A stretch of DNA of 64,000 bases, from contig NZ_CP059055.1 of assembly GCF_014058685.1 (NCBI RefSeq), positions 186,001 through 250,000 of the forward strand. The letters run 5' to 3'. A model generated the notes under the pieces. The model worked only from the letters and a program-made list of their open reading frames with translations, had not been told where the DNA came from and did not search any database. Origin of the DNA: Lactobacillus johnsonii (GTDB taxonomy: Bacteria; Bacillota; Bacilli; Lactobacillales; Lactobacillaceae). Positions 1 through 64,000 of this stretch are shown here, piece after piece. Within the stretch, counting starts at the first letter, position 1, and each line of letters starts with the position of its first letter. Both the position numbers and the translations under genes were made by a program.

Positions 1-1284
1 GCAGATTACCCAGCAATGTACAATCCAATGCCTTTATCTGAATTTGAAGATAAGTTTGATAGCTTTAAGATTGACAACTTCTTAAGTAATTTATTTACTC
101 AAAAGCCTGAGAAGATTATTGTCACTGAACCAAGATTTTTAGATCATGTTGAGGAATTGATCAACGAAGATAATTTTGATGAAATTAAAGGCTGGATGGT
201 TGTTAAGTTTATTAATGGTGTAGCTGCATATCTTTCTCAAGACTTCCGTGAAGCTGCTTTTCCATTTAGTCAAGCTTTATCAGGACAACCTGAATTATCT
301 TCTGGTACTAAGCAAGCTTACCGTTTAGCTAATGGTATGTTTAGCGAAGTAGTTGGTGTGTACTACGGTCAAACTTACTTTGGCGCTGAAGCTAAGGCTG
401 ACGTAGAAGATATGATTCATAAGATGATTGACGTTTATGAAAAACGTATCTCTGAAAATGATTGGCTATCTGAAGACACCAAGAAAAAAGCAATTGTTAA
501 ATTACGTGCTTTAATTTTGAAGATTGGTTATCCAGAAAAGATTGAAGAAATCTATGATCGTCTTCAAGTTGTCCCTGAAGCAGAAGGTGGTAGCCTTTAC
601 TCTAATGAAAGCGCAGCTGCTGTAGAATCAGTTAAGTATAATCTTGAAAAATTAACGCAACCGGTTGATCGAACTGTATGGCTCATGCCTGGTAACTTAG
701 TAAATGCATGTTACGATCCACAGAGAAATGATATTACTTTCCCAGCTGCAATTTTGCAAAAGCCATTCTATGACTTGAAACAATCTCGTAGCTTAAACTA
801 CGGTGGTATTGGTGTTGTTATTGCACACGAAATTTCTCACGCCTTTGACAACAACGGTGCTAAATTTGATGAATTTGGTAACTTGAAGAACTGGTGGACA
901 GACGAAGACTTTGAGGAATTTAAGAAACGTACTCAAGCCGAAATTGACTTATTTAATGGTATTGAATATGGTCCAGTTACCTTGAATGGTAAGCAGATTG
1001 TTTCTGAAAATATTGCTGACCAAGGTGGTTTGACTGCAGCTGTTGAAGCTAATAAGGGTGAAGATGGAAACATGAAGGAAGTATTTGAAAACTTTGCTCG
1101 TGTTTGGGCAAACAAGCAACTTCCTGAATCGATTAAGACACAAGTTTCAGTTGATGTTCATGCTCCTGGTCCTGAAAGAGCTAACGTTCAATCACAATGC
1201 CAAGAAGAGTTCTACAAGGCATTTGATGTTAAGCCAGAAGATGGTATGTGGTTAGATCCAGAAAAACGTGTTGTGATTTGGTAA
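1..1284 (+). CDS. pepO: Neutral endopeptidase PepO (M13 family), 5'-truncated by the window edge
   Basis: The reading frame is already open at base 1, so the start lies upstream; about 427 residues are visible of a family usually near 630-650. The visible part holds the M13 zinc motif HEISH (about 826-840) and the second ligand motif ENIAD (about 1006-1020). It ends in the family's short C-terminus with a terminal Trp (VVIW). M13 enzymes are zinc endopeptidases that cleave short peptides; the lactobacillar PepO has no signal peptide and works in the cytoplasm on imported casein peptides (family knowledge). A hairpin terminator follows directly. The internal ATG at 16 is not a start; it is simply the first Met in the window. 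Confidence 0.95.
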   Translation, partial: ADYPAMYNPMPLSEFEDKFDSFKIDNFLSNLFTQKPEKIIVTEPRFLDHVEELINEDNFDEIKGWMVVKFINGVAAYLSQDFREAAFPFSQALSGQPELSSGTKQAYRLANGMFSEVVGVYYGQTYFGAEAKADVEDMIHKMIDVYEKRISENDWLSEDTKKKAIVKLRALILKIGYPEKIEEIYDRLQVVPEAEGGSLYSNESAAAVESVKYNLEKLTQPVDRTVWLMPGNLVNACYDPQRNDITFPAAILQKPFYDLKQSRSLNYGGIGVVIAHEISHAFDNNGAKFDEFGNLKNWWTDEDFEEFKKRTQAEIDLFNGIEYGPVTLNGKQIVSENIADQGGLTAAVEANKGEDGNMKEVFENFARVWANKQLPESIKTQVSVDVHAPGPERANVQSQCQEEFYKAFDVKPEDGMWLDPEKRVVIW

Positions 1285-1303
1285 AAAAACAAAGACTAAT
1301 TTT

Positions 1304-1338
1304 AGAATCAAATGGCGAAAGCTGTTTGGTTCTTTTTT
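1304..1338 (+). terminator. Rho-independent terminator of pepO
   Basis: Stem AGAATCAAATGGC with GAAA tetraloop and GCTGTTTGGTTCT (some G-U pairs), followed by six T. It starts 20 bases after the pepO stop. Confidence 0.8.
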
Positions 1339-1426
1339 CATTGTTTGCAAAAAGAAATTATTAATAATATTATGAATTGGTATTCTTATCACTTAAGACA
1401 ATATTCTTAATTAGAAAAGGTTAAAC

Positions 1427-3133
1427 ATGTTAGAAAAAATAAAAACTAATAGATTTTGCCAATTCATCTGGCCATATTTATTAATCATCTTGGCTACAAC
1501 CATAGTCATTTCACCACAGCTAATCTCACACACTATTTTAGCTAGTGATGACACTGCTGATACCTTATTTCACTATAGTCGCTTTTATGATGCAGGGATG
1601 CAGCTTAAAAGTGGAATCTTTAGCATTTTCCAAACTAATTTTACTTTTCAGCAGAGCGGAAGAATTATTAATGCCATTTATGGGCCGCTTTTCGCCTATT
1701 TTAACGGGATTTTAGTTCTTATTGCTGGTAATTGGTTTAACTATCAAGTTATCTTAGCCTATCTAATTTCTTTATTGGGTGCTGGGAGTATGTATTACCT
1801 CCTAAAGCAGGTAGGTATTAATAAGCTTTTAGCTACTGTAATGGGAATTATCTATATTAACATTGGGATGATTCCAGCCTTTATCAATCGTAGTTCTTTT
1901 AATGGGTGGGGCCAGGCGTTAATGCCGCTAGTTGTTTTATGCGGCGTTCGCATGATTTGCGATAAAAAACAACCAATTAACTGGATTCAGTTAATGATTG
2001 TGATGAGTCTGCTTATCCAAGTCCATGTCTTAAGTACCTTAATGGCAGTCTTGTTACTGATTCCATTCTTTATCTACTCTTTAATTATTAACAATAATTC
2101 TAAAAAAGTTTGGATACCTTTTATTAAGGCAGTTCTAGGAACCGTTGTCTTATCAGCAAATGTAATTGGTGCATTTTTAGTTTTAATGCCTACAAATCAC
2201 CTTTCTGCAACTACTGAATTTGATTTATCTCGCGGTGGGTTACGACCACATATGCTTTGGCATAATGAATATGGAACAGCATTTGCATATATTTTGCCAA
2301 TTTTTGTTTTATTGATTATTGCGCAATTTATCTATGTTGTCATGCACTATAAACGAGACAGGCTAAATACTTTTGTAACCATTTGGGGGACTGTCTTATT
2401 AGGCTTATCTTCATTTGTTTTTCCATGGGGACTAGTTCAAAGAGCTTTTCCAAGCTTAAAATCCTACTTTCAGTTTCCATTTAGATTAACAGTTGTGGTA
2501 TATCCATTGATTTTACTAGGGATGGCTTTAACGGTTAACTACTTACTAAAAAAGGGAGTTAAGCCAAAAGCAGTTGGCATTAGCTTGGTAACAATTTTAC
2601 TTTTAGAAGCAGCTGTGCCAAATATAATTACCAACCACATTTTCACAGTTGCTTGTCAAAAAGATGCACAAGTTCAAGTTGTCGCTAAACAATCAACCAG
2701 TGACAAGATGCTAGAAATGTTGAAGTGGCATTATTTACCAGACTATTTACCAACGAAAGATAAGTCGATTGACCAAAATGCAGCTTATCTATATAAAGTT
2801 AATGTTGTTGAGCGATACCAAAAATTTGATCACCGAGTTACTAAAAATGGTGATTTAGTATTATCTTGGAAGGCTAATAAAGATAATAAGATAGTTTTAC
2901 CTGTTGTGCTTTACACGCAAAGTGAACTAACAGTGAATAGTAAGAAATTCTCCGGTGCTAAAAATATAATTGGGAATCCAATTGTTAATCAAAAAGCTGG
3001 ATTAAATCGCGCTATTTTACACTTTGCCGTGCCAAGCTGGTTCTATGTAATTAGTGCAATTTCATTAATTTCTTGGCTTTTAGTTATTGTATTTTTACTA
3101 TGGAAAAAATTTATAAATAATAAAAACAATTAA
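1427..3133 (+). CDS. Large polytopic membrane protein, PTPS-related/YfhO-like
   Basis: This 568-residue protein has a short basic N-terminus, a first membrane span, a loop with an acidic SDDTAD motif, then many hydrophobic spans (I count roughly ten to twelve). A hydrophilic outward-facing segment (about residues 400-535) follows, and one last span with a basic tail (KKFINNKNN). This layout, including the DDT motif after the first span, recalls the bacterial membrane proteins named '6-pyruvoyl-tetrahydropterin synthase-related' (PF10131) and the YfhO-type GT-C glycosyltransferase-like proteins. That family name does not imply pterin chemistry. A role in moving sugars onto cell-surface polymers is only an inference. 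The gene is monocistronic, between two terminators. The start ATG is preceded by only a weak AGAAAAGG. Confidence 0.6.
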   Translation: MLEKIKTNRFCQFIWPYLLIILATTIVISPQLISHTILASDDTADTLFHYSRFYDAGMQLKSGIFSIFQTNFTFQQSGRIINAIYGPLFAYFNGILVLIAGNWFNYQVILAYLISLLGAGSMYYLLKQVGINKLLATVMGIIYINIGMIPAFINRSSFNGWGQALMPLVVLCGVRMICDKKQPINWIQLMIVMSLLIQVHVLSTLMAVLLLIPFFIYSLIINNNSKKVWIPFIKAVLGTVVLSANVIGAFLVLMPTNHLSATTEFDLSRGGLRPHMLWHNEYGTAFAYILPIFVLLIIAQFIYVVMHYKRDRLNTFVTIWGTVLLGLSSFVFPWGLVQRAFPSLKSYFQFPFRLTVVVYPLILLGMALTVNYLLKKGVKPKAVGISLVTILLLEAAVPNIITNHIFTVACQKDAQVQVVAKQSTSDKMLEMLKWHYLPDYLPTKDKSIDQNAAYLYKVNVVERYQKFDHRVTKNGDLVLSWKANKDNKIVLPVVLYTQSELTVNSKKFSGAKNIIGNPIVNQKAGLNRAILHFAVPSWFYVISAISLISWLLVIVFLLWKKFINNKNN

Positions 3134-3153
3134 AAGATATCGAAATCATATAC

Positions 3154-3203
3154 AAAAGCGGTTCCTTAATAAGTTAAATGTATTAGGGAATTGCTTTTTG
3201 TTT
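3154..3203 (+). terminator. Terminator after the membrane protein gene
   Basis: Long imperfect hairpin (5' arm 3154-3171, AAAAGCGGTTCCTTAATA; 3' arm 3181-3198, TATTAGGGAATTGCTTTT) ending in a T run. Confidence 0.7.
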
Positions 3204-3293
3204 GTATGGGTTATTTACGATTAATATCAATTTATTTTTCAATTAATACATGGCTATAGTTAACTTGTTATGTTATTATTTAACTGTAAGAAT

Positions 3294-3307
3294 TGAAACC
3301 GCTTTCT
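3294..3307 (+). promoter_or_regulatory. cre (CcpA) site in the pckA leader
   Basis: TGAAACCGCTTTCT matches the cre consensus TGWAANCGNTNWCA at 13 of 14 positions. It lies just upstream of the pckA ribosome binding site and overlaps a small inverted repeat (GAAACC at 3295-3300, GGTTTC at 3310-3315). A CcpA roadblock on pckA fits a gluconeogenic or C4-metabolism gene, but binding is inferred. Confidence 0.65.
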
Positions 3308-3332
3308 ATGGTTTCAGAGGAGGAAATTTAAG

Positions 3333-4991
3333 TTGAGTACACAAGAACGTTATTCTCATGATGAGTTAAGAAAAGCTAACAAAAAATTTAGTCGGGTTCG
3401 TTCTACTATTGAATCTGCCTTTTATGGTAACAATGTACACGAAGTAACTAGTGTTGCTGAAGCTTATAATTTAGCTAAGAAACAATCTGGTGTTATCGAA
3501 ACTGACCTACCAATTTTACATACTAAAGAACTCGGTTTACCACAGGGTGCAAAGCAATTAGTTTATAATCACGGTAAAATCTTGGGTAGAACAGCAAGTG
3601 CACGTCACTTTGTTGACGATCCAAAAGAGGATCCTGAAGCATTAGCTGGCAATTTACGTGAAGATATTTATAAGGGCCATGATCAAAAATTCTTAAAAGC
3701 AACAGTTTTAGTAGGATTAGATCCAAGCTTTACTGTTAAAGCACATATTATGATGCCAGAAGATCAAGCCTTTAACTTACTTTCATATATCTTGAACTTC
3801 CATTTCTTTGATGAAGAAGCAGAAAAGATCTATAAGAACTCGAAGTTATATGATGAAGGAGATATTTACTTCTACTTTGATCCAAATACACAAGATGAAG
3901 ACTATCAAAAGGGCTTTGGTGTCTTTGATGCTCCACATAACTGTGCTGCAGTCTTTGGCTTACGCTACTTCGGTGAATTAAAGAAGGGTACTTTAACTCT
4001 TGCTTGGGCTATGGCTCACAGAAACGGTTATACTGCTTGTCACGGTGGTGAAAAGTCATTCCACTTTAAGGATAAGGATGATAAAGTATTTGCTTTCTAC
4101 GGCTTATCTGGTTCAGGCAAATCTACTTTGACTCATGAAATGTATGATGGTAAATATGATATTACTGTTTTGCACGATGATGCATTTATTATTTCTCGTG
4201 AAGATGGATCTTCAGTAGCATTAGAGCCTTCATATTTTGATAAGACGCATGACTATCCAGCAGGCCACCATGAGACTAAGTACTACACTACAATTATGAA
4301 CTGTGCTGTTACTCAAGATGAAGATGGTAAGAAAGTTATTGTGACTGAAGATCTTCGTAACAATAATGGTCGTGTTATTAAGACACGTTATACTTCACCA
4401 CATAGAGTTGACTATGAAAGTGCACCAATCACTGCCTTATTCTGGATTATGAAGGATGGTTCCTTACCACCAATCTTAAAGGTTGATGATCCAGTTCTAG
4501 CAACTACAATGGGACTTACTTTAGCAACCAAGAGAACTAGTGCTGAAAACTTACCAAAGGGCTTTGACATGAATACTTTGGTAATTGAACCATTTGCGGA
4601 CCCATTCCGTGCTTACCCAGTATCTGGTGACTACTCAGACTTTAAGGAATTATTTACTAAGCGTGGAGCTTCTTGTTACATCTTGAATACTGATGCATTT
4701 ATGGGTAAGGATATTCCAAAGGAAGTAACTAAGAAGTTAGTTGAAGATCTTGCTAATGGTACTATCAAAGACAGTGACTGGAAGCAATTTGGTAACTTCA
4801 AGGGTGTATCATACTTGCCAATTGAAGGCTACGAAGTTCACTTAGATGACCCTGAATATCAAAAGACTTTGGCTAAGAGAATGCAAGATCGGTTAGACTG
4901 GTTGAATAAGTATGATGAAGAACACCCTACTCAACCAATTCAAGAAGAAGCTAAGAAGACCTTGGAAGGTATTATTAAGGAATTAAATTAG
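3333..4991 (+). CDS. pckA: Phosphoenolpyruvate carboxykinase (ATP)
   Basis: This 552-residue protein has the ATP-type PEPCK kinase loop GLSGSGKST at about residues 257-265, followed by the metal-binding VLHDDAF segment, and is the usual family length. It interconverts oxaloacetate + ATP and PEP + CO2 + ADP in the cytosol. The start is TTG at 3333, supported by AGAGGAGG at 3316-3323; no ATG is better placed. A cre-like site lies in the leader. The gene is monocistronic and ends at a shared bidirectional terminator facing kup. In a fermentative lactobacillus it may run anaplerotically or in aspartate/malate metabolism; that direction is inference. Confidence 0.95.
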   Translation: MSTQERYSHDELRKANKKFSRVRSTIESAFYGNNVHEVTSVAEAYNLAKKQSGVIETDLPILHTKELGLPQGAKQLVYNHGKILGRTASARHFVDDPKEDPEALAGNLREDIYKGHDQKFLKATVLVGLDPSFTVKAHIMMPEDQAFNLLSYILNFHFFDEEAEKIYKNSKLYDEGDIYFYFDPNTQDEDYQKGFGVFDAPHNCAAVFGLRYFGELKKGTLTLAWAMAHRNGYTACHGGEKSFHFKDKDDKVFAFYGLSGSGKSTLTHEMYDGKYDITVLHDDAFIISREDGSSVALEPSYFDKTHDYPAGHHETKYYTTIMNCAVTQDEDGKKVIVTEDLRNNNGRVIKTRYTSPHRVDYESAPITALFWIMKDGSLPPILKVDDPVLATTMGLTLATKRTSAENLPKGFDMNTLVIEPFADPFRAYPVSGDYSDFKELFTKRGASCYILNTDAFMGKDIPKEVTKKLVEDLANGTIKDSDWKQFGNFKGVSYLPIEGYEVHLDDPEYQKTLAKRMQDRLDWLNKYDEEHPTQPIQEEAKKTLEGIIKELN

Positions 4992-5038
4992 TTAAACATA
5001 GTTAGAAATCCTCTTAAAAATTTTTATATTTGAACACT

Positions 5039-5068
5039 AAAAAGGCATCCCTTTTGGGATGCCTTTTT
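5039..5068. terminator. Bidirectional terminator between pckA and kup
   Basis: Perfect stem AAAAAGGCATCCC / GGGATGCCTTTTT with a TTTT loop. A and T runs on both sides let it serve the two convergent genes. Confidence 0.9.
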
Positions 5069-5086
5069 GTTAGCCATTAACTTGCC

Positions 5087-7138
5087 CTACTCTTTAAGTT
5101 CTCCTTCGGCTTGAAGCTTCTTTTTGATATCTTCAAATTTCTTAGGAGGGATGCGAGTAATATGTTGTCTTCTTTGATTTCCTAGAATCAATGGAACACG
5201 TTCAATGACTGTATCTGCATAATCTAAGCCAAACCATGAAGCCGGGTTTGAGGAAAGATTTTGAAGCCATACACGGGCTTCAACTAAGAATTTTTCATAA
5301 CTTCTAAGTTGTGTTTGTGGACTAATTACATCGTTAACGATAACGAATGAGAAGTCACCAACATCTCTACCAGGAGTAGTAGTGTACTCTTGTGGTTGAG
5401 ATTCAATAGTTCCATCTGCAATCAAGTCATGAACAATTTGACGCAAGTAAACATTCACACTAGTTTGCTGCTTGAAACCAAGGAAGAGCTGAACGTTAAT
5501 AACATTCTTTGTACCATAAGTGTTAACAGCATATTCAGCAGTGAATGGCTCGTTAGTTACATTAACTGTTACAAACCAATATGCGCGTGCTCGCTTAGGA
5601 CGTTTATCTAAGATAGAGTAGAGAATTTCTCGCTTAATAAACTTATTGTACTTAACTTTTGCCATATAGACTAAGTTAGTTGCAAAAGTAGGATAATCTT
5701 CGTCATGACTTAAGTTCGTTAACATATCCACGTATTCATCAAGACGAACATAAGCGTTACGTGATTCACGCTTGTCTCTAATTTTATTACCGTAGTACCA
5801 AACGTACATAATGATTCCGATGAATCCGGCAATAACTAGTGAAACGTAACCACCGTGCATGAATTTACTCAAGCTGGCTAACATAAACATTACGTCTAAA
5901 AAGCCAAAGAAAATTAAGAAGAGCCAATTCCAAATAGTATGAACGCCCTTCATTGCCAACCATTCATAGAGCAGAATTGTTGTCATTAACATTGAAATGG
6001 TAATTGACAAACCATAAGCTGCTTCCATGTGAGCTGAGGTTTGGAAGCAAAGAACAATTGCAATAGTCGCTGCACAAATCATTTTATTAACTGAAGGAAT
6101 ATAAATCTGTCCCTTTTTAGTGGAAGGATACATAATATTCATTCTTGGTAAAAATTTCAAACCACTGGCTTCAGCTACTAAAGTAAATGAACCAGTAATC
6201 AAAGCTTGTGAAGCAATAACAGCTGCAATAGTTGCTAAAACAATCGCAGCTAAACGAATGTTTTGTGGAATAATTTCAAAGAATGGGTTGAAATCACCAT
6301 TTCCCGCATTGTAGTTAGGATTGTTTAAAATCCAAACACCTTGACCAAAGTAGTTAAGTGACAAACAAACAAAGACATATGGCCAGGAACCAATAATGTT
6401 TCCTTTACCAACGTGACCAACGTCTGAATACAAAGCTTCAGCACCAGTAGTAGCAAGGAAGATAGAACCTAAAATAAAGATTCCAGCTTTGTTGTAAGGA
6501 CTGAATAAAAGTTTAATTGCGTAGTATGGATTAAGAGCTTGTAAAATTGAAAGATCCCCCATCATATTCATTAATCCAATTACACCTAAGAAGGTGAACC
6601 AGATAAACATGATTGGACCAAAAGCCTTACCGATAATACTTGTCCCCATTCTTTGAATTGAGAACAAAAGTAAAAGAATTACTACTGTAATCGCAATAAC
6701 AGTTCCTTGAGTAGAAACTGGAACGTTACCATGACCAAATTCAATTCCTTTTAATCCTTCAATCGCAGTTGTAACAGTAACTGCGGGAGTTAAAGTACCA
6801 TCAGCTAAAATTGCTGCACCACCAATCAAAGCAGGAAGGACAAGCCATTTTGCTCGTTTCCGGACCAAAGTATAGAGGGCAAAAATACCACCTTCACCAT
6901 GGTTAGTAGCTTTTAAGGCAATAAAGACAGTTTGCAAAGTTGTTAACAGGGTAACTGTCCAAAGTACTAAGGAAATAGAACCTACAATAAAGTCGCGATT
7001 TACGTTCGCAATTCCGCCGTTTCCGGCAACAATTGATTTCATAACATATAGCGGACTTGTTCCGATATCTCCGTAGACAATACCAATAGCAATCAGTAAG
7101 CCTGCGGCTGATATATTTTTCCGTGTTTTTTCATTCAT
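5087..7138 (-). CDS. kup: Kup-family potassium uptake protein (copy 1)
   Basis: This is a K+:H+ symporter of the KUP/HAK/KT family with about 12 membrane spans in the first two thirds and a C-terminal cytosolic domain. The family N-terminus (GIVYGDIGTSPLYV), the GGIFALYTLVR loop and ATTGAEALYSDVGHVG are all present. An upstream ATG at 7165 also opens the frame, but GGGAG at 7148-7152 is correctly spaced for ATG 7136-7138, giving 683 residues (MNEKTRKN...). The neighbour at 7287-9284 is a close paralog, so this is a tandem duplication. No c-di-AMP (ydaO) aptamer fits in the 149-base gap, half of which is the upstream gene's terminator. Confidence 0.95.
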   Translation of the reverse strand: MNEKTRKNISAAGLLIAIGIVYGDIGTSPLYVMKSIVAGNGGIANVNRDFIVGSISLVLWTVTLLTTLQTVFIALKATNHGEGGIFALYTLVRKRAKWLVLPALIGGAAILADGTLTPAVTVTTAIEGLKGIEFGHGNVPVSTQGTVIAITVVILLLLFSIQRMGTSIIGKAFGPIMFIWFTFLGVIGLMNMMGDLSILQALNPYYAIKLLFSPYNKAGIFILGSIFLATTGAEALYSDVGHVGKGNIIGSWPYVFVCLSLNYFGQGVWILNNPNYNAGNGDFNPFFEIIPQNIRLAAIVLATIAAVIASQALITGSFTLVAEASGLKFLPRMNIMYPSTKKGQIYIPSVNKMICAATIAIVLCFQTSAHMEAAYGLSITISMLMTTILLYEWLAMKGVHTIWNWLFLIFFGFLDVMFMLASLSKFMHGGYVSLVIAGFIGIIMYVWYYGNKIRDKRESRNAYVRLDEYVDMLTNLSHDEDYPTFATNLVYMAKVKYNKFIKREILYSILDKRPKRARAYWFVTVNVTNEPFTAEYAVNTYGTKNVINVQLFLGFKQQTSVNVYLRQIVHDLIADGTIESQPQEYTTTPGRDVGDFSFVIVNDVISPQTQLRSYEKFLVEARVWLQNLSSNPASWFGLDYADTVIERVPLILGNQRRQHITRIPPKKFEDIKKKLQAEGELKE

Positions 7139-7187
7139 TATTATATTCTCCCAATAAATAGCCAAATAGCTAAATATTCAATAACGT

Positions 7188-7219
7188 AAAAAAGAATGCC
7201 GAAAAGACATTCTTTTTTT
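7188..7219 (-). terminator. Terminator of the upstream kup copy
   Basis: Stem AAAAAAGAATG / CATTCTTTTTT in the gap between the two kup genes. It implies that the downstream copy needs its own promoter or read-through. Confidence 0.75.
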
Positions 7220-7286
7220 AAACATATCTATTTTCATCTATTTGCGCAAGAGTTGCAAGTATCTGCAGGCGATTAATTAAAAATAT

Positions 7287-9284
7287 TTATTTCAATTTAG
7301 TTCTTTGAATTGATTTAATATTTTGTGAGCCTAGGATTAATGGAACTCGTTCAACTACTGTATCAGCATATTCTAATCCAAACCAAACAGCAGGATTAGA
7401 AGATAAATTTTGAAGCCAGACACGACTTTCAACTAACCACTTTTCATAAGTATTTAATTGAGTTTGTGGACTAATCACATCATTTACAATTACAAATTTA
7501 AAATCTCCAACGTCACGACCGGGAGTCGTGGTGTATTCTTGTGGCTGAGATTCGATTGTACCATCTTTAATTAGCTCGTGAACTATTTGTCGTAGATAAA
7601 CATTAACTTTTTGCTGTTGTTTAAAACCTAAATATAGTTGAACGTTAATCACGTTTTTTGTGCCGTAAGTATTAATTGCATATTCGGCGGTAAAGGGTTC
7701 GTTAGTTACATTAACAGTGACAAACCAATATGCATGGGCCCGTTTTGGACGTTTGTCTAAAATTGAGTAGAGTATATCGCGCTTGATAAACTTATTGTAC
7801 TTAACCTTAGCCATATAAACTAAATTTGTCGCGTATAAAGGCACACTATCATCATGACTTAAATTACTTAGCATGGAAGTGTATTCGTCTAAACGCACGT
7901 AAGCATTTTTAGCTTCGCGTCTATCACGAACTTTGTTACCAAAATACCAAATATACATAATTGCACCGATAAAGGCAGCAATAATTACTGTTACATAACC
8001 GCCATGTAAAAACTTAGCTAAACTGGAAATTAAAAACATACTTTCAATTGCACCGAACAAAAACAGAAAAACTAAGCGTAACAAGATGTTAACTTTTTTT
8101 AGAGATAGGTACTCAAAAAGTAATATTGTCGTCATTAGCATGGTAACAGTAATTGCTAACCCGTAAGCTGCCTCCATGTGTTCTGATGTCTTAAATAAAA
8201 AGACAATTCCGATTGTAGCAGCGCAAAGCATTTTATTAATAGAAGGGATGAAGATCTGGCCTTGTTCAGTTGAGGGATATATAATTTTCATTCTTGGTAA
8301 AAATTTTAAGCCACTTGCTTCTGAAACTAATGTAAAAGATCCAGTAATTAAAGCCTGAGAAGCGATAATGGCTGCTAAGGTGGCTAAAATGATGGCGAAA
8401 AATTTCCACTGACTTGGAAGAGCTTCAAAGAAGGGATTAAAGTCAGTATTACCAGCATGGTAGTTAGGATTTTCTAAAATCCATACTCCTTGACCAAGAT
8501 AGTTCAAGGCTAGACAAATAAAGACGTAAGGCCAAGAAGCCATGATATTGCCTTTTCCTACGTGGCCTACGTCTGAATAAAGCGCTTCTGCCCCTGTAGT
8601 TGCTAAAAAGACAGCTCCTAGGATTAAAACACCAACCTTATTTGCTGGGCTAAACAAAATTTTGACTGCTAACACAGGGTTGAGAGCCTCAAGGAGCGAC
8701 AAGTCATGACTTAGGTTCATAGCACCAGTTAAACCTAAAAAAGTAAACCAGATAAGCATAATTGGCCCAAAAGTTTTTCCAATTATACTAGTTCCCATTC
8801 TTTGGATGGAAAATAAAAATAAAAGAATGATGATGGTAATAATAAGAACACTGTTTTGATTAGGAACGGGAATATCATTGCCAAATCTCATGTTTTTAAG
8901 ACCTTCAATTGCTGTCGTGACAGTAACTGCAGGTGTCAGTGTGCCGTCTGCAAGCAAGGCAGCTCCACCAATTAAAGCAGGAAGAACTAACCATTTGGCC
9001 TTTTTTCTAACCAAAGCATAAAGTGAAAAAATACCACCCTCACCATGGTTAGTCGCTTTAAGAGCAATTAGAACATACTTAACTGTTGTTAAAAGAGTTA
9101 TTGTCCAAAGAATAAGAGAGATAGATCCGACTATATATTCTCTGTTAACACTAGCAATTCCTCCATTTTCATTCACAATTGCCTTCATAACATAGAGAGG
9201 ACTTGTACCAATATCGCCATAGACGATTCCAATTGAAACTAAAAGGCCAGCTAGAGTGACCTTTTTTCGTACACCATTATTCAT
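7287..9284 (-). CDS. kup: Kup-family potassium uptake protein (copy 2)
   Basis: Paralog of the adjacent kup gene, colinear over almost its whole length; both share motifs such as SQPQEYTTTPGRDVGD in the cytosolic domain. The predicted protein is 665 residues from ATG at 9282-9284, preceded by TAGGAAAT. The longer frame from 9320 lacks a ribosome binding site. It lacks the extended Lys/Glu-rich C-terminal tail of copy 1. The two copies have diverged in membrane loops, so they may differ in affinity or in the conditions of use (inference). The gene is followed by its own terminator. Confidence 0.95.
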   Translation of the reverse strand: MNNGVRKKVTLAGLLVSIGIVYGDIGTSPLYVMKAIVNENGGIASVNREYIVGSISLILWTITLLTTVKYVLIALKATNHGEGGIFSLYALVRKKAKWLVLPALIGGAALLADGTLTPAVTVTTAIEGLKNMRFGNDIPVPNQNSVLIITIIILLFLFSIQRMGTSIIGKTFGPIMLIWFTFLGLTGAMNLSHDLSLLEALNPVLAVKILFSPANKVGVLILGAVFLATTGAEALYSDVGHVGKGNIMASWPYVFICLALNYLGQGVWILENPNYHAGNTDFNPFFEALPSQWKFFAIILATLAAIIASQALITGSFTLVSEASGLKFLPRMKIIYPSTEQGQIFIPSINKMLCAATIGIVFLFKTSEHMEAAYGLAITVTMLMTTILLFEYLSLKKVNILLRLVFLFLFGAIESMFLISSLAKFLHGGYVTVIIAAFIGAIMYIWYFGNKVRDRREAKNAYVRLDEYTSMLSNLSHDDSVPLYATNLVYMAKVKYNKFIKRDILYSILDKRPKRAHAYWFVTVNVTNEPFTAEYAINTYGTKNVINVQLYLGFKQQQKVNVYLRQIVHELIKDGTIESQPQEYTTTPGRDVGDFKFVIVNDVISPQTQLNTYEKWLVESRVWLQNLSSNPAVWFGLEYADTVVERVPLILGSQNIKSIQRTKLK

Positions 9285-9331
9285 ATTAAAATTTCCTAAT
9301 AAAATAAAACGTAATGACATTTTAGATAAAT

Positions 9332-9366
9332 AAAAAAGAATGTATTAAAACAATACATTCTTTTTT
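9332..9366 (-). terminator. Terminator of the 139-residue protein gene
   Basis: Perfect 15-bp stem AAAAAAGAATGTATT / AATACATTCTTTTTT with a 5-base loop. It lies between the small gene and the upstream kup copy. Confidence 0.85.
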
Positions 9367-9423
9367 ACTAGCACTATTTTGTTCCTTTAGGATTCAATAT
9401 GCAACTAATAATTTGTGATTTTT

Positions 9424-9843
9424 TTATGAAAGAGTTTGTTTAATCTCGTTACGACGATCAGTGTACCATTTTTCCCAATCTTCGTAAGTCTTCATGTTTT
9501 GTGGATCTACGCCAGTTTGTTTTTGGATGTTGTTAAGCATATCCATAAAACGGTCTCCATGAATATTTAAAACATGCTTAACCAAGTTGCGACGGCTGAA
9601 AGCCATATTGTTAGTTAAGTATGTATTAATTTCGATAACATCATGATTACCATCATAAACATCCATAATTTCAAGATCGCTTTCGTCAAATTTTGAAATG
9701 TAGAAGTTAGCAAATGTCTTTAAGTAATCTGGTTGTTCTTTAAATTCAGTAGCTGGCATTTCTACACGATTTGCCTCTGGCATAACTACTTCAAATTCTT
9801 CTTTTTCTTGAGTTTCTTCGGTGTTCTTCTTGTCTTCAGTCAA
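9424..9843 (-). CDS. Conserved hypothetical protein, acidic, 139 residues
   Basis: I do not recognise a named domain. The first 40 residues are highly charged (Lys/Glu/Thr) and probably disordered. The rest (from about LKTFANFYISKFD) looks like a compact alpha/beta domain without signal peptide or membrane span. The start is TTG at 9841-9843, justified by AAAGGAGCT nine bases upstream. The gene stands between a lipoprotein gene on the same strand and its own strong terminator, so it is probably monocistronic or read with the lipoprotein gene. It looks like a real gene from its codon usage and signals. Confidence 0.75.
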   Translation of the reverse strand: MTEDKKNTEETQEKEEFEVVMPEANRVEMPATEFKEQPDYLKTFANFYISKFDESDLEIMDVYDGNHDVIEINTYLTNNMAFSRRNLVKHVLNIHGDRFMDMLNNIQKQTGVDPQNMKTYEDWEKWYTDRRNEIKQTLS

Positions 9844-9929
9844 AGTTAAGAGCTCCTTTACTGTCTAGCTGTACAAAAATTCAATATAATCTTACATTGA
9901 ATTACAATCAAAAGCAAATTTTATAGGGC

Positions 9930-10994
9930 TTATTTAAAGTTTTCTACATCTTGTTTGGTGTAAGAATCAATTGTAGTATGACCACTATTAGCAGCTGATC
10001 TCATGAAGTTAACTACTTTTTGATCAGACCATGAACTAGTATCAACGCCAATTGAACTTAGTTGATTACGGGTTTGAGAAATTACTCTACCAGTAACTGT
10101 TTGACCGTTAATCATCATACTATCATTACTTGAAGTTGATGAAGAATTAGTATTTGAATTGTTATTATTAGCTGTAGTGTTGCTGCTTGAGCTTGTTGCA
10201 CTAGATTTTTGACTTGCAGCATTGTTGTCTTGAGAGTTTGAGCTATTTGAATTACTTGAACTCTTGTTAGAGTTAGAACTAGTGTTGTTAGTATTACTAC
10301 TGTTTGATGAGCTAGATTTTGAGTTAGAACTTTGCTTGTTTGAAGTAGTAGCTTCATCGTCATCATTAGCATCTAGGTTTTCAGTGTCAATGTCATCGTT
10401 AACATTTTCGCTGTTTAATTTTGCATTAGCAACTTTACGTAAATGTTTAACGTTCTTCTTTACCTTCTTATAATACTTACTATTAATGTAAGGTAAGTCT
10501 AAAATTTGATCACAAGATTCGACTGCTGCTTGGTAGTCCCCGTCTCTGTAGCTTAGTTTAGCCTTCTTGTACAAAGGATTAATATCATTAGTGATATGAT
10601 CTTGAACCTTGTCGATTGTCTTGTAGAGTTTAGAAACTTGCTTAGTCATTACTGAGTAGCCATTGGTCTTGTTGGCTGCTTTATCTAATTCACCTAAGGC
10701 ATCTTTAAATTCATATTCTCTAATTTCTTCTTGAGCATCCTTCATGTCGCCAGCTTGATCTGCATAAGCTTTTGATTCAGAAGTGGATTTTACATCATGT
10801 GCATCTTCAAATTTTTCTTCAGCTGTTTCATATTTTTGACTAGAAGCAGCATCTTTTCCTTGATTCATATAGGTGGTGTACTTGTCGGAACCACTATTAG
10901 ATGAATTATTTGATGATGTGTTTGAACATCCAACTGCTAAAAAGGTAATGAAGAATGCCGTAATGGCAACTCCGAGTTTTGATCGTTTCATCAT
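9930..10994 (-). CDS. Lipoprotein with Ser/Asn-rich linker
   Basis: The N-terminus (MMKRSKLG..., hydrophobic core, then FLAVGC) is a lipoprotein signal with lipobox Cys at about residue 23. After a short Ser/Asn spacer, residues about 37-195 form a charged, helical TPR-like region (the KTSESKAY / DYQAAVESC segments suggest repeats). A long Ser/Asn/Thr linker (about 215-290) and a roughly 60-residue C-terminal domain ending at KQDVENFK follow. It should be anchored to the outer face of the membrane. Function unknown. AGGAGGA precedes the start, and a TATAAT lies at 11031-11036 on the minus strand. Confidence 0.8.
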   Translation of the reverse strand: MMKRSKLGVAITAFFITFLAVGCSNTSSNNSSNSGSDKYTTYMNQGKDAASSQKYETAEEKFEDAHDVKSTSESKAYADQAGDMKDAQEEIREYEFKDALGELDKAANKTNGYSVMTKQVSKLYKTIDKVQDHITNDINPLYKKAKLSYRDGDYQAAVESCDQILDLPYINSKYYKKVKKNVKHLRKVANAKLNSENVNDDIDTENLDANDDDEATTSNKQSSNSKSSSSNSSNTNNTSSNSNKSSSNSNSSNSQDNNAASQKSSATSSSSNTTANNNNSNTNSSSTSSNDSMMINGQTVTGRVISQTRNQLSSIGVDTSSWSDQKVVNFMRSAANSGHTTIDSYTKQDVENFK

Positions 10995-11172
10995 TTTTTC
11001 CTCCTATAAAAATGAATTTATCTTACTTAAATTATACCAAATTCACGTATGAAAAATTTGTTGAAAAAGTGGCACAATTTTTTGAGATAAATCGTTAGTA
11101 ATAGTGTAAGGCAATTCACCGGTGCTGACTTACAAAAATTAATTATCAGTTTGACTATTTAGAGGTATAAAA

Positions 11173-11382
11173 ATGGAATTTATTTTAAAGGATCAATCAG
11201 TTCAATTTACTTTTGCAGGTGAAAAATATAGCAATGGTAAGAAAAGTAGAATTTTAAAAAATGTTAAGAAGCAAGCTAGTGCTGAAGAAGTAATGAAGGT
11301 AGGAAATGCCTTATCTAAGTTGCAGAAAGATGATGGTATTAAAACTGCTAGACTAATTTCATATTCAGATATTCAAGCTTAA
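11173..11382 (+). CDS. DUF1659-family small protein
   Basis: This 69-residue protein resembles the DUF1659 family, which in Firmicutes is typically encoded next to a DUF2922 protein, as here (the next gene starts 40 bases downstream). It has no signal peptide or membrane span. The start has AGAGG ten bases upstream. The pair is widely conserved, but to my knowledge has no established function. Confidence 0.7.
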   Translation: MEFILKDQSVQFTFAGEKYSNGKKSRILKNVKKQASAEEVMKVGNALSKLQKDDGIKTARLISYSDIQA

Positions 11383-11422
11383 GAAAAACACATAAATAAA
11401 GAAAAATTTAGGAGAATAAAAA

Positions 11423-11662
11423 ATGACTACTACTAAAACATTAAGACTTACATTTAAAAACGCTAAAAATAAGAAAGTAAATCTATCTTTACCGGATGCA
11501 GCAGAAAACTTGACTGAAAATGAAGTTAAGGATGCTATGAACGAAATGTGTGAAGCTAACTTATTTGTAAAGGAAGAAGTTGATCAATATCAGGCTCCTT
11601 TATCTGCTCAATATGTTGAACGTACAGTTACTTCTGTGTTTGATGATAGTGAAAAGAATTAG
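11423..11662 (+). CDS. DUF2922-family small protein
   Basis: This 79-residue protein fits DUF2922: an N-terminal beta-rich KTLRLTFKN start, a central helix with LTENEVKDAMNEM, and a final strand region VERTVTSVF. It is preceded by TTAGGAG and is probably cotranscribed with the DUF1659 gene just upstream. A terminator follows. Cytosolic, function unknown. Confidence 0.75.
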   Translation: MTTTKTLRLTFKNAKNKKVNLSLPDAAENLTENEVKDAMNEMCEANLFVKEEVDQYQAPLSAQYVERTVTSVFDDSEKN

Positions 11663-11717
11663 GACGATATTTTTTGAGATAAGAAACTTGATTAAGTTAT
11701 TAAATAAACTCTTAAAA

Positions 11718-11744
11718 GGGTAATGTTTCGGCATTACTCTTTTT
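11718..11744 (+). terminator. Terminator of the DUF1659-DUF2922 pair
   Basis: GGGTAATG, loop TTTCGG, CATTACTC, then TTTTT. Confidence 0.8.
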
Positions 11745-11862
11745 ATTTTGAGATGAAAGTATGTAATTTATGTTACTTTTTTATTTCAGAATGTTTGTTC
11801 GGTTGTATCTGGCAACTTGCCAAACTACAATAAAGGGTGTATGTAAATTGGAGGGAGTTTAA

Positions 11863-13950
11863 GTGATGAAAAAACGAACATTCACTGGTATTGCTACCGC
11901 GGCACTTATAACCACTGCCGGTATATCAGTTACCAACAACCTTAAACCAGATAATCCTTTAAAAACTGGTGAAGGTACTGTTCAAGCTGCAACCTATCAA
12001 CAAGAATTTTTAGATAAAGCTATTCCAGCTGCTACGACTGCATCATCTAAGTATGGTACTTATACTTCAGTTATGCTTGCTCAAGCAACAGTTGAATCAG
12101 CTTGGGGTCAATCAGGTTTGGCTCAAGAACCTAATAATAACTTATTTGGTATTAAAGGCTCTTACAATGGTCAGTCAGTAAATATGAATACTGGCGAATA
12201 CGGTAATGGTGGTTACTACACTACTAATGCCGGATTTAGAAAGTACCCATCATATACTGAATCATTTGAAGATAATGGTGCTTTATTACGTAACCAAATG
12301 GGTAATTATTACTCTGGTACTTGGGTAGAAAACTCAAATAACTATGCTCAAGCAACTCAAAATGGTTTACAAGGTAAATACGCTACTGATCCAAATTATG
12401 CTAAGACGCTTAATAGTGTGATTGCAACTAATGGTTTTGACAAATATGATCCCGTTACACAAGTTGTTAACGAAAATCGTACAGTTGCACAAACAACACC
12501 AGTTATGAGTGCACCAGTTGATCCTAGTGTTGGTATACAAGTAGATACTGCAAGAGTTGGTCAAAACGTAAATGTTACTAAGTATATTACTTATAACAAC
12601 GGTGTAAAACGTGCATTTATTGGTAATGGCTGGATTAATGCACTTGCATTTAGCCCAATTACTAATAACACTACTGCTAACAATGCCACTGCTAATACTA
12701 ATAATAGTAATAAGCAAACTACAACTACTAACAACCAAGCTAGCCAACCAGTTAAGACTCCAGTAGCTCAAACTCAACAAGCTCAGCCTCAAGCTCCTGC
12801 AGCTCCAGTTAAAGCAGCCACTGTTGAAACAAAGAAAGTTGCAGAAGTTAAAACTCCAGCCCAAACTACGACTTTGAATGTTAAAGCTGAAACTAAGGCA
12901 GCTCAGCCAGTTAAACAATTAGCTACTTCATTAGCAGCAACTTCAGTTAAGAAAGAAGAAGTTAAAAAAGAGGCTGTTAAGGCTGAACCAGCTAAGACTA
13001 CGCCTGTAAAAGTTGAAGCTCCTAAAGCTGAAAATAAAGAAACTAACTCTGCACCAGTAGTTAAAGCTCCTGAAGTTAAGACTACTAATACAGTTAAAAA
13101 TGCTGAAACTGTAAAGAAAGAAACCACTCCAGTTGTTAAGGTAGCTGAAGTTAAGAAAGCTGAAGCCCCAGTAGTAAAACCAGCTAAAACTGTAAAGAAG
13201 GAAACCACTCCAGTTGTTAAGGTGGCTGAAGTTAAGAAAGCTGAAGCCCCAGTAGTAAAACCAGTTGAAACTGTAAAGAAAGAAACTACTCCAGCTGTTA
13301 AGACTACTCCCGTAGAAGAATCAGCTAAAGTAGTTGAAGCTCCAGTAGTAAAACCTAAGAAGGTTGAAGTTAAAGAAGTTAAGACCACTCCAGTAACTAT
13401 TAGTGCTAAAACTGTTGTAAAGCCAACTGCTTCAGTTGAAAATGTTGCACCAGTACAAAGTTACCAAAGTGCTGTATCTACTGCAGCTGCAAATAATAGC
13501 TATGGTACTCAATGGATTAGTACTAATACTGCTCCAAAGGCTGCTTCTACTGTTTTGGTTAAAGTAACTAAGACTACCCAAGTTTTATCAGCTCCAAATG
13601 GTCAAAAATTAAACCAACAAGTTGAAGCTGGTAGTGCATTTGTAGTTATAGCTTCAAAATATGCTAACGGAAATTTATATTATGAAATTAGTAATGGTAA
13701 ATGGATTATGGCAAAATATACTACTCAAGAAGCACAAATTACTGCAAAATCTGGTGTATTAACTATTAATTCTAAACCAGACTATGGTGTAGCAGTATGG
13801 CGTGTTCCAGGCCAAGATCAAATTTCAGGTAAGTTCTTAAAAGATGGTTCAAGTTGGAGATACTTCCGTGTAGCTAATGTTAACGGACAAACTTGGTACG
13901 ACCTTGGTGGAAATCAATGGATATCTGCCAAGTCAGTACTAGTTCGTTAA
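11863..13950 (+). CDS. Secreted glucosaminidase-type murein hydrolase (GH73) with repeat linker
   Basis: A signal peptide ends near VQAA (about residue 43). A GH73 domain follows (about 44-190): LAQATVESAWGQSG carries the expected catalytic Glu (about residue 78), and NNLFGIKG is typical. Next comes a short beta-rich segment (NVTKYITYNNGVKRAF), then a long Thr/Asn/Gln and Lys/Val/Pro/Glu-rich linker (about 260-530). The linker contains two nearly identical 27-residue units (13108-13188 and 13189-13269) and a partial third. The C-terminal 160 residues contain two SH3/SLAP-like units, probably wall-binding. GGAGGG at 11850-11855 serves GTG 11863 or ATG 11866; the two starts differ by one residue. 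It should cut the glycan strand of peptidoglycan at the cell surface, alongside the GH25 enzyme encoded next. Confidence 0.9.
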   Translation: MMKKRTFTGIATAALITTAGISVTNNLKPDNPLKTGEGTVQAATYQQEFLDKAIPAATTASSKYGTYTSVMLAQATVESAWGQSGLAQEPNNNLFGIKGSYNGQSVNMNTGEYGNGGYYTTNAGFRKYPSYTESFEDNGALLRNQMGNYYSGTWVENSNNYAQATQNGLQGKYATDPNYAKTLNSVIATNGFDKYDPVTQVVNENRTVAQTTPVMSAPVDPSVGIQVDTARVGQNVNVTKYITYNNGVKRAFIGNGWINALAFSPITNNTTANNATANTNNSNKQTTTTNNQASQPVKTPVAQTQQAQPQAPAAPVKAATVETKKVAEVKTPAQTTTLNVKAETKAAQPVKQLATSLAATSVKKEEVKKEAVKAEPAKTTPVKVEAPKAENKETNSAPVVKAPEVKTTNTVKNAETVKKETTPVVKVAEVKKAEAPVVKPAKTVKKETTPVVKVAEVKKAEAPVVKPVETVKKETTPAVKTTPVEESAKVVEAPVVKPKKVEVKEVKTTPVTISAKTVVKPTASVENVAPVQSYQSAVSTAAANNSYGTQWISTNTAPKAASTVLVKVTKTTQVLSAPNGQKLNQQVEAGSAFVVIASKYANGNLYYEISNGKWIMAKYTTQEAQITAKSGVLTINSKPDYGVAVWRVPGQDQISGKFLKDGSSWRYFRVANVNGQTWYDLGGNQWISAKSVLVR
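13108..13269 (+). repeat. 81-bp tandem repeat in the GH73 linker
   Basis: Two adjacent 81-bp units (13108-13188, 13189-13269) encode TVKKETTPVVKV... segments that differ only at the last residues; a decayed third copy begins at 13270. The in-frame period means copy number can change without loss of the reading frame. Confidence 0.85.
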
Positions 13951-14004
13951 TTTATAAAAGATTAGATTGTTTCATTAAAATTTTTTGGAGGAGAAAGTTT
14001 TTTA

Positions 14005-16188
14005 ATGCGTTCAACAAATAAGAAATTTATTAGTGCATTAGCTTGTGCTAGTGCTATGACAGCTTTAGCAATTGTAGATCCTATGGGAGTTACTAAAACT
14101 CATCAAGTAGCACAAGCTGCAACTGATACTGTACCTGCAAAGTCTACAGGTGTAGATGTTTCAAGTTGGCAAGGTACCAAGTTGGATCAACAAGCCAAAT
14201 CTGGTGCACAATTTGCTGTCGTTAAAGTATCTGAAGGTACTAACTACCAAAACCCTAATGCTCAAGGCCAAATCCAGAGTGCTGAACAAAATAATATGAT
14301 GACTATGGGTTACCACTACACTCATTTTGGCTCTAACAGCAATCAAGCAGTTCAAGAAGGAAACTATGCAGTTAATTCAGCACAACAAGCTGGTTTACCA
14401 CAAGGTTCATACTTAGCAACTGATTGGGAACAAGACGTTAATAATAATACTAACGGTAGTGTTGCAGCTAATACTAATGCAATCACTAGCTTCATGGATA
14501 CTGTTCATGATGGTGGATACAACCCAATGCTTTATTCTAGTGAATGGTTACTAAAGAATAAGGTTGATACTAATAAGATTTCTGAAAAGTATCCAAATGC
14601 ATTATGGGTAGCTAAGTACAAAACTAATGGTCGTGAAGATAATCCTGACTACAATTACTTCCCATCAATGGACAATGTAGCTATTTGGCAATATACGCAA
14701 AATTGGCGTGGCCAAAATGTTGACGGAAATGTTAATGTAGTTCCTCTTTCAAATAAGACTACTGCTGATAATAACAACACCTCAACTAACGCTGCTAATA
14801 CCAATAATTCCAATGCTAATAACGGTCAAAGCAGTAGTCAAGCACCTGCAAATCCAATTATTAACAATAGTAATGCTACTGCTAAGCCAAATAATAATAA
14901 CAGTACACAACCAGCACAACCAACTGAAACTAAGCCAGCAGAAAAGCCAAGTACAACCACTAACATAAACAGTGACTGGACTAAGCAAAACGGTGTCTTT
15001 GTAACTGGCGGAGCAATTAACTTGAGAACTGGTGCAAGCACTGATAGCAAGGTCATTATTCAATTACCAGCAAACTCAGAAGTTAAATACGATGCTTATC
15101 GTACAATTGGTCAATACACATGGTTAAGACAACCACGTGCAAACAACGAATACGGCTACTTAGTAGGACGTGATAATGGTCAAGCATGGGGAACATTCAA
15201 AGAAGGTTCTGCCTCAGTAAGTAAGCCAGCCGAAACTAAGCCTGCTAATAAACCAGCACAACCAATTGAAACTAAGCCAGCCGAAAAGCCAAGTACAACC
15301 ACTAACGTAAACAGTGATTGGACTAAGCAAAATGGTGTCTTTGTAACAGGTGGAGCAATTAACTTAAGAACCGGCGCAGGCACTAACAGTAAAGTAATTG
15401 CAATGCTTCCAACAAACACAGAAATCAAGTACGATGCCTACCATACCGAGGGTCAATACACATGGTTAAGACAACCACGTGCAAACGGTCAATATGGTTA
15501 CTTAGTAGGACGTAATAACGGTCAAGCATGGGGAACATTCAAAGAAGGTTCTGCCTCAGTAAGTAAGCCAGCAGAAACTAAGCCTGCTAATAAACCAGCA
15601 CAACCAGCAGAAAAGCCAAGTACAAGCACTAATGTAAACAGTGATTGGACTAAGCAGAACGGTGTCTTTGTAACAGGTGGAGCAATTAACTTGAGAATTG
15701 GCGCAAGCACTAACAGTAAAGTAATTGCAATGCTTCCAACAAACACTGAAGTTAAGTACGATGCTTACCGTACTGAAGGTCAATACACATGGTTGAGACA
15801 ACCACGTGCAAACGGTCAATATGGTTACTTAGTAGGACGTAATAATGGTCAAGCATGGGGAACATTCAAAGAAGGTTCTGCTAAAGCTACTAATGCAGTA
15901 GCTAATAAGCCTGTTCAACAAACTACTCCTAAGCAAGTAAATACTAATAACAATGCTAGTTGGACTAAGCAAAATGGTACTTTCATTACCGGTGGAGCAA
16001 TTAACTTAAGAACTGGTGCAAGTACTACTAGCCCAATTATTGAAACTTTACCAATTAATACTGTAATTAAATACGATGCATACTACCGTTCTGGTAACTA
16101 TGTATGGTTAAGACAACCACGTGCAAATGGTCAATACGGTTATTTAGTTGGTCGTTTGAATAACCAAGCATGGGGAACTTACAGATAA
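14005..16188 (+). CDS. Secreted GH25 lysozyme with four SH3-like repeats
   Basis: A signal peptide (to about AQAA, residue 38) precedes a GH25 muramidase domain with VDVSSWQG (Asp at about 51) and the catalytic ATDWEQD motif (Asp 140, Glu 142). After an Asn/Ser linker come four copies of an SH3b-like domain of about 75-80 residues, each beginning near DWTKQNGVF and ending WGTF. The copies start at about 14974, 15316, 15643 and 15958, separated by Lys/Pro/Ala/Thr linkers. The first three are nearly identical at DNA level. GGAGGAG at 13987-13993 gives the start. The enzyme should hydrolyse MurNAc-GlcNAc bonds at the wall. Position and repeat style suggest coordinated use with the GH73 enzyme, which lies only 54 bases upstream without an obvious terminator. 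Confidence 0.93.
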   Translation: MRSTNKKFISALACASAMTALAIVDPMGVTKTHQVAQAATDTVPAKSTGVDVSSWQGTKLDQQAKSGAQFAVVKVSEGTNYQNPNAQGQIQSAEQNNMMTMGYHYTHFGSNSNQAVQEGNYAVNSAQQAGLPQGSYLATDWEQDVNNNTNGSVAANTNAITSFMDTVHDGGYNPMLYSSEWLLKNKVDTNKISEKYPNALWVAKYKTNGREDNPDYNYFPSMDNVAIWQYTQNWRGQNVDGNVNVVPLSNKTTADNNNTSTNAANTNNSNANNGQSSSQAPANPIINNSNATAKPNNNNSTQPAQPTETKPAEKPSTTTNINSDWTKQNGVFVTGGAINLRTGASTDSKVIIQLPANSEVKYDAYRTIGQYTWLRQPRANNEYGYLVGRDNGQAWGTFKEGSASVSKPAETKPANKPAQPIETKPAEKPSTTTNVNSDWTKQNGVFVTGGAINLRTGAGTNSKVIAMLPTNTEIKYDAYHTEGQYTWLRQPRANGQYGYLVGRNNGQAWGTFKEGSASVSKPAETKPANKPAQPAEKPSTSTNVNSDWTKQNGVFVTGGAINLRIGASTNSKVIAMLPTNTEVKYDAYRTEGQYTWLRQPRANGQYGYLVGRNNGQAWGTFKEGSAKATNAVANKPVQQTTPKQVNTNNNASWTKQNGTFITGGAINLRTGASTTSPIIETLPINTVIKYDAYYRSGNYVWLRQPRANGQYGYLVGRLNNQAWGTYR
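14974..16188 (+). repeat. Four SH3-like domain repeats of the GH25 gene
   Basis: Repeats of about 220-230 bp at 14974, 15316, 15643 and 15958 are spaced 342, 327 and 315 bp. Copies 2 and 3 share long identical stretches including the linker. The third has INLRIGA where the others have INLRTGA. High identity makes recombinational gain or loss likely. Confidence 0.85.
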
Positions 16189-16222
16189 TTTGATAACAAT
16201 TTTCAAATAGACTAAATACATG

Positions 16223-16256
16223 AAAGACGTGATCCTAATGGGAATCATGTCTTTTT
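16223..16256 (+). terminator. Terminator of the GH25 gene
   Basis: Hairpin AAAGACGTGATCC / GGAATCATGTCTTT with a short loop, followed by a T run. Confidence 0.75.
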
Positions 16257-16298
16257 TGTCTTATAATAAACTATGAAAAAAGCATGGAGGATATAATT

Positions 16299-17111
16299 TT
16301 GATTTATACAGTAACTTTAGATCCTAGTGAAAGTGTAGTAGGTAAAGGAATTAATATTTCACTTATTTTAAAAAAACTAGGTATTGATTCAATTGCGACT
16401 GGAATTGTAAATCACAAAAATGTAGAGCAAGTAGCAGAAGAGCTTGATAAAGCTGAGATTGAGAACCAATTTATTGAGCAAACTCGTGGAATTAAAATTA
16501 CTGCTAAAAACCAACAAAAATTATTGGATTATTTGAAAGTCTTAAAAGCTGGTGACATTTTAGTAATTGCCGGAAGCTTTGCTAAGGGAATAGACCCAGT
16601 TTATCTAACTGATTTGGCTAAAGTTGCTGATCAAAGAGCAGCTGCATTAGTAGTAGATGTTCCTTATGAAAACGTACTTGATATCTTACCAATGAACCCA
16701 TTATTAATTAAGCCAAATGAGACTGAATTGAAGCATTGGTTCGAAAAGGATGACAAGGAAGTAACTACAAAAGAATTAATTGATATGGCTCATAGCTTAG
16801 TAGTCAAAGGAGCACAACATGTTCTTTTGTCCTTAGGTGCAAATGGTGCTGCAATTGTTAATATGATGGATGCTTTAATGGCACATGCGCCTGAAATTGA
16901 AGAAGTTGATAGTAGTGGTAGTGGGGATGCCTTACTTGGAACTTTCTTAGCTGGGATGCTTAAAGGATACACTCCTGTTAGAAATTTAGCTGATGCAATT
17001 GCTGCAGGTAGTGATACGGCTCAAAGTAAATGGCTTACTGATTTCAGAACAACCCCCGCACTTCAAAAGCAAGTTATTGCTAGAAGAATTACCTTTGAAG
17101 AAGCAGAATAA
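16299..17111 (+). CDS. PfkB-family sugar kinase (1-PFK/LacC-like), internally shortened
   Basis: MIYTVTLDP at the N-terminus, GKGINIS and the C-terminal DSSGSGDALLGTF (anion hole and catalytic Asp) place this in the 1-phosphofructokinase/tagatose-6-phosphate kinase branch of PfkB. I chose TTG 16299, because the ATG at 16284 overlaps the GGAGG it would need and because MIYTVTL is the family start. It is only 270 residues against about 305. The stretch between the NPxxD-like start and GGKGIN, which normally forms part of the sugar site and lid, is missing (TLDPSESVVGKGINIS reads straight through), and a second lid strand after about residue 75 is also short. ATP-site residues remain. Substrate is therefore unclear. 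Monocistronic, with its own terminator. Confidence 0.75.
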   Translation: MIYTVTLDPSESVVGKGINISLILKKLGIDSIATGIVNHKNVEQVAEELDKAEIENQFIEQTRGIKITAKNQQKLLDYLKVLKAGDILVIAGSFAKGIDPVYLTDLAKVADQRAAALVVDVPYENVLDILPMNPLLIKPNETELKHWFEKDDKEVTTKELIDMAHSLVVKGAQHVLLSLGANGAAIVNMMDALMAHAPEIEEVDSSGSGDALLGTFLAGMLKGYTPVRNLADAIAAGSDTAQSKWLTDFRTTPALQKQVIARRITFEEAE

Positions 17112-17118
17112 ATAGAAT

Positions 17119-17149
17119 AAGTTGGCTTATAAAAGCCGACTTATTTTTT
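17119..17149 (+). terminator. Terminator of the PfkB-family gene
   Basis: Stem AAGTTGGCTT / AAGCCGACTT with a short loop and ATTTTTT. Confidence 0.8.
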
Positions 17150-17197
17150 GTTGTTTTTTAGTATAATGGTACTAAATTTACTATAAGGGGAAGAAAA

Positions 17198-19024
17198 GTG
17201 GATCTATCTATATTTATTGTTAGTTTAGCAGCTTTAGTAATTCCAATCGTTATGGCGCGATTTAGGATTAATGCTATACCAACGGCAGTTGCTGAGATTG
17301 TGACTGGAATAATTCTAGGAAAAAGCTTATTAGATACCATAAAAATCACAAGCAGCGTATCGCTTCTATCAAATTTAGGTGTGATTTTGCTGATGTTTCT
17401 ATCAGGTATGGAAATTAATTTTGATCTTTTTAAAAAGAAGGATTTACCTGAGTCTAAACAGAGTAAAATTAATCCAGCACGAATAGCAGTTATTGCTTTT
17501 ACTGCTATCACAATAACGGCATTTGCTTTAGCCTATATTCTAAAATTAATAGGCCTATTTAATGATGTTATGCTGGCTATGATTATTTTTATGACTGTAG
17601 CCTTAGGAGTGGTAATTGCCACTCTAAAAGAAAAAGAAATCTTATCTCGACCGATTGGGCAAACCATATTATTAACAGCCGTTCTAGGGGAAGTAATTCC
17701 CTTATTGCTGTTGACTATTTATGCTTCAATTAACGGTGGGAATGCTGGAAGATTATGGCTTATTGTTCTGCTTTTCCTAGCAGCAATTATCTTGTTGAGA
17801 CGATTTAAACAACCGTATCGGTGGTTTAATAAGATCTCTAAAGCAACTACTCAACTAGATATTCGATTGGCCTTCTTCTTAATATTTACCCTAGTAACAG
17901 TTGCAGAACGTGTAGGGGCAGAAAATATTTTAGGTGCCTTTTTAGCTGGGATGGTTATGAAGTTACTTGAACCAAGTGAAGCCACAATGGATAAGCTAAC
18001 TTCTATTGGTTATGGGTTCTTCATTCCAATTTTCTTTATTACAACGGGTGTTAAGCTAGATTTAAAGTCACTTCTTGCTAATCCGAATGCTTTAATGTTG
18101 ATCCCAGTTTTAGTATTATTCTTACTTTTAGCCAAATTGCCTATATTTTTGGTTTATACACGAAATTTCAATAAACGTAACAGTCTTGCGGGTACATTTT
18201 TAATTATGACTACAATTACAATTGTACTTCCAACATTAGAGGTTGCTCGTAAGTTAAATGCAATTACTGAAACTCAATCAGATGCCTTTATTTTGGCAGC
18301 CGTAGTCGTATGTATCTTAGGCCCAATTTTATTTAATTCGCTCTTTAGATTAACTAAAGAAGATAAAATTAAGCAACGAGTTGTCATGATGGGAACCAAT
18401 GTAATGACGGTGCCTGTTGCTCAGGAGCTTCATGATAATTGGTATGATGTATTATTAGTAACCCATAAAAAAGAAAACTATGATACTTATAAGAGCAAGG
18501 TTGCTAATTTGAAGTTAATTAACAGCTTAGAAGAGTCATGTTTAGAAAAGGCCGGTGTCTTTGACTGTGATATTTTAGTAGCTGGATTTATTGAAGATGA
18601 CCTAAATCGTAAAATTGCCCGTTTAGCAAAAGAGCATGGTGTTCAAAGAGTTATTGCTAGTCAAGAGAGACCAAAGCCTGAAACAATTAAGAAATTAGTC
18701 AGTGAAAAAATTGAAATTTACAATATTTTCAATGTTCAGACTTCTGTATTAAGAGCTCTAATTGAATCACCTTCAATTTTGAGAATTTTAACAGATACTA
18801 AGAATGGCCTGTTTGAAGTAACGGTTAGAAATCATAAGTATGCTGGTCAGAAATTGATGAATCTAGACTTTATTGAACAAATGACTGTTAGTCGAATTTG
18901 GCGGAATGGTAAATGGTTAGTGCCACATGGAAATACAATCATTGGAGTAGGAGATCATCTAATTTTTACAGCTAAAGGTGAAGATGCAGAAAGAATTAGA
19001 GAAGAACTAGGTAGAAGAAATTAA
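17198..19024 (+). CDS. CPA2-type cation:proton antiporter with RCK (TrkA-N/TrkA-C) domain
   Basis: This 608-residue protein has about 12 membrane spans (1-385), including AVAEIVTGIILGKSLL and LFLSGMEINF typical of the KefB/NapA-like CPA2 group. A cytosolic regulator follows (about 395-608): a TrkA-N-like Rossmann region (VVMMGTNVMTVPVAQEL) and a TrkA-C fold (KLMNLDFIEQ... GDHLIFTAKG). It exchanges Na+ or K+ for H+ across the membrane; which ion cannot be read from the sequence. AAGGGGAAG lies 7-8 bases before the GTG start. Monocistronic, ending in a bidirectional terminator. Confidence 0.9.
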   Translation: MDLSIFIVSLAALVIPIVMARFRINAIPTAVAEIVTGIILGKSLLDTIKITSSVSLLSNLGVILLMFLSGMEINFDLFKKKDLPESKQSKINPARIAVIAFTAITITAFALAYILKLIGLFNDVMLAMIIFMTVALGVVIATLKEKEILSRPIGQTILLTAVLGEVIPLLLLTIYASINGGNAGRLWLIVLLFLAAIILLRRFKQPYRWFNKISKATTQLDIRLAFFLIFTLVTVAERVGAENILGAFLAGMVMKLLEPSEATMDKLTSIGYGFFIPIFFITTGVKLDLKSLLANPNALMLIPVLVLFLLLAKLPIFLVYTRNFNKRNSLAGTFLIMTTITIVLPTLEVARKLNAITETQSDAFILAAVVVCILGPILFNSLFRLTKEDKIKQRVVMMGTNVMTVPVAQELHDNWYDVLLVTHKKENYDTYKSKVANLKLINSLEESCLEKAGVFDCDILVAGFIEDDLNRKIARLAKEHGVQRVIASQERPKPETIKKLVSEKIEIYNIFNVQTSVLRALIESPSILRILTDTKNGLFEVTVRNHKYAGQKLMNLDFIEQMTVSRIWRNGKWLVPHGNTIIGVGDHLIFTAKGEDAERIREELGRRN

Positions 19025-19029
19025 ATATA

Positions 19030-19061
19030 AAAAATGACAGGATTTTTAGTCCTGTCATTTT
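19030..19061. terminator. Bidirectional terminator between the antiporter and the Gfo/Idh gene
   Basis: AAAAATGACAGGA / GTCCTGTCATTTTT stem-loop between convergent genes. Confidence 0.9.
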
Positions 19062-19063
19062 TG

Positions 19064-20026
19064 TTAACGTTGCTTTTTCGCTTCTTGTAAAACAGCTAGG
19101 GTATTTAGACTATGGGTAAAAGCTTGATCAGCAGCTGTAAAATCATGTTGATCAATAATCTTAGTGAATTCGATAAATTCAGCAATCATTCGATGAGAAT
19201 ACTTGTTGTGGTTAACAACTTTCGGCTCTTCTCCTAGTAATTGGATGCCAACTTTTGGCATTTCATTAGGATGGCCGTAAATAATGAGTGCACCTTTTTC
19301 ACCTTCAATGGTGCTGACATTAGGTGAAAAGCTATCTTTAGCTGCAATTGAACTGGCTTGTTTGTCAGAATAGCCCAAGTGAAGGATGCCAGAAGTATCA
19401 ATATTTTTTTGAATAGTTGGGAAATATTTAACAGAATCTGGCTTACCAAATAATTTAATAATAATGTGTAAGTTGTAGATGCCTAAATCCATTAGAGCCC
19501 CACCATCTTTTTTAGGATCGAAAGCTGGTTGAATGTCCCCTTCTAAGAAAGCATCATAGCGACTTGAATATTGAGTGTAATTAAGATTAACAACATGAAT
19601 TGGGGCAATTTTAGCTAAGTTATCTTCAATGAATTTAAAGTTTTCTAAATAAATGTTAGTGATCGCCTCAACAATAATTACTTGGTTTTTATCAGCAATT
19701 TCTTTTAATTCACGTGCTTCATCAGTTGTAGCAACAAATGGTTTTTCACAAATGACGTTTTTTCCTGCTTCTAATGCGGCCTTGGCAATACTAAAATGCA
19801 AACTATTTGGAACAGCTACATAGACAGTATCGACATTAGCATCATTAAATAGGTCAGTATTGTTATCGTATAATTTTGAAATATTATACTTTTCTTGCAA
19901 TTCAAGACCAATTTGATGGCTTCTTTTAGTAGTTGAAAGAGCCGCAAGTTCAAGATCTGGGATTTGATCAGCAATTGATAGAAAATCATGAACAATTTTT
20001 CCTGAGCCAATAATACCTAATTTCAT
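19064..20026 (-). CDS. Gfo/Idh/MocA-family NAD(P)-dependent oxidoreductase
   Basis: This 320-residue protein has an N-terminal Rossmann domain (LGIIGSGKIVHDFL), the EKPF motif near residue 94 and a C-terminal GFO/IDH substrate domain with GALMDLGIYNL. Family members oxidise or reduce sugars, inositols or similar polyols in the cytosol. Specificity cannot be assigned. AAAGGAGA precedes the start. It is the last gene of a three-gene minus-strand unit with two extracytoplasmic proteins upstream, 13 bases from the nearest; the biological link is not obvious. Confidence 0.9.
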   Translation of the reverse strand: MKLGIIGSGKIVHDFLSIADQIPDLELAALSTTKRSHQIGLELQEKYNISKLYDNNTDLFNDANVDTVYVAVPNSLHFSIAKAALEAGKNVICEKPFVATTDEARELKEIADKNQVIIVEAITNIYLENFKFIEDNLAKIAPIHVVNLNYTQYSSRYDAFLEGDIQPAFDPKKDGGALMDLGIYNLHIIIKLFGKPDSVKYFPTIQKNIDTSGILHLGYSDKQASSIAAKDSFSPNVSTIEGEKGALIIYGHPNEMPKVGIQLLGEEPKVVNHNKYSHRMIAEFIEFTKIIDQHDFTAADQAFTHSLNTLAVLQEAKKQR

Positions 20027-20039
20027 AAGGTAATCTCCT

Positions 20040-20822
20040 TTAATTAAGTTTAAAATTTAATTTTTTAGCATTTTTAGTAACTGAGGAAGGTACGGTTAAC
20101 TTTTTAACTTTATTAATGTCATAAAGATGTAAGGTGAGCGTACCTTCTTTCTTAGTATTATAAGTAACTTTATAGTACATATCAGTTAGTTGTTCTTTTC
20201 GATTAGTAGAAATTCTTAAATCAATATTTTTAACATTAGTTGACTGTGGATCGCTAGTGGGAGCGACAGTAGTTGCTTTTTGCATGCTTTTAATTACATC
20301 GCTATTATCACCCTTATAAGAAATAATATAGCCATTGAATCCGTTAGATTTAATGGTCATATGTTTAAAGGCATCGTCAGAAAATTGGGTGAAATCATGT
20401 GCGGTATAAAGCTTTTTATAGCCTGAATAAACTTCACTAAAGATGGCATTTTGTTTAATGTAATTCCATTGTTTCGTGCCATCACGGTGGTAAACATAGT
20501 CTTTGTTACCCCATAACTCAGAATTAGTATCAGACTTAGGGATGCTTTTCATGGTAATATGGATGGCATTATCTGGACCGACGACATAATTTGAATACAT
20601 TTTTGACTTTGCATTGGTAGTTTTGACATTAACGCGTGCAGTAGCAATTTGGGTATTGGCGGCCGTAGTTAATGCATCTTTAACGCTTGGCTTATTAAAT
20701 GCAATAATTGCGCCCCAAACTACTACGATTAGGATAATAATACCTAAAATTAAAGCGGCAATTTTGCCGCCTTGATTGTTAGAAAAAATAATCTTTTTAT
20801 CTTTGATTTTATTTTTTTCCAT
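20040..20822 (-). CDS. Membrane-anchored extracytoplasmic protein, paralog of the upstream lipoprotein
   Basis: This 260-residue protein has a basic cytosolic tail, one transmembrane segment (about 20-45, ALILGIIILIVVVWGAII) and an outward domain. The domain ends LTVPSSVTKNAKKL, matching the LAVPSDIQKNA ending of the lipoprotein encoded 20 bases upstream. Both also share a WxxKDxYxx / W-x-K strand pattern, so I regard them as paralogs with different anchors. The fold resembles LolA-like or DUF6612-type beta proteins, but I cannot assign it firmly. Function unknown, perhaps envelope sensing or binding. Confidence 0.7.
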   Translation of the reverse strand: MEKNKIKDKKIIFSNNQGGKIAALILGIIILIVVVWGAIIAFNKPSVKDALTTAANTQIATARVNVKTTNAKSKMYSNYVVGPDNAIHITMKSIPKSDTNSELWGNKDYVYHRDGTKQWNYIKQNAIFSEVYSGYKKLYTAHDFTQFSDDAFKHMTIKSNGFNGYIISYKGDNSDVIKSMQKATTVAPTSDPQSTNVKNIDLRISTNRKEQLTDMYYKVTYNTKKEGTLTLHLYDINKVKKLTVPSSVTKNAKKLNFKLN

Positions 20823-20842
20823 CAGTGTATCTTTCTAAATGA

Positions 20843-21670
20843 TTATTGATTATTTTGTTCTTCTTGTGCTTTCTTGATGTCTTCAGCACTAATTGCATTC
20901 TTTTGAATGTCAGAAGGAACGGCTAAATCACTGTGTTGACCTAATTGGTCGTAGGTTAGGTTCCAAGTGAAGTTATATTTTCCGCCAGCAGTATATTGGG
21001 CCTTAAAGGTCATTGACTCGACATTTTTGGTAGTTGGATCAATTAAATAAGTGATCTTAAGATTTTGAACTTGAGCTGATTTTACTAAGCGGGCTACCTG
21101 CATATTTTGAGAACCAGGAGTGTTCATGGCATCAATAATTAAAGGATTGACGGCATTCCATAGGTTGGCATCGGTACCATCAAAACTGATTTCATAATTT
21201 CCATTTTTTCTTTGAACAGTGGCTTTTTGAGCTAAAGATTTGTTAATTTTATTAAAAGTTGCAGGATCGAATCTTTCCTTTACTTGGTCTGAATCAAAGC
21301 TATCTGCATCAATTGAGTTTTTAATCCAATGGCCCTTGTTTTGCTCTAAAAGTAAGTACATATCCTTCTTGGTAAGCCACATTTGTTCAGTTTGAGATTT
21401 CTTCTTTTGAGTTAAGGTATAGGTAAGGTTAGTTACATCACCTTTGTCTTTGAATAAACCTTCTGATTTTGACTTTTGGTTCATTTCATTAGAATTAGTA
21501 GTTTGAGTGAAGTGACCGTTAGCAAAGCTAGAATTAAATTTTGCATTGATTAATGAACTTGCAGAAGGTCCAGTACTCTTTGCTTGTTTACTGCTTTTAT
21601 TTGAACAAGCTGTAGTTAAAGAAACTAAAATTACTCCCAATAAAATTAGGAAGCTGAATTTTTTCTTCAT
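20843..21670 (-). CDS. Lipoprotein, DUF6612/LolA-like
   Basis: The start is ATG 21668-21670. GGGGGA lies eight bases upstream, and the apparent longer frame from 21688 begins inside that ribosome binding site. The 275-residue product has a lipoprotein signal with lipobox SLTTAC (Cys about residue 22), a short Ser/Lys spacer, and a beta-rich domain with MWLTKKDMYLLLEQ and a C-terminal LAVPSDI ending. This pattern fits DUF6612-like proteins, with moderate confidence. It is first in an operon with its membrane-anchored paralog and a Gfo/Idh oxidoreductase. Confidence 0.75.
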   Translation of the reverse strand: MKKKFSFLILLGVILVSLTTACSNKSSKQAKSTGPSASSLINAKFNSSFANGHFTQTTNSNEMNQKSKSEGLFKDKGDVTNLTYTLTQKKKSQTEQMWLTKKDMYLLLEQNKGHWIKNSIDADSFDSDQVKERFDPATFNKINKSLAQKATVQRKNGNYEISFDGTDANLWNAVNPLIIDAMNTPGSQNMQVARLVKSAQVQNLKITYLIDPTTKNVESMTFKAQYTAGGKYNFTWNLTYDQLGQHSDLAVPSDIQKNAISAEDIKKAQEEQNNQ

Positions 21671-21755
21671 AAAAATATATTCCCCCAATAAATGTATCTA
21701 TCTTATTTTATTTTACTCTATTTTTGACTGAAAAAAGTATTCTAAGAGCTTAACT

Positions 21756-22178
21756 TTAGTGCTTTTTAAGGACATTTAAAATATTGCGCAATTTACTGCC
21801 TTTAACTTGTAAGTTACTTACTGCTTGGGTTACTTCAATGCAGCCAATATATTTACCATGTTCATTGTGAAGACTATAGAAGGAAATGTTAATTGGTTGT
21901 TTATTTTTGGTAATCATGATTGAAATGTTTTTACGCTTGCCGGCGTGCATTTGATCTAGGACTTCCTTAACATGCTTTTGACTGTGGCCGGGATGCACTT
22001 CAAAAACAGTCTTACCTATGTCTTTTTCAGTACGCTTAAATAGGCGATTCTCATTCATAGAGGACCAGACAACACGGTCGTTTTCATCTAAAACGTCCAT
22101 TTCTTGTGGAATTGTTCTAAAAATTGCATTTAGCTGTTCAAGTGAGAGATGCCCACCATCTAACTTGATATTTTCCAT
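21756..22178 (-). CDS. Solitary PAS-domain protein (PAS of the DUF438 type)
   Basis: The protein is almost only a PAS domain: LDENDRVVWSSMNENRLF, the acidic/His motif TVFEVHPGHSQKHVKEVL, then a beta strand INISFYSLHNEHGKYIGCIEV. This is the C-terminal PAS (PF13596-like) normally fused to DUF438/hemerythrin-like domains, here without partners. The start at 22178 (140 residues) has GGAAG nine bases upstream; the longer frame at 22202 has none. It carries no output domain, so it may bind a ligand such as haem or a metabolite and signal by protein contact (inference). Confidence 0.8.
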   Translation of the reverse strand: MENIKLDGGHLSLEQLNAIFRTIPQEMDVLDENDRVVWSSMNENRLFKRTEKDIGKTVFEVHPGHSQKHVKEVLDQMHAGKRKNISIMITKNKQPINISFYSLHNEHGKYIGCIEVTQAVSNLQVKGSKLRNILNVLKKH

Positions 22179-22339
22179 AATTAAATACTTCCAATTCATC
22201 AAAATTAATATATCTATCGTTATTTTAACATTAAATATTTTGTGAATTAATCAAGCTTTTTTCCGTAATTCCTATGAAAATTTTGAATAAGCGTGTAAAA
22301 TAGTTAGTGAAACATTGAATTTTAAAGGAGATACAGTTC

Positions 22340-23032
22340 ATGTCGAAATTAGTTTTAATTCGTCACGGTCAAAGTGAATGGAACCTTTCTAACCAATTTA
22401 CTGGTTGGGTTGATGTAAACCTTTCAGAAAAAGGTGTTGAAGAAGCTAAGAAGGCTGGTCGTTTAATTAAGGAACACGGTCTTGAATTTGATCAAGCTTA
22501 CACTTCATTATTAACTCGTGCTATCAAGACTTTGCACTACGCACTTGAAGAAAGTGACCAACTTTGGATTCCTGAAACTAAGACTTGGAGATTAAACGAA
22601 CGTCATTACGGTGCTCTTCAAGGTTTAAACAAGAAGGATACTGCTGAAAAGTACGGTGACGAACAAGTTCACATTTGGCGTCGTTCATACGATGTTTTGC
22701 CACCAGCTATTGATGACGATAACGAATACAGTCAAGCACATGACCGTCGTTACGCAAATCTTGATCCACATATCGTTCCTAAGGCAGAAAACTTACACGT
22801 TACTTTAGATCGTGTAATGCCATTCTGGGAAGATCACATTGCTCCAGATTTACTTGACGGCAAGAACGTTATTATTGCTGCACACGGTAACTCACTTCGT
22901 GCTTTAACTAAGTACATTGAAAACATCTCTGATGATGACATCATGGACTTAGAAATGAAGACTGGTGAACCAGTTGTTTACACATTTGACGACAAGTTAG
23001 ATGTTGTTAACAAAGAAAAGCTTGACGACTAA
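22340..23032 (+). CDS. gpmA: 2,3-bisphosphoglycerate-dependent phosphoglycerate mutase
   Basis: This 230-residue protein has the RHG signature [10 protein letters not shown] near the N-terminus (phospho-His at about residue 9), the [11 protein letters not shown] segment, and [10 protein letters not shown] with the second active-site His. It interconverts 3- and 2-phosphoglycerate in glycolysis. AAAGGAGA is well placed. Codon use is highly biased, as in other abundant glycolytic genes. A strong terminator follows. Confidence 0.97.
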
Positions 23033-23053
23033 TTTTTAGTTCTTGAGTAAAAG

Positions 23054-23081
23054 AAGCTCCGACGAAAGTCGGAGCTTTTTT
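23054..23081 (+). terminator. Terminator of gpmA
   Basis: AAGCTCCGAC, GAAA loop, GTCGGAGCTT, then T run. Confidence 0.9.
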
Positions 23082-23097
23082 GTTGAGAGGGATAATC

Positions 23098-23379
23098 ATG
23101 AGAGAAAGAATTGTAACATACCCAGCAATCTTTAAACCAATTGAAGATAATGTTTACTTTATTAGTTTTCCCGATGTTAAGGGAGCTATTACTGAAGGGC
23201 ATGGACTAAAAGATGCTTTTGAAATGGCAGCAGATGCTTGGGGAACAATTTTGTTTGATGAAAAGAAATTGCCAAAAATGACTGATCCCGCTGAGATTAA
23301 AATAGAGTATCCTGGCACTTTTGTCACATTAGTATCGACTGATCTAACTAAGTCAGTAGCTAGCTTTGAAAAAATATAA
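23098..23379 (+). CDS. HicB-like antitoxin-family protein, orphan
   Basis: This 93-residue protein matches the HicB fold: YPAIFKPIEDNVYFISFPDVKGAITEG followed by a helix (LKDAFEMAADAWGTILF). The start is ATG 23098 with GAGAGGG upstream; the frame can be extended only into the gpmA terminator. No HicA (dsRNA-binding) toxin gene is visible on either side, and the protein lacks a clear C-terminal DNA-binding domain. Orphan HicB-like proteins are common in lactobacilli. Whether this one acts as an antitoxin, regulator or something else is unknown. Confidence 0.75.
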   Translation: MRERIVTYPAIFKPIEDNVYFISFPDVKGAITEGHGLKDAFEMAADAWGTILFDEKKLPKMTDPAEIKIEYPGTFVTLVSTDLTKSVASFEKI

Positions 23380-23506
23380 CTATACCTGCTAAGCTGGTCC
23401 TCCAAGCTGAGAAAAAGAAAATTAATTTTTCCAAAGTATTAACAGAAGTACTTAGGAAAAAATTGAACTATCAATAATTACCAGGCAAAGCTAAAATATA
23501 TTAATG
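23380..23506. other. Intergenic stretch without a recognised gene
   Basis: This part of the 23380-23974 gene-poor gap holds no convincing ORF with a ribosome binding site, and no clear terminator for the HicB-like gene. The rest of the gap holds the small RNA, the toxin-like ORF and the rpsN terminator listed separately. Confidence 0.5.
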
Positions 23507-23535
23507 ATGACATTCCCTTAAAAATCTTATATAAT
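23507..23535 (+). promoter_or_regulatory. Promoter of the small plus-strand RNA
   Basis: -35 ATGACA (23507-23512), 17-base spacer, -10 TATAAT (23530-23535): one of the best sigma-A promoters in the window, with no protein-coding gene behind it. Confidence 0.7.
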
Positions 23536-23541
23536 TGTAAA

Positions 23542-23631
23542 AGAAAAGGAGATAGAGAGTGCGAGTCTCTACCTCCAATCGTAACTTAAGATGACTGAGT
23601 GTGTGGCTAATCCTTGTGATTAGCCTTTTTT
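23542..23631 (+). ncRNA. Candidate antitoxin small RNA (RNA II-like), about 90 nt
   Basis: A strong promoter is followed within about 90 bases by a perfect terminator (GGCTAATC 23605-23612, GATTAGCC 23618-23625, T run). The RNA would start with a 5' stem-loop (TAGAGA 23553-23558 / TCTCTA 23566-23571). It then carries ACCTCC (23571-23576) and CGTAAC (23580-23585), the same elements found on this strand at 23760-23770 opposite the ribosome binding site of the divergent small ORF. Convergent transcripts sharing direct repeats and an overlapping 3' terminator region is the layout of Fst/par-type type I toxin-antitoxin loci. Assignment is inference from architecture. Confidence 0.55.
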
Positions 23632-23752
23632 GTTATTGCATAAGCAATTGTTGCACGGATTAGGAAAATACCCAATGCGTTTAAGACAATGCCGATAGCA
23701 ATAGCAGCTATTATCAAGGCACACCAACACTCCAGCCTATCCAAATTATCAT
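23607..23752 (-). pseudogene. Candidate type I toxin: small hydrophobic peptide ORF with a one-base frameshift
   Basis: GGAGGT (complement of 23760-23765) stands seven bases before ATG 23750-23752. From there the frame reads MIIWIGWSVGVP and hits TGA. One extra T in the CCTTGA tract would join it to the other frame, giving LIIAAIAIGIVLNALGIFLI and onward: a 48-residue peptide with a long hydrophobic core, a basic tail and a TAG inside the small-RNA terminator hairpin. The region's length (146 nt) is exactly one base short of 48 codons plus stop. A weakly placed TTG (23742-23744) could instead start a 45-residue peptide. Family not identified by homology; called toxin-like from layout and hydrophobicity. 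Confidence 0.5.
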
Positions 23753-23849
23753 GGCTTCCACCTCCGTAACCTAAAATATATGTGAGGGGTGTAGAGCCAT
23801 GAAAAGTTACTAAGCTCTTATATTAGCTATCTATAAAAGCCTAGTAAAA

Positions 23850-23855
23850 ATTATA
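23850..23855 (-). promoter_or_regulatory. -10 element for the toxin-like transcript
   Basis: TATAAT on the minus strand about 85-90 bases upstream of the GGAGGT of the toxin-like ORF. No strong -35 is seen. Confidence 0.35.
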
Positions 23856-23891
23856 TCAAAATATGAATTGAGAATTTGTAGTATTAAACAC

Positions 23892-23920
23892 AAAAAAAAG
23901 ACATTCCATCAGGAATGTCT
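23892..23920 (-). terminator. Terminator of rpsN
   Basis: Minus-strand stem AGACATTCC / GGAATGTCT with a TGAT loop and an eight-base T run. Confidence 0.85.
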
Positions 23921-23974
23921 AAAGTGTGACTATATGTTTAAATTTTGATTTAACTAAGAACTAGTTTTATAATT

Positions 23975-24232
23975 TTACCAACTAGCTTTGCGCACACCAG
24001 GAAGTTGTCCCTTGTGTGCTAATTCTTTAAAGCGTAAACGTGACATACCAAACTTACGCATATAACCATGTGGTCTACCATCATGTAAATCACGGTTATG
24101 GTAGTGAGTTGGGTGAGCATCAAGCGGTAATTTTGCTAATGCTTCTACGTCACCAGCTTCTTTTAATTCATAGTATTTCTTGATTAATTCACGCTGCTTA
24201 GCAGCCTTAACGATTTTGGATTTTTTTGCCAT
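23975..24232 (-). CDS. rpsN: 30S ribosomal protein S14, zinc-independent (C-minus) form
   Basis: This 85-residue S14 has the conserved [24 protein letters not shown]-type C-terminus but no CxxC pairs, so it is the zinc-free paralog. In bacilli the C-minus S14 sits apart from the main ribosomal operon and replaces the zinc-binding copy under zinc starvation, usually under Zur control (family knowledge). Here too it is isolated and monocistronic. The upstream region has an AT-only 16-bp palindrome (24327-24342) that could be an operator, but it is not a classic Zur box. AAAGGA precedes the start. Confidence 0.93.
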
Positions 24233-24326
24233 ATATCTTTCCTTTCGAATATAGAGTATAAAAAATAGTTTAATTAAGAATAAAAAAGGACTAATTTGAG
24301 CTAACTTAAAGTAAGTATATTGTATT

Positions 24327-24342
24327 AAATTATTAATAATTT
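24327..24342. promoter_or_regulatory. 16-bp perfect AT palindrome between rpsN and gtrA
   Basis: AAATTATTAATAATTT is its own reverse complement and lies in the divergent promoter region. It could be a metalloregulator (Fur/Zur-like) operator for rpsN, but AT-only sequence makes chance occurrence likely. Confidence 0.25.
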
Positions 24343-24415
24343 GTCAAAAAGAAAGTATTTTAAAAAGAATTAGTTTAAAATAAGTAATGATTGATTAAAG
24401 AAGGGAAAATAAGCC

Positions 24416-24853
24416 GTGGGTATTTTTAAAAGAATACTTCATAATGAAGACTTGCGACAGCTAATAATTTATGTATTAATTGGTGTGTTAGGATTAGGTG
24501 TTGACTTTGGAATTTTTGCCATTCTAACTCACTTTAAGATGCAAGTCGAAGTAGCTAATTTTATTTCATCATCTTGTGGGTTGATCAACAACTTTTTCTG
24601 GAATAGTTTTCTTAACTTTAAGGTTCACGATAAATTATTAGTAAGATTTATTTCCTATTATTTAGTAGGACAAATTACAACTTTGTTTACAACTGTCTGC
24701 CTATTTATTTTTGTAACTCAACTTGGCTATAATCAATTGATTGTAAAGGCTGTTTCTACATTTATCGCTACCTTGATCCAATTTGTAATTAATAAGTTAC
24801 TTACCTTTAGAAAAATTAAAACTACTAAACCAAAAGTAGACGTTAGAAAGTAA
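24416..24853 (+). CDS. GtrA-family membrane protein (lipid-linked sugar flippase-like)
   Basis: This 145-residue protein has four membrane spans and matches the GtrA family: RQLIIYVLIGVLGLGVDFGIF at the start, NNFFWNSFLNFK in the middle and the KLLTFRK ending. GtrA-like proteins are thought to flip or bind polyprenyl-phosphate sugars. The start is GTG 24416 with GAAGGGAAA upstream. The GT2 gene follows after 19 bases, making the usual GtrA-GtrB pair. Confidence 0.88.
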   Translation: MGIFKRILHNEDLRQLIIYVLIGVLGLGVDFGIFAILTHFKMQVEVANFISSSCGLINNFFWNSFLNFKVHDKLLVRFISYYLVGQITTLFTTVCLFIFVTQLGYNQLIVKAVSTFIATLIQFVINKLLTFRKIKTTKPKVDVRK

Positions 24854-24872
24854 TAAGAAAGACTGTTAAAGT

Positions 24873-25805
24873 ATGAAAAAATTATCAATTATAGTTCCTT
24901 GTTATAATGAAGAGGAATCTGTACCACTTTTTTATCCCGCAGTGAATAAAGTAATGGATACTATTCCTGATCTAGAACCAGAATATTGGTTTATTAACGA
25001 TGGATCGAAGGATAATACCCTAAAAGAAATTAAAGAACTACGCAAGAAGGATCCAGAGCATGTACACTTTGTTTCATTTTCAAGAAACTTTGGTAAGGAA
25101 TCCGCTCTTTACGCTGGACTTCAAGCGGCAACTGGAGATTATGTGGTTGTAATGGATGTTGACTTACAAGATCCTCCTAAGTTCTTACCACAAATGTATG
25201 ATCTAATTAAAACGGGAGAATACGACTGTATTGGAACCCGTAGAGTGGATCGTACCGGAGAAGCTAAATTTAAGTCCTTCTTAAGCGATATGTTTTATAA
25301 GGTGGTTAATAAGATCTCTGATACTGAAATCGTACCAGGAGCTCGTGATTATCGAATGATGACTCGTCAAATGGTAGACGCAGTTTTGAATATGCCTGAA
25401 TACAACCGTTTTTCAAAGGGGATTTTCTCTTGGGTTGGATTTAAGACCAAATACTTAGACTATCACAATGTTGAACGTGTTGCTGGTGAAAGTGACTGGA
25501 ACACTTGGAAGTTATTCAAATATGCCATGGATGGGATTGCCGACTTTTCTCAGGCTCCGCTTAACTTGGCTGTCTGGATTGGTACAGGATCGTTTATCTT
25601 ATCACTTATTGGATTGATAGCAGTGATTATCCGTCGTGTGCTTTACCCAGATTCAAGCATTTTTGGTTGGGCTTCAATGGTATGCATTATATTGCTTCTT
25701 GGTGGTCTACAACTTCTCTGCATTGGTATTTTAGGTAAATATATTGGTAGGGTATATATTCAAGTTAAGAATCGACCAATTTATATTATTAAAGAGAAAA
25801 AATAA
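24873..25805 (+). CDS. Family 2 glycosyltransferase, GtrB/YkcC-type (polyprenyl-phosphate sugar synthase)
   Basis: This 310-residue protein has a GT2 domain (1-225) with SIIVPCYNEEESVP, FINDGSKDNT, the catalytic VVMDVDLQDPP (DxD-like) and GESDWNTWKLFKYA. Two C-terminal membrane spans follow (about 235-300). These enzymes load glucose or a similar sugar onto undecaprenyl phosphate at the inner leaflet, to be used outside for decoration of wall polymers. It forms an operon with the gtrA-like gene upstream and ends in a strong terminator. The final acceptor cannot be read from the sequence. Confidence 0.92.
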   Translation: MKKLSIIVPCYNEEESVPLFYPAVNKVMDTIPDLEPEYWFINDGSKDNTLKEIKELRKKDPEHVHFVSFSRNFGKESALYAGLQAATGDYVVVMDVDLQDPPKFLPQMYDLIKTGEYDCIGTRRVDRTGEAKFKSFLSDMFYKVVNKISDTEIVPGARDYRMMTRQMVDAVLNMPEYNRFSKGIFSWVGFKTKYLDYHNVERVAGESDWNTWKLFKYAMDGIADFSQAPLNLAVWIGTGSFILSLIGLIAVIIRRVLYPDSSIFGWASMVCIILLLGGLQLLCIGILGKYIGRVYIQVKNRPIYIIKEKK

Positions 25806-25812
25806 ACGTAAT

Positions 25813-25849
25813 AAAAGACCGAAGTTCACGTGGAGCTTCGGTCTTTTTT
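25813..25849. terminator. Bidirectional terminator after the GT2 gene
   Basis: AAAAGACCGAAG / CTTCGGTCTTTTTT with an 11-base loop. On the minus strand it would also end any transcript coming from the AGGAGGG signal near 25920. Confidence 0.85.
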
Positions 25850-26042
25850 GATAACAAAAGTTAGTATTCTTTAAGTTAGACTTGTTTATGATTGTACTTC
25901 TTCCAAAAAAATCCCTCCTGTATTTAATTTCTAAAAAAGCGTCGCTGATCATACTAACAGAAAAAATTTTTTATCGTAAGTAATTTTTTTGGAGATTCTA
26001 AATTTGAAAAGTGCGATAATTTGAACAAGGGAGAATTTACGA

Positions 26043-26756
26043 ATGAAAAAATTAACAAAAGATATCTGGATAAAGATTGCTCTATCTCTTCTAGGAGTTT
26101 TGGCTGCTATTTTGGTCTATGTACCTAACTATGCTCTAGTTGATCAAGGGCTCAAAGGTAGATGTGCTATCTTTTTTATTATTGCGATAGTTTTACTTTG
26201 GCTACCAATGGAGCTAAAGAGCAGTATTTTTGCACTTAATTTTTATTATGAATTAGGTTTGATTTTGATTATTGTCTTTTTCATGACTAATCAAATGGCA
26301 ATGAATTTTACTATTGGTCTAGTGATTGCTTTGCTTTTACTAACTTGGATTGGAATGGTAATTTTTAAAAATAATTTAGTCATGAAGCAAAAAAATAGTG
26401 AGCTTTTAATCATTAGACTTGTCATGATGCTGGTTTTAGCATATTTAGCCTATATCAGCGGTTTTGCAGCTCTTATGGGAGCTGAGATCTTTACAGTACA
26501 AGGACAAACTTGGCTACTTATTTTGGGTTTTGTTCTGTGTGTATATTATCTCGTCTTAGCAGGAAGTATTTGGCAACCATGGTTTAGAAGATGGACTTCT
26601 TGGATCATGATTTTAGTAGCAGTTGTTTTGCATATGTTATTTGCAAGTGCCACCTCTTTAAATATTATCTTTTTGCCTTTAATTGGAGAGGTTATTTTAC
26701 TTATTCTAGCTTGGCGGAGTAACAGAATTTTAATGAAAAAGAAAAGGATTTCATAA
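26043..26756 (+). CDS. Polytopic membrane protein, unknown
   Basis: This 237-residue protein is almost wholly hydrophobic, with about eight predicted spans and a basic tail (RSNRILMKKKRIS). I do not recognise the family. AAGGGAGAA lies about seven bases before the ATG. The GRP-family sugar transporter gene follows after 71 bases without a clear terminator, so they could be cotranscribed. No catalytic motifs are evident. Confidence 0.7.
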   Translation: MKKLTKDIWIKIALSLLGVLAAILVYVPNYALVDQGLKGRCAIFFIIAIVLLWLPMELKSSIFALNFYYELGLILIIVFFMTNQMAMNFTIGLVIALLLLTWIGMVIFKNNLVMKQKNSELLIIRLVMMLVLAYLAYISGFAALMGAEIFTVQGQTWLLILGFVLCVYYLVLAGSIWQPWFRRWTSWIMILVAVVLHMLFASATSLNIIFLPLIGEVILLILAWRSNRILMKKKRIS

Positions 26757-26827
26757 TTAGCTCTTGTCAGACTGTATCGATCCTTGATAGAATTAATTGT
26801 TTAAAAATTTAGGAGAGATACAAAATT

Positions 26828-27691
26828 ATGAAATATGTTTATTTGTTTTTACCAGCAATCGGCTGGGGACTTATGCCCTTAGTTATTGCAAGTGTAAAGA
26901 ATAGTACAGTTTATAATCAAATCGTTGGTACTGTTGCTGCTTCATTTATTTTTGGCGCAATTGTAATGGCAATCATGCATCCAGCAATGAGCTGGTCACT
27001 CTTCTTGCTTTCTGCATTAGGAGGAGCTTGCTGGGTGATTGGTCAAGTTGGTCAATATATTTCCTATGAAAAAATTGGTGTTTCTGAAACTATGCCAATT
27101 TCTACCGGGTTACAATTAATCGGGGTTCCTCTTGTTGGTGTGCTTGCTTTTGGTGAGTGGAGCAGTCCTCAAGCTAAGCTATACGGTTTTATTGGAATCT
27201 TAGTTTTGATTATTGGGGTTGTTTTAACTTCATTTACTGATCGTGGAACAAGCGAAGGAAACAAATCTAATCAAGTAAGTACTATTATCTTGCTTGTTTT
27301 AACTTCACTTGGATATATTACTTCAAGTTCTATTCCAAAGGCTTTACATGGAAACAGCGTTTCTATTTTCTTTGGTCAAACTTTTGGTATGTTAGTAGCT
27401 GTATTTATTTATACATTGGTTACTAAGAATTTACATGTTTGGAAAGAAAAATCTACAGTTCAAAGTGGTGGGGCAGGTATTCTTTATGCAATTGCCGCAT
27501 TAGCTTACATTCTTTCTGTTCAAGATAACGGAGTTAACATGGCTTTCGTTATTTCTCAACTTTGTGTAGTGATTTCTACTTTAGGTGGCTTGATTTTCTT
27601 ACACGAAAAGAAAACTCGCAAAGGCTTGATCTTTACCATTGCAGGCCTAATTTTAATTATTGGCGGTGCAATGTTAACTACATTATTCTAA
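26828..27691 (+). CDS. Glucose/ribose porter family (GRP, GlcU/RbsU-like) sugar transporter
   Basis: This 287-residue, ten-span DMT-superfamily protein has the family start (YLFLPAIGWGLMPLVI), VSETMPISTGLQLIG and VSTLGGLIFLHEKKT. GRP members are proton-driven or facilitative carriers for glucose or ribose. Specificity is not determined by sequence. AGGAGA precedes the start and a perfect terminator follows. The next gene is a mutarotase-like enzyme, but it has its own promoter and cre site. Confidence 0.85.
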   Translation: MKYVYLFLPAIGWGLMPLVIASVKNSTVYNQIVGTVAASFIFGAIVMAIMHPAMSWSLFLLSALGGACWVIGQVGQYISYEKIGVSETMPISTGLQLIGVPLVGVLAFGEWSSPQAKLYGFIGILVLIIGVVLTSFTDRGTSEGNKSNQVSTIILLVLTSLGYITSSSIPKALHGNSVSIFFGQTFGMLVAVFIYTLVTKNLHVWKEKSTVQSGGAGILYAIAALAYILSVQDNGVNMAFVISQLCVVISTLGGLIFLHEKKTRKGLIFTIAGLILIIGGAMLTTLF

Positions 27692-27697
27692 GGAATG

Positions 27698-27731
27698 AAA
27701 GAAGGCATCCCACGTCTGGGATGCCTTCTTT
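27698..27731 (+). terminator. Terminator of the GRP transporter gene
   Basis: AAAGAAGGCATCCCA, loop CGTC, TGGGATGCCTTCTTT: a perfect 15-bp stem. Confidence 0.9.
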
Positions 27732-27860
27732 GTATCAACTTGTCCTAATTCTTAAATCATTTTTAGTATTAGAACACATTTAATTGTATTAGAACTAAAT
27801 TAAAAGTCAAGTTAAATACAATCATGTGCTAAAAAATAAAGAATTCAATAATAAATTATA

Positions 27861-27904
27861 TGTTATCGCTTACAGTTGACATATTGAGTATAGCGTGATA
27901 TTTT
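27861..27904 (+). promoter_or_regulatory. cre site and promoter of the mutarotase-like gene
   Basis: TGTTATCGCTTACA (27861-27874) matches cre at 13 of 14 positions. It abuts -35 TTGACA (27876-27881), which is followed by a 17-base spacer and -10 TATTTT (27899-27904) with an extended TG. A cre at this place would repress or, if it lies upstream enough, activate; repression is more likely. Confidence 0.6.
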
Positions 27905-27943
27905 CAAAATGGGATTGGTCGAAATTGTTTAGGAGGACAATGG

Positions 27944-28825
27944 ATGCTAGCAATTGAAAACAACCAGTTAAAGGTTGAAATTAATGAAGTCGGCGCTCAA
28001 CTTACTCATGTAGTTGATAAGACTACGAATGCCGACTATATCTGGAATGGGAGTGAATGGGAAAGACATGCTCCGATTCTTTTTCCGGCAATCGGAAAAT
28101 CGAATGACAATAAATATATTTTAAATGGAAAAATATATGAAATGAAGCAACATGGCTTTGCACGTGATTATCCTTGGACAGTTGTGGACAAGGGGGATGA
28201 TAGAGTAAGTTTAACTTTAACTGAAAATGAAGAAACTTTAACTGTTTATCCCTTTCACTTTAGTCTAATGGTTACTTACACGTTAGAGGCTAACCAATTA
28301 AAGGTAGAGTTTTTAGTTAAAAATAATTCAGAAGAAACGATGCCTTTTGGTCTTGGATTCCATCCAGGATTTAATGTTCCAATCGCTGGAGATGAATTGG
28401 AATTTTCTGATTATGAAGTTTCATTAAGTCCAGAAGTTACAGAATTAACTCAATTCCAAATTGATCCTATTCCATTTAGAAATGGTAAAGTTATTCCAGT
28501 ACCTAAGGCAGAAAAGAGTACATTACCTTTATCATATTCAGAATTTGATAATGGGTTGATTATTATTAACAATCCTGGATTAACTGGAATTGTATTATCG
28601 AGTGCAAAATCTGACCATCAGATTTCTTTAACTTTAGAAGATTTTCCATATGTGGCACTTTGGACAATGACAGATCCAGAAGCCAAATTCTTATGTATGG
28701 AGCCTTTTGCTGGACTACCTGATGTTAAAAGTGACGAATTAACTGATTGGATGAAAAAAGAGGGAAATAACTTCTTAGAGCCAGATGAAAGCACACATTT
28801 TTCAACGACAATTACTTTAAAATAA
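27944..28825 (+). CDS. Aldose 1-epimerase family protein (LacX/GalM-like)
   Basis: This 293-residue protein has the galactose-mutarotase-like beta-sandwich, with GAQLTHVVDK, KQHGFARDYPW (catalytic His in HGFAR), FGLGFHPGFNVP and CMEPFAGLPD. This is the LacX/YeaD-like branch that acts on aldoses or hexose-6-phosphates. AGGAGG lies eight bases before the ATG. Monocistronic, with a good promoter and a cre site, so probably linked to use of non-preferred sugars. Confidence 0.88.
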   Translation: MLAIENNQLKVEINEVGAQLTHVVDKTTNADYIWNGSEWERHAPILFPAIGKSNDNKYILNGKIYEMKQHGFARDYPWTVVDKGDDRVSLTLTENEETLTVYPFHFSLMVTYTLEANQLKVEFLVKNNSEETMPFGLGFHPGFNVPIAGDELEFSDYEVSLSPEVTELTQFQIDPIPFRNGKVIPVPKAEKSTLPLSYSEFDNGLIIINNPGLTGIVLSSAKSDHQISLTLEDFPYVALWTMTDPEAKFLCMEPFAGLPDVKSDELTDWMKKEGNNFLEPDESTHFSTTITLK

Positions 28826-28830
28826 TATAG

Positions 28831-28863
28831 AAAGAGGGAAGCAATAAGTTTTCCTCTTTTTTT
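28831..28863 (+). terminator. Terminator of the mutarotase-like gene
   Basis: AAAGAGGGAA / TTTTCCTCTTT stem followed by T run. Confidence 0.8.
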
Positions 28864-28953
28864 ACTAATTAGTTAAGATTTGTCATAATTAAGTTTTAAG
28901 AATGTAATTTTGCTATAATATCCTTGTTTTAAGAAAGTTTGAGAAAGAATATT

Positions 28954-30063
28954 ATGGATAATAAGCCCCAAGAACCTATTCACTCAAGAGTTGAGTTGAA
29001 TAGAGAAAAACATAATAAGAAAAAAAAGGTCCACATTATTATTGGGATAGTTTTATTTTTGTTTTTAGGACTTGGAATTTATGCAAGTTCCGTTTATTTA
29101 AAAGCAAAAAATGCTTTTGATAAAACTTATGATCCTAAAACGGCCGTCAAGCAGGATAGCTTTTCTGGTAAAGAACCTTTTAATATTCTGTTGTTAGGGA
29201 CAGATACAGGAGCTTTCGGCAGAAAAGAAGTTCGTGGAAACTCGGATACCATGATTTTAGTGACCGTGAATCCGGCCAAAAAGAAACTTTCTTTAATGTC
29301 TATTCCGCGTGATACGATGGCCCGGATGATTGGTACGGACAATTTTAGTGTGCATAAAATTAATGCGGCTTATAATATTGGCGGAGCAAAGATGGCAATG
29401 CGGACCACAAGTAAAGTTCTCAATGTGCCAATAAAGTACTATATTTCGATGAATATGGGCGGCATGCGGAAGATTGTTGATGGTGTTGGTGGCGTTACGG
29501 TGACGCCACCATTGACCTTTACTTATGATGGCTATACCTTTACTAAAGGAAAAACAGTTCACTTAAATGGTAGTCAAGCTTTAGCTTACTCTAGAATGCG
29601 CTATGATGATCCTAAGGGAGATTACGGTCGTCAATTGAGACAGCGTGAGGTCATTATGTCCGTTTTAGAGCACGCACTATCCTTTAATACTCTCAAAAAT
29701 TTAGATTCAATTTTAGGTTCAGTGTCTACTAGCCTGAGGACAAACTTAACTTTTGATTCAATGGTTAAGATTAGTAAAAACTATCGTAAATGTACTAATA
29801 ATATGTCTAGTGACTACTTACATGGAGTAGGCGCAATGATTGGAGACGCTTCGTACCAAGTAATGTCTGATAGAGAATTACAAAGAACTTCAAATATTGT
29901 GAGAAATGATCTTGGGTTAGATTCGATGGATATTGATAATAATGAAACCTATCAAAATTCAATGAATTCTCAATTTGATTGGAACAGTGGTGACTCTAAT
30001 CAGGTATACTACATATATGATCCGTATACGGATGAATTATGGAATGGAGATAGGGCGTACTAA
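28954..30063 (+). CDS. LytR-CpsA-Psr (LCP) family wall-polymer ligase
   Basis: This 369-residue protein has a basic cytosolic tail, one membrane span (IIIGIVLFLFLGLGIYASSV) and an extracellular LCP domain: NILLLGTDTG, RGNSDTMILVTVNP, SIPRDTMARM, KINAAYNIGG and SRMRYDDPKGDYGRQLRQ (lipid-phosphate-binding Arg residues). LCP enzymes transfer teichoic acids or capsule from undecaprenyl pyrophosphate to peptidoglycan. I prefer ATG 28954 (AGAAAG upstream) over TTG 28939. The stop overlaps the plsY start by one base, so an LCP-plsY-LTA-synthase-like envelope operon is likely. Confidence 0.93.
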   Translation: MDNKPQEPIHSRVELNREKHNKKKKVHIIIGIVLFLFLGLGIYASSVYLKAKNAFDKTYDPKTAVKQDSFSGKEPFNILLLGTDTGAFGRKEVRGNSDTMILVTVNPAKKKLSLMSIPRDTMARMIGTDNFSVHKINAAYNIGGAKMAMRTTSKVLNVPIKYYISMNMGGMRKIVDGVGGVTVTPPLTFTYDGYTFTKGKTVHLNGSQALAYSRMRYDDPKGDYGRQLRQREVIMSVLEHALSFNTLKNLDSILGSVSTSLRTNLTFDSMVKISKNYRKCTNNMSSDYLHGVGAMIGDASYQVMSDRELQRTSNIVRNDLGLDSMDIDNNETYQNSMNSQFDWNSGDSNQVYYIYDPYTDELWNGDRAY

Positions 30064-30683
30064 TGGATGAATTTGTCTCGCTAGTAATAGGATATTTCCT
30101 CGGAAATATCCTTTTTGCTATGATTGTTACAAAAATATTTTTGCATAAAGATCCGACTAAATACGGTTCTGGTAATCCAGGAACGGCTAATGTCGGAGCA
30201 GTTTTTGGTAAAAAATGGGGTATTCTGACTTGCATTGGTGATTTAGCCAAAACTTTAGCTGCTTTGTTAATTGTTTACTTTATTTATCATGGTAATCGTC
30301 TAGATTTGTCTTTTGCAGGTCTTGGAGTGGTTTTAGGACATTCTTTCCCATTTTGGAATCATTTTAAGGGTGGTAAAGGAGTAGCAGTCACTGCTTTGTG
30401 GATTGTCTTTTTTGATTGGAGAGCGGGCTTAATTGCTTTATTAATTGGCCTATTTTTAGTCATTATTATGAAGAACCTTACTATACCACCGTTGGTCTAT
30501 ATGTTAGGATTCAGCATTTTTACTTGGATTAATTTTGGCTGGGAACAAGGGTTAATCTTTTTAATTGCTACCTTAATCATGATTTTTCAATTTAGAAAAG
30601 ATATTGTCGATTTCTTTACTGGTAAGGGTAAGCGTGTGGATGTATTAGTCACAATTAAGAAAAAGTTAGGGATATACAAATGA
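30063..30683 (+). CDS. plsY: Acyl-phosphate:glycerol-3-phosphate acyltransferase PlsY
   Basis: This 206-residue protein has five to six spans, with the PlsY motifs GSGNPGTANVGAVFGKKWG (with Ser/Gly-rich acyl-phosphate site) and GHSFPFWNHFKGGKGVA. It transfers the acyl group from acyl phosphate to sn-glycerol 3-phosphate, the first step of phosphatidic acid synthesis, in the membrane. The ATG overlaps the LCP stop (TAATG). The next gene's ATG overlaps this gene's end by four bases, so translation is coupled throughout. Confidence 0.95.
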   Translation: MDEFVSLVIGYFLGNILFAMIVTKIFLHKDPTKYGSGNPGTANVGAVFGKKWGILTCIGDLAKTLAALLIVYFIYHGNRLDLSFAGLGVVLGHSFPFWNHFKGGKGVAVTALWIVFFDWRAGLIALLIGLFLVIIMKNLTIPPLVYMLGFSIFTWINFGWEQGLIFLIATLIMIFQFRKDIVDFFTGKGKRVDVLVTIKKKLGIYK

Positions 30684-33613
30684 AATCAGTATTGAAAAAG
30701 ACAATCCAGTGGATTTTACTTATAGTTTTACTGCTGGGAATATTAATTCAAACCTTAGGCTTTTGGAATTATAATCCGCCAACCGTTGCTGGCCGAACTA
30801 AAATTGGTTTAATGATTGGTTTAGTAGAGCTAGCTGTGATGGTTTGGTATGGGATGAGCTACGGCAATAAGGAATACAGTTTTAAGGAATCAGTTAAAAG
30901 TTGGCTTGAAGGAGTAATTACTTTAGTCATCTTTTATCTTGTTTTCGTTATTTCTTTACCGCAATTTTTCTCAGCTTGGAACTTATGGGGAATCTTCTTT
31001 CCCGTTTTAACAAGTACATCAGCCTTATTTAGTGGGATTATTATTTCTTTATTCTTTCAACCTTTTATTTTTAGGCTGCAAAATAAGTTAAGTACTAAGC
31101 AAAATGTTTTGTTATTAACTACAATTACAATTTTGATCTTTACCTTAAGTGCAGGTAATTCGCTTTTAACTAGCTATAGTATTTTTGGTCTCTATTTGGT
31201 ATTGCCTTTTGCTTGGGGAATGCTTATTTCAAAAATTACTGTATCTAAAAAGTTAATAGCTGGTTTAACAGTGGCAACAGTAATCTTACTTCCCGCAGTT
31301 TATTATTTCACTATTCAATTAATACCAATTCAAACTCCACAAGCCGTTGTCTTCACCCAGATGAATATGGCATGGAATACGAGCTTGTTAATGAGTCCAT
31401 CATCGCCAGTAATGATCTTATTTGTCGTAACTGGCGGATTGCTTTTTAGAAAATGGTTGGTAGATGTATCACATAGTGCATTATCTCTTTTAATTCCTGC
31501 AATTATCTTTGGGACAACTGCTTACGGAATGACTTTATGGAAGGAAAAGCTTCAATTATTACTGGCTCCTGTTAGTAAAAAAGTCACTTTTCTCTTAATT
31601 TTGTCCTTATTGATTGCAAGTTTTATTATTAATTTTATTTTTAATAGATTTGTTCTTTCAAACAAGCATGTGCAAAACTTTCTGAATAAATTTACTGGCA
31701 CAGATTTAAATGATCTTCTTAATCTATTAAACAGCGGCTTGAATTTCCTTAAGAAGCATAGGCCAATAATATGTCTCTTTGCATATTTTATGGTTGTAAG
31801 TATTATTGGTTTCTTTACATTTAAGAGTAATGTTAACGTTACGTTGACTTATATTTTTACTAATAGACTTGGCACTGTCATCTTGTCCAGTATTTTTCTT
31901 CTAGCGTGTTTTGAAGTCTTTTATGTACTTACCAAGCGCTTCTGGGTAGCAACAAGTATTCCGACTATTTTAGGGCTAGGAATTGCGATTGCTAACGGCA
32001 TTAAAATGAGCTTGAGAGAAGAGCCCGTTTATCCAACCGAAATTGGTGAAATTGTTAATTGGAAGACCTTAATTCCAATGATGGGGACAAACAATTTGAT
32101 TTATATTTTAATTGGATTAGCTGCCCTAATCGTTTTAATTGTCTTTTTAGAAAAGAAGTTTCCAATTAACCTCAAGCGTAAAAAATCAAGTTGGGTAAAA
32201 TTGGTTATTAGCCTCTTAGTTTTAATTACACCTTTGTGGTTTAACGATGAAAATTCACCGATCTATTATATTTCAAAAGGTTTTGATAATAGTCCTAACT
32301 TTAGAAATCCACCAGATAGTACAGGTGCTAACGGTTCAATTCTGACTTTTCTAGACTTTATTAAAGTACCAATTATGGATAAACCAACTAATTATTCAGA
32401 AAGCTCTATAAAAAAAGTTGTTGAAAAATATCAGAATGAAGCAGTAAGTATTAATAAGACGAGAAAGAATAAATTAAGCGATCAAACACTTGTCTTTAAT
32501 CTTAGCGAAAGTTTTGTTGATCCAAAAGAATTCCCAAGTGTTAAGATTTCTAATGATGTTCGAGATCCAATTAAATATATTCGAAAGTTGATGACAACCA
32601 CTACTTCTGGCCACATGCTTAGTGCTGGTTATGGTGGCGGAACTGGAAATATGGAATATGAATCCTTAACTGGATTTAACATGGGAGTATTTTCTACTGC
32701 AATCACGCCATACACGCAAGTGACATCTCGTTACAAGTTTTATCCAACAATTGGGATGGACTTTAAGTACAGCAGTGCCTTACATCCATTCAATGGTACA
32801 TTCTACGGCCGAATTGATAATTATCGTCGTTTTAAATTTAATAAATTCGCGTACTTAGGCTCGAAGTATAAGATTTATGATAAAAAGACTATCGGAACTA
32901 ATCCATATTTATCTGATGAGACAGCTTATCAAAATGGCTTACGACAAATTAATAGTCAAAAAGATGGTCAGTTTATCAATTTAATTTCAATGCAAAACCA
33001 CATTCCATATGGTGATTATTACTCTCCAAATGAATATAAAGAAAATGTTAGTGGATCTCTAATTTCTGATGAAAATACTAAAAATAGTTTTGCTGCCTAC
33101 ACTAAAGGTATTGAATACACAGATAAGGCTGTGAAAAAGTTTATTAAACAGATTGATAAAATCAACAAGCCAATTACCCTTGTATTCTATGGTGACCACT
33201 ACCCAGCAATTATTGATCAGACACAATTAAACAAGTATCCGGTAAAATTACATGCAACGAACTACTTTATCTATTCAAATAAGTATGCCCGTGAGCATGG
33301 TGCTAAGAGTAAAATCAAGCCAAATAAATATGTCTCAACAGCTTCCTTTATTCCAATGGCTTTAGAGCAAACTAATTCAAAAGTAACAGCTTATCAAGCG
33401 TTGCTTACTAAGATTTATCAAGAATTACCTGCTATCACTATTAACTATTCTGGAGATGATGGCTTTGAATTAATCGATCAAAATGGTAAGCAAGTTTCTG
33501 AGAAGAAATTAACTAAGAAACAAAAAGAGTTACTAAAGGATTATCAATTAATTCAATATGATATGTCTGCAGGGAAAGGATACAGCTTAAAGCTTAAGGG
33601 CTTTTATAAATAA
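30680..33613 (+). CDS. LTA-synthase-like phosphoglycerol transferase (large)
   Basis: This 977-residue protein has about 13-15 membrane spans in its first 530 residues (much more than the five of typical LtaS), then an extracellular alkaline-phosphatase/sulfatase-type domain. Visible active-site elements are VFNLSESFVDP (metal-binding Glu), GGGTGNMEYESLTG with the likely nucleophile Thr at about residue 655, NHIPYGDY, and FYGDHYPA (metal-binding Asp/His). Such enzymes move glycerol phosphate from phosphatidylglycerol to lipoteichoic acid or other surface glycans. The long N-terminal membrane part suggests a different acceptor or lipid path from canonical LtaS (inference). Cotranslated with plsY. 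Confidence 0.85.
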   Translation: MKSVLKKTIQWILLIVLLLGILIQTLGFWNYNPPTVAGRTKIGLMIGLVELAVMVWYGMSYGNKEYSFKESVKSWLEGVITLVIFYLVFVISLPQFFSAWNLWGIFFPVLTSTSALFSGIIISLFFQPFIFRLQNKLSTKQNVLLLTTITILIFTLSAGNSLLTSYSIFGLYLVLPFAWGMLISKITVSKKLIAGLTVATVILLPAVYYFTIQLIPIQTPQAVVFTQMNMAWNTSLLMSPSSPVMILFVVTGGLLFRKWLVDVSHSALSLLIPAIIFGTTAYGMTLWKEKLQLLLAPVSKKVTFLLILSLLIASFIINFIFNRFVLSNKHVQNFLNKFTGTDLNDLLNLLNSGLNFLKKHRPIICLFAYFMVVSIIGFFTFKSNVNVTLTYIFTNRLGTVILSSIFLLACFEVFYVLTKRFWVATSIPTILGLGIAIANGIKMSLREEPVYPTEIGEIVNWKTLIPMMGTNNLIYILIGLAALIVLIVFLEKKFPINLKRKKSSWVKLVISLLVLITPLWFNDENSPIYYISKGFDNSPNFRNPPDSTGANGSILTFLDFIKVPIMDKPTNYSESSIKKVVEKYQNEAVSINKTRKNKLSDQTLVFNLSESFVDPKEFPSVKISNDVRDPIKYIRKLMTTTTSGHMLSAGYGGGTGNMEYESLTGFNMGVFSTAITPYTQVTSRYKFYPTIGMDFKYSSALHPFNGTFYGRIDNYRRFKFNKFAYLGSKYKIYDKKTIGTNPYLSDETAYQNGLRQINSQKDGQFINLISMQNHIPYGDYYSPNEYKENVSGSLISDENTKNSFAAYTKGIEYTDKAVKKFIKQIDKINKPITLVFYGDHYPAIIDQTQLNKYPVKLHATNYFIYSNKYAREHGAKSKIKPNKYVSTASFIPMALEQTNSKVTAYQALLTKIYQELPAITINYSGDDGFELIDQNGKQVSEKKLTKKQKELLKDYQLIQYDMSAGKGYSLKLKGFYK

Positions 33614-33624
33614 GCAGTTGACTA

Positions 33625-33854
33625 AATAGACATTCTCCCTTATGATCATAGGTAATAATAGTAGCAACTTAATTCAGTGTTCAGAGAACTAGCGGTTGGT
33701 GTGAGCTAGGCAGGTTAAGTGAGCGAAGTACATGGTGGGGTAGTTTCCGTATCAACTATATTTAAGGCGCATTAGGCGTAAACGTGGGTGGTACCACGGC
33801 TAATAAAGTAATTTAGTCGTCCCTAGATTTCGAAAGAAGTCTAGGGACGTTTTT
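33625..33854 (+). promoter_or_regulatory. Tyrosine T-box riboswitch of tyrS
   Basis: The leader has Stem I features (AGAACTAGCGG, GTGTGAGCTAGGCAGG) and the specifier triplet UAC (Tyr) at about 33729-33731. The T-box core GTGGGTGGTACCACGG is at 33784-33799, followed by a terminator (GTCCCTAGA 33819-33827 / TCTAGGGAC 33840-33848, then T run). Uncharged tRNA-Tyr should stabilise the antiterminator and allow tyrS transcription. Confidence 0.93.
33819..33854 (+). terminator. T-box-controlled terminator
   Basis: Nine-bp stem with GTTTTT immediately before the tyrS ribosome binding site; it is the off-state hairpin of the T-box. Confidence 0.9.
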
Positions 33855-33870
33855 GTTAGGAGAAAATTTT

Positions 33871-35133
33871 ATGGCAAAATTTGATATTTTAGAAGATTTA
33901 AAATGGCGTGGAGCTATTAATCAAGAAACTGATGAAGAAGGCTTGCGTAAGTACTTAGCAGAACATGACGATTTGGCTCTTTACTGTGGAACTGACCCAA
34001 CTGGAGATTCACTTCACATTGGTCACCTTATTCCATTCATGATTTTGAAGAGATTCCAAATGGCAGGTTATCACCCAGTAATTTTAATTGGTGGGGGAAC
34101 TGGTGCAATTGGAGACCCATCCGGTCGAAAGACTGAACGTACTCTTCAAACAGCTGAGCAAGTTAAGCACAACGAAGAAAAGTTAACTGCTCAAATGAAG
34201 AAGTTATTTGGAACTGAAAACTTTGAAATTCGCAACAATGCGGAATGGCTTGGTAAGATGAATTTGCTTGATTTCTTGCGTGACTACGGTAAGTTCTTCC
34301 AAGTTAACAACATGATTAATAAGGATGTTGTTGCTAGTCGTCTCGAAAACGGAATTTCATTTACTGAATTTTCTTACCAAATTTTGCAAGCTATTGATTT
34401 CTATCATTTGAATAAAGATAATGGCGTTCAAATGCAAATTGGTGGTAGTGACCAATGGGGTAACATTACTGCCGGAATTGACTTGATTCACAAGCTTGAC
34501 GGTTCAGATCGTCCAGCATTTGGTTTAACTATTCCATTAATGCTTAAGGCTGATGGTACCAAGTTTGGTAAGTCTGCTGGTGGAGCTGTGTGGCTTGATC
34601 CTGAAAAGACGAGTCCTTACGAATTCTACCAATTCTGGATTAATCAAGATGACCGCGATGTAGTTAAATACCTTAAATACTTTACTTTCCTTAGTCGTGA
34701 AGAAATTGAAGATTTGGCTGAAAAGACTGAAAAAGAACCTTGGAAACGTGCTGCTCAAAAGAGATTAGCAGAAGAAGTTACCAAGTTTGTTCATGGTGAA
34801 GAAGGATTGAAAGAAGCTCAAATAATTACTGAAGCATTATTCTCAGGTAATGTTAAGAGTCTGTCAGTTCCTCAAATTGAACAAGCTTTGAAGAATGCTC
34901 CAAGTGCTGAAGCAACCCATGAAGCTAAGAATATCGTAGAATTTTTGGTTGAAACTAAGATTGAACCTTCTAAGCGCCAAGCACGTGAAGACGTTAAGAA
35001 TGGTGCGATTTACGTAAACGGCGAACGTCAAGATGATATTGACTTTATCATCGAACCAGATAGTGATTTTGATGGAAAATATGTAATTATCCGTAAGGGT
35101 AAGAGAAAGTATACTCTAGTTAAAATTAAATAA
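33871..35133 (+). CDS. tyrS: Tyrosyl-tRNA synthetase
   Basis: This 420-residue class I synthetase has the HIGH-like SLHIGHLIPF at about residue 48, QIGGSDQWGNI in the Tyr/ATP site, KFGKS as the KMSKS equivalent (about residue 230), and a C-terminal S4 RNA-binding domain (PSKRQAREDVKNGAIYVNGE). ATG 33871 is preceded by AGGAGA; the longer frame from 33853 starts inside the T-box terminator tail. Expression should respond to charging of tRNA-Tyr. Confidence 0.97.
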   Translation: MAKFDILEDLKWRGAINQETDEEGLRKYLAEHDDLALYCGTDPTGDSLHIGHLIPFMILKRFQMAGYHPVILIGGGTGAIGDPSGRKTERTLQTAEQVKHNEEKLTAQMKKLFGTENFEIRNNAEWLGKMNLLDFLRDYGKFFQVNNMINKDVVASRLENGISFTEFSYQILQAIDFYHLNKDNGVQMQIGGSDQWGNITAGIDLIHKLDGSDRPAFGLTIPLMLKADGTKFGKSAGGAVWLDPEKTSPYEFYQFWINQDDRDVVKYLKYFTFLSREEIEDLAEKTEKEPWKRAAQKRLAEEVTKFVHGEEGLKEAQIITEALFSGNVKSLSVPQIEQALKNAPSAEATHEAKNIVEFLVETKIEPSKRQAREDVKNGAIYVNGERQDDIDFIIEPDSDFDGKYVIIRKGKRKYTLVKIK

Positions 35134-35145
35134 TAAATAAAAATT

Positions 35146-35182
35146 AAGGACTAGGAATGTAAAAACGTTCCTGGTCCTTTTT
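35146..35182 (+). terminator. Terminator of tyrS
   Basis: Stem from AAGGACTAGGAATGT and ACGTTCCTGGTCCTT with an A-rich loop, then T run. Confidence 0.8.
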
Positions 35183-35184
35183 GC

Positions 35185-35190
35185 TATAAT
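35185..35190 (+). promoter_or_regulatory. Extended -10 of the tRNA-Thr gene
   Basis: TGC TATAAT ends 13 bases before the mature 5' end of the tRNA, so the tRNA is probably transcribed on its own. Confidence 0.5.
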
Positions 35191-35203
35191 TAAATTGATA
35201 TCT

Positions 35204-35276
35204 GCCGTTTTAGCTCAGGAGGTAGAGCACCGCCGTGGTAAGGAGGAGGTCCCCAGTTCAAATCTGGGAAACGGCT
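35204..35276 (+). tRNA. tRNA-Thr (anticodon GGT)
   Basis: Acceptor GCCGTTT (35204-35210) pairs perfectly with AAACGGC (35269-35275). D stem GCTC/GAGC; anticodon loop GTGGTAA with anticodon GGT at 35237-35239; T arm CCCAG TTCAAAT CTGGG. CCA is not encoded. The anticodon stem CCGCC/GGAGG has a central G-A mismatch and base 32 is a G, both unusual. Its own terminator follows. Confidence 0.9.
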
Positions 35277-35306
35277 TAGTGAATAATTTAGTAACAAAAA
35301 AATTCT

Positions 35307-35335
35307 AGGGATGGTCAAAAAGGCGATCCCTTTTT
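35307..35335 (+). terminator. Terminator of the tRNA-Thr transcript
   Basis: AGGGAT / ATCCCT stem with a 13-base loop and TTTTT. Confidence 0.65.
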
Positions 35336-35381
35336 ATAATTGTTATAAATAGTATAAATAATTTATGAAAGAAGAATTAAT

Positions 35382-36695
35382 ATGACTCATGAACTTACGC
35401 TAGATGAAATTGCAAAATTTCAACAAGATTATCAACAAAATAAGCAAAATAAAATTGCTGAATTGGCTGTTGTGAATAACGGTGTGCAAAAAGCAAGTTT
35501 CAACGGTGAGGGTATCCGTGATTTAAATCGAACTTTCTCAATTGAAATTCCAACTGATAATGTGACCGACCAAAAGCAATCAGGTCGTTGTTGGTTGTTT
35601 GCGGCTTTGAATGTTTTACGTCATAAGTTTGCCAAGCAATATCATACAAAGAACTTTACTTTTTCACAAAGCTATCTTTTCTTCTGGGATCGAATTGAAA
35701 GAGCAAATATTTTCTTTAATCATATTCTAGAAACTGCGGATAAACCTGTGGATGATCGTACTGTACATTTTTACTTACAAGCACCTGATACCGATGGTGG
35801 ACAATGGCACATGGCTATTTCATTAATTAGAAAATATGGCTTGGTACCAACTTATGCACAAGACGAAAGTTTTACAGCTAATAATACGGCGGCTTTTAAT
35901 CAAGCATTGAATATGAAATTACGTGAAGATGGATTAGTTTTACGCAAACTTGCTCAAGCCGGTAAAAATGATGAAATTGAACAAAAACGTCAAGAATATT
36001 TAAGTGAAATTTACCGTATGGCTGTAATTGCTTTTGGACAACCTGTGCAAAAGTTTGATCTAGAATTTAAAGATGACGATGGAAATTACAAGTTAGACCA
36101 AAATATTACCCCATTAGACTTTTTCCACAATTATTTTGAAGATGACTTAGATGATTACGTAGTACTTTTTAATGCTCCAGATCATGAGTATGATAAGCTT
36201 TACGCTTTTCCATTTGAAGATAATGTTGAAGGCGGTAGCCCAGTTAGATTTTTGAATACAAAGATTGAAAATCTTAAGGAAGCCGCAATTAAGCAGTTAA
36301 AAGATGGAGAAACAATCTGGTTTGGTTGTGATGTAGGCAAGCAAAGTGATCGTCAAAAAGGAATTTTAGCCGCTGATTTATATGAAACTGATACGATTTT
36401 TGGTATTGAAACTAAGTTAAATAAAAAAGAACGTCTTCAAACTGGTGCTAGTGGTTCAACTCATGCAATGACCTTTGTGGGTGTGGATGTAGTTGATGGT
36501 AAACCTCGTCAGTGGAAAGTAGAAAATTCCTGGGGAACAAAAGTCGGCGATAAAGGCTACTTTGTCATGGATGATAAATGGTTTGACGAATACTTATTTA
36601 AAGTTGTAGTTAAGAAGCAATATTTACCAGAGAAACTAGTAAAAATTGCTGAAAGCGAAGCAACTCCTGTTCCTTGCTGGGATTCAATGGCTTAA
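35382..36695 (+). CDS. Thiol endopeptidase of the bleomycin hydrolase family (PepE/PepG-type)
   Basis: This 437-residue C1B cysteine peptidase has QKQSGRCWLFAALN with catalytic Cys 70, THAMTFVGVD with His 361 and VENSWGTK with Asn 382. Lactobacilli carry PepC (aminopeptidase, about 449 residues, ending in a blocking C-terminal tail) and the shorter PepE/PepG endopeptidases. The length and the truncated ending CWDSMA, without the extra C-terminal residues of PepC, favour the endopeptidase type. It is cytosolic and degrades imported peptides. A second copy lies at 43177-44487; together they flank the opp genes. Confidence 0.88.
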   Translation: MTHELTLDEIAKFQQDYQQNKQNKIAELAVVNNGVQKASFNGEGIRDLNRTFSIEIPTDNVTDQKQSGRCWLFAALNVLRHKFAKQYHTKNFTFSQSYLFFWDRIERANIFFNHILETADKPVDDRTVHFYLQAPDTDGGQWHMAISLIRKYGLVPTYAQDESFTANNTAAFNQALNMKLREDGLVLRKLAQAGKNDEIEQKRQEYLSEIYRMAVIAFGQPVQKFDLEFKDDDGNYKLDQNITPLDFFHNYFEDDLDDYVVLFNAPDHEYDKLYAFPFEDNVEGGSPVRFLNTKIENLKEAAIKQLKDGETIWFGCDVGKQSDRQKGILAADLYETDTIFGIETKLNKKERLQTGASGSTHAMTFVGVDVVDGKPRQWKVENSWGTKVGDKGYFVMDDKWFDEYLFKVVVKKQYLPEKLVKIAESEATPVPCWDSMA

Positions 36696-36698
36696 TCG

Positions 36699-36745
36699 AA
36701 AAAGGACTGATAATAGCTTAAATTGCTACCTATCAGTCCTTTTTT
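36699..36745 (+). terminator. Terminator of the first thiol endopeptidase gene
   Basis: Stem AAAAAGGACTGATA / TATCAGTCCTTTTTT with an 18-base loop. Confidence 0.85.
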
Positions 36746-36806
36746 GCTTTGCAAAATATTCAAAATGAGAGATAAGATAGAAAATTAATTTTTTATTTAA
36801 AAAATA

Positions 36807-36835
36807 TTTACTTTTTTCATAAAATAGTGTTTAAT
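36807..36835 (+). promoter_or_regulatory. Promoter of the opp operon
   Basis: -35 TTTACT (36807-36812), 17-base spacer, -10 TTTAAT (36830-36835), about 46 bases before the oppA ATG. It supports the start at 36881 rather than the upstream in-frame ATG at 36827. Confidence 0.5.
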
Positions 36836-36880
36836 AAAACTCATATTAATTTAATGAAAAATATTTTTGGAGGGGAAAAT

Positions 36881-38517
36881 ATGAAAGTTAAAAAAGTATT
36901 TGCAGCGGTTTGTACTGCTACGCTTGCCGCTGTTGCCCTAACTGCTTGTGGCAAAAAGGATAATAGTGCTTCAGGTGATCAAGCATTAACTTGGATGGAA
37001 AAAACTGAACTTCAAACTATGGATATTTCTAAAGCTACGGATGAAACCAGTTTTAATCAATTAAATAATGTTTATGAAGGATTATATCGTTTAGGAAAAA
37101 ATTCTAAGGTAGAAAATGCTTTAGCTACAAAAACTGAGGAAAGTAAAGATGGAAAACGTTGGACCTTTACTTTGAGAAAAGGTGCAAAGTGGTCAAACGG
37201 TGATCCAGTAACTGCTAAAGATTTTGTTTATTCTTGGCAAAGAACTGTTGATCCAAAAACTGGATCCCAATATACTTCTCTATTTTCTGGAATTGAAAAT
37301 GCAGATGAAATTACGAAATTACGAAAGGAAAGAAATCTCCAAGTTCTTTAGGAATCAAGGCTGTTGATAATTATAAATTAGAAGTGAACCTTGAACACCG
37401 GATTCCATACTTTAAATTATTGATGGGCTTCCCATTATTCTTCCCGCAAAATCAAAAAACTGTTGAAAAATCAGGTAGTAGCTATGGTACTGCTTCTAAG
37501 TATCAAGTTTATAATGGACCATTTGTTCAAAAGGGATGGACTGGTTCAAACTTGAAATGGAAGTTAGTTAAAAACGACGCATACTGGGATAAAAAAGATG
37601 TTAAGTTGAAGAGGATCGATTACTCAATTCAAAAGACACCTACTACGGCATATAACTTATATCAATCAGGTAAATTAGATGCTGCAGTCCTTGATGCACA
37701 GGGAACTAAGCAATTGAAGAATCAAACTGGATATACTATTCGAAAGAAAGCAAGTACACAATACTTAAGCTACAATATGGCTAAGAGACCAGAATTTAAA
37801 AATGCTAAGTTACGTCAGGCTATTTCAATGGCAATTGACCGTAAAGCTTTAGCTAATGCACTTGGTGGTGCAAACCAAGCAGCTAAAACTTTTACTGCAC
37901 CAGGAATTGTAGATGTTAATGGAAAAGATTATGTAGATTACGTTGAAACTCCAAAGGCAGAAGCGTATATGAAACATAATCCTAAGAAAGCACGCGAATT
38001 GTATAAAGAAGCCCTTAAAGAGCTTGGAAAGAGTAGTTTGACCTTTAACTTACTTGGATACGATGATGATACAAGTAAGAAGGCTACAGAAACCCTTCAA
38101 AGTCAGTTAGAGGATAGCTTGAAAGACGTAAATGTACATGTTCAAAATATTCCTAAGAAGACTGCAATTGATAGAATGGTTTCCGGTAATTTTGATGTTT
38201 CATTCTCTGGTTGGAGTGGAGACTTTGCTGATCCTATTACTTTCTTAGATCTTGAAACGCCTGATAATGCAATGAACTTTGGTAGGTGGAATAATGAAAA
38301 ATATAATGACTTATTAGCTGATTCTAAGACTACCGGTGATGTGAATAAGCGTAATAAAGACTTAGAAAATGCAGAAAAGATTTTACTAGAAGAGCAAGGC
38401 GTAAGTCCTTTATTCCATCAACAAGAAGCATGGATGGTAAAACCATCAGTTAAAGGTGTTATCTACAATGGAGCTGGAGCATCTTACAACTTTAAGCATG
38501 CATACGTTGCAAAATAA
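36881..38517 (+). pseudogene. oppA: Oligopeptide-binding lipoprotein OppA, frameshifted
   Basis: The N-terminal half (ATG 36881, GGAGGGG upstream) has a lipoprotein signal with lipobox LTAC and the SBP family 5 motif ATKTEESKDGKRWTFTLRKG... WSNGDPVTAKDFVYSW. It stops at TAG 37349-37351. The frame resumes in another register (...GIKAVDNYKLEVNL) and runs to 38517 as a normal C-terminal half. The cause is an 8-bp tandem duplication, AAATTACG at 37308-37315 and 37316-37323. Removing one copy restores a continuous ORF of 542 residues (1629 nt), the usual OppA length. As it stands, only a 157-residue truncated lipoprotein would be made. Confidence 0.9.
37308..37323 (+). repeat. 8-bp tandem duplication that breaks oppA
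   Basis: AAATTACG occurs twice in direct succession; the +8 shift changes frame. It is a typical slipped-strand event and could revert. Confidence 0.9.
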
Positions 38518-38523
38518 GTAATA

Positions 38524-38557
38524 AAAAATCGAAGATTATAAAATCTCCGATTTTTTT
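38524..38557 (+). terminator. Leaky terminator between oppA and oppB
   Basis: AAAAATCGAAGAT / ATCTCCGATTTTTTT hairpin. In opp operons this often makes the binding protein mRNA more abundant than the permease genes. Confidence 0.75.
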
Positions 38558-38602
38558 ATTAAATATAGCATTAAAAAAGTATGAGTTAATGAAAGGCAAA
38601 AG

Positions 38603-39532
38603 ATGAGTAAATATATTTTAAAACGTGTCTTTTATATGATCTTAACTTTGTTTATTGTGGCAACGGCAACTTTCTTTTTAATGAAAGCCATGCCGGGGTC
38701 GCCTTATGCAAATGAAGCAAAAATGACACCAACTCAAATTAAAATCATGAATGAACAATATGGTTTGAATAAACCTATTTTCGTTCAGTATTTAATCTAT
38801 TTGGGTGGAATGTTCAAAGGGGATTTTGGAACTTCTTTCCAATATGCAAACCAATCAGTGACTAGTTTGATTTTGCCACGTTTGGCAGTTTCTATGCAAT
38901 TGGGCTTACAGGCCATGGTTGTAGGAGTGGTATTTGGTGTATTACTTGGAACTTTAGCTGCTGTAAAACAAGGAACCTGGGTGGATTCTACTTCAACTGT
39001 TTTAGCCATTATTGGAAGATCAGTTCCTAACTTCGTTTTGGCTGTTATTCTTCAGTATTATATCGCCTTAAAATTGGGTTGGTTTTCAATTGCGGGTTGG
39101 GGTTCATTTTCTCAATCTGTTTTACCTACTATCGCTTTAGCAGTTGCTCCAATGGCTGAAACAGAACGTTTTGTTAGAACTAGTATGGTAGATAACATGA
39201 ATCAAGATTACGTTGAGCTAGGGCGTGCTAAGGGATTGAGTAAGATGGAAGTTGTGCGTGGACATGTTATGCGTAATAGCATGATTCCAATTGTAACCCT
39301 TCTTGGACCGTATACTGTTGCCTTAATGACGGGTTCCATGGTTATTGAAAATATTTTTAATATTCCTGGTATTGGAGAACAATTTGTTAAATCAATTTTG
39401 ACTAATGATTATCCAACAATTATGGGTGTAACTATGATTTATTCAATTGGTCTAGTAGTAGTATTACTGATTACTGATATTATTTATGGTTTGATTGATC
39501 CACGGATTAGATTACAAGGAAAGGAAGGATAA
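38603..39532 (+). CDS. oppB: Oligopeptide ABC transporter permease OppB
   Basis: This 309-residue, six-span BPD-transporter permease has the EAA loop ELGRAKGLSKMEVVRGHVMRNS-like segment and family start LKRVFYMILTLFIVATATFFLM. It forms the channel with OppC. AAAGGC before the ATG is modest. The gene is intact, although the operon's binding protein and one ATPase are broken. Confidence 0.95.
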   Translation: MSKYILKRVFYMILTLFIVATATFFLMKAMPGSPYANEAKMTPTQIKIMNEQYGLNKPIFVQYLIYLGGMFKGDFGTSFQYANQSVTSLILPRLAVSMQLGLQAMVVGVVFGVLLGTLAAVKQGTWVDSTSTVLAIIGRSVPNFVLAVILQYYIALKLGWFSIAGWGSFSQSVLPTIALAVAPMAETERFVRTSMVDNMNQDYVELGRAKGLSKMEVVRGHVMRNSMIPIVTLLGPYTVALMTGSMVIENIFNIPGIGEQFVKSILTNDYPTIMGVTMIYSIGLVVVLLITDIIYGLIDPRIRLQGKEG

Positions 39533-39535
39533 AGA

Positions 39536-40564
39536 ATGAACGAAGAATTTAATGTAAGTCCTGCGGACTTTGAAAAATTAACCCCTGATGAAGTTCAAAA
39601 CAATGAGAATATTTCAGGACCTTCCTTATCCTTTGGTCAAAATGTTTGGCTACAATTGAAGAAAAAGAAATCAGCAATCATTTCGGCAATAATTATTATT
39701 TTGATGGTAGTTATCTCATTTGGATCGACGCCATTCATTAATAATAAAACTTTAGTAAAATCTCATCCTCAATATGCTAACTTACCAGCACGTGTGCCAG
39801 GAATGAGTGCAATTAATGGTTTGAATGGAAAACTAAAGCAGGGAGATAAATGGGTAGATGTCTATGAACAAAATCATATTCCCAAAAATAAATATTTCTT
39901 TGCCGGTACAGATTATTTAGGACGACCTTTAGGGCAGAGAATTATTTATGGAACTAAAATTTCATTAACTGTAGCTTTTGTGGCAGCTCTATTCGATTTA
40001 ACAATTGGGGTTTTATATGGAATTATTTCGGGATGGAAAGGTGGCGGCGTGGATAATGCCATGCAACGAATTATTGAAATAATTTCTTCGATTCCTAATC
40101 TTGTTATTGTTGTTTTGATGTTGGTTGTATTGAAGCCAGGAATGATGTCAATTATTTTGGCAATCGCTATTTCTTCTTGGACTACCATGGCACGACAAAT
40201 CCGAGCTGAAACTTTAACTTTAAAAAACCAAGAATATGTTTTAGCTGCACGAAATTTGGGTCAATCATCTTGGAAAATTGCACTAAAGCATCTAATTCCT
40301 AATTTATCTAGTTTGATTATCATTCAAATGATGTATACCATTCCGACCGCTATTTTCTTTGAAGCATTTTTAAGTTTTATTGGAATTGGTATTTCTGCTC
40401 CTCAAACTTCTCTTGGCGTCTTGCTTAATGAGGGACAGAAGAATTTTCAATTTTTACCATATCAAATGTGGTTTCCAGCAATTGTTTTATGCGTTTTGAT
40501 GATTGCCTTTAACTTATTAGGTGATGGATTAAGAGATGCATTAGATCCCAAGAGTAGAAGGTAG
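39536..40564 (+). CDS. oppC: Oligopeptide ABC transporter permease OppC
   Basis: This 342-residue protein has a cytosolic N-terminal extension, a first span, an extracellular loop (about 60-125) with the family's [13 protein letters not shown] motif, and five more spans with the EAA loop ([17 protein letters not shown]). It starts three bases after oppB. It pairs with OppB in the membrane. Intact. Confidence 0.95.
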
Positions 40565-40568
40565 AAAA

Positions 40569-41415
40569 ATGACAGAAAAAGTTTTAGATGTTAAAAATTT
40601 AGAAATTGATTTTCATACGTACGCTGGAGATGTAAAAGCAATTCGAAATGTATCTTTTCATTTGAACAGAGGAGAAACGCTAGCGATTGTAGGTGAATCT
40701 GGTTCTGGTAAGTCAGCAAATTGCTGAACCGTTAATTAAACATAAGGGAGCAGGCAAAAAAGAAGCTTGGAAAAAAGCCCTCGAAATGATGAAAGCTGTA
40801 GGAATTCCTGATGCAGAAAAAAGAATTAACCAATATCCGCATCAGTTTTCTGGAGGAATGCGTCAGAGAATCGTAATTGCAATAGCTTTAATCTGTGAAC
40901 CTGAAATTTTACTAGCGGATGAGCCAACAACTGCGTTAGATGTAACAGTTCAAGCAGAAATTCTGGATTTAATGAAAGATTTGCAAAAGAAAATTGGTAC
41001 ATCAATTATTTTCATTACCCATGATTTGGGAGTGGTTGCAGGAATGGCTGATCGCGTATCTGTAATGTATGCCGGAGAAATATTGGAATATGGGTCAGTG
41101 GATGATATTTTTTATAATCCGCAACATCCATATACTTGGGGATTAATTAATTCAATGCCTACGCTGAAAAGCAAAAAATTAGAATCAATTCCAGGTACTC
41201 CACCCAATTTATTAGATCCTCCTAAAGGAGACCCTTTTGCTCCCCGCAATAAATATGCAATGAAAATTGATCTAGAAAGAAAGCCGCCTTTCTTTAAAGT
41301 ATCGGATGGTCATTACGCTGCTACATGGTTATTGCATCCAAGTGCTCCTAAAGTTACTCCTCCAGCAGAGATTATTCGTAGACAGAAAAAATTTTCAGAA
41401 ATGAACAAAAAATAG
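40569..41415 (+). pseudogene. oppD: Oligopeptide ABC transporter ATPase OppD, internal deletion plus frameshift
   Basis: ATG 40569 (GAAGG upstream) opens a normal OppD start through Walker A (VGESGSGKS), but the frame then reads SANC and stops at TGA (about 40723). The rest of OppD continues in the +1 frame from [11 protein letters not shown] and includes the signature FSGGMRQR, Walker B LLADEPTTALD and the C-terminal peptide-transporter domain. By comparison with OppD proteins, about 60 codons with the Q-loop (FQDP) are missing at the junction near 40716-40722. The missing length is not a multiple of three. A functional ATPase is not possible from this sequence. Confidence 0.9.
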
Positions 41416-41428
41416 ATAGGAAAAAGCG

Positions 41429-42367
41429 ATGACAGAAAAAAATAAGATTTTAGAAGTTAAGAATTTAAAACAATACTTTAAAGTAGGTCGATCAACTGTC
41501 AAAGCTGTAGATGATGTCAGTTTTGATATCTATGAAGGTGAAACTTTTGGTTTAGTAGGAGAATCGGGCTCTGGTAAGACGACTACTGGACGCAGTATTT
41601 TGCATTTGTATGAACCTACTTCCGGTGAAATTATTTTTAAAGGAAAAGATATCAACAAACTAAAAGGTAGAAAAGAAAAAATGCAATTTCGGCGTGATGC
41701 TCAAATGATTTTTCAAGACCCATATGCTTCCTTAAATCCGAGAATGACTGTCGAAGATATTATTGCAGAAGGATTAGATATTCACCAAGAAGTTAAAAAC
41801 AAAGCTGATAGAAAAAAACGGGTTTATGAGTTATTGGATTTAGTAGGTTTAAACAAAGAACATGCATCACGTTTTCCTCATGAATTCTCTGGTGGGCAGC
41901 GACAAAGAATAGGAATTGCACGAGCTTTAGCAATTAATCCTAAGTTTGTTGTAGCTGATGAACCCATTTCTGCATTAGATGTGTCAATTCAAGCACAAGT
42001 GGTTAATTTAATGAAAGAATTGCAAGAGAAGAAGAAATTAACATATTTGTTTATTGCTCATGATCTTTCAATGGTTAAATTTATTTCTGATAGAATTGGG
42101 GTTATGCGATTTGGAAAGCTATTGGAGGTAGGAACTGCAGATGAAGTATATAATCGTCCATTACATGATTACACAAAAAGCTTGATATCTGCTGTTCCAA
42201 TTCCCGATCCCGACATTGAACGTCAAAGACAGAGAATTAAATATGATGATTCTAAGGTTGAATCGAGGAAAGACCGTTCTTTACATGAAATTGAGCCGGG
42301 ACACTTTGTGAGATGTGCTGACGATGAAGTGGATTACTACTTAAAAGTAGCAAAAAGTTATGTATAA
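41429..42367 (+). CDS. oppF: Oligopeptide ABC transporter ATPase OppF
   Basis: This 312-residue ABC ATPase has Walker [15 protein letters not shown]-loop [14 protein letters not shown], signature FSGGQRQR, Walker [13 protein letters not shown], and the C-terminal OppF-type extension with VPIPDPD. It starts 14 bases after the oppD remnant and appears intact. With oppD broken it could only work as a homodimer or with an ATPase encoded elsewhere (inference). Confidence 0.95.
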
Positions 42368-42370
42368 ATT

Positions 42371-42408
42371 AAAGATCTATTGGATAAAAGTATCTGGTAG
42401 ATCTTTTT
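42371..42408 (+). terminator. Terminator of the opp operon
   Basis: AAAGATCTA / TAGATCTTTTT hairpin with an 18-base loop. Confidence 0.75.
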
Positions 42409-42452
42409 CTTATGTTTGTTAAAATTGAATTAATTAAAGAAGAAGGTGCAGC

Positions 42453-43106
42453 ATGAACATTGAATTAGTTAAGCAATTTACTAAAGATCATCTAAAAGGT
42501 GAAAAAACAGGTCATGATTACTACCATGGACAAAGAGTGGCAAATTTAGCCACAAAAATGTATCTAAGTGATTATCCAGATGCACATAAAGACAGCAGAA
42601 TAGTAGCTATTATTCAGACAGGAAGTTATTTACATGATACAATCGATGAAAAAATTTGTGACAATCCTGATGAAGTTATAGACGAAATCAAAGAATTATT
42701 GCCTAAGGGTGGCTTTACTTCTTTAGAAATAGAAGATATTTTATTTACTATTCAGCATATGTCTTTTTCAGCTAATATTGAGCATCATTATCACCTTCCT
42801 TTGAGTGGACAATATGTGCAAGATGCTGATCGGATTGAAAGTTTAGGGGCAATCGGAATTGCTAGAGCATTTACTTATGGTGGTAAGCATGGAAATAAGA
42901 TTTATGATCCCAAAATTAAGCCTGAGAAGCTAATAAGTCATGCTCAATATCGCAACCATGTAGAAACCACAATTAATCATTTCTATGAAAAATTATTTGA
43001 TCTAGAAGACCTAATGAATACGCCTGCTGCTAAAAAGGAAGCACACCGGAGAACTGAATATATGCGTGAGTTTGTTCAAGAATTTATGGATGAATGGAAT
43101 GTATAA
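42453..43106 (+). CDS. HD-domain phosphohydrolase (YedJ-like)
   Basis: This 217-residue protein has an HD-superfamily arrangement: H..HDYYHGQRV at about residue 22, LHDTIDEK at about 60 for the metal-binding HD pair, and QDADRIESLGAIGIARAF further on. It fits the small YedJ/YpgQ-like HD hydrolases, which act on nucleotides or related phosphates in the cytosol. Substrate unknown. GAAGAAGG precedes the ATG. A bidirectional terminator follows. Confidence 0.88.
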   Translation: MNIELVKQFTKDHLKGEKTGHDYYHGQRVANLATKMYLSDYPDAHKDSRIVAIIQTGSYLHDTIDEKICDNPDEVIDEIKELLPKGGFTSLEIEDILFTIQHMSFSANIEHHYHLPLSGQYVQDADRIESLGAIGIARAFTYGGKHGNKIYDPKIKPEKLISHAQYRNHVETTINHFYEKLFDLEDLMNTPAAKKEAHRRTEYMREFVQEFMDEWNV

Positions 43107-43112
43107 TTGAAG

Positions 43113-43152
43113 AAAAAGAGATTTGTACCCGTATTGATACAAATCTCTTTTT
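43113..43152. terminator. Bidirectional terminator
   Basis: Perfect 15-bp stem AAAAAGAGATTTGTA / TACAAATCTCTTTTT between convergent genes. Confidence 0.92.
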
Positions 43153-43176
43153 GGTATATATTATATTTTATTTTTA

Positions 43177-44487
43177 CTAAGCTAGTGAATCCCAAGCAGG
43201 AAGTGGAGTTGGCTTGCTTTCTGCAAGTTTCTTTTGATCTTCAGTTAAGAACTCTTTTCTAACAACCACTTCATAAACAAATTCGTCAAACCACTTATCG
43301 CTCATTGTGAAGTAACCTTTACGGCCAGATTTTTCACTCCATGAGTTTTCAACTTTCCACTTACGGATTTCACCCTTATCTAAGTCAACACCAACTAAAG
43401 TCATAGCGTGGCTAACTTCGCCTTCACCAGTAGCCAATCTTTCTGCCTTAGTCATATAAGTATCAACATCAAATAATTCATCGGTCTTGTATAATTCAGT
43501 ATCTAGGTAACCAGTCTTACGATCCATTTCTTTCAAGACATCATTACCAAACCAAACACTTTCACCATCTTTTAGTTGTTTAATGGCAGCTTCTTTTAAG
43601 TATTCGATTGGAACATTTAAGAAAGTAATAGGGATACCACCATTAACATTGTCTTCAAATGGAAGAGAGTAAAGTTTGCCATATTCATGATCTGGCGCAT
43701 TAGTTAAGCAAACATAATCATTGAAATTAATATCCCAGTACTTATTGAAAAATTCAACTGGAGTTAAGTTTTTATCCAAGTGAAGTTTTTTCTCATCATC
43801 GCGGTACTCTAAGTCAAAAGTCTTAGGAGGTTCGCCAACAGCAATTGCAGTCATGCGATAGATTTCACTTAGAAATTCTTTGCGTTTCTTTTCAACTTCT
43901 TCAGTTTTACCTTCTTGAACTAATTTACGTAAAACTAAAGCATCTTTTCTTTCTTTACGAGCTAGCGCATCAGATAAACCAGCTGTATGATTAGTATTAA
44001 AACTTTCAGGCATTGCATTGGTTGGGACAACACCGTATTTTTTCACTAAGGAAGCAGCCATTGCCCATTGACCACCATCTGCACCAGCAAAATTCATATA
44101 TGCCTTAACTGTGCGATCATCTAAGGGCTTATCTGCAGAATCAATAATTGCATCATAGAAAATATTAGCACGTTCAATCTTATCCCAGAAGAAGTTATAT
44201 GCTTGAGATAAGGTGAAGTTCTTAGCCTTATATTTTTTACCAAAATCATGGCGTAAAGTATTTAAGGTCGCAAATAACCAGCAACGACCTGACTGCATTT
44301 GGTTAGTAACATTATCAGTTTCTACTTCGACAGAGAATACATCGTTTAGACGGTTAGTAACTGCTGGATTAAATGAAGCTTCTAACACACCGGACCGCAT
44401 TGCTGCGCGAGAAACTACTTGATTACGTGAATTATCAAAGTCACTACGGAATTGATTAATTTCTTGTAGGGTTAATTCGTGAGACAT
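43177..44487 (-). CDS. Thiol endopeptidase of the bleomycin hydrolase family (second copy)
   Basis: This 436-residue paralog of the gene at 35382 has QMQSGRCWLFATLN (catalytic Cys 69), SHAMTLVGVD (His) and VENSWSEK (Asn). It has the same short ending (AWDSLA) and so is also PepE/PepG-like. AAAGGAGTG lies upstream of the ATG. The two copies are clearly homologous but diverged, so the duplication is old. They probably differ in peptide preference (inference). Confidence 0.88.
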   Translation of the reverse strand: MSHELTLQEINQFRSDFDNSRNQVVSRAAMRSGVLEASFNPAVTNRLNDVFSVEVETDNVTNQMQSGRCWLFATLNTLRHDFGKKYKAKNFTLSQAYNFFWDKIERANIFYDAIIDSADKPLDDRTVKAYMNFAGADGGQWAMAASLVKKYGVVPTNAMPESFNTNHTAGLSDALARKERKDALVLRKLVQEGKTEEVEKKRKEFLSEIYRMTAIAVGEPPKTFDLEYRDDEKKLHLDKNLTPVEFFNKYWDINFNDYVCLTNAPDHEYGKLYSLPFEDNVNGGIPITFLNVPIEYLKEAAIKQLKDGESVWFGNDVLKEMDRKTGYLDTELYKTDELFDVDTYMTKAERLATGEGEVSHAMTLVGVDLDKGEIRKWKVENSWSEKSGRKGYFTMSDKWFDEFVYEVVVRKEFLTEDQKKLAESKPTPLPAWDSLA

Positions 44488-44649
44488 AGATTACACTCCT
44501 TTAATTTTTTTATCATGTTTTTCATTATATTTACTATACAGCAAATCACAAGTTAATACACTAATTTTATTGAATGAAAGTGACTTTCATGAGTATTTAA
44601 GGGATGATTCTGAAGTATAATATTGATAACAATATCGGAGGTAAGAACT

Positions 44650-45279
44650 ATGAAAAAGAATATTTTTGTATCAGGAATTACCCTAATGACAATGCTTTTA
44701 GCTGTAGGTTGTAGTAATAATGCGACCCAATCAAATACTAATAATGAAGCTAAAAGTACTAAGACAAGCCATAAAAAGAGCCACAAAGCTAAAAAACATA
44801 CAACTAAGAAAGATAAGACTGATATAGATACTGATAATTCAGAAACTACTAACTCAGATAAAAAAACTGATAAGAGGAGCAGCGAAAGTTCCAAGAGTAG
44901 TACTAGTGAAAAAGCTAGCCAGAATGGATCAGCAAACTCAAATGCTTCTTCTAATTCAAATGAATCAAAAAATACAAATAATTCAAATGGCTCATCCAAT
45001 TCTTCAGCATCTAATACTCAAAATAATGGCGGTCAAAGTGCTGCGTCAGCTAATAGCTCTTCAGATGCTATGTTTAATAAGATGGTTTCTAATACTATCA
45101 AAGAAAATGGCTACTCAAGTAGCTATGGCCCAGATAATTTTACGTTAATTGATGGTGGTAATGGACAATATTCTTTAGCTGAGAAGTCAACTGGAACAAT
45201 TGTTGGTCATTATTCTGTAAAGAATGGTGATCTTTACAAGCAAGATGTGATTACTGGAAACGATGTTAAGGTTAAATAA
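44650..45279 (+). CDS. Lipoprotein with Ser/Lys/Asn-rich spacer
   Basis: ATG 44650 follows CGGAGG; the longer frame from 44623 has no ribosome binding site. The 209-residue product has a lipoprotein signal with LAVGC, a long low-complexity spacer (about 22-140, Lys-rich then Ser/Asn-rich), and a small C-terminal domain (about 145-209: DAMFNKMVSNTIKENGYSS...). The spacer design is like that of the lipoprotein at 9930-10994, so both probably hold a small domain out in the wall. Function unknown. Its stop overlaps the greA start (TAATG), so they are cotranslated. Confidence 0.8.
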   Translation: MKKNIFVSGITLMTMLLAVGCSNNATQSNTNNEAKSTKTSHKKSHKAKKHTTKKDKTDIDTDNSETTNSDKKTDKRSSESSKSSTSEKASQNGSANSNASSNSNESKNTNNSNGSSNSSASNTQNNGGQSAASANSSSDAMFNKMVSNTIKENGYSSSYGPDNFTLIDGGNGQYSLAEKSTGTIVGHYSVKNGDLYKQDVITGNDVKVK

Positions 45280-45740
45280 TGGTTTATTATCAAAAAATGA
45301 CGCCTGAAGGCTATCAGGAAATTAAAGACGAGATAGCTCGCTTAAAGAAAGATCGGCCACGAAGAATTAAAATCTTACAAGAAGCTCGTAGTATGGGAGA
45401 CTTATCAGAAAACTCTGAATATACTACAGCTAAGATGGAATTAGGACATTTACAAAGTCGCTTACGCTATTTAGATAAGCAATTAAGATATTCAGAAATT
45501 ATTCAAAAAGATGAAAGTGGGACTATTGATTTAGGATCAAATGTTACTTTACTTTTTGATGGTGACGATGAAGCTGAAAAGTATCGGATTGTTGGTAGGA
45601 TGGAAGCAGATTTAGCTAAGGGAAAAATTTCCTTTGATTCACCTTTGGGGCAAGCTTTGATGAAGAAAAAAGCTGGTACAACAGTAACTGTTGAAGCGCC
45701 AGCTGGAAGTTATGATGTTAAAATTATCGCTGTAAATTAA
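45279..45740 (+). CDS. greA: Transcription elongation factor GreA
   Basis: This 153-residue protein has an N-terminal coiled-coil with the acidic tip MGDLSENSEYTTAK and a C-terminal FKBP-like domain (GSNVTLLFDGDDEAEKYRIVG... PLGQALMKKKAGTTVTVEAP). It rescues backtracked RNA polymerase by stimulating transcript cleavage. Slightly shorter than the usual 157-160 residues; lactobacilli often have two GreA paralogs and this may be the secondary one. Translationally coupled to the lipoprotein gene, an odd pairing. Confidence 0.92.
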   Translation: MVYYQKMTPEGYQEIKDEIARLKKDRPRRIKILQEARSMGDLSENSEYTTAKMELGHLQSRLRYLDKQLRYSEIIQKDESGTIDLGSNVTLLFDGDDEAEKYRIVGRMEADLAKGKISFDSPLGQALMKKKAGTTVTVEAPAGSYDVKIIAVN

Positions 45741-45772
45741 AAGACATCTCGCTTATGCGGGATGTCTTTTTC
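45740..45772. terminator. Bidirectional terminator between greA and hsp20
   Basis: AAAAGACATC.CGC / GCGGGATGTCTTTTT hairpin between convergent genes. Confidence 0.88.
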
Positions 45773-45784
45773 TTATCTAAATAT

Positions 45785-46216
45785 TTATTCAATATTAATT
45801 GTATTTTCCTTATCTTCTTCAGTTAACTTTGGTAAGGTAATGGTTAAAACGCCATTGACGTCTTTTGCGGAAATGTCTTTAGAGTCAACATCAGGAATAC
45901 GATAACTTCTTTGAATGTGACCAACGCTTCTTTCACGGTGAAGAACATTGCCATTGTTATTGTCTAAGTTATCGAATGAATCCCGACTACCTGAAACGTT
46001 TAGAACGCCATCTTTATATGAAACTTTGATGTCTTTCTTATCCATTCCTGGCATGTCAACCTTAACAATATAGTCCTTATCAGTTTCTGCTACATCAGAT
46101 TGCATAATGTTCTTGATGGAACTGTCGTCAAAAAAGTCTTTTGGAAAACTAAATCAATCACTTAATTGATCCATCATATTATCGTTGTTACGATTTTTCA
46201 TCATTTCGTTTGCCAT
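45785..46216 (-). pseudogene. hsp20: Small heat shock protein Hsp20 with in-frame TGA at codon 21
   Basis: From ATG 46214-46216 (GGAAGGAAG upstream) the frame reads MANEMMKNRNNDNMMDQLSD, then TGA (46154-46156), then continues without shift as FSFPKDFF and the alpha-crystallin domain (DYIVKVDMPGMDKKDIKVSY... GVLTITLPK). Lactobacillar Hsp20 proteins usually have Trp-Phe at this point, so TGG to TGA is the likely change. The full frame is 143 residues. An internal ATG at 46105 could give a 106-residue domain-only product, but it has no good ribosome binding site. The upstream CIRCE-like operator is kept. Confidence 0.88.
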
Positions 46217-46242
46217 AATAAAACTTCCTTCCATTACGCTCT

Positions 46243-46260
46243 CTACAATTTCTATTGTAG
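46243..46260 (-). other. Hairpin in the hsp20 leader
   Basis: CTACAAT / ATTGTAG (7 bp, 4-base loop) about 27-44 bases upstream of the hsp20 ATG. It does not cover the ribosome binding site, so I do not call it an RNA thermometer. Confidence 0.4.
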
Positions 46261-46285
46261 TAGGTCCGTAGGGAAAGTAAAATAT

Positions 46286-46312
46286 TTAGCACTCTAATTA
46301 GAGCGGTGCTAA
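46286..46312. promoter_or_regulatory. CIRCE-like operator (HrcA) upstream of hsp20
   Basis: TTAGCACTC, nine bases, CGGTGCTAA: one half-site is perfect and the other differs at two of nine from GAGTGCTAA. Spacing is exact. It indicates HrcA control of hsp20, about 70-96 bases before its ATG. Confidence 0.8.
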
Positions 46313-46321
46313 TAAAAATAA

Positions 46322-46358
46322 AAAAATAGGATTTAGAAGCACTCTAAATCCTATTTTT
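46322..46358 (-). terminator. Terminator of the first phospho-beta-glucosidase gene
   Basis: Perfect 15-bp stem AAAAATAGGATTTAG / CTAAATCCTATTTTT, six bases after the stop on the minus strand. Confidence 0.9.
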
Positions 46359-46363
46359 GATGG

Positions 46364-47899
<1,536 letters not shown>

Positions 47900-47928
47900 T
47901 TATTTTTATAAGAAAACAGTGATAATTA

Positions 47929-47957
47929 TTGCAAACGGTTTCATTATGGAGTATTAT
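47929..47957 (+). promoter_or_regulatory. Promoter with overlapping cre for the celB-gntR unit
   Basis: -35 TTGCAA (47929-47934), 17-base spacer, -10 TATTAT (47952-47957). cre TGCAAACGGTTTCA (47930-47943; 13 of 14 matches) covers the -35. Confidence 0.65.
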
Positions 47958-48009
47958 ACAGGTGTTGTCTGAATTGTTCAGGAACAATATTAGGAGGACA
48001 GATACAATA

Positions 48010-48507
48010 ATGACCAAAAGAGATCAGAGTTTAGAACAAAAGAAACATGATATGAGTGTGAGATCTATAAATTTTAGCCGCTATTTAATGATTCGGTATT
48101 TTTCTGCGGCGTTCTTATTCACTAATCTCTTTTGGTTAGTTTTTGCAATTTGTTACCAAAATATTGTTGCTTCGATAATTTCGGGATTATTATTTGTTTT
48201 ATTATTAATAGCTTCAGTAGAGCAGATAAGTAAGTGGAACGTCAGAAATACTGACTTAAAATTTACAAAACTGTATTATCAACTCCAGCTAGGTGCAAAT
48301 GTAATCTTTGCTATCAGTTGCTATTTACCGTTTGGAAAGACTCTATTTCCTTTTATGGCTACAAACGATGTCGCAAATGTGATCTTTACAATTTTAGTTG
48401 TTGGAATATTAGGATCTATTTTGATCTTAAGAAGAATTAGCAACATTCAAAATGGTCGCGACAAATATGCAGGAGCAATTAAGACATTTGAAAGTAATAG
48501 ACAGTAG
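48010..48507 (+). CDS. Four-span membrane protein of the beta-glucoside cluster, unknown
   Basis: ATG 48010 has TTAGGAGGA upstream; the frame could be extended to 47929 but that covers the promoter. The 165-residue protein has a charged N-terminal tail and about four spans (YFSAAFLFTNLFWLVFAICY, VASIISGLLFVLLLIASV, LGANVIFAISCYLPFG, VIFTILVVGILGSILIL). I do not recognise the family. It sits directly before celB (22 bases) in a catabolite-controlled unit, so a role beside the PTS permease is plausible but unproven. Confidence 0.7.
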   Translation: MTKRDQSLEQKKHDMSVRSINFSRYLMIRYFSAAFLFTNLFWLVFAICYQNIVASIISGLLFVLLLIASVEQISKWNVRNTDLKFTKLYYQLQLGANVIFAISCYLPFGKTLFPFMATNDVANVIFTILVVGILGSILILRRISNIQNGRDKYAGAIKTFESNRQ

Positions 48508-48529
48508 GACAAATTGAGGGAGATGTACT

Positions 48530-49882
48530 ATGTCTGACACTGCGCAACCATCATTTAAAGATAAAATGATGAAGGCTTTAGGTAAGTTCTCAGGTTCACG
48601 TTTTGTACGTGCAATTATGGGTGCTGGTTATTCTATTATTGCCTTTTCTATCATTGGATCTATGTTTTTGGTCTTAACAGTTTTAACACAAGTTATTACT
48701 GCTAAAGGATTTGTAGATTTTTATAACAATACATTTGGACGTTTTAACAATATTTATACTGTTATTTACAACGCCACAATGGGTATTATTGCGATATACT
48801 TTGCTGGATCATTCGCTTATAACTATGCCGATATTTATCGCAAAGAAGAAAACTTATTGCTTGATCCATTAAACGCTGTTTTCTTAACTTTAATGGGCCT
48901 ATTCATTACCGTTCCACAATTAGTTTGGAAGGGCGGCAATACTATTTTTGTTAATATCTTAAAGAAAGATAATGTTGTTGCCGGAGGATATGGTATCTCT
49001 GGATCAGGTTTAACAAGAATTGGTGCGACTGGTATTTTTACTGGTTTGATCGTTGCTTGGTTAACTGTTCAAATTTATCGCTTCTGTATTAAACATAATT
49101 GGCGTATTAAGATGCCAGCATCTGTTCCATCTGGTGTTGCTAACTCATTTACTGCCTTAATTCCTGGTTTCGTCATTGCAGTAGTTATTGCGGTAATTGA
49201 TGTAATTTTAATTGTACTTGGTACAGATATTTTCCAACTCCTATTTATCCCATTCTCATTTGTTTCAAATATTGCTAATACCTGGTGGGGAGTATTAATT
49301 ATCTTCTTCCTGATCCACTTCTTATGGTGGTTTGGTATTCATGGTGCAACCATTATTTCAAGTTTCTATCAAGCCATTGTTTTATCAAATATGGCTGCTA
49401 ATGCTGCTGGTGCTCACTATGTGTTTGCTGGTGAATTCTCAAACGCCTTTGTAATTATGGGTGGTTCTGGTGCTACCCTTGGTATGGCTCTTTGGATGGC
49501 ATTTGCTGCTAGATCAAAGCAATTACGAGAACTTGGTAAACTTGAAGCTGTTCCTGCTGTATTTAACATTAACGAACCTTTACTATTTGGTTTGCCAATT
49601 GTTTATAACATTAAATTGTTTATTCCATTCTTAGCTGCTCCAATGGTATGTTCAATGACTGCTTATGCTGCAATTGCAACTCACTTAGTTCCTAAGATCA
49701 TTGTTCAACAACCATGGCCAATTCCTGTAGGTCTTGGTGGTATGATGGCTACTGCTAGTTGGCAAGGTTTCGTTTTAGCCTTGGTCAATGCTATAATTGC
49801 CTTCTTGATTTGGTATCCATTTATTAAGCACTATGACAACGAATTGCTTAAGGAGGAACAAGCAGATGCTACTAAAGCATAA
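48530..49882 (+). CDS. celB: PTS cellobiose-type EIIC permease, copy 1
   Basis: This 450-residue EIIC of the lactose/diacetylchitobiose/cellobiose family has about ten spans, with the substrate-site motifs FFLIHFLWWFGIHGATI and EAVPAVFNINEPLLFGLPIVYN (conserved Glu). It forms the sugar channel and needs cellobiose-type EIIA and EIIB. None is encoded in this unit, so it probably borrows those encoded at 53474-54463 (inference). AGGGAG precedes the ATG. Confidence 0.93.
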   Translation: MSDTAQPSFKDKMMKALGKFSGSRFVRAIMGAGYSIIAFSIIGSMFLVLTVLTQVITAKGFVDFYNNTFGRFNNIYTVIYNATMGIIAIYFAGSFAYNYADIYRKEENLLLDPLNAVFLTLMGLFITVPQLVWKGGNTIFVNILKKDNVVAGGYGISGSGLTRIGATGIFTGLIVAWLTVQIYRFCIKHNWRIKMPASVPSGVANSFTALIPGFVIAVVIAVIDVILIVLGTDIFQLLFIPFSFVSNIANTWWGVLIIFFLIHFLWWFGIHGATIISSFYQAIVLSNMAANAAGAHYVFAGEFSNAFVIMGGSGATLGMALWMAFAARSKQLRELGKLEAVPAVFNINEPLLFGLPIVYNIKLFIPFLAAPMVCSMTAYAAIATHLVPKIIVQQPWPIPVGLGGMMATASWQGFVLALVNAIIAFLIWYPFIKHYDNELLKEEQADATKA

Positions 49883-49901
49883 TTAAAAAGTATAGACTTT
49901 T

Positions 49902-49940
49902 AAAATCTTCGTAGTTTAAAATATAACTATGAAGATTTTT
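49902..49940 (+). terminator. Weak terminator between celB and gntR
   Basis: AAAATCTTCGTAGTT / AACTATGAAGATTTTT imperfect hairpin, 17 bases before the gntR start; partial read-through is likely. Confidence 0.55.
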
Positions 49941-49957
49941 ATTTTAAGGACATAGTA

Positions 49958-50656
49958 ATGAAAAAATATGAATTAGTTGCGGATAAAATAAAAGCTTATA
50001 TCACCAAAAACAAACTTCATCATGGAGATAAGTTACCAACAATTACCGAATTAATGAAAGAATATCAAGTTGGTAAATCTACTATCTTACAGGCGATTAC
50101 TTTGTTAACTCAACGAGGAATAGTTTATAAAGTTCAAGGTTCTGGCGTTTTTGTCAGACCTACAGGGCGAGATGGTTATATGTCACTTACTGATAACGCC
50201 GGGTTTGCTCATGTTTTAAAAGATCCTACTACTGAAGTAATTGAGTTTGCTGAGAAAAGGCCCCCTAAACCTTTATGTGACTATCTGCATTCTGATGAAG
50301 TATGTTACTTTATAAAAAGATTGCGCAGACAAGAAGGGAAGCCATTTGTTTTAGAAGAATCGTATTATCCTAAGAGCATTATTCCGTTTATGAGTAAGGA
50401 AATTGCTGAGGGATCGATTTTTGACTATATCAAGGATGGTTTAAAGAAAGAAATTCGTTTCTCTGATAAATATATGCGCGTTAGAAAGTTAAGAGCCGAT
50501 GAAGCAAAATATCTAGAATTAGAAGAAGGAGATCCCTGTTTAGAAGTTTATGATACTTTCTATTTAGCCAATGGGACACCATTTGATAGTTCTAAATTGG
50601 TATACAATTATCAAAACTCTAAATTCTATGATCAAAGTTCTGATGATATTATTTAA
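49958..50656 (+). CDS. GntR-family regulator with UTRA domain (copy 1)
   Basis: This 232-residue protein has an N-terminal winged helix (about 1-70: KIKAYITKNKLHHGDKLPTI, QVGKSTILQAITLL, GIVYKVQGSGVFV) and a C-terminal UTRA ligand domain (RRQEGKPFVLEESYYP ... LEVYDTFYLANGTPFD). It is the HutC-subfamily type usual for local control of beta-glucoside PTS genes, with a sugar phosphate as effector. Ends at a bidirectional terminator. Confidence 0.9.
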   Translation: MKKYELVADKIKAYITKNKLHHGDKLPTITELMKEYQVGKSTILQAITLLTQRGIVYKVQGSGVFVRPTGRDGYMSLTDNAGFAHVLKDPTTEVIEFAEKRPPKPLCDYLHSDEVCYFIKRLRRQEGKPFVLEESYYPKSIIPFMSKEIAEGSIFDYIKDGLKKEIRFSDKYMRVRKLRADEAKYLELEEGDPCLEVYDTFYLANGTPFDSSKLVYNYQNSKFYDQSSDDII

Positions 50657-50708
50657 AAAAATAGTCCTAGTCTCAAAATACAAATTCTTTGAGACTAGGA
50701 CTATTTTT
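50656..50708. terminator. Bidirectional terminator between gntR and the DUF3284 gene
   Basis: Very long perfect arms (ATAGTCCTAGTCTCAAA and complement) flanked by A and T runs. Confidence 0.93.
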
Positions 50709-51114
50709 ATTTTGTATAGGCTAAGACATTATTTTTCATTTGCTTTAGTTGTTTTTTTGCGCCTTGCTTTAACTGCCAGTTATAAAACCAGGTACCGATA
50801 TTAGAATGTTTCTTTTCGTCATAGCTAAGAACATCCTCTTTAAAAACAATCTGACAACCCTGCGGTGTATCGGTTAAATAGTAGCCAATTTTAATATATA
50901 TTTTAGGTGACTTAAAAACTGAAACATATTTTTTACCGAATTCATATTCAGTGATTTCGGCTTTTACATTTCTTTGTTGATATGTTGTTTCTGCAGCAAT
51001 TTTAACAGGTAAGTCATTACCACGGGATTTTTTAATTGCTTGAGTAAGTTGCCTATCTAGGTAATTAAAGAAATCTTTTGATTCGAAGTTTGCTTGTTCT
51101 TTGATTGTAATCAT
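50707..51114 (-). CDS. DUF3284 family protein
   Basis: This 135-residue soluble protein resembles DUF3284, a family often encoded with cellobiose/beta-glucoside PTS genes in lactobacilli. Its fold is predicted alpha/beta (START/SRPBCC-like), with YQQRNVKAEITEYEFGKKYVSV in the central sheet and SNIGTWFYNWQLKQGAKKQL in the long C-terminal helix. It follows the GH1 copy 2 gene on the minus strand, after that gene's terminator. Function unknown. Confidence 0.75.
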   Translation of the reverse strand: MITIKEQANFESKDFFNYLDRQLTQAIKKSRGNDLPVKIAAETTYQQRNVKAEITEYEFGKKYVSVFKSPKIYIKIGYYLTDTPQGCQIVFKEDVLSYDEKKHSNIGTWFYNWQLKQGAKKQLKQMKNNVLAYTK

Positions 51115-51143
51115 TTTGTCTGTCTTTCTCTATCTATTTTGTC

Positions 51144-51176
51144 AAAAAAATAGAACCTAGAAAAAGCTAGGTTCTA
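51144..51176 (-). terminator. Terminator of GH1 copy 2
   Basis: Minus-strand stem TAGAACCTAG / CTAGGTTCTA followed by seven T. Confidence 0.85.
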
Positions 51177-51185
51177 TCTTGTTTT

Positions 51186-52744
<1,559 letters not shown>

Positions 52745-52745
52745 C

Positions 52746-53471
52746 TTAAAAGCTATTTGTCTCTAAAACGACATAATTTCGTTCATTGTAGCGATTTCGG
52801 CTTGTTGAATATTCAACTGGTTGACCATTGTTTAACCAGACAATTTGTTCCAGCTCTAAGATTGGATCGTCTTTTTTGGCTTGAAGATACTGTTGATCCC
52901 AATCATCAGCCTTAGTAGCCTTAATTTTACGATAGGCAACGCCAAATTTAAGTTTCAAATTATGATGAAGATAATTATAGATAGAATTATGTAATATATC
53001 TTCATTTAAATCTGGAACTAAGTTAACTGGCATAAATGTATGTTCCAGAATCAGAGGTTTACCTTCAAGCCGTCTTAGACGACGAATATTGTAAACTGGA
53101 TCGCTAGATTTTAATTTTAAGTAATGTTGAACATCTTCATTTGGAAATTCAACATTAAACTCAATGATATCGCTAGTGACCTCATTAGATCCTAGTAGAT
53201 TAGCTAAACCACTAAAAGCATTTGCTGGTGAATCAAATTTATCTTGAATTGGAATTGGGCCTAAGACAAAAGTGCCGAGACCAGATTCTTTATAAACCAG
53301 ACCTTTTCTTTGTAGACCATCTAAGGCCTTCTTAACAGTTAAACGGCTTACGTGTAATTCTTCTGCAAGTGTTTTTTGGTCAGGAAGGGGAGTTTGAGGT
53401 TTATAGACTCCATCTTCAATTCTTTTTTGTAGAATTCGAGCAACTTTTAAGTACTTTGCTTCAGCAGTCAT
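52746..53471 (-). CDS. GntR-family regulator with UTRA domain (copy 2)
   Basis: This 241-residue protein has a winged helix (LHVSRLTVKKALDGLQRKGLVYKESGLGTFV) and a UTRA domain (RRLEGKPLILEHTFMPVNLVPD ... LELEQIVWLNNGQPVEYS). Its ATG overlaps the EIIA stop (TAATG), so it is made together with the PTS components it presumably controls. It is only distantly similar to copy 1 at 49958, suggesting different effectors or operators. Confidence 0.92.
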   Translation of the reverse strand: MTAEAKYLKVARILQKRIEDGVYKPQTPLPDQKTLAEELHVSRLTVKKALDGLQRKGLVYKESGLGTFVLGPIPIQDKFDSPANAFSGLANLLGSNEVTSDIIEFNVEFPNEDVQHYLKLKSSDPVYNIRRLRRLEGKPLILEHTFMPVNLVPDLNEDILHNSIYNYLHHNLKLKFGVAYRKIKATKADDWDQQYLQAKKDDPILELEQIVWLNNGQPVEYSTSRNRYNERNYVVLETNSF

Positions 53472-53797
53472 TACTTTTCAGCCATTTTTTTGTAAACAGC
53501 TACTACTTCCTTAGCTAAATCAATAAAAGTAATAGCTGTCATTAAGTGGTCTTGAGCATGAACCATGTAAAGGTCAACTTTTACATGGTTACCTTGTGCT
53601 TCTTGGGTCAACATATCAGTTTGAACATTGTGGGCATTTACTAAGCCTTCGTTTGCTTGCTTAATAAACTCATCAGCCTTTTCAAAGTCGCCTTTTTTAG
53701 CAGCTTGGATTGCTTGCATAGCAGCAGCCTTTGCATTACCAGCTTGCATAATAATTCCCATTACAACTTGCATGTTATCGCTATTTTCTTGTGCCAT
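53471..53797 (-). CDS. celA: PTS lactose/cellobiose-type EIIA
   Basis: ATG 53795-53797 follows TAGGAGA; the frame extends to 53848 but without a start signal and into a hairpin. The 108-residue all-helical protein has the active-site His in VDLYMVHAQDHLM (about residue 80). It takes phosphate from HPr and gives it to EIIB. It lies in the EIIB-82aa-EIIA-gntR operon. Only one EIIA of this class is visible, for two EIIC proteins. Confidence 0.93.
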   Translation of the reverse strand: MAQENSDNMQVVMGIIMQAGNAKAAAMQAIQAAKKGDFEKADEFIKQANEGLVNAHNVQTDMLTQEAQGNHVKVDLYMVHAQDHLMTAITFIDLAKEVVAVYKKMAEK

Positions 53798-53825
53798 AAT
53801 TTTAATTCTCCTAGATAGTATTTTT

Positions 53826-53878
53826 AAAATAAAAGATGCTCCTGACAATTATTTATTTTACTATGTCAGCAAGCATCT
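53826..53878 (-). terminator. Attenuator-like terminator upstream of EIIA
   Basis: Long interrupted stem (AGATGCT.CTGACA 53834-53847 with TGTCAGCAAGCATCT 53864-53878), then a T-rich tract on the minus strand. It is placed between the 82-residue gene and EIIA, so it could lower EIIA-GntR expression relative to EIIB. Confidence 0.7.
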
Positions 53879-53886
53879 CCCATAAA

Positions 53887-54135
53887 TTATTTTTGTTTTA
53901 ATTCTTGAATTCCTTGATCAATTGCTGCATCACAATCAATTGGTAATTGCAGTAGCATTTGTCCGTCTATCTCAAGACCTTTAGGGACTTGGATAATACC
54001 AGGAAAATGATAGCCATGATGAGCTTTAGTTTCATTATCTAAATAAATAGAAACTTGTCCATCTGCGCTGACTCCAATTTTAAAGTGATGACCGTTACGA
54101 TCAAATTCGTTAACAATTTTTACTTCGTCGTTCAT
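53887..54135 (-). CDS. Small PTS-associated protein, unknown (82 residues)
   Basis: I do not recognise a family. The sequence has a beta-rich start (VKIVNEFDRNGHHFKIGV, QVSIYLDNETKAHHGYHFPG) with several His and ends in a helix (CDAAIDQGIQELKQK). It starts four bases after the EIIB stop and its ribosome binding site lies inside the EIIB end, so it is translationally coupled to EIIB. Being placed between EIIB and EIIA suggests a role with this PTS (inference). Confidence 0.7.
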   Translation of the reverse strand: MNDEVKIVNEFDRNGHHFKIGVSADGQVSIYLDNETKAHHGYHFPGIIQVPKGLEIDGQMLLQLPIDCDAAIDQGIQELKQK

Positions 54136-54139
54136 TTGA

Positions 54140-54463
54140 CTATTTATCGCCCATTAATTCTTGAGCAGTTTCAAGAACATGCTCACCATTCATCATACCG
54201 TAGTCTTGCATGTTAATAACTGCTAATGGGATGCCTGCTTCATCAGTAATCTTTTTAACACTGTCTTCCATGTATTGAACTTGAGGTCCAAGCATTAATA
54301 CATCTGGGTGTTCCTTATCAATTTCATCTTGAATACCTGATGCTGCAGTAGCAAAGATCTTGTAGTCCTTACCTTTTTCTTTAGCTGCGTTTTGCATCTT
54401 TGATACTAAAAGTGAAGTTGACATACCTGCTGAACAAGCTAACATAATAGTTTTATCTGCCAT
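54140..54463 (-). CDS. PTS cellobiose-type EIIB
   Basis: This 107-residue protein has the P-loop LACSAGMSTSLLVSKM with phospho-Cys 10, typical of EIIB-cel. It passes phosphate from EIIA to the sugar at EIIC. First gene of a minus-strand operon with a strong promoter and a cre site; AGGAGA precedes the ATG. Confidence 0.94.
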   Translation of the reverse strand: MADKTIMLACSAGMSTSLLVSKMQNAAKEKGKDYKIFATAASGIQDEIDKEHPDVLMLGPQVQYMEDSVKKITDEAGIPLAVINMQDYGMMNGEHVLETAQELMGDK

Positions 54464-54549
54464 AATAATTATCTCCTTTGTAAATCTAATTAAGTGTTTT
54501 TCAGTGTTTGAGTGTTGATCTATAAATTAAATGTATGCACTTTCATCAT

Positions 54550-54568
54550 TGAAAGCATTTACATTATA
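54550..54568 (-). promoter_or_regulatory. Promoter and cre of the EIIB operon
   Basis: Extended -10 TGC-TATAAT (54563-54568, minus strand) is directly followed by TGTAAATGCTTTCA (54550-54563; 13 of 14 cre matches), so CcpA bound here would block initiation. Confidence 0.65.
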
Positions 54569-54609
54569 GCACGATTTTGATCATAAGTGTTAGTTAATAG
54601 CTGAAAAAA

Positions 54610-56055
54610 TTATTTACCTTCAGCTTCGTCTTTCTTAAGCGTTGCAGCTTCTCTTTGGACTAAGATCTTGTCGTACTTTCTAGCAAATGGCCAGTAGATC
54701 AAAGTTGAAATAACTAATGTACATGCTTGCCAAATTGCCATCTTCCAGCCACCAATTAGGAAACCGGAGATAACAGCTGGCATTGTCCACGGACAAGCAA
54801 AACCATTAAGAGGGGGAACAATACCAGTTCTAATTACGAAGTAAGTTGAGATAGCAACTACAACTGGTGTTAAGAAGAATGGAATTGCTAAGAATGGGTT
54901 CATAACAATAGGTAAACCGAATAGGAATGGTTCGTTAATGTTAAAGATACCAGGAACTAATTCAACTTTACCGATTGAACGTAATTGTGCTGATTTAGCA
55001 GCAATTAAAATAAAGATAATTAAACCAATAGTGATACCTGAACCAGTCAAGTTAATAAAGTTGTTGTAGAATTCGTTAGTAACAACGTGAGCACCATTGG
55101 CAATAGTTAATTTACCAGCTTTGTACAATTGAGCATTATCAAAAGAGTTAGCTTGAAGCATAGGGCCAGCAAGAGAACCAACAATTAAACCGCCGTGAAC
55201 ACCAAAGAACCAGAAGAATGGTACTAAGAATCCAATAGCGATGGCACCACCAAGTGAATCAGAGATACCTTGAAGTGGAATTTGAAGAGTTTGGTAGGTC
55301 CATTGTAAGAAGTCTGAACCAGTAGTTAACTTAAAGCCTGCGTAAATAAGCATAGTACCAATTAAGATAATTCCTGATGGAATCATAGCAGTAAATTGGT
55401 TAGAAACAGCAGCTGGAACTTGTTCAGGTAACTTAATAGTCCAGCCCTTTTTCATAATAGCTGAGTAAATCCAGCCGACTAACAAACCAACAATGATTGC
55501 GGCGATCATTCCGTCGCCACCAAGCCAGGTAATGTTGAAGACACCTGTAACTGGTGATTCTAGGAATGTTTGTAAAGCGTGTGGTAACTTATCAATATTT
55601 TCAGTTACTGCTTTTGCACTCATTCCACCGTCAATACCTTTAGCCATGGCATTCTTTAATGGACTGTCAATAGTTAAAGTTTGAAGCATTAAGAATGCAG
55701 CTAATGAAGTAAGACCGGGTGCTAGTGGTTCATAGCCTTCATTTTTAACATAAATATAGGCAATACCAACTGCTGCCCACATAGCCATGATACTAAAAGT
55801 AGTAGTGTAGGCTTGGTTGAAGAATGCACCCCAACCGGAAGCATTAATTGCATTAGCTACGGCTGGAATAGGAATATTTCCTAAAATTAAGAAAATAGAT
55901 CCAATAAGGATAAATGGTAAAGTATAAATCATACCATTTTGTAAGGCTTGGATAGCCTTAGTATTAACAAATTTCATTACTGGAGGCAGTATGTGTTTAT
56001 TAACAAACACATACTGCCTGATTGTTTTTGTTCGCTCATTATATTTCGTCTCCAT
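54610..56055 (-). CDS. PTS cellobiose-type EIIC permease, copy 2
   Basis: EIIC of the lactose/cellobiose family with about ten spans; FWFFGVHGGLIVG and ELVPGIFNINEPFLFGLPIVMNP are the substrate-site motifs. The 481-residue frame begins at ATG 56055 inside the end of the upstream GH1 gene, but has no clear ribosome binding site there. A GTG at 56008-56010 (codon 16), after AGGCAGTAT, or the ATG before KFVNTKAIQAL are alternatives. A perfect 15-bp palindrome covers codons 13-24. Cotranscribed with GH1 copy 3. Confidence 0.88.
   Translation of the reverse strand: METKYNERTKTIRQYVFVNKHILPPVMKFVNTKAIQALQNGMIYTLPFILIGSIFLILGNIPIPAVANAINASGWGAFFNQAYTTTFSIMAMWAAVGIAYIYVKNEGYEPLAPGLTSLAAFLMLQTLTIDSPLKNAMAKGIDGGMSAKAVTENIDKLPHALQTFLESPVTGVFNITWLGGDGMIAAIIVGLLVGWIYSAIMKKGWTIKLPEQVPAAVSNQFTAMIPSGIILIGTMLIYAGFKLTTGSDFLQWTYQTLQIPLQGISDSLGGAIAIGFLVPFFWFFGVHGGLIVGSLAGPMLQANSFDNAQLYKAGKLTIANGAHVVTNEFYNNFINLTGSGITIGLIIFILIAAKSAQLRSIGKVELVPGIFNINEPFLFGLPIVMNPFLAIPFFLTPVVVAISTYFVIRTGIVPPLNGFACPWTMPAVISGFLIGGWKMAIWQACTLVISTLIYWPFARKYDKILVQREAATLKKDEAEGK
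55984..56019. repeat. 36-bp perfect palindrome at the EIIC start
   Basis: Arms AGGCAGTATGTGTTT (55984-55998) and AAACACATACTGCCT (56005-56019) with a 6-base loop. On the plus strand it is followed by a T-rich tract, as in a terminator. On the minus strand it buries a possible AGG/GTG start. Confidence 0.85.
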
Positions 56056-57418
56056 TATCTTTTAATACTTTTTGGAACCAATAAAATGATTTCTTTGGAA
56101 CACGTTTTAAATCTTTTAAGTCATGATTTGAACGGTTGACGTAAACAGCACCATAGCGTTTTTCCATATCGGCATGTGAACTTGGAATATCGATTAATCC
56201 CCAACCTAGATAACCTAAAACTTTAGCTCCATCTAAGAACATGGCATCTTTCATAGCCTTAATATGTTCCTCGTGGTAAGCAATACGTTCATCATCTTCG
56301 ATCATATGCTCACCATCCCACGTTTCTTTTAAGCCGATTCCGTTTTCAATTGGGAAGATTGGAATCTTGTAATGGTTGTACATAGTGGTAATGGCGTTTC
56401 TAAAACCAAGTGGATCAATTGTCCAGCCCCAAGCATTTGTCTTGAGATACTTGTTTTCTACACCGCCATAATTCATGTAACGGTTAGGAGCAACGTCGGC
56501 AGGAATTTTATCAGCTGACACTGTCCAAGAAGAATAGTAACTAAAAGCTAAAAAGTCAGCCTTTGCTTTTTTCATTTCTTCTTTATCATCTTCAGTTATA
56601 TCCCAATTAATGTTGTGGTCTTTAGCGTATTGTAGTACTTCCGGTGAATAACCACGGCCAGTGTCTGCATCATAAATATTGAAATTCAAAAATTCTTGAA
56701 TTTGTTTTGCTGCCCAAACATCGGTAGATTTTGAAGTTTCAGGATAAATTTGTTGGAAGGCAAGCATTCCGCCGATTTTTACATCATCATATTTTTCATG
56801 GATGTAATTAGCCAATCGAATATGACTGATCATGGTGTGGTGAAAGATGGTATACATATCATCTAAAGTTTTGTCACCTTTTTCGTAACCAGAGATGTTA
56901 AATACTTCGTCTTGGAAGTAAAGATTATGTTCATTGAAAACAATCCAGTATTTAACTCGGTCTGAAAAATGATCAATCATCTTTTTGCCGAATCTAACAA
57001 AAGCATCAACAACATGGCGTGACATAAAACCGTTGTATTCTTTTGCTAGGTGTAGGGGCATGTCAAAGTGATAAAGACAAATCATCGGCTCGATTCCGCG
57101 ATCAAGCATGGCATCTACTAATTTGTCATAAAATTCAATTCCTTTAGGATTAAAATCCCCGTCTCCTTCGGGACAAACTCTTGACCATGAAATTTGAATA
57201 CGATACATATTCATATTCATTTCTTTCATTAGGTCTAAATCCTCATCATAACGATGGTATTCATCAATCGCGGTGTGCCAGTCTGTAGTATTTTCTGTAG
57301 CAGGTCGTACATCGTAAACTGATAAGCCTTTACCGTCTTCATCCCAGGCACCTTCAGTTTGCATACTTGAAACCGAATTGCCCCAGAAGAAGTCTTTAGG
57401 CATTTTGTGCTTATTCAT
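56039..57418 (-). CDS. 6-phospho-beta-glucosidase (GH1), copy 3
   Basis: This 459-residue GH1 enzyme has FFWGNSVSSMQTEGAW, IVFNEHNLYFQ (acid/base Glu; note His where Ile is common), FPIENGIGLKE (nucleophile Glu), and the ending RVPKKSFYWFQKVL. It is the most divergent of the three and resembles enzymes acting on phosphorylated aryl- or gentiobiose-type sugars (guess). I use ATG 57416-57418 with AGAGGAAA upstream; the TTG at 57436 overlaps a cre site. Its last bases overlap the EIIC frame. Confidence 0.93.
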   Translation of the reverse strand: MNKHKMPKDFFWGNSVSSMQTEGAWDEDGKGLSVYDVRPATENTTDWHTAIDEYHRYDEDLDLMKEMNMNMYRIQISWSRVCPEGDGDFNPKGIEFYDKLVDAMLDRGIEPMICLYHFDMPLHLAKEYNGFMSRHVVDAFVRFGKKMIDHFSDRVKYWIVFNEHNLYFQDEVFNISGYEKGDKTLDDMYTIFHHTMISHIRLANYIHEKYDDVKIGGMLAFQQIYPETSKSTDVWAAKQIQEFLNFNIYDADTGRGYSPEVLQYAKDHNINWDITEDDKEEMKKAKADFLAFSYYSSWTVSADKIPADVAPNRYMNYGGVENKYLKTNAWGWTIDPLGFRNAITTMYNHYKIPIFPIENGIGLKETWDGEHMIEDDERIAYHEEHIKAMKDAMFLDGAKVLGYLGWGLIDIPSSHADMEKRYGAVYVNRSNHDLKDLKRVPKKSFYWFQKVLKDNGDEI

Positions 57419-57431
57419 AATATTTCCTCTT

Positions 57432-57457
57432 TGCAATCGCTTACATGTTTTACATGT
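57432..57457 (-). promoter_or_regulatory. cre site and ACATGT repeat upstream of GH1 copy 3
   Basis: On the minus strand TGTAAGCGATTGCA (57432-57445) matches cre at 13 of 14. Just upstream ACATGT occurs twice (57443-57448, 57452-57457), three bases apart; it is a palindromic direct repeat that could be a GntR operator. Confidence 0.5.
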
Positions 57458-57532
57458 ATAAATATAATCTTATTTGGAACAAAAGTAAAGCACTTTCATA
57501 TAAAAATATATACTTTTGTTTAATTAGATAAC

Positions 57533-57567
57533 AAAAAAGGACTGGGATGGTTTCCTCAGTCCTTTTT
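57533..57567. terminator. Terminator of the ROK gene
   Basis: AAAAAGGACTG / CAGTCCTTTTT with a 12-base loop. A/T runs on both sides. Confidence 0.85.
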
Positions 57568-57620
57568 CATGATGCTTTCAAACACATTTATTTAATAATA
57601 AAAAAGTGTCTATATAAAAT

Positions 57621-58481
57621 TTAATGCTCTTTTTCAAAATCTGCAACCGCTCCACGCAAATTTGCTTCATTTTTTAATGTACATATATCCAAAATTGGTT
57701 TCACGGTCTCGATATCCATCTTATTTCTTAATTTAGCAATTTCATCGTCGAGTAGGGGAACTAATTCTGGATTTTGTGAAATTCCACCACCAATAATAAT
57801 TTTTTCAGGATCAAAACTGTGTTGAATATTAAAAATTGCTACAGCAAGAGCATGGAGGAGCTTTCCCCGTTCTTCTTGAGCAACTGGGTCATCAGTGTCA
57901 GCAAGTTCAAAAACAGTCTTACCATCAAAATCTTTTCCAGTCTTTTTATTGTAGCGCTTGGCCATGGTAACAGGTGAAGCTAGCTCACTTAACTGCTTAC
58001 CATCAATAATCATAAAACCAAATTCACCGCCATAGAGATGTGCACCATGCCAGATTTGATTGTTAATAATGATACTTCCCCCAACGCCGGTACCAATAAC
58101 TAAAAATGCCATACTACTGCATCCTTTAGCTGCTCCGTCAGCGATTTCGGCAAGAGCTGCGCAGTTTGCATCATTTTCGATACTTACTGGCAAACCAAAT
58201 CTTTTTTCTAATTCAGGTACGATCTTAAAGTTGTGAATATACGGTAGAGCACTTGCTCCTTCAATCACGCCAGTAGCTTTATTAACAGCACCAGGAGAAG
58301 AGATGGCTACACCATCAATGTTATGATTAGCTTTTATTTCGTTAACTGCATCAGTTAATTCCTCATAAAAAGTATCTAAATTATCCGGTGTATCAATAGT
58401 AAATGCCATCTTTAATTTTTGATTTATCCAGGTAGCGATTTTAATAGTTGTGCCGCCAATATCAATTGCGATTAAGTTCAT
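57621..58481 (-). CDS. ROK-family sugar kinase, zinc-motif-free (BglK-like)
   Basis: ATG 58479-58481 (AGAGAGG upstream) gives 286 residues; the longer frame runs over the promoter. The N-terminal ATP loop IDIGGTTIKIATW and GVAISSPGAVN, VIGTGVGGSIII and IIIGGGISQNP define ROK. The usual CxCGxxGCxE zinc motif is absent, as in beta-glucoside kinases (BglK) and some other members. In this setting, phosphorylation of glucose or beta-glucosides released in the cell is the likely role (inference). Confidence 0.88.
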   Translation of the reverse strand: MNLIAIDIGGTTIKIATWINQKLKMAFTIDTPDNLDTFYEELTDAVNEIKANHNIDGVAISSPGAVNKATGVIEGASALPYIHNFKIVPELEKRFGLPVSIENDANCAALAEIADGAAKGCSSMAFLVIGTGVGGSIIINNQIWHGAHLYGGEFGFMIIDGKQLSELASPVTMAKRYNKKTGKDFDGKTVFELADTDDPVAQEERGKLLHALAVAIFNIQHSFDPEKIIIGGGISQNPELVPLLDDEIAKLRNKMDIETVKPILDICTLKNEANLRGAVADFEKEH

Positions 58482-58512
58482 TAGTATTACCTCTCTTTTT
58501 ATCTTATCTTTC

Positions 58513-58541
58513 ATGTTAATCATCAACGTAAGCGCTGTCAA
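58513..58541 (-). promoter_or_regulatory. Promoter and cre-like site of the ROK gene
   Basis: -35 TTGACA (58536-58541), 17-base spacer, -10 TAACAT (58513-58518). TGACAGCGCTTACG (58527-58540) matches cre at 12 of 14. Confidence 0.5.
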
Positions 58542-58623
58542 TAAGTATATATTTTTCCTGAAGTATAACTAATAGTAAATGCTTTGCTATAATTGAAAGT
58601 AATTGATATAAAGGGGAAAATAC

Positions 58624-59286
58624 ATGAATACACCATCGTCCAGACAAGGAAATTTGACTAGATATATTGTTTATTTGGTCTTATATTTAATTGTAATTGG
58701 AGTTAAAAAATTAGCTCTGTTAAATGATCATGTAAATAAAATAGGGTACTTTTTTTTCTTACTTTGTGCCTTGTTTACTTTATATTTTTATATTCGACAA
58801 TTTAATCGAGAACAACGATTTTTTGAAAAAAAGCCCACGATGCCTTTATTAGCAGATTATGGATTTATAGTTGGTGTATCTATTCTGGTGATTTTAGGAC
58901 GTGTTTTTGTTTCCTATCTTCAAGCTAAAGGAAGCGTGCCCTTAATGTCTTTTCAAATAATTTATCAAAAGGCTGAATGTAATCTTTTATTTTGGTTTCT
59001 TATATTTTCGACTGGTCTTTTGCTACCAGCAATGCAAGTATATTTAACAACAGGTTTTTTCTTTAATTATGGGTTTAGAGCACAGAATATGGTTAGCGGT
59101 ATAGTTGGCATTATGTGCTCAGGCTTTTTCTATGGAATACTTAATTTTCAAACTTCATTTAGTTTATTTATTCTCAATAGTCTTTACGGGATGCTTTTTG
59201 CTTGGTCTTACTTATATTCACAAAGAATCATGATGCCAATTTATTTAGCAATCCTAAATGGAATTTTTATGGTGATTTTAGCCTAA
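58624..59286 (+). CDS. Degenerate CPBP-like (Abi family) membrane protein
   Basis: This 220-residue protein has about six to seven spans. The region LLLPAMQVYLTTGFFFNYGF, then CSGFFYGILNFQ and ILNGIFMVIL, lines up with the three CPBP motifs. The Glu-Glu-x3-Arg and Phe-x3-His residues are missing, while the last Asn is kept. If this alignment is right, the protein cannot be a protease. CPBP-like proteins in lactobacilli are often linked to bacteriocin immunity. AAGGGG lies upstream. Monocistronic, with a perfect terminator. Confidence 0.5.
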   Translation: MNTPSSRQGNLTRYIVYLVLYLIVIGVKKLALLNDHVNKIGYFFFLLCALFTLYFYIRQFNREQRFFEKKPTMPLLADYGFIVGVSILVILGRVFVSYLQAKGSVPLMSFQIIYQKAECNLLFWFLIFSTGLLLPAMQVYLTTGFFFNYGFRAQNMVSGIVGIMCSGFFYGILNFQTSFSLFILNSLYGMLFAWSYLYSQRIMMPIYLAILNGIFMVILA

Positions 59287-59287
59287 C

Positions 59288-59323
59288 AAAAAACGAGGAA
59301 CTTCATAAAGTTCCTCGTTTTTT
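59288..59323. terminator. Terminator, perfect 16-bp stem
   Basis: AAAAAACGAGGAACTT / AAGTTCCTCGTTTTTT. It serves the CPBP-like gene and, from the other side, the tRNA-Gly. Confidence 0.92.
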
Positions 59324-59329
59324 AATATA

Positions 59330-59400
59330 AGCGGATAGCGTGAATCGAACCCGCATCTTCAGCTTGGGAAGCTGACATTTTACCATTAAACTATACCCGC
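59330..59400 (-). tRNA. tRNA-Gly (anticodon CCC)
   Basis: On the minus strand acceptor GCGGGTA pairs with TATCCGC; anticodon stem TCAGC/GCTGA encloses TTCCCAA (anticodon CCC); T loop TTCGATT. CCA is not encoded. The D stem has a terminal G-U pair. Codon read is GGG, rare in this AT-rich genome. Confidence 0.92.
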
Positions 59401-59426
59401 ATAAGCAAAATGATTATATCATTTTG

Positions 59427-60038
59427 CTAACGATGTGGCAACTGATGTCTGTCTAGGTTATATTCTGACCGGTCAAGTAGAGAAGTAAAGTTTTGAAAGA
59501 GCCAACGACGTAATTCAGATGGCTTTAACACTAAGGGCATTCTTTCATGAACTGGAAGCACAGTATCATTAGAAGCAGTAGTGACCATTGAAAAGTCATC
59601 CCCTTTATAAATACCAGCAATTAATGCCATCGGTTCATCTTTTGCAGTAAAAGATGAGTGTTCATGATAGGTTTTGTTATTTGATGCAAGGTAAGTTTGC
59701 TTACTACTTTCCCAGAATTCATTAGATAAAATAATGCACCGCTGGCGAGCAAATGAATCATCCCACATTGATGGTTTTTCTTCATAAAAACGCTCTACCC
59801 GAGCATTATAAATTACTCGATTCTTTTTAAATGGACTTGGATAGCCCCATTTCTTTTCAACTAACTTTAGTTCGTCATCGCTATATAGCATAACTAAAGA
59901 TGGAGATTTAGGATAAATTTGAGTAACAGATTCAAATTTGTCTTCAATGTTTTTTGATACAACTAGTGGTAATTCTAAATCAGTTTTTAGATATGTCTTA
60001 ATTTCTTTAAGCGATGGCATTTCATAATGACTACACAT
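59427..60038 (-). CDS. SRAP-family protein (YedK/HMCES-like, SOS response-associated)
   Basis: This 203-residue protein has the catalytic Cys directly after Met (MCSHYEMP), the YNARVE motif, RCIILSNEFWES (Glu of the active site) and VHERMPLVL (His). Family members form a thiazolidine cross-link with abasic sites in single-stranded DNA and so protect replication forks. Mature Cys2 needs Met removal. The family is often about 220-230 residues; the shorter length fits lactobacillar forms. Monocistronic beside tRNA-Gly. Confidence 0.92.
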   Translation of the reverse strand: MCSHYEMPSLKEIKTYLKTDLELPLVVSKNIEDKFESVTQIYPKSPSLVMLYSDDELKLVEKKWGYPSPFKKNRVIYNARVERFYEEKPSMWDDSFARQRCIILSNEFWESSKQTYLASNNKTYHEHSSFTAKDEPMALIAGIYKGDDFSMVTTASNDTVLPVHERMPLVLKPSELRRWLFQNFTSLLDRSEYNLDRHQLPHR

Positions 60039-60172
60039 CTCTATTCATCCTTTCTTTATGTAATTTTTCTCTCAATTTAATTTTAGCAACTTTTAGGTAA
60101 GTTTAAACAAATAAGGATTTTTGCTAGAATTGGAGGTAAAGCTAAAGATTACAGATATATTGGAGAAAAAAT

Positions 60173-61201
60173 ATGACAAAGGAAATTTTATTAACTGGAG
60201 ATAGACCAACCGGAAAACTTCATATTGGTCACTATATTGGCTCCTTAAAAAACCGTGTAAAATTACAAAATGAAGGTAAATATGACCCTTATATTATGAT
60301 TGCGGACACTCAAGCACTAACTGATAATGCTAGAGATCCTGAAAAAATTAAGAATAGCTTAATTCAAGTAGCTTTGGACTACTTAGCTGTTGGACTAGAT
60401 CCTGAAAAGTCTACTATCTATGTGCAATCACAAATCCCTGCTCTTTTTGAATTAACTGCTTATTACATGGATTTGGTAACAGTTGCACGTCTAGAAAGAA
60501 ATCCAACTGTTAAAACTGAAATTAAGCAAAAGAATTTTAAAGATTCAATTCCAGTTGGTTTCTTAAACTACCCAGTTTCTCAGGCAGCAGACATTACTGC
60601 TTTTAAAGCAACAATAATTCCAGTTGGGGATGATCAAGAACCAATGCTTGAACAAACTAGAGAAATTGTTCGTACTTTTAATAGAGTTTATAACACTGAT
60701 ATTTTAGTTGAACCAAAGGGTTACTTCCCACCAAAGGGACAAGGTAGACTTCCAGGTTTAGATGGAAATGCAAAAATGTCTAAATCACTTGGAAATGCAA
60801 TTTACTTGTCCGATGATGCAAAGACTGTACAAAAGAAAGTTATGTCAATGTACACGGATCCAAACCATATTCATGTTGAAGATCCTGGTCAAGTAGAGGG
60901 TAATACTGTCTTTACTTATCTTGATGTTTTTGCACCAGATAAAGATAAGGTGGCTGAACTTAAGGAACAATATCAAAAAGGTGGCTTAGGGGACGTTAAA
61001 ATTAAACGCTACTTGAATAAGGTTCTTGAAGAAGAACTTGGGCCAATTAGAGAGCGTAGAGAGAAGTTTGCTCAAGATCCAGATGCTGTATACGAAATGT
61101 TACTAGAGGGATCAAAGAAGGCAAATGAAGTTGCTAACCAAACTTTACAAGAAGTTAGAGAAGCAATTGGTTTAAATTATTTTGATAGGTTAAATAAATA
61201 A
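60173..61201 (+). CDS. trpS: Tryptophanyl-tRNA synthetase
   Basis: This 342-residue class I synthetase has [13 protein letters not shown] at the N-terminus (HIGH) and AKMSKSLGN (KMSKS) at about residue 200, the normal length. TTGGAG lies upstream. I find no T-box in the short leader. The dCMP deaminase gene follows after 19 bases. Confidence 0.97.
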
Positions 61202-61220
61202 TTTAAAGAGGGTAAGACTG

Positions 61221-61709
61221 ATGACAAGAGACAGGATTCCGTGGAAGCAATATTTTATGATGCAGGCGTTAGTTATTGCACAGCGCTCAACTTGTGACCG
61301 AGCCCTAGTGGGAAGTGTGTTGGTCAAGGACGACCGGATGATTGCCACTGGTTATAATGGAAGTGTTTCTGGACAACCTCATTGTGATGACGTTGGTCAC
61401 TTAATGGTTGATGGACACTGTGTTAGAACTATTCACTCAGAAATGAATGCCTTAATTCAGTGTGCTAAAAATGGTATTTCAACTGAAGGTACTGAAATCT
61501 ACGTGACTTATTTTCCTTGCTTTAATTGCAGCAAATGCTTAGTTCAGGCTGGTATTAAGAAAATTAACTATTATTATGATTATCATGATAATCCGTTAGC
61601 ACTCAAGTTACTGCGTGAAAAGGGTGTGGCGATTGAACAAGTAACGCTAGATCATAAATATGTTCAAAGCTTAGCTGAGAGGTTAGAGAAGACGGATAAT
61701 GAAAAATAA
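61221..61709 (+). CDS. ComE operon protein 2-like dCMP deaminase
   Basis: This 162-residue zinc-dependent deaminase has IHSEMNAL (zinc His 72 and catalytic Glu 74) and FPCFNCSKC (zinc Cys 100 and Cys 103). This family converts dCMP to dUMP, feeding dTMP synthesis; in Bacillus it lies in the comE operon (comEB), but not here. GAGGG precedes the ATG. The next ORF overlaps its end by 11 bases. Confidence 0.9.
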
Positions 61710-62286
61710 GTTTATCAGTTTTGGAATACTCCTAATTTCTTTTTTACTATTTACTGCTAGTACAACTTCTTTTGTTAGTGATCTGCAAAATTTATTTAAT
61801 AACCAAACTAAAGAATTAGTAACTCAAAAAAATAAAGAGTATCAAAAAACAAAAAATAAACCTGAGATTCGGCTTTTAAGTCTAAAAAATAGTAATGATA
61901 TAAATAAAATTAGGCCGATGAAAAATCAGGTAATTATTGTAGCTGCATTACAAAATAAAAGAAAAAATGTTCAAATTCTTGTTGGTAAAAATTACCAAGA
62001 TGTTTTGACACAAAATAAGTGTAGCAACATTATTCGATATGCAGGCGATAAATTAAGAAGTGAGAAAAAATCAAGCTTCAACTCAGGAATTCGATTAGTT
62101 TTTAATGCCTGTGCAACTTTAATTGCCCAAAAAGATAAGTTATCTTATGATAAAAATTCTTTGACGCAAGAAGAGTTACAAAAAATTGATCATCCACAAA
62201 GTGTAAGTTTAGTTTGGGGATTAGTGATTGCAGCTTTAATTAGTTTTGGATTAGTTTTATTCAAAAGCACGCGAAAGCCACATTAG
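61699..62286 (+). CDS. TPM-domain-like membrane-anchored protein
   Basis: This 195-residue protein has an N-terminal signal/anchor ([17 protein letters not shown]), an outward domain (about 30-155) and a C-terminal span ([18 protein letters not shown]) with basic tail. [20 protein letters not shown] and [18 protein letters not shown] resemble the TPM (YgcG/Psb32) fold, at moderate confidence. It overlaps the dCMP deaminase gene by 11 bases, so it is translationally coupled. No Asp-rich metal site is obvious. Confidence 0.6.
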
Positions 62287-62294
62287 GGCTTGAC

Positions 62295-62557
62295 TAAAAG
62301 CTAGTTAGCCGTTAAAGTATCAATAGAAATTAAATATTAGAGCAAATAAACTGTTAGGTGAGACTCCTACGTGAACACATGCTGTCGCCCAGCAACATCC
62401 AGAGATGCCAACGGGTCAAACAGGGATCGTCGATATAAGGCCCTCCCCAGCCAGCTAGTTATATTTTTATAACCTTACGTCACGTAGTGTTAAAACTGAA
62501 CGACGAGTATAAAAATCGCTTGGATTTAAGCCGATGCAGTTTTTGCATCGGCTTTTT
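62295..62557 (+). promoter_or_regulatory. M-box (Mg2+) riboswitch
   Basis: The leader has the conserved M-box core: GTTAGGTGAGACTCCTACG, ACACATGCTGTCGCCCA, CATCCAGAGATGCC, AACGGGTCAAACAGG and ATCGTCGATATAAGG. A closing-helix strand (GCTAGTTAGC-like near 62300) and its partner (CAGCTAGTTA near 62450) flank it. A terminator (62529-62557) follows. High Mg2+ should fold the aptamer and stop transcription. In Firmicutes it controls Mg2+ transporters (mgtE, corA or MgtA-type ATPases). Confidence 0.93.
62529..62557 (+). terminator. M-box-controlled terminator
   Basis: AGCCGATGCA / TGCATCGGCT stem, T run, upstream of the ATPase gene. Confidence 0.9.
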
Positions 62558-62593
62558 GTTTGTTTGCTAGGTTCTTAAGAAAGGATGTTGAAG

Positions 62594-63616
62594 ATGTTAA
62601 AAATCAACACTTCCGGCAAAAGACATACTACAGACACCAAGCTGGTGCGCCGGATTGCATGCGAAGATAAATTTGCAACACTGCAACGATTAAAAACCTC
62701 AATTAGTGGCCTTCAAACTAAAGATGCGAGGCAACGCTTAGCAAAAAATGGTCCTAACGAAATTGTAAATAAACCTAAAAATACTAGACTTCAATTTTTA
62801 TGTGAAGCATTTATGACGCCTTTTACAAGTATTCTTTTAGGCTTAGCAATTGTATCTATTATGCTTAACTATAAATTAAAAGTTCATAATTTAGATACAC
62901 CTGTTTTAATTATTTTAGTTTTAGCTATTTCTGGAATATTAAGTTTCATTCAAAATATCAAAATTAGAGCGGCTATTCAAAATTTACTACATAAAATATC
63001 ACCCACTACTAAAGTTATGCGCGACTGCATGCCACAAGAGTTGGCAACTAAAGAGTTAGTGGCTGGGGATATTATCTTGTTACAAGCTGGAGAAGTGGTT
63101 CCGGCAGATGTAAGAATTTTAAAGAATAATAATATAATTTGTTCAGCCGATTTCTTTATGGATGAAGATAATCCAGTATATAAGAGTGAAATTACTTCTT
63201 TAGGTCAGAGAAACAATCATGGTTATGTAGACTATGCCAATATTTTATACGCAGGTACCAGAATTATCTCTGGTTCTGGAGTTGGAGTAGTATTTGCGAC
63301 TGGAAAAGAGACTATTTTTGGAAAATTATCTCAAAATATTTCCAAGATGGAATTAAAGAAGCACGTGTTTAATTTAGATACCAGAAATTTAACAAGAGTA
63401 TTTTTAATTCTAGCTGCAGTTATTGTTCCTTTGTTTTTAGTAATTAGTAGTATGATGCATGGCAACTGGGAAAATACTTTAGTATTTGCTCTTGCAGTAG
63501 TTGTCGGATTAACCTCTGATGCAGTTCCTATTTCTATCACTAGCCAATTACTAAAAAATTCAATTCACCATCCGAGTAATAGCATGGTAATGAAAAAACA
63601 AAATCAATCTAACTAG
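62594..63616 (+). CDS. Truncated P-type ATPase (MgtA-like), N-terminal third only
   Basis: This 340-residue protein (ATG 62594, AGAAAGGA upstream; ATG 62585 overlaps that site) has a cation-ATPase N-domain (ARQRLAKNGPNEIV), spans 1-2, an actuator domain (VAGDIILLQAGEVVPADVRIL), and spans 3-4 with LTSDAVPIS in place of the LTPEMLP motif. The TGES loop reads MDED, keeping the Glu. It stops after VMKKQNQSN, just before the phosphorylation motif DKTGT would follow, and a terminator overlaps the stop. The nucleotide-binding and phosphorylation domains and spans 5-10 are absent (family about 900 residues). It cannot pump by itself. The M-box upstream is intact. Confidence 0.85.
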   Translation: MLKINTSGKRHTTDTKLVRRIACEDKFATLQRLKTSISGLQTKDARQRLAKNGPNEIVNKPKNTRLQFLCEAFMTPFTSILLGLAIVSIMLNYKLKVHNLDTPVLIILVLAISGILSFIQNIKIRAAIQNLLHKISPTTKVMRDCMPQELATKELVAGDIILLQAGEVVPADVRILKNNNIICSADFFMDEDNPVYKSEITSLGQRNNHGYVDYANILYAGTRIISGSGVGVVFATGKETIFGKLSQNISKMELKKHVFNLDTRNLTRVFLILAAVIVPLFLVISSMMHGNWENTLVFALAVVVGLTSDAVPISITSQLLKNSIHHPSNSMVMKKQNQSN

Positions 63617-63643
63617 GAATTTCTAAAAAGAAATTCCTTTTTT
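63615..63643 (+). terminator. Terminator touching the stop of the truncated ATPase
   Basis: GGAATTTC / GAAATTCC with a 6-base loop and six T; it starts within the TAG codon. Confidence 0.85.
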
Positions 63644-63713
63644 GGTACACAAATTTATGTAGGCATGCTATGTTATACTAGCAGTTAAAAGACTTATGAG
63701 AGGAAGAATAAAG

Positions 63714-64000
63714 ATGGCTGAAAAGAAAACTTTCTATATTACTACACCTATTTACTATCCATCTGGAAAATTAACTATCGGTAATGCATACACTACTATT
63801 GCTGCTGATACCATGACTCGTTATAAAAAATCTCGCGGTTTTGATACATTCTTCTTAACTGGAACTGATGAACATGGACTTAAGATTGAGCAAAAAGCTG
63901 AAGCACAAGGAATTAAACCACAAGAATTTGTAGATAAAATGGCTGATTCCTATAAGGACCTATGGAAAATGTTAGACGTTTCCTATGATCGCTTCATTAG
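63714..64000 (+). CDS. metS: Methionyl-tRNA synthetase, 3'-truncated by the window edge
   Basis: The first 95 residues are visible: [20 protein letters not shown] (HIGH region, here TIGN as in other lactobacilli, as far as I recall) and [17 protein letters not shown], which is diagnostic of MetRS. AGAGGAAG precedes the ATG, with a TATACT -10 about 35 bases upstream. The rest lies beyond base 64000. Confidence 0.95.

Follow-up and report, generated by a model that had tools for sequence, protein, structure and literature searches.

The window analysed here is a stretch of 64,000 nucleotides from Lactobacillus johnsonii, and its minus strand carries an open frame for a GH1 6-phospho-beta-glucosidase (bgl, 56039..57421), followed downstream by EIIC of a phosphotransferase system (PTS), an open frame for a PTS lactose/cellobiose EIIB (54140..54463) and one for a PTS EIIA of the lactose family (53471..53797), whose start was hand-placed within the ORF 53471-53848. 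The intact body of EIIC comprises 455 codons plus the stop (54610..55977, minus strand), begins at ATG 55977 and includes the Pfam PTS_EIIC match in full (body residues 14-371). It belongs to the EIIC family, with 346.7 bits for TIGR00410 (cut-off 236) and a PF02378 score of 207 versus 30.7. Between EIIB and EIIA (53887-54135, minus strand) there is a frame for an 82-residue protein that matched nothing in NCBIfam and, in Pfam, DUF7686 only, below the threshold (E 0.055); a frame resembling it was seen by eye downstream of EIIC in L017 and L020. Orthologs of EIIC were recovered from a search of 75 Lactobacillus genomes, and one of them, L009, comes from what we take to be L. gasseri ATCC 33323. 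Both published primers for the IIC gene of PTS 5 (PMC2848229) are present in L009 and L008, and because L009 contains both, the L. gasseri ATCC 33323 ortholog is PTS 5 as that system is presented in the available text of the primer study, where cellobiose is reported not to induce PTS 5.

An inverted repeat of 36 nt lies at 55984..56019, inside the 5' region of EIIC, with perfect arms of 15 bp and a spacer of 6 nt, and its coding (minus) strand reads AGGCAGTATGTGTTTGTTAATAAACACATACTGCCT. A sequence-only reading of this DNA had described a perfect palindrome at this place. The 36-bp repeat and its 15-bp perfect stem are real, whereas the end-to-end palindrome is not perfect, since the repeat read as 18-nt arms is 94% complementary. 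As that reading had also stated, the repeat encodes RQYVFVNKHILP in the frame beginning at 56055 and is followed by GATTGTTTTTG on the plus strand. The coding-strand RNA of the 36-nt repeat folds at -23.0 kcal/mol, with a z of -8.2 relative to 200 shuffles, and 20 sequences of 64 kb generated by a first-order Markov model reached arms of at most 12 (loops of at most 8). The window contains four further repeats with arms of 15-16, all of them intergenic when compared by eye with ORFs of at least 100 aa, and three of the four run from A-rich to T-rich in a terminator-like manner. Among the listed repeats with arms of at least 12, the one at 55984-56019 alone falls inside an ORF of at least 100 aa. 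An intrinsic terminator on the coding strand is not supported, as CCAGTAATGAAATTTG and not a U tract stands directly after the stem.

The 8 nearest orthologs begin to align with the 56055 frame at its residue 14 or 15, a few codons at most into the palindrome. The coding strand reads ATGAGCGAACAAAAACAATCAGGC-TTTAGT-GTGTTTGTTAATAAACACATACTGCCT in L005 (genome G024) and ATGAGCGAACAAAAACAATCAGGC-AGTAT-GTGTTTGTTAATAAACACATACTGCCT in the window, the rest of the 36-nt element being identical in the two, so that six letters are replaced by five. The new letters AGTAT lie in the 5' arm and correspond exactly, as reverse complement, to ATACT of the opposite arm. The unmutated left arm was found in all of the nearest genomes (G024, G069, G071, G034, G014, G070, G021 and G023), as TTTAGT except for GTTAGT in G034 (L008). 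Over 57,365 aligned columns the window and G024 are 94.5% identical and differ in 211 clusters of at least 3 differences; the cluster at the palindrome, with 3 differences inside 5 columns, matches a reverse complement in its vicinity over 15 nt, more than any of the others, and the runner-up (12 nt) is a self-complementary string. An imperfect hairpin is already present in L005, at -12.8 kcal/mol compared with the value given above for the window, with stems of 4 bp and 9 bp and an unequal internal loop, and other near relatives fold alike. The palindrome itself was absent from 88 distinct related sequences, in which the perfect arms at this site never exceed 11. The variant is known from one genome; G059, which is labelled as the same species and is 92% complete, gave no match at the site. 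Over window positions 57700-61200, G059 is 72% identical and G023, labelled as the same genus, is 99% identical, and these kinship labels look odd.

PMC7202029 describes, in its accessible text, how a quasipalindrome mutation arises: a stalled polymerase uses the nascent strand as its template at an imperfect inverted repeat before it goes back, and the repeat ends up more perfect. What such a mutation should leave behind was found here: an imperfect repeat in the ancestor, derived letters that copy the opposite arm exactly (15 nt), and clustered changes on one branch, with 8 of the 8 nearest genomes ancestral. The change is best explained as this known kind of mutation, here as a natural variant in a bacterial chromosome, and we consider it highly probable that the palindrome is the footprint of a single replication template switch at a pre-existing imperfect inverted repeat, accompanied by a frameshift. 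The ancestor would have had an outer stem of 4 bp and an inner stem of 9 bp with the unequal internal loop between them. We infer that the nascent strand was elongated with its own opposite arm as template before switching back, which would turn TTTAG into AGTA (equivalently, TTTAGT into AGTAT) and make the arms complementary over 15 pairs. The net change of -1 base puts the ancestral start out of frame with EIIC. A sequencing or assembly artefact would be in keeping with a variant that occurs in one genome only and breaks its gene, but the genome is a single contig with 99.99% completeness and a consensus error that exactly copies the opposite arm would be unusual, which makes this explanation very unlikely.

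The earlier suggestion of a small inserted element met with a different pattern. A long inverted repeat within a gene is what a mobile palindromic repeat (REP, MITE or similar) would produce, yet the relatives show 6 nt replaced by 5, a net loss of one base and no insertion. The search for the palindrome elsewhere in the genome, which the sequence-only reading had recommended as a check, found no second copy in 1.95 Mb with up to 2 mismatches; besides its two arms, the arm sequence matches the genome once, with 2 mismatches. The exact palindrome pattern had no match in viral contigs either. A plasmid search returned 8 records with at most 37% query cover and 69-76% identity, and the annotated ones are glycoside hydrolase or 6-phospho-beta-glucosidase. 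The replacement pattern in relatives, together with the lack of a second genome copy, refutes a mobile repeat in practice, and we give it practically no weight. The palindrome most likely is a scar of template switching rather than a switch built for regulation.

The ancestral start of EIIC is the ATG at 56037..56039 (minus strand), which overlaps the bgl stop as TAATG, has GGAG ten bases upstream and aligns with the starts of the orthologs. The start is an ATG 20-22 codons ahead of the codon for M27 in 25 of 28 Lactobacillus rows, and a TAATG overlapping the GH1 stop with GGAG upstream was found in 24 of the 27 rows with a located start, the deviating rows being L025, L026 and L031. The sequence-only reading had chosen the long frame from 56055 and had suggested that a GTG hidden in the stem may be the actual start; the orthologs point to ATG 56039 instead of the former and speak against the latter as the ancestral arrangement. 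In the window, the frame from the ancestral start (55977..56039, minus strand) now reads MSEQKQSGSMCLLINTYCLQ followed by a stop, giving 20 residues before TAA at 55979-55977, and this new stop overlaps the ATG at 55977-55975 as TAATG. The upstream ATG at 56053..56055 (minus strand) sits in the last codons of bgl with no clear Shine-Dalgarno sequence before it by eye, and it is in frame with EIIC because of the one-base loss; the long frame from 56055 is therefore a by-product of the shift and not the ancestral frame. That reading had also named an outcome that would tell against it, namely homologs with the same amino acids but no palindrome and translation starting at 56055. In the relatives the palindrome is indeed missing, but so are the amino acids RQY, and the ancestral start is not at 56055.

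Ribosomes starting at 56039 would give the 20-residue peptide and terminate at the new TAA. Because this stop overlaps ATG 55977, part of the EIIC body could be produced there by termination-reinitiation, and such a restart would drop about 4 residues of the TIGR00410 match, since the match starts at residue 23 of the long frame. Another part of EIIC could come from ribosomes starting at ATG 56055. The predicted accessibility is 0.61 at ATG 56055, 0.43 at 56039 and 0.30 at 55977, with the ancestral start equal in the window and L005 (0.43 each). As the predicted fold leaves ATG 56055 more accessible than the other two starts, its frame may be expressed to some extent. Judged from the sequence, the strain most likely makes much less EIIC of this PTS, or none. 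No canonical X XXY YYZ heptamer was seen by eye in the codons at the five A's that precede the stem, and programmed -1 frameshifting there was rejected for this reason.

Compared with L005, EIIC of the window has 36 synonymous and 6 nonsynonymous changes. Within the EIIC body, the window departs once from codons shared by four relatives, by a synonymous change that it alone has. For this reason the frameshifting event looks recent, and so either the break is young or the EIIC body is still used; the intact body of 455 codons fits a recent mutation and a protein still in use equally. Broken EIIC genes were found in 3 of the 28 Lactobacillus rows L005-L032, the window not counted. L. kitasatonis (L041) has a separate one-base loss a few codons downstream that also ends at TAATG: near position 4012 of L041, the new stop forms TAATG with the ATG that begins MKFVNTKA, after which the frame stays open for 449 codons. 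L029, which matches L. kefiranofaciens L072, has a stop after 69 codons. In the type strain L. johnsonii ATCC 33200 (G023), EIIC lacks 36, 1, 15, 35 and 1 nt relative to L005, so that from its sequence the gene appears to have been broken independently, as a parallel loss. The 36-nt gap in this gene (L095) is flanked by the direct repeat TATTGAC. Draft-genome errors could be behind the single-base breaks.

A translational gate or processing site had also been proposed for the palindrome. The perfect palindrome is not shared by relatives, but a tendency to form a hairpin at this place is seen repeatedly across the genus and goes beyond what the protein sequence demands. The tested stretch was the 48 nt ahead of the M27 codon, and the null was a set of synonymous recodings drawn with each gene's own codon usage. 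The 25 Lactobacillus orthologs, which include two pairs identical in the 48-nt stretch, had a mean z of -3.44, and 17 of them ranked 1/100 or better; in the EIIC body, used as a control, z averaged -0.53 and no mean fell below -1.69. The 221 positions along bgl (22 genes) and EIIC (25 genes) that served as further controls had mean z values down to -1.88 and no lower. In other genera, genes with a long N-terminus had a mean z of -0.68 (31 genes), and in the short N-terminus group (27 genes) the stretch was present in only 6, with a mean z of -0.83. By strand, the z was -3.34 for the coding and -1.77 for the antisense sequence, whereas the mean energy was alike on both (sense -10.06, antisense -9.96), the sense strand being more stable in 15 of 25. 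A first pass with the codon usage of the window gave a mean z of -2.07, with 18 of 30 distinct sequences from mixed genera below -1.5. All folding tests were run without the frameshifted L018, and the main sets (synonymous recoding, strand, control, register and stricter null) without L031 (62% identity, shorter N-terminus), L032 (broken, its 48 nt the same as in L010) and L033 (45% identity, shorter N-terminus); the set of other genera was run without L071, L074, L076 and the duplicates L070 and L072.

Under a stricter null that draws on the codons of other clades at the same site, the mean z was -1.28 and 9 of 23 were within 5%; this test and the register test used 23 distinct sequences, as L007 and L028 repeat L006 and L027. 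The clade means differ from 0 (17 clades, p 0.006), and among 51 windows none has a lower clade mean than the 48-nt stretch, at -0.97; the windows of the body have a mean of -0.24, an sd of 0.25 and a minimum of -0.71. When counted by species, 8 of 23 were within 5% in the stretch versus at most 7 in body windows, and the johnsonii clade (-1.1) and the gasseri clade (-0.66) were both weak. Stability beyond synonymous recodings, as expected of a conserved cis-acting RNA, was thus found and is weaker under the stricter null, whereas a covarying consensus was not found. RNAalifold found no consensus pairs in 20 of the 23 sequences, from which L012, L015 and L023 (sense hairpin absent or weak) had been left out; this choice favours a hairpin, and the consensus was nevertheless not found. 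The commonest register pairs 75.4% of cells versus at most 67.1% in slid versions, and its covariation was no better than in shuffles (238 of 500 as high). Stem registers vary between clades, and the hairpin is missing in L012, L015 and L017 and weak in L023 and L024. A search of Rfam with 55500-56600 gave four matches, each far under the gathering score, and thus no known RNA family. Since a z of -4 is also reached within the first codons of 6 of 55 window genes, it is the recurrence across species alone that stands out. The lowest z of the 55 genes, -7.0, was seen at 30063-30683 (plus strand), in a stretch starting at about codon 4. We read the hairpin tendency in Lactobacillus as real but modest, arising from selection or from a mutation process, and the genus-wide hairpin as a lead rather than a proven element. 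Our literature search, which had most subscription journals outside its coverage, found no publication on this EIIC hairpin.

Two readings of this tendency are compatible with a template switch in the window and with each other. A cis-acting mRNA hairpin could tune EIIC translation or mRNA stability after the start codon across Lactobacillus, its form in the window being strengthened and EIIC being made via TAATG 55977 or ATG 56055. The low mean z in the 25 orthologs relative to the body, the control positions that never reach it, the lower z on the coding strand and the lowest clade mean of the 51 windows under the stricter null argue for such a role. It is opposed by the missing consensus structure and covariation, the registers that vary by clade, the rows with a weak hairpin or none, the equal mean energy of the two strands, the weak values in johnsonii and gasseri and the small excess over the body under the stricter null, the near lack of signal in long-N-terminus genes of other genera, the single window genes that reach z -4, and a frameshift that damages the gene, which is unexpected of a tuned element. 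We hold a cis-acting role to be possible, if tentatively so, and the idea of a gate survives in this weaker form only, as a recurrent hairpin of the genus that lacks covariation support. Alternatively, recurrent template switching without any function might keep the hairpin arms matched genus-wide, the window being the newest round. One such event is visible at the site, the process is described in the available text of PMC8794818 as able to create and maintain hairpins, and shifting registers without fixed-register covariation fit a mutational origin. On the other hand, a single event was identified and the protein is largely conserved over the stem, whereas a template switch tends to alter several adjacent codons together; we find this account rather doubtful. 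It is unlikely, though conceivable, that the two are combined in a genus-wide hairpin selected for its presence and not for its sequence or register. It would serve the membrane transporter as a speed bump or as a stem for processing, template switching would build it and renew it, and in the window reinitiation at TAATG would rescue the protein. An intrinsic terminator acting antisense, on the plus strand, would accord with a terminator scan that calls the 15-pair stem followed by GATTGTTTTT. However, the scan called 3 sites in total versus 3.0 expected in shuffles, and the T tract is what A-rich Lys/Gln codons give on the complementary strand, and it also occurs in L012, which has no sense hairpin. 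The antisense fold is also less unusual relative to synonymous recodings, though equally stable on average. Taken together, these points leave an antisense terminator extremely improbable.

The template switch at EIIC offers a clean natural example in which an apparent single copying error both perfects a hairpin and breaks a gene. It also carries a warning, since an intact-looking long frame can mask a frameshift when an upstream ATG happens to be in frame, and the recurrent hairpin at the EIIC start across the genus is a place to ask whether selection or mutation keeps stems matched. As regards the transporter, EIIC of the window is orthologous to PTS 5 of L. gasseri ATCC 33323 and of the same lactose/cellobiose family, as far as the accessible part of PMC2848229 describes that system, and unlike the window gene, the PTS 5 IIC gene is intact in L009. 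As regards the mutation, the event resembles the quasipalindrome mutations that the available text of PMC7202029 presents (the Ripley model, the E. coli thyA hotspot and lacZ reporters), in that a repeat is perfected in one step by copying of the opposite arm. It differs from those systems in being a natural variant of one genome, with a mechanism deduced from sequence. Template switching in RNA hairpins, in the portion of PMC8794818 at hand, likewise perfects a stem in one multi-base event where an imperfect hairpin stood; in contrast to those RNA genes, the window case lies in a bacterial protein gene and breaks its frame. The homogenization of inverted-repeat arms in yeast, as set out in the accessible sections of PMC8604942, is similar in that template switching takes place between arms inside protein genes, but the yeast cases are reported as nonsynonymous replacements whereas the window case is a frameshift.
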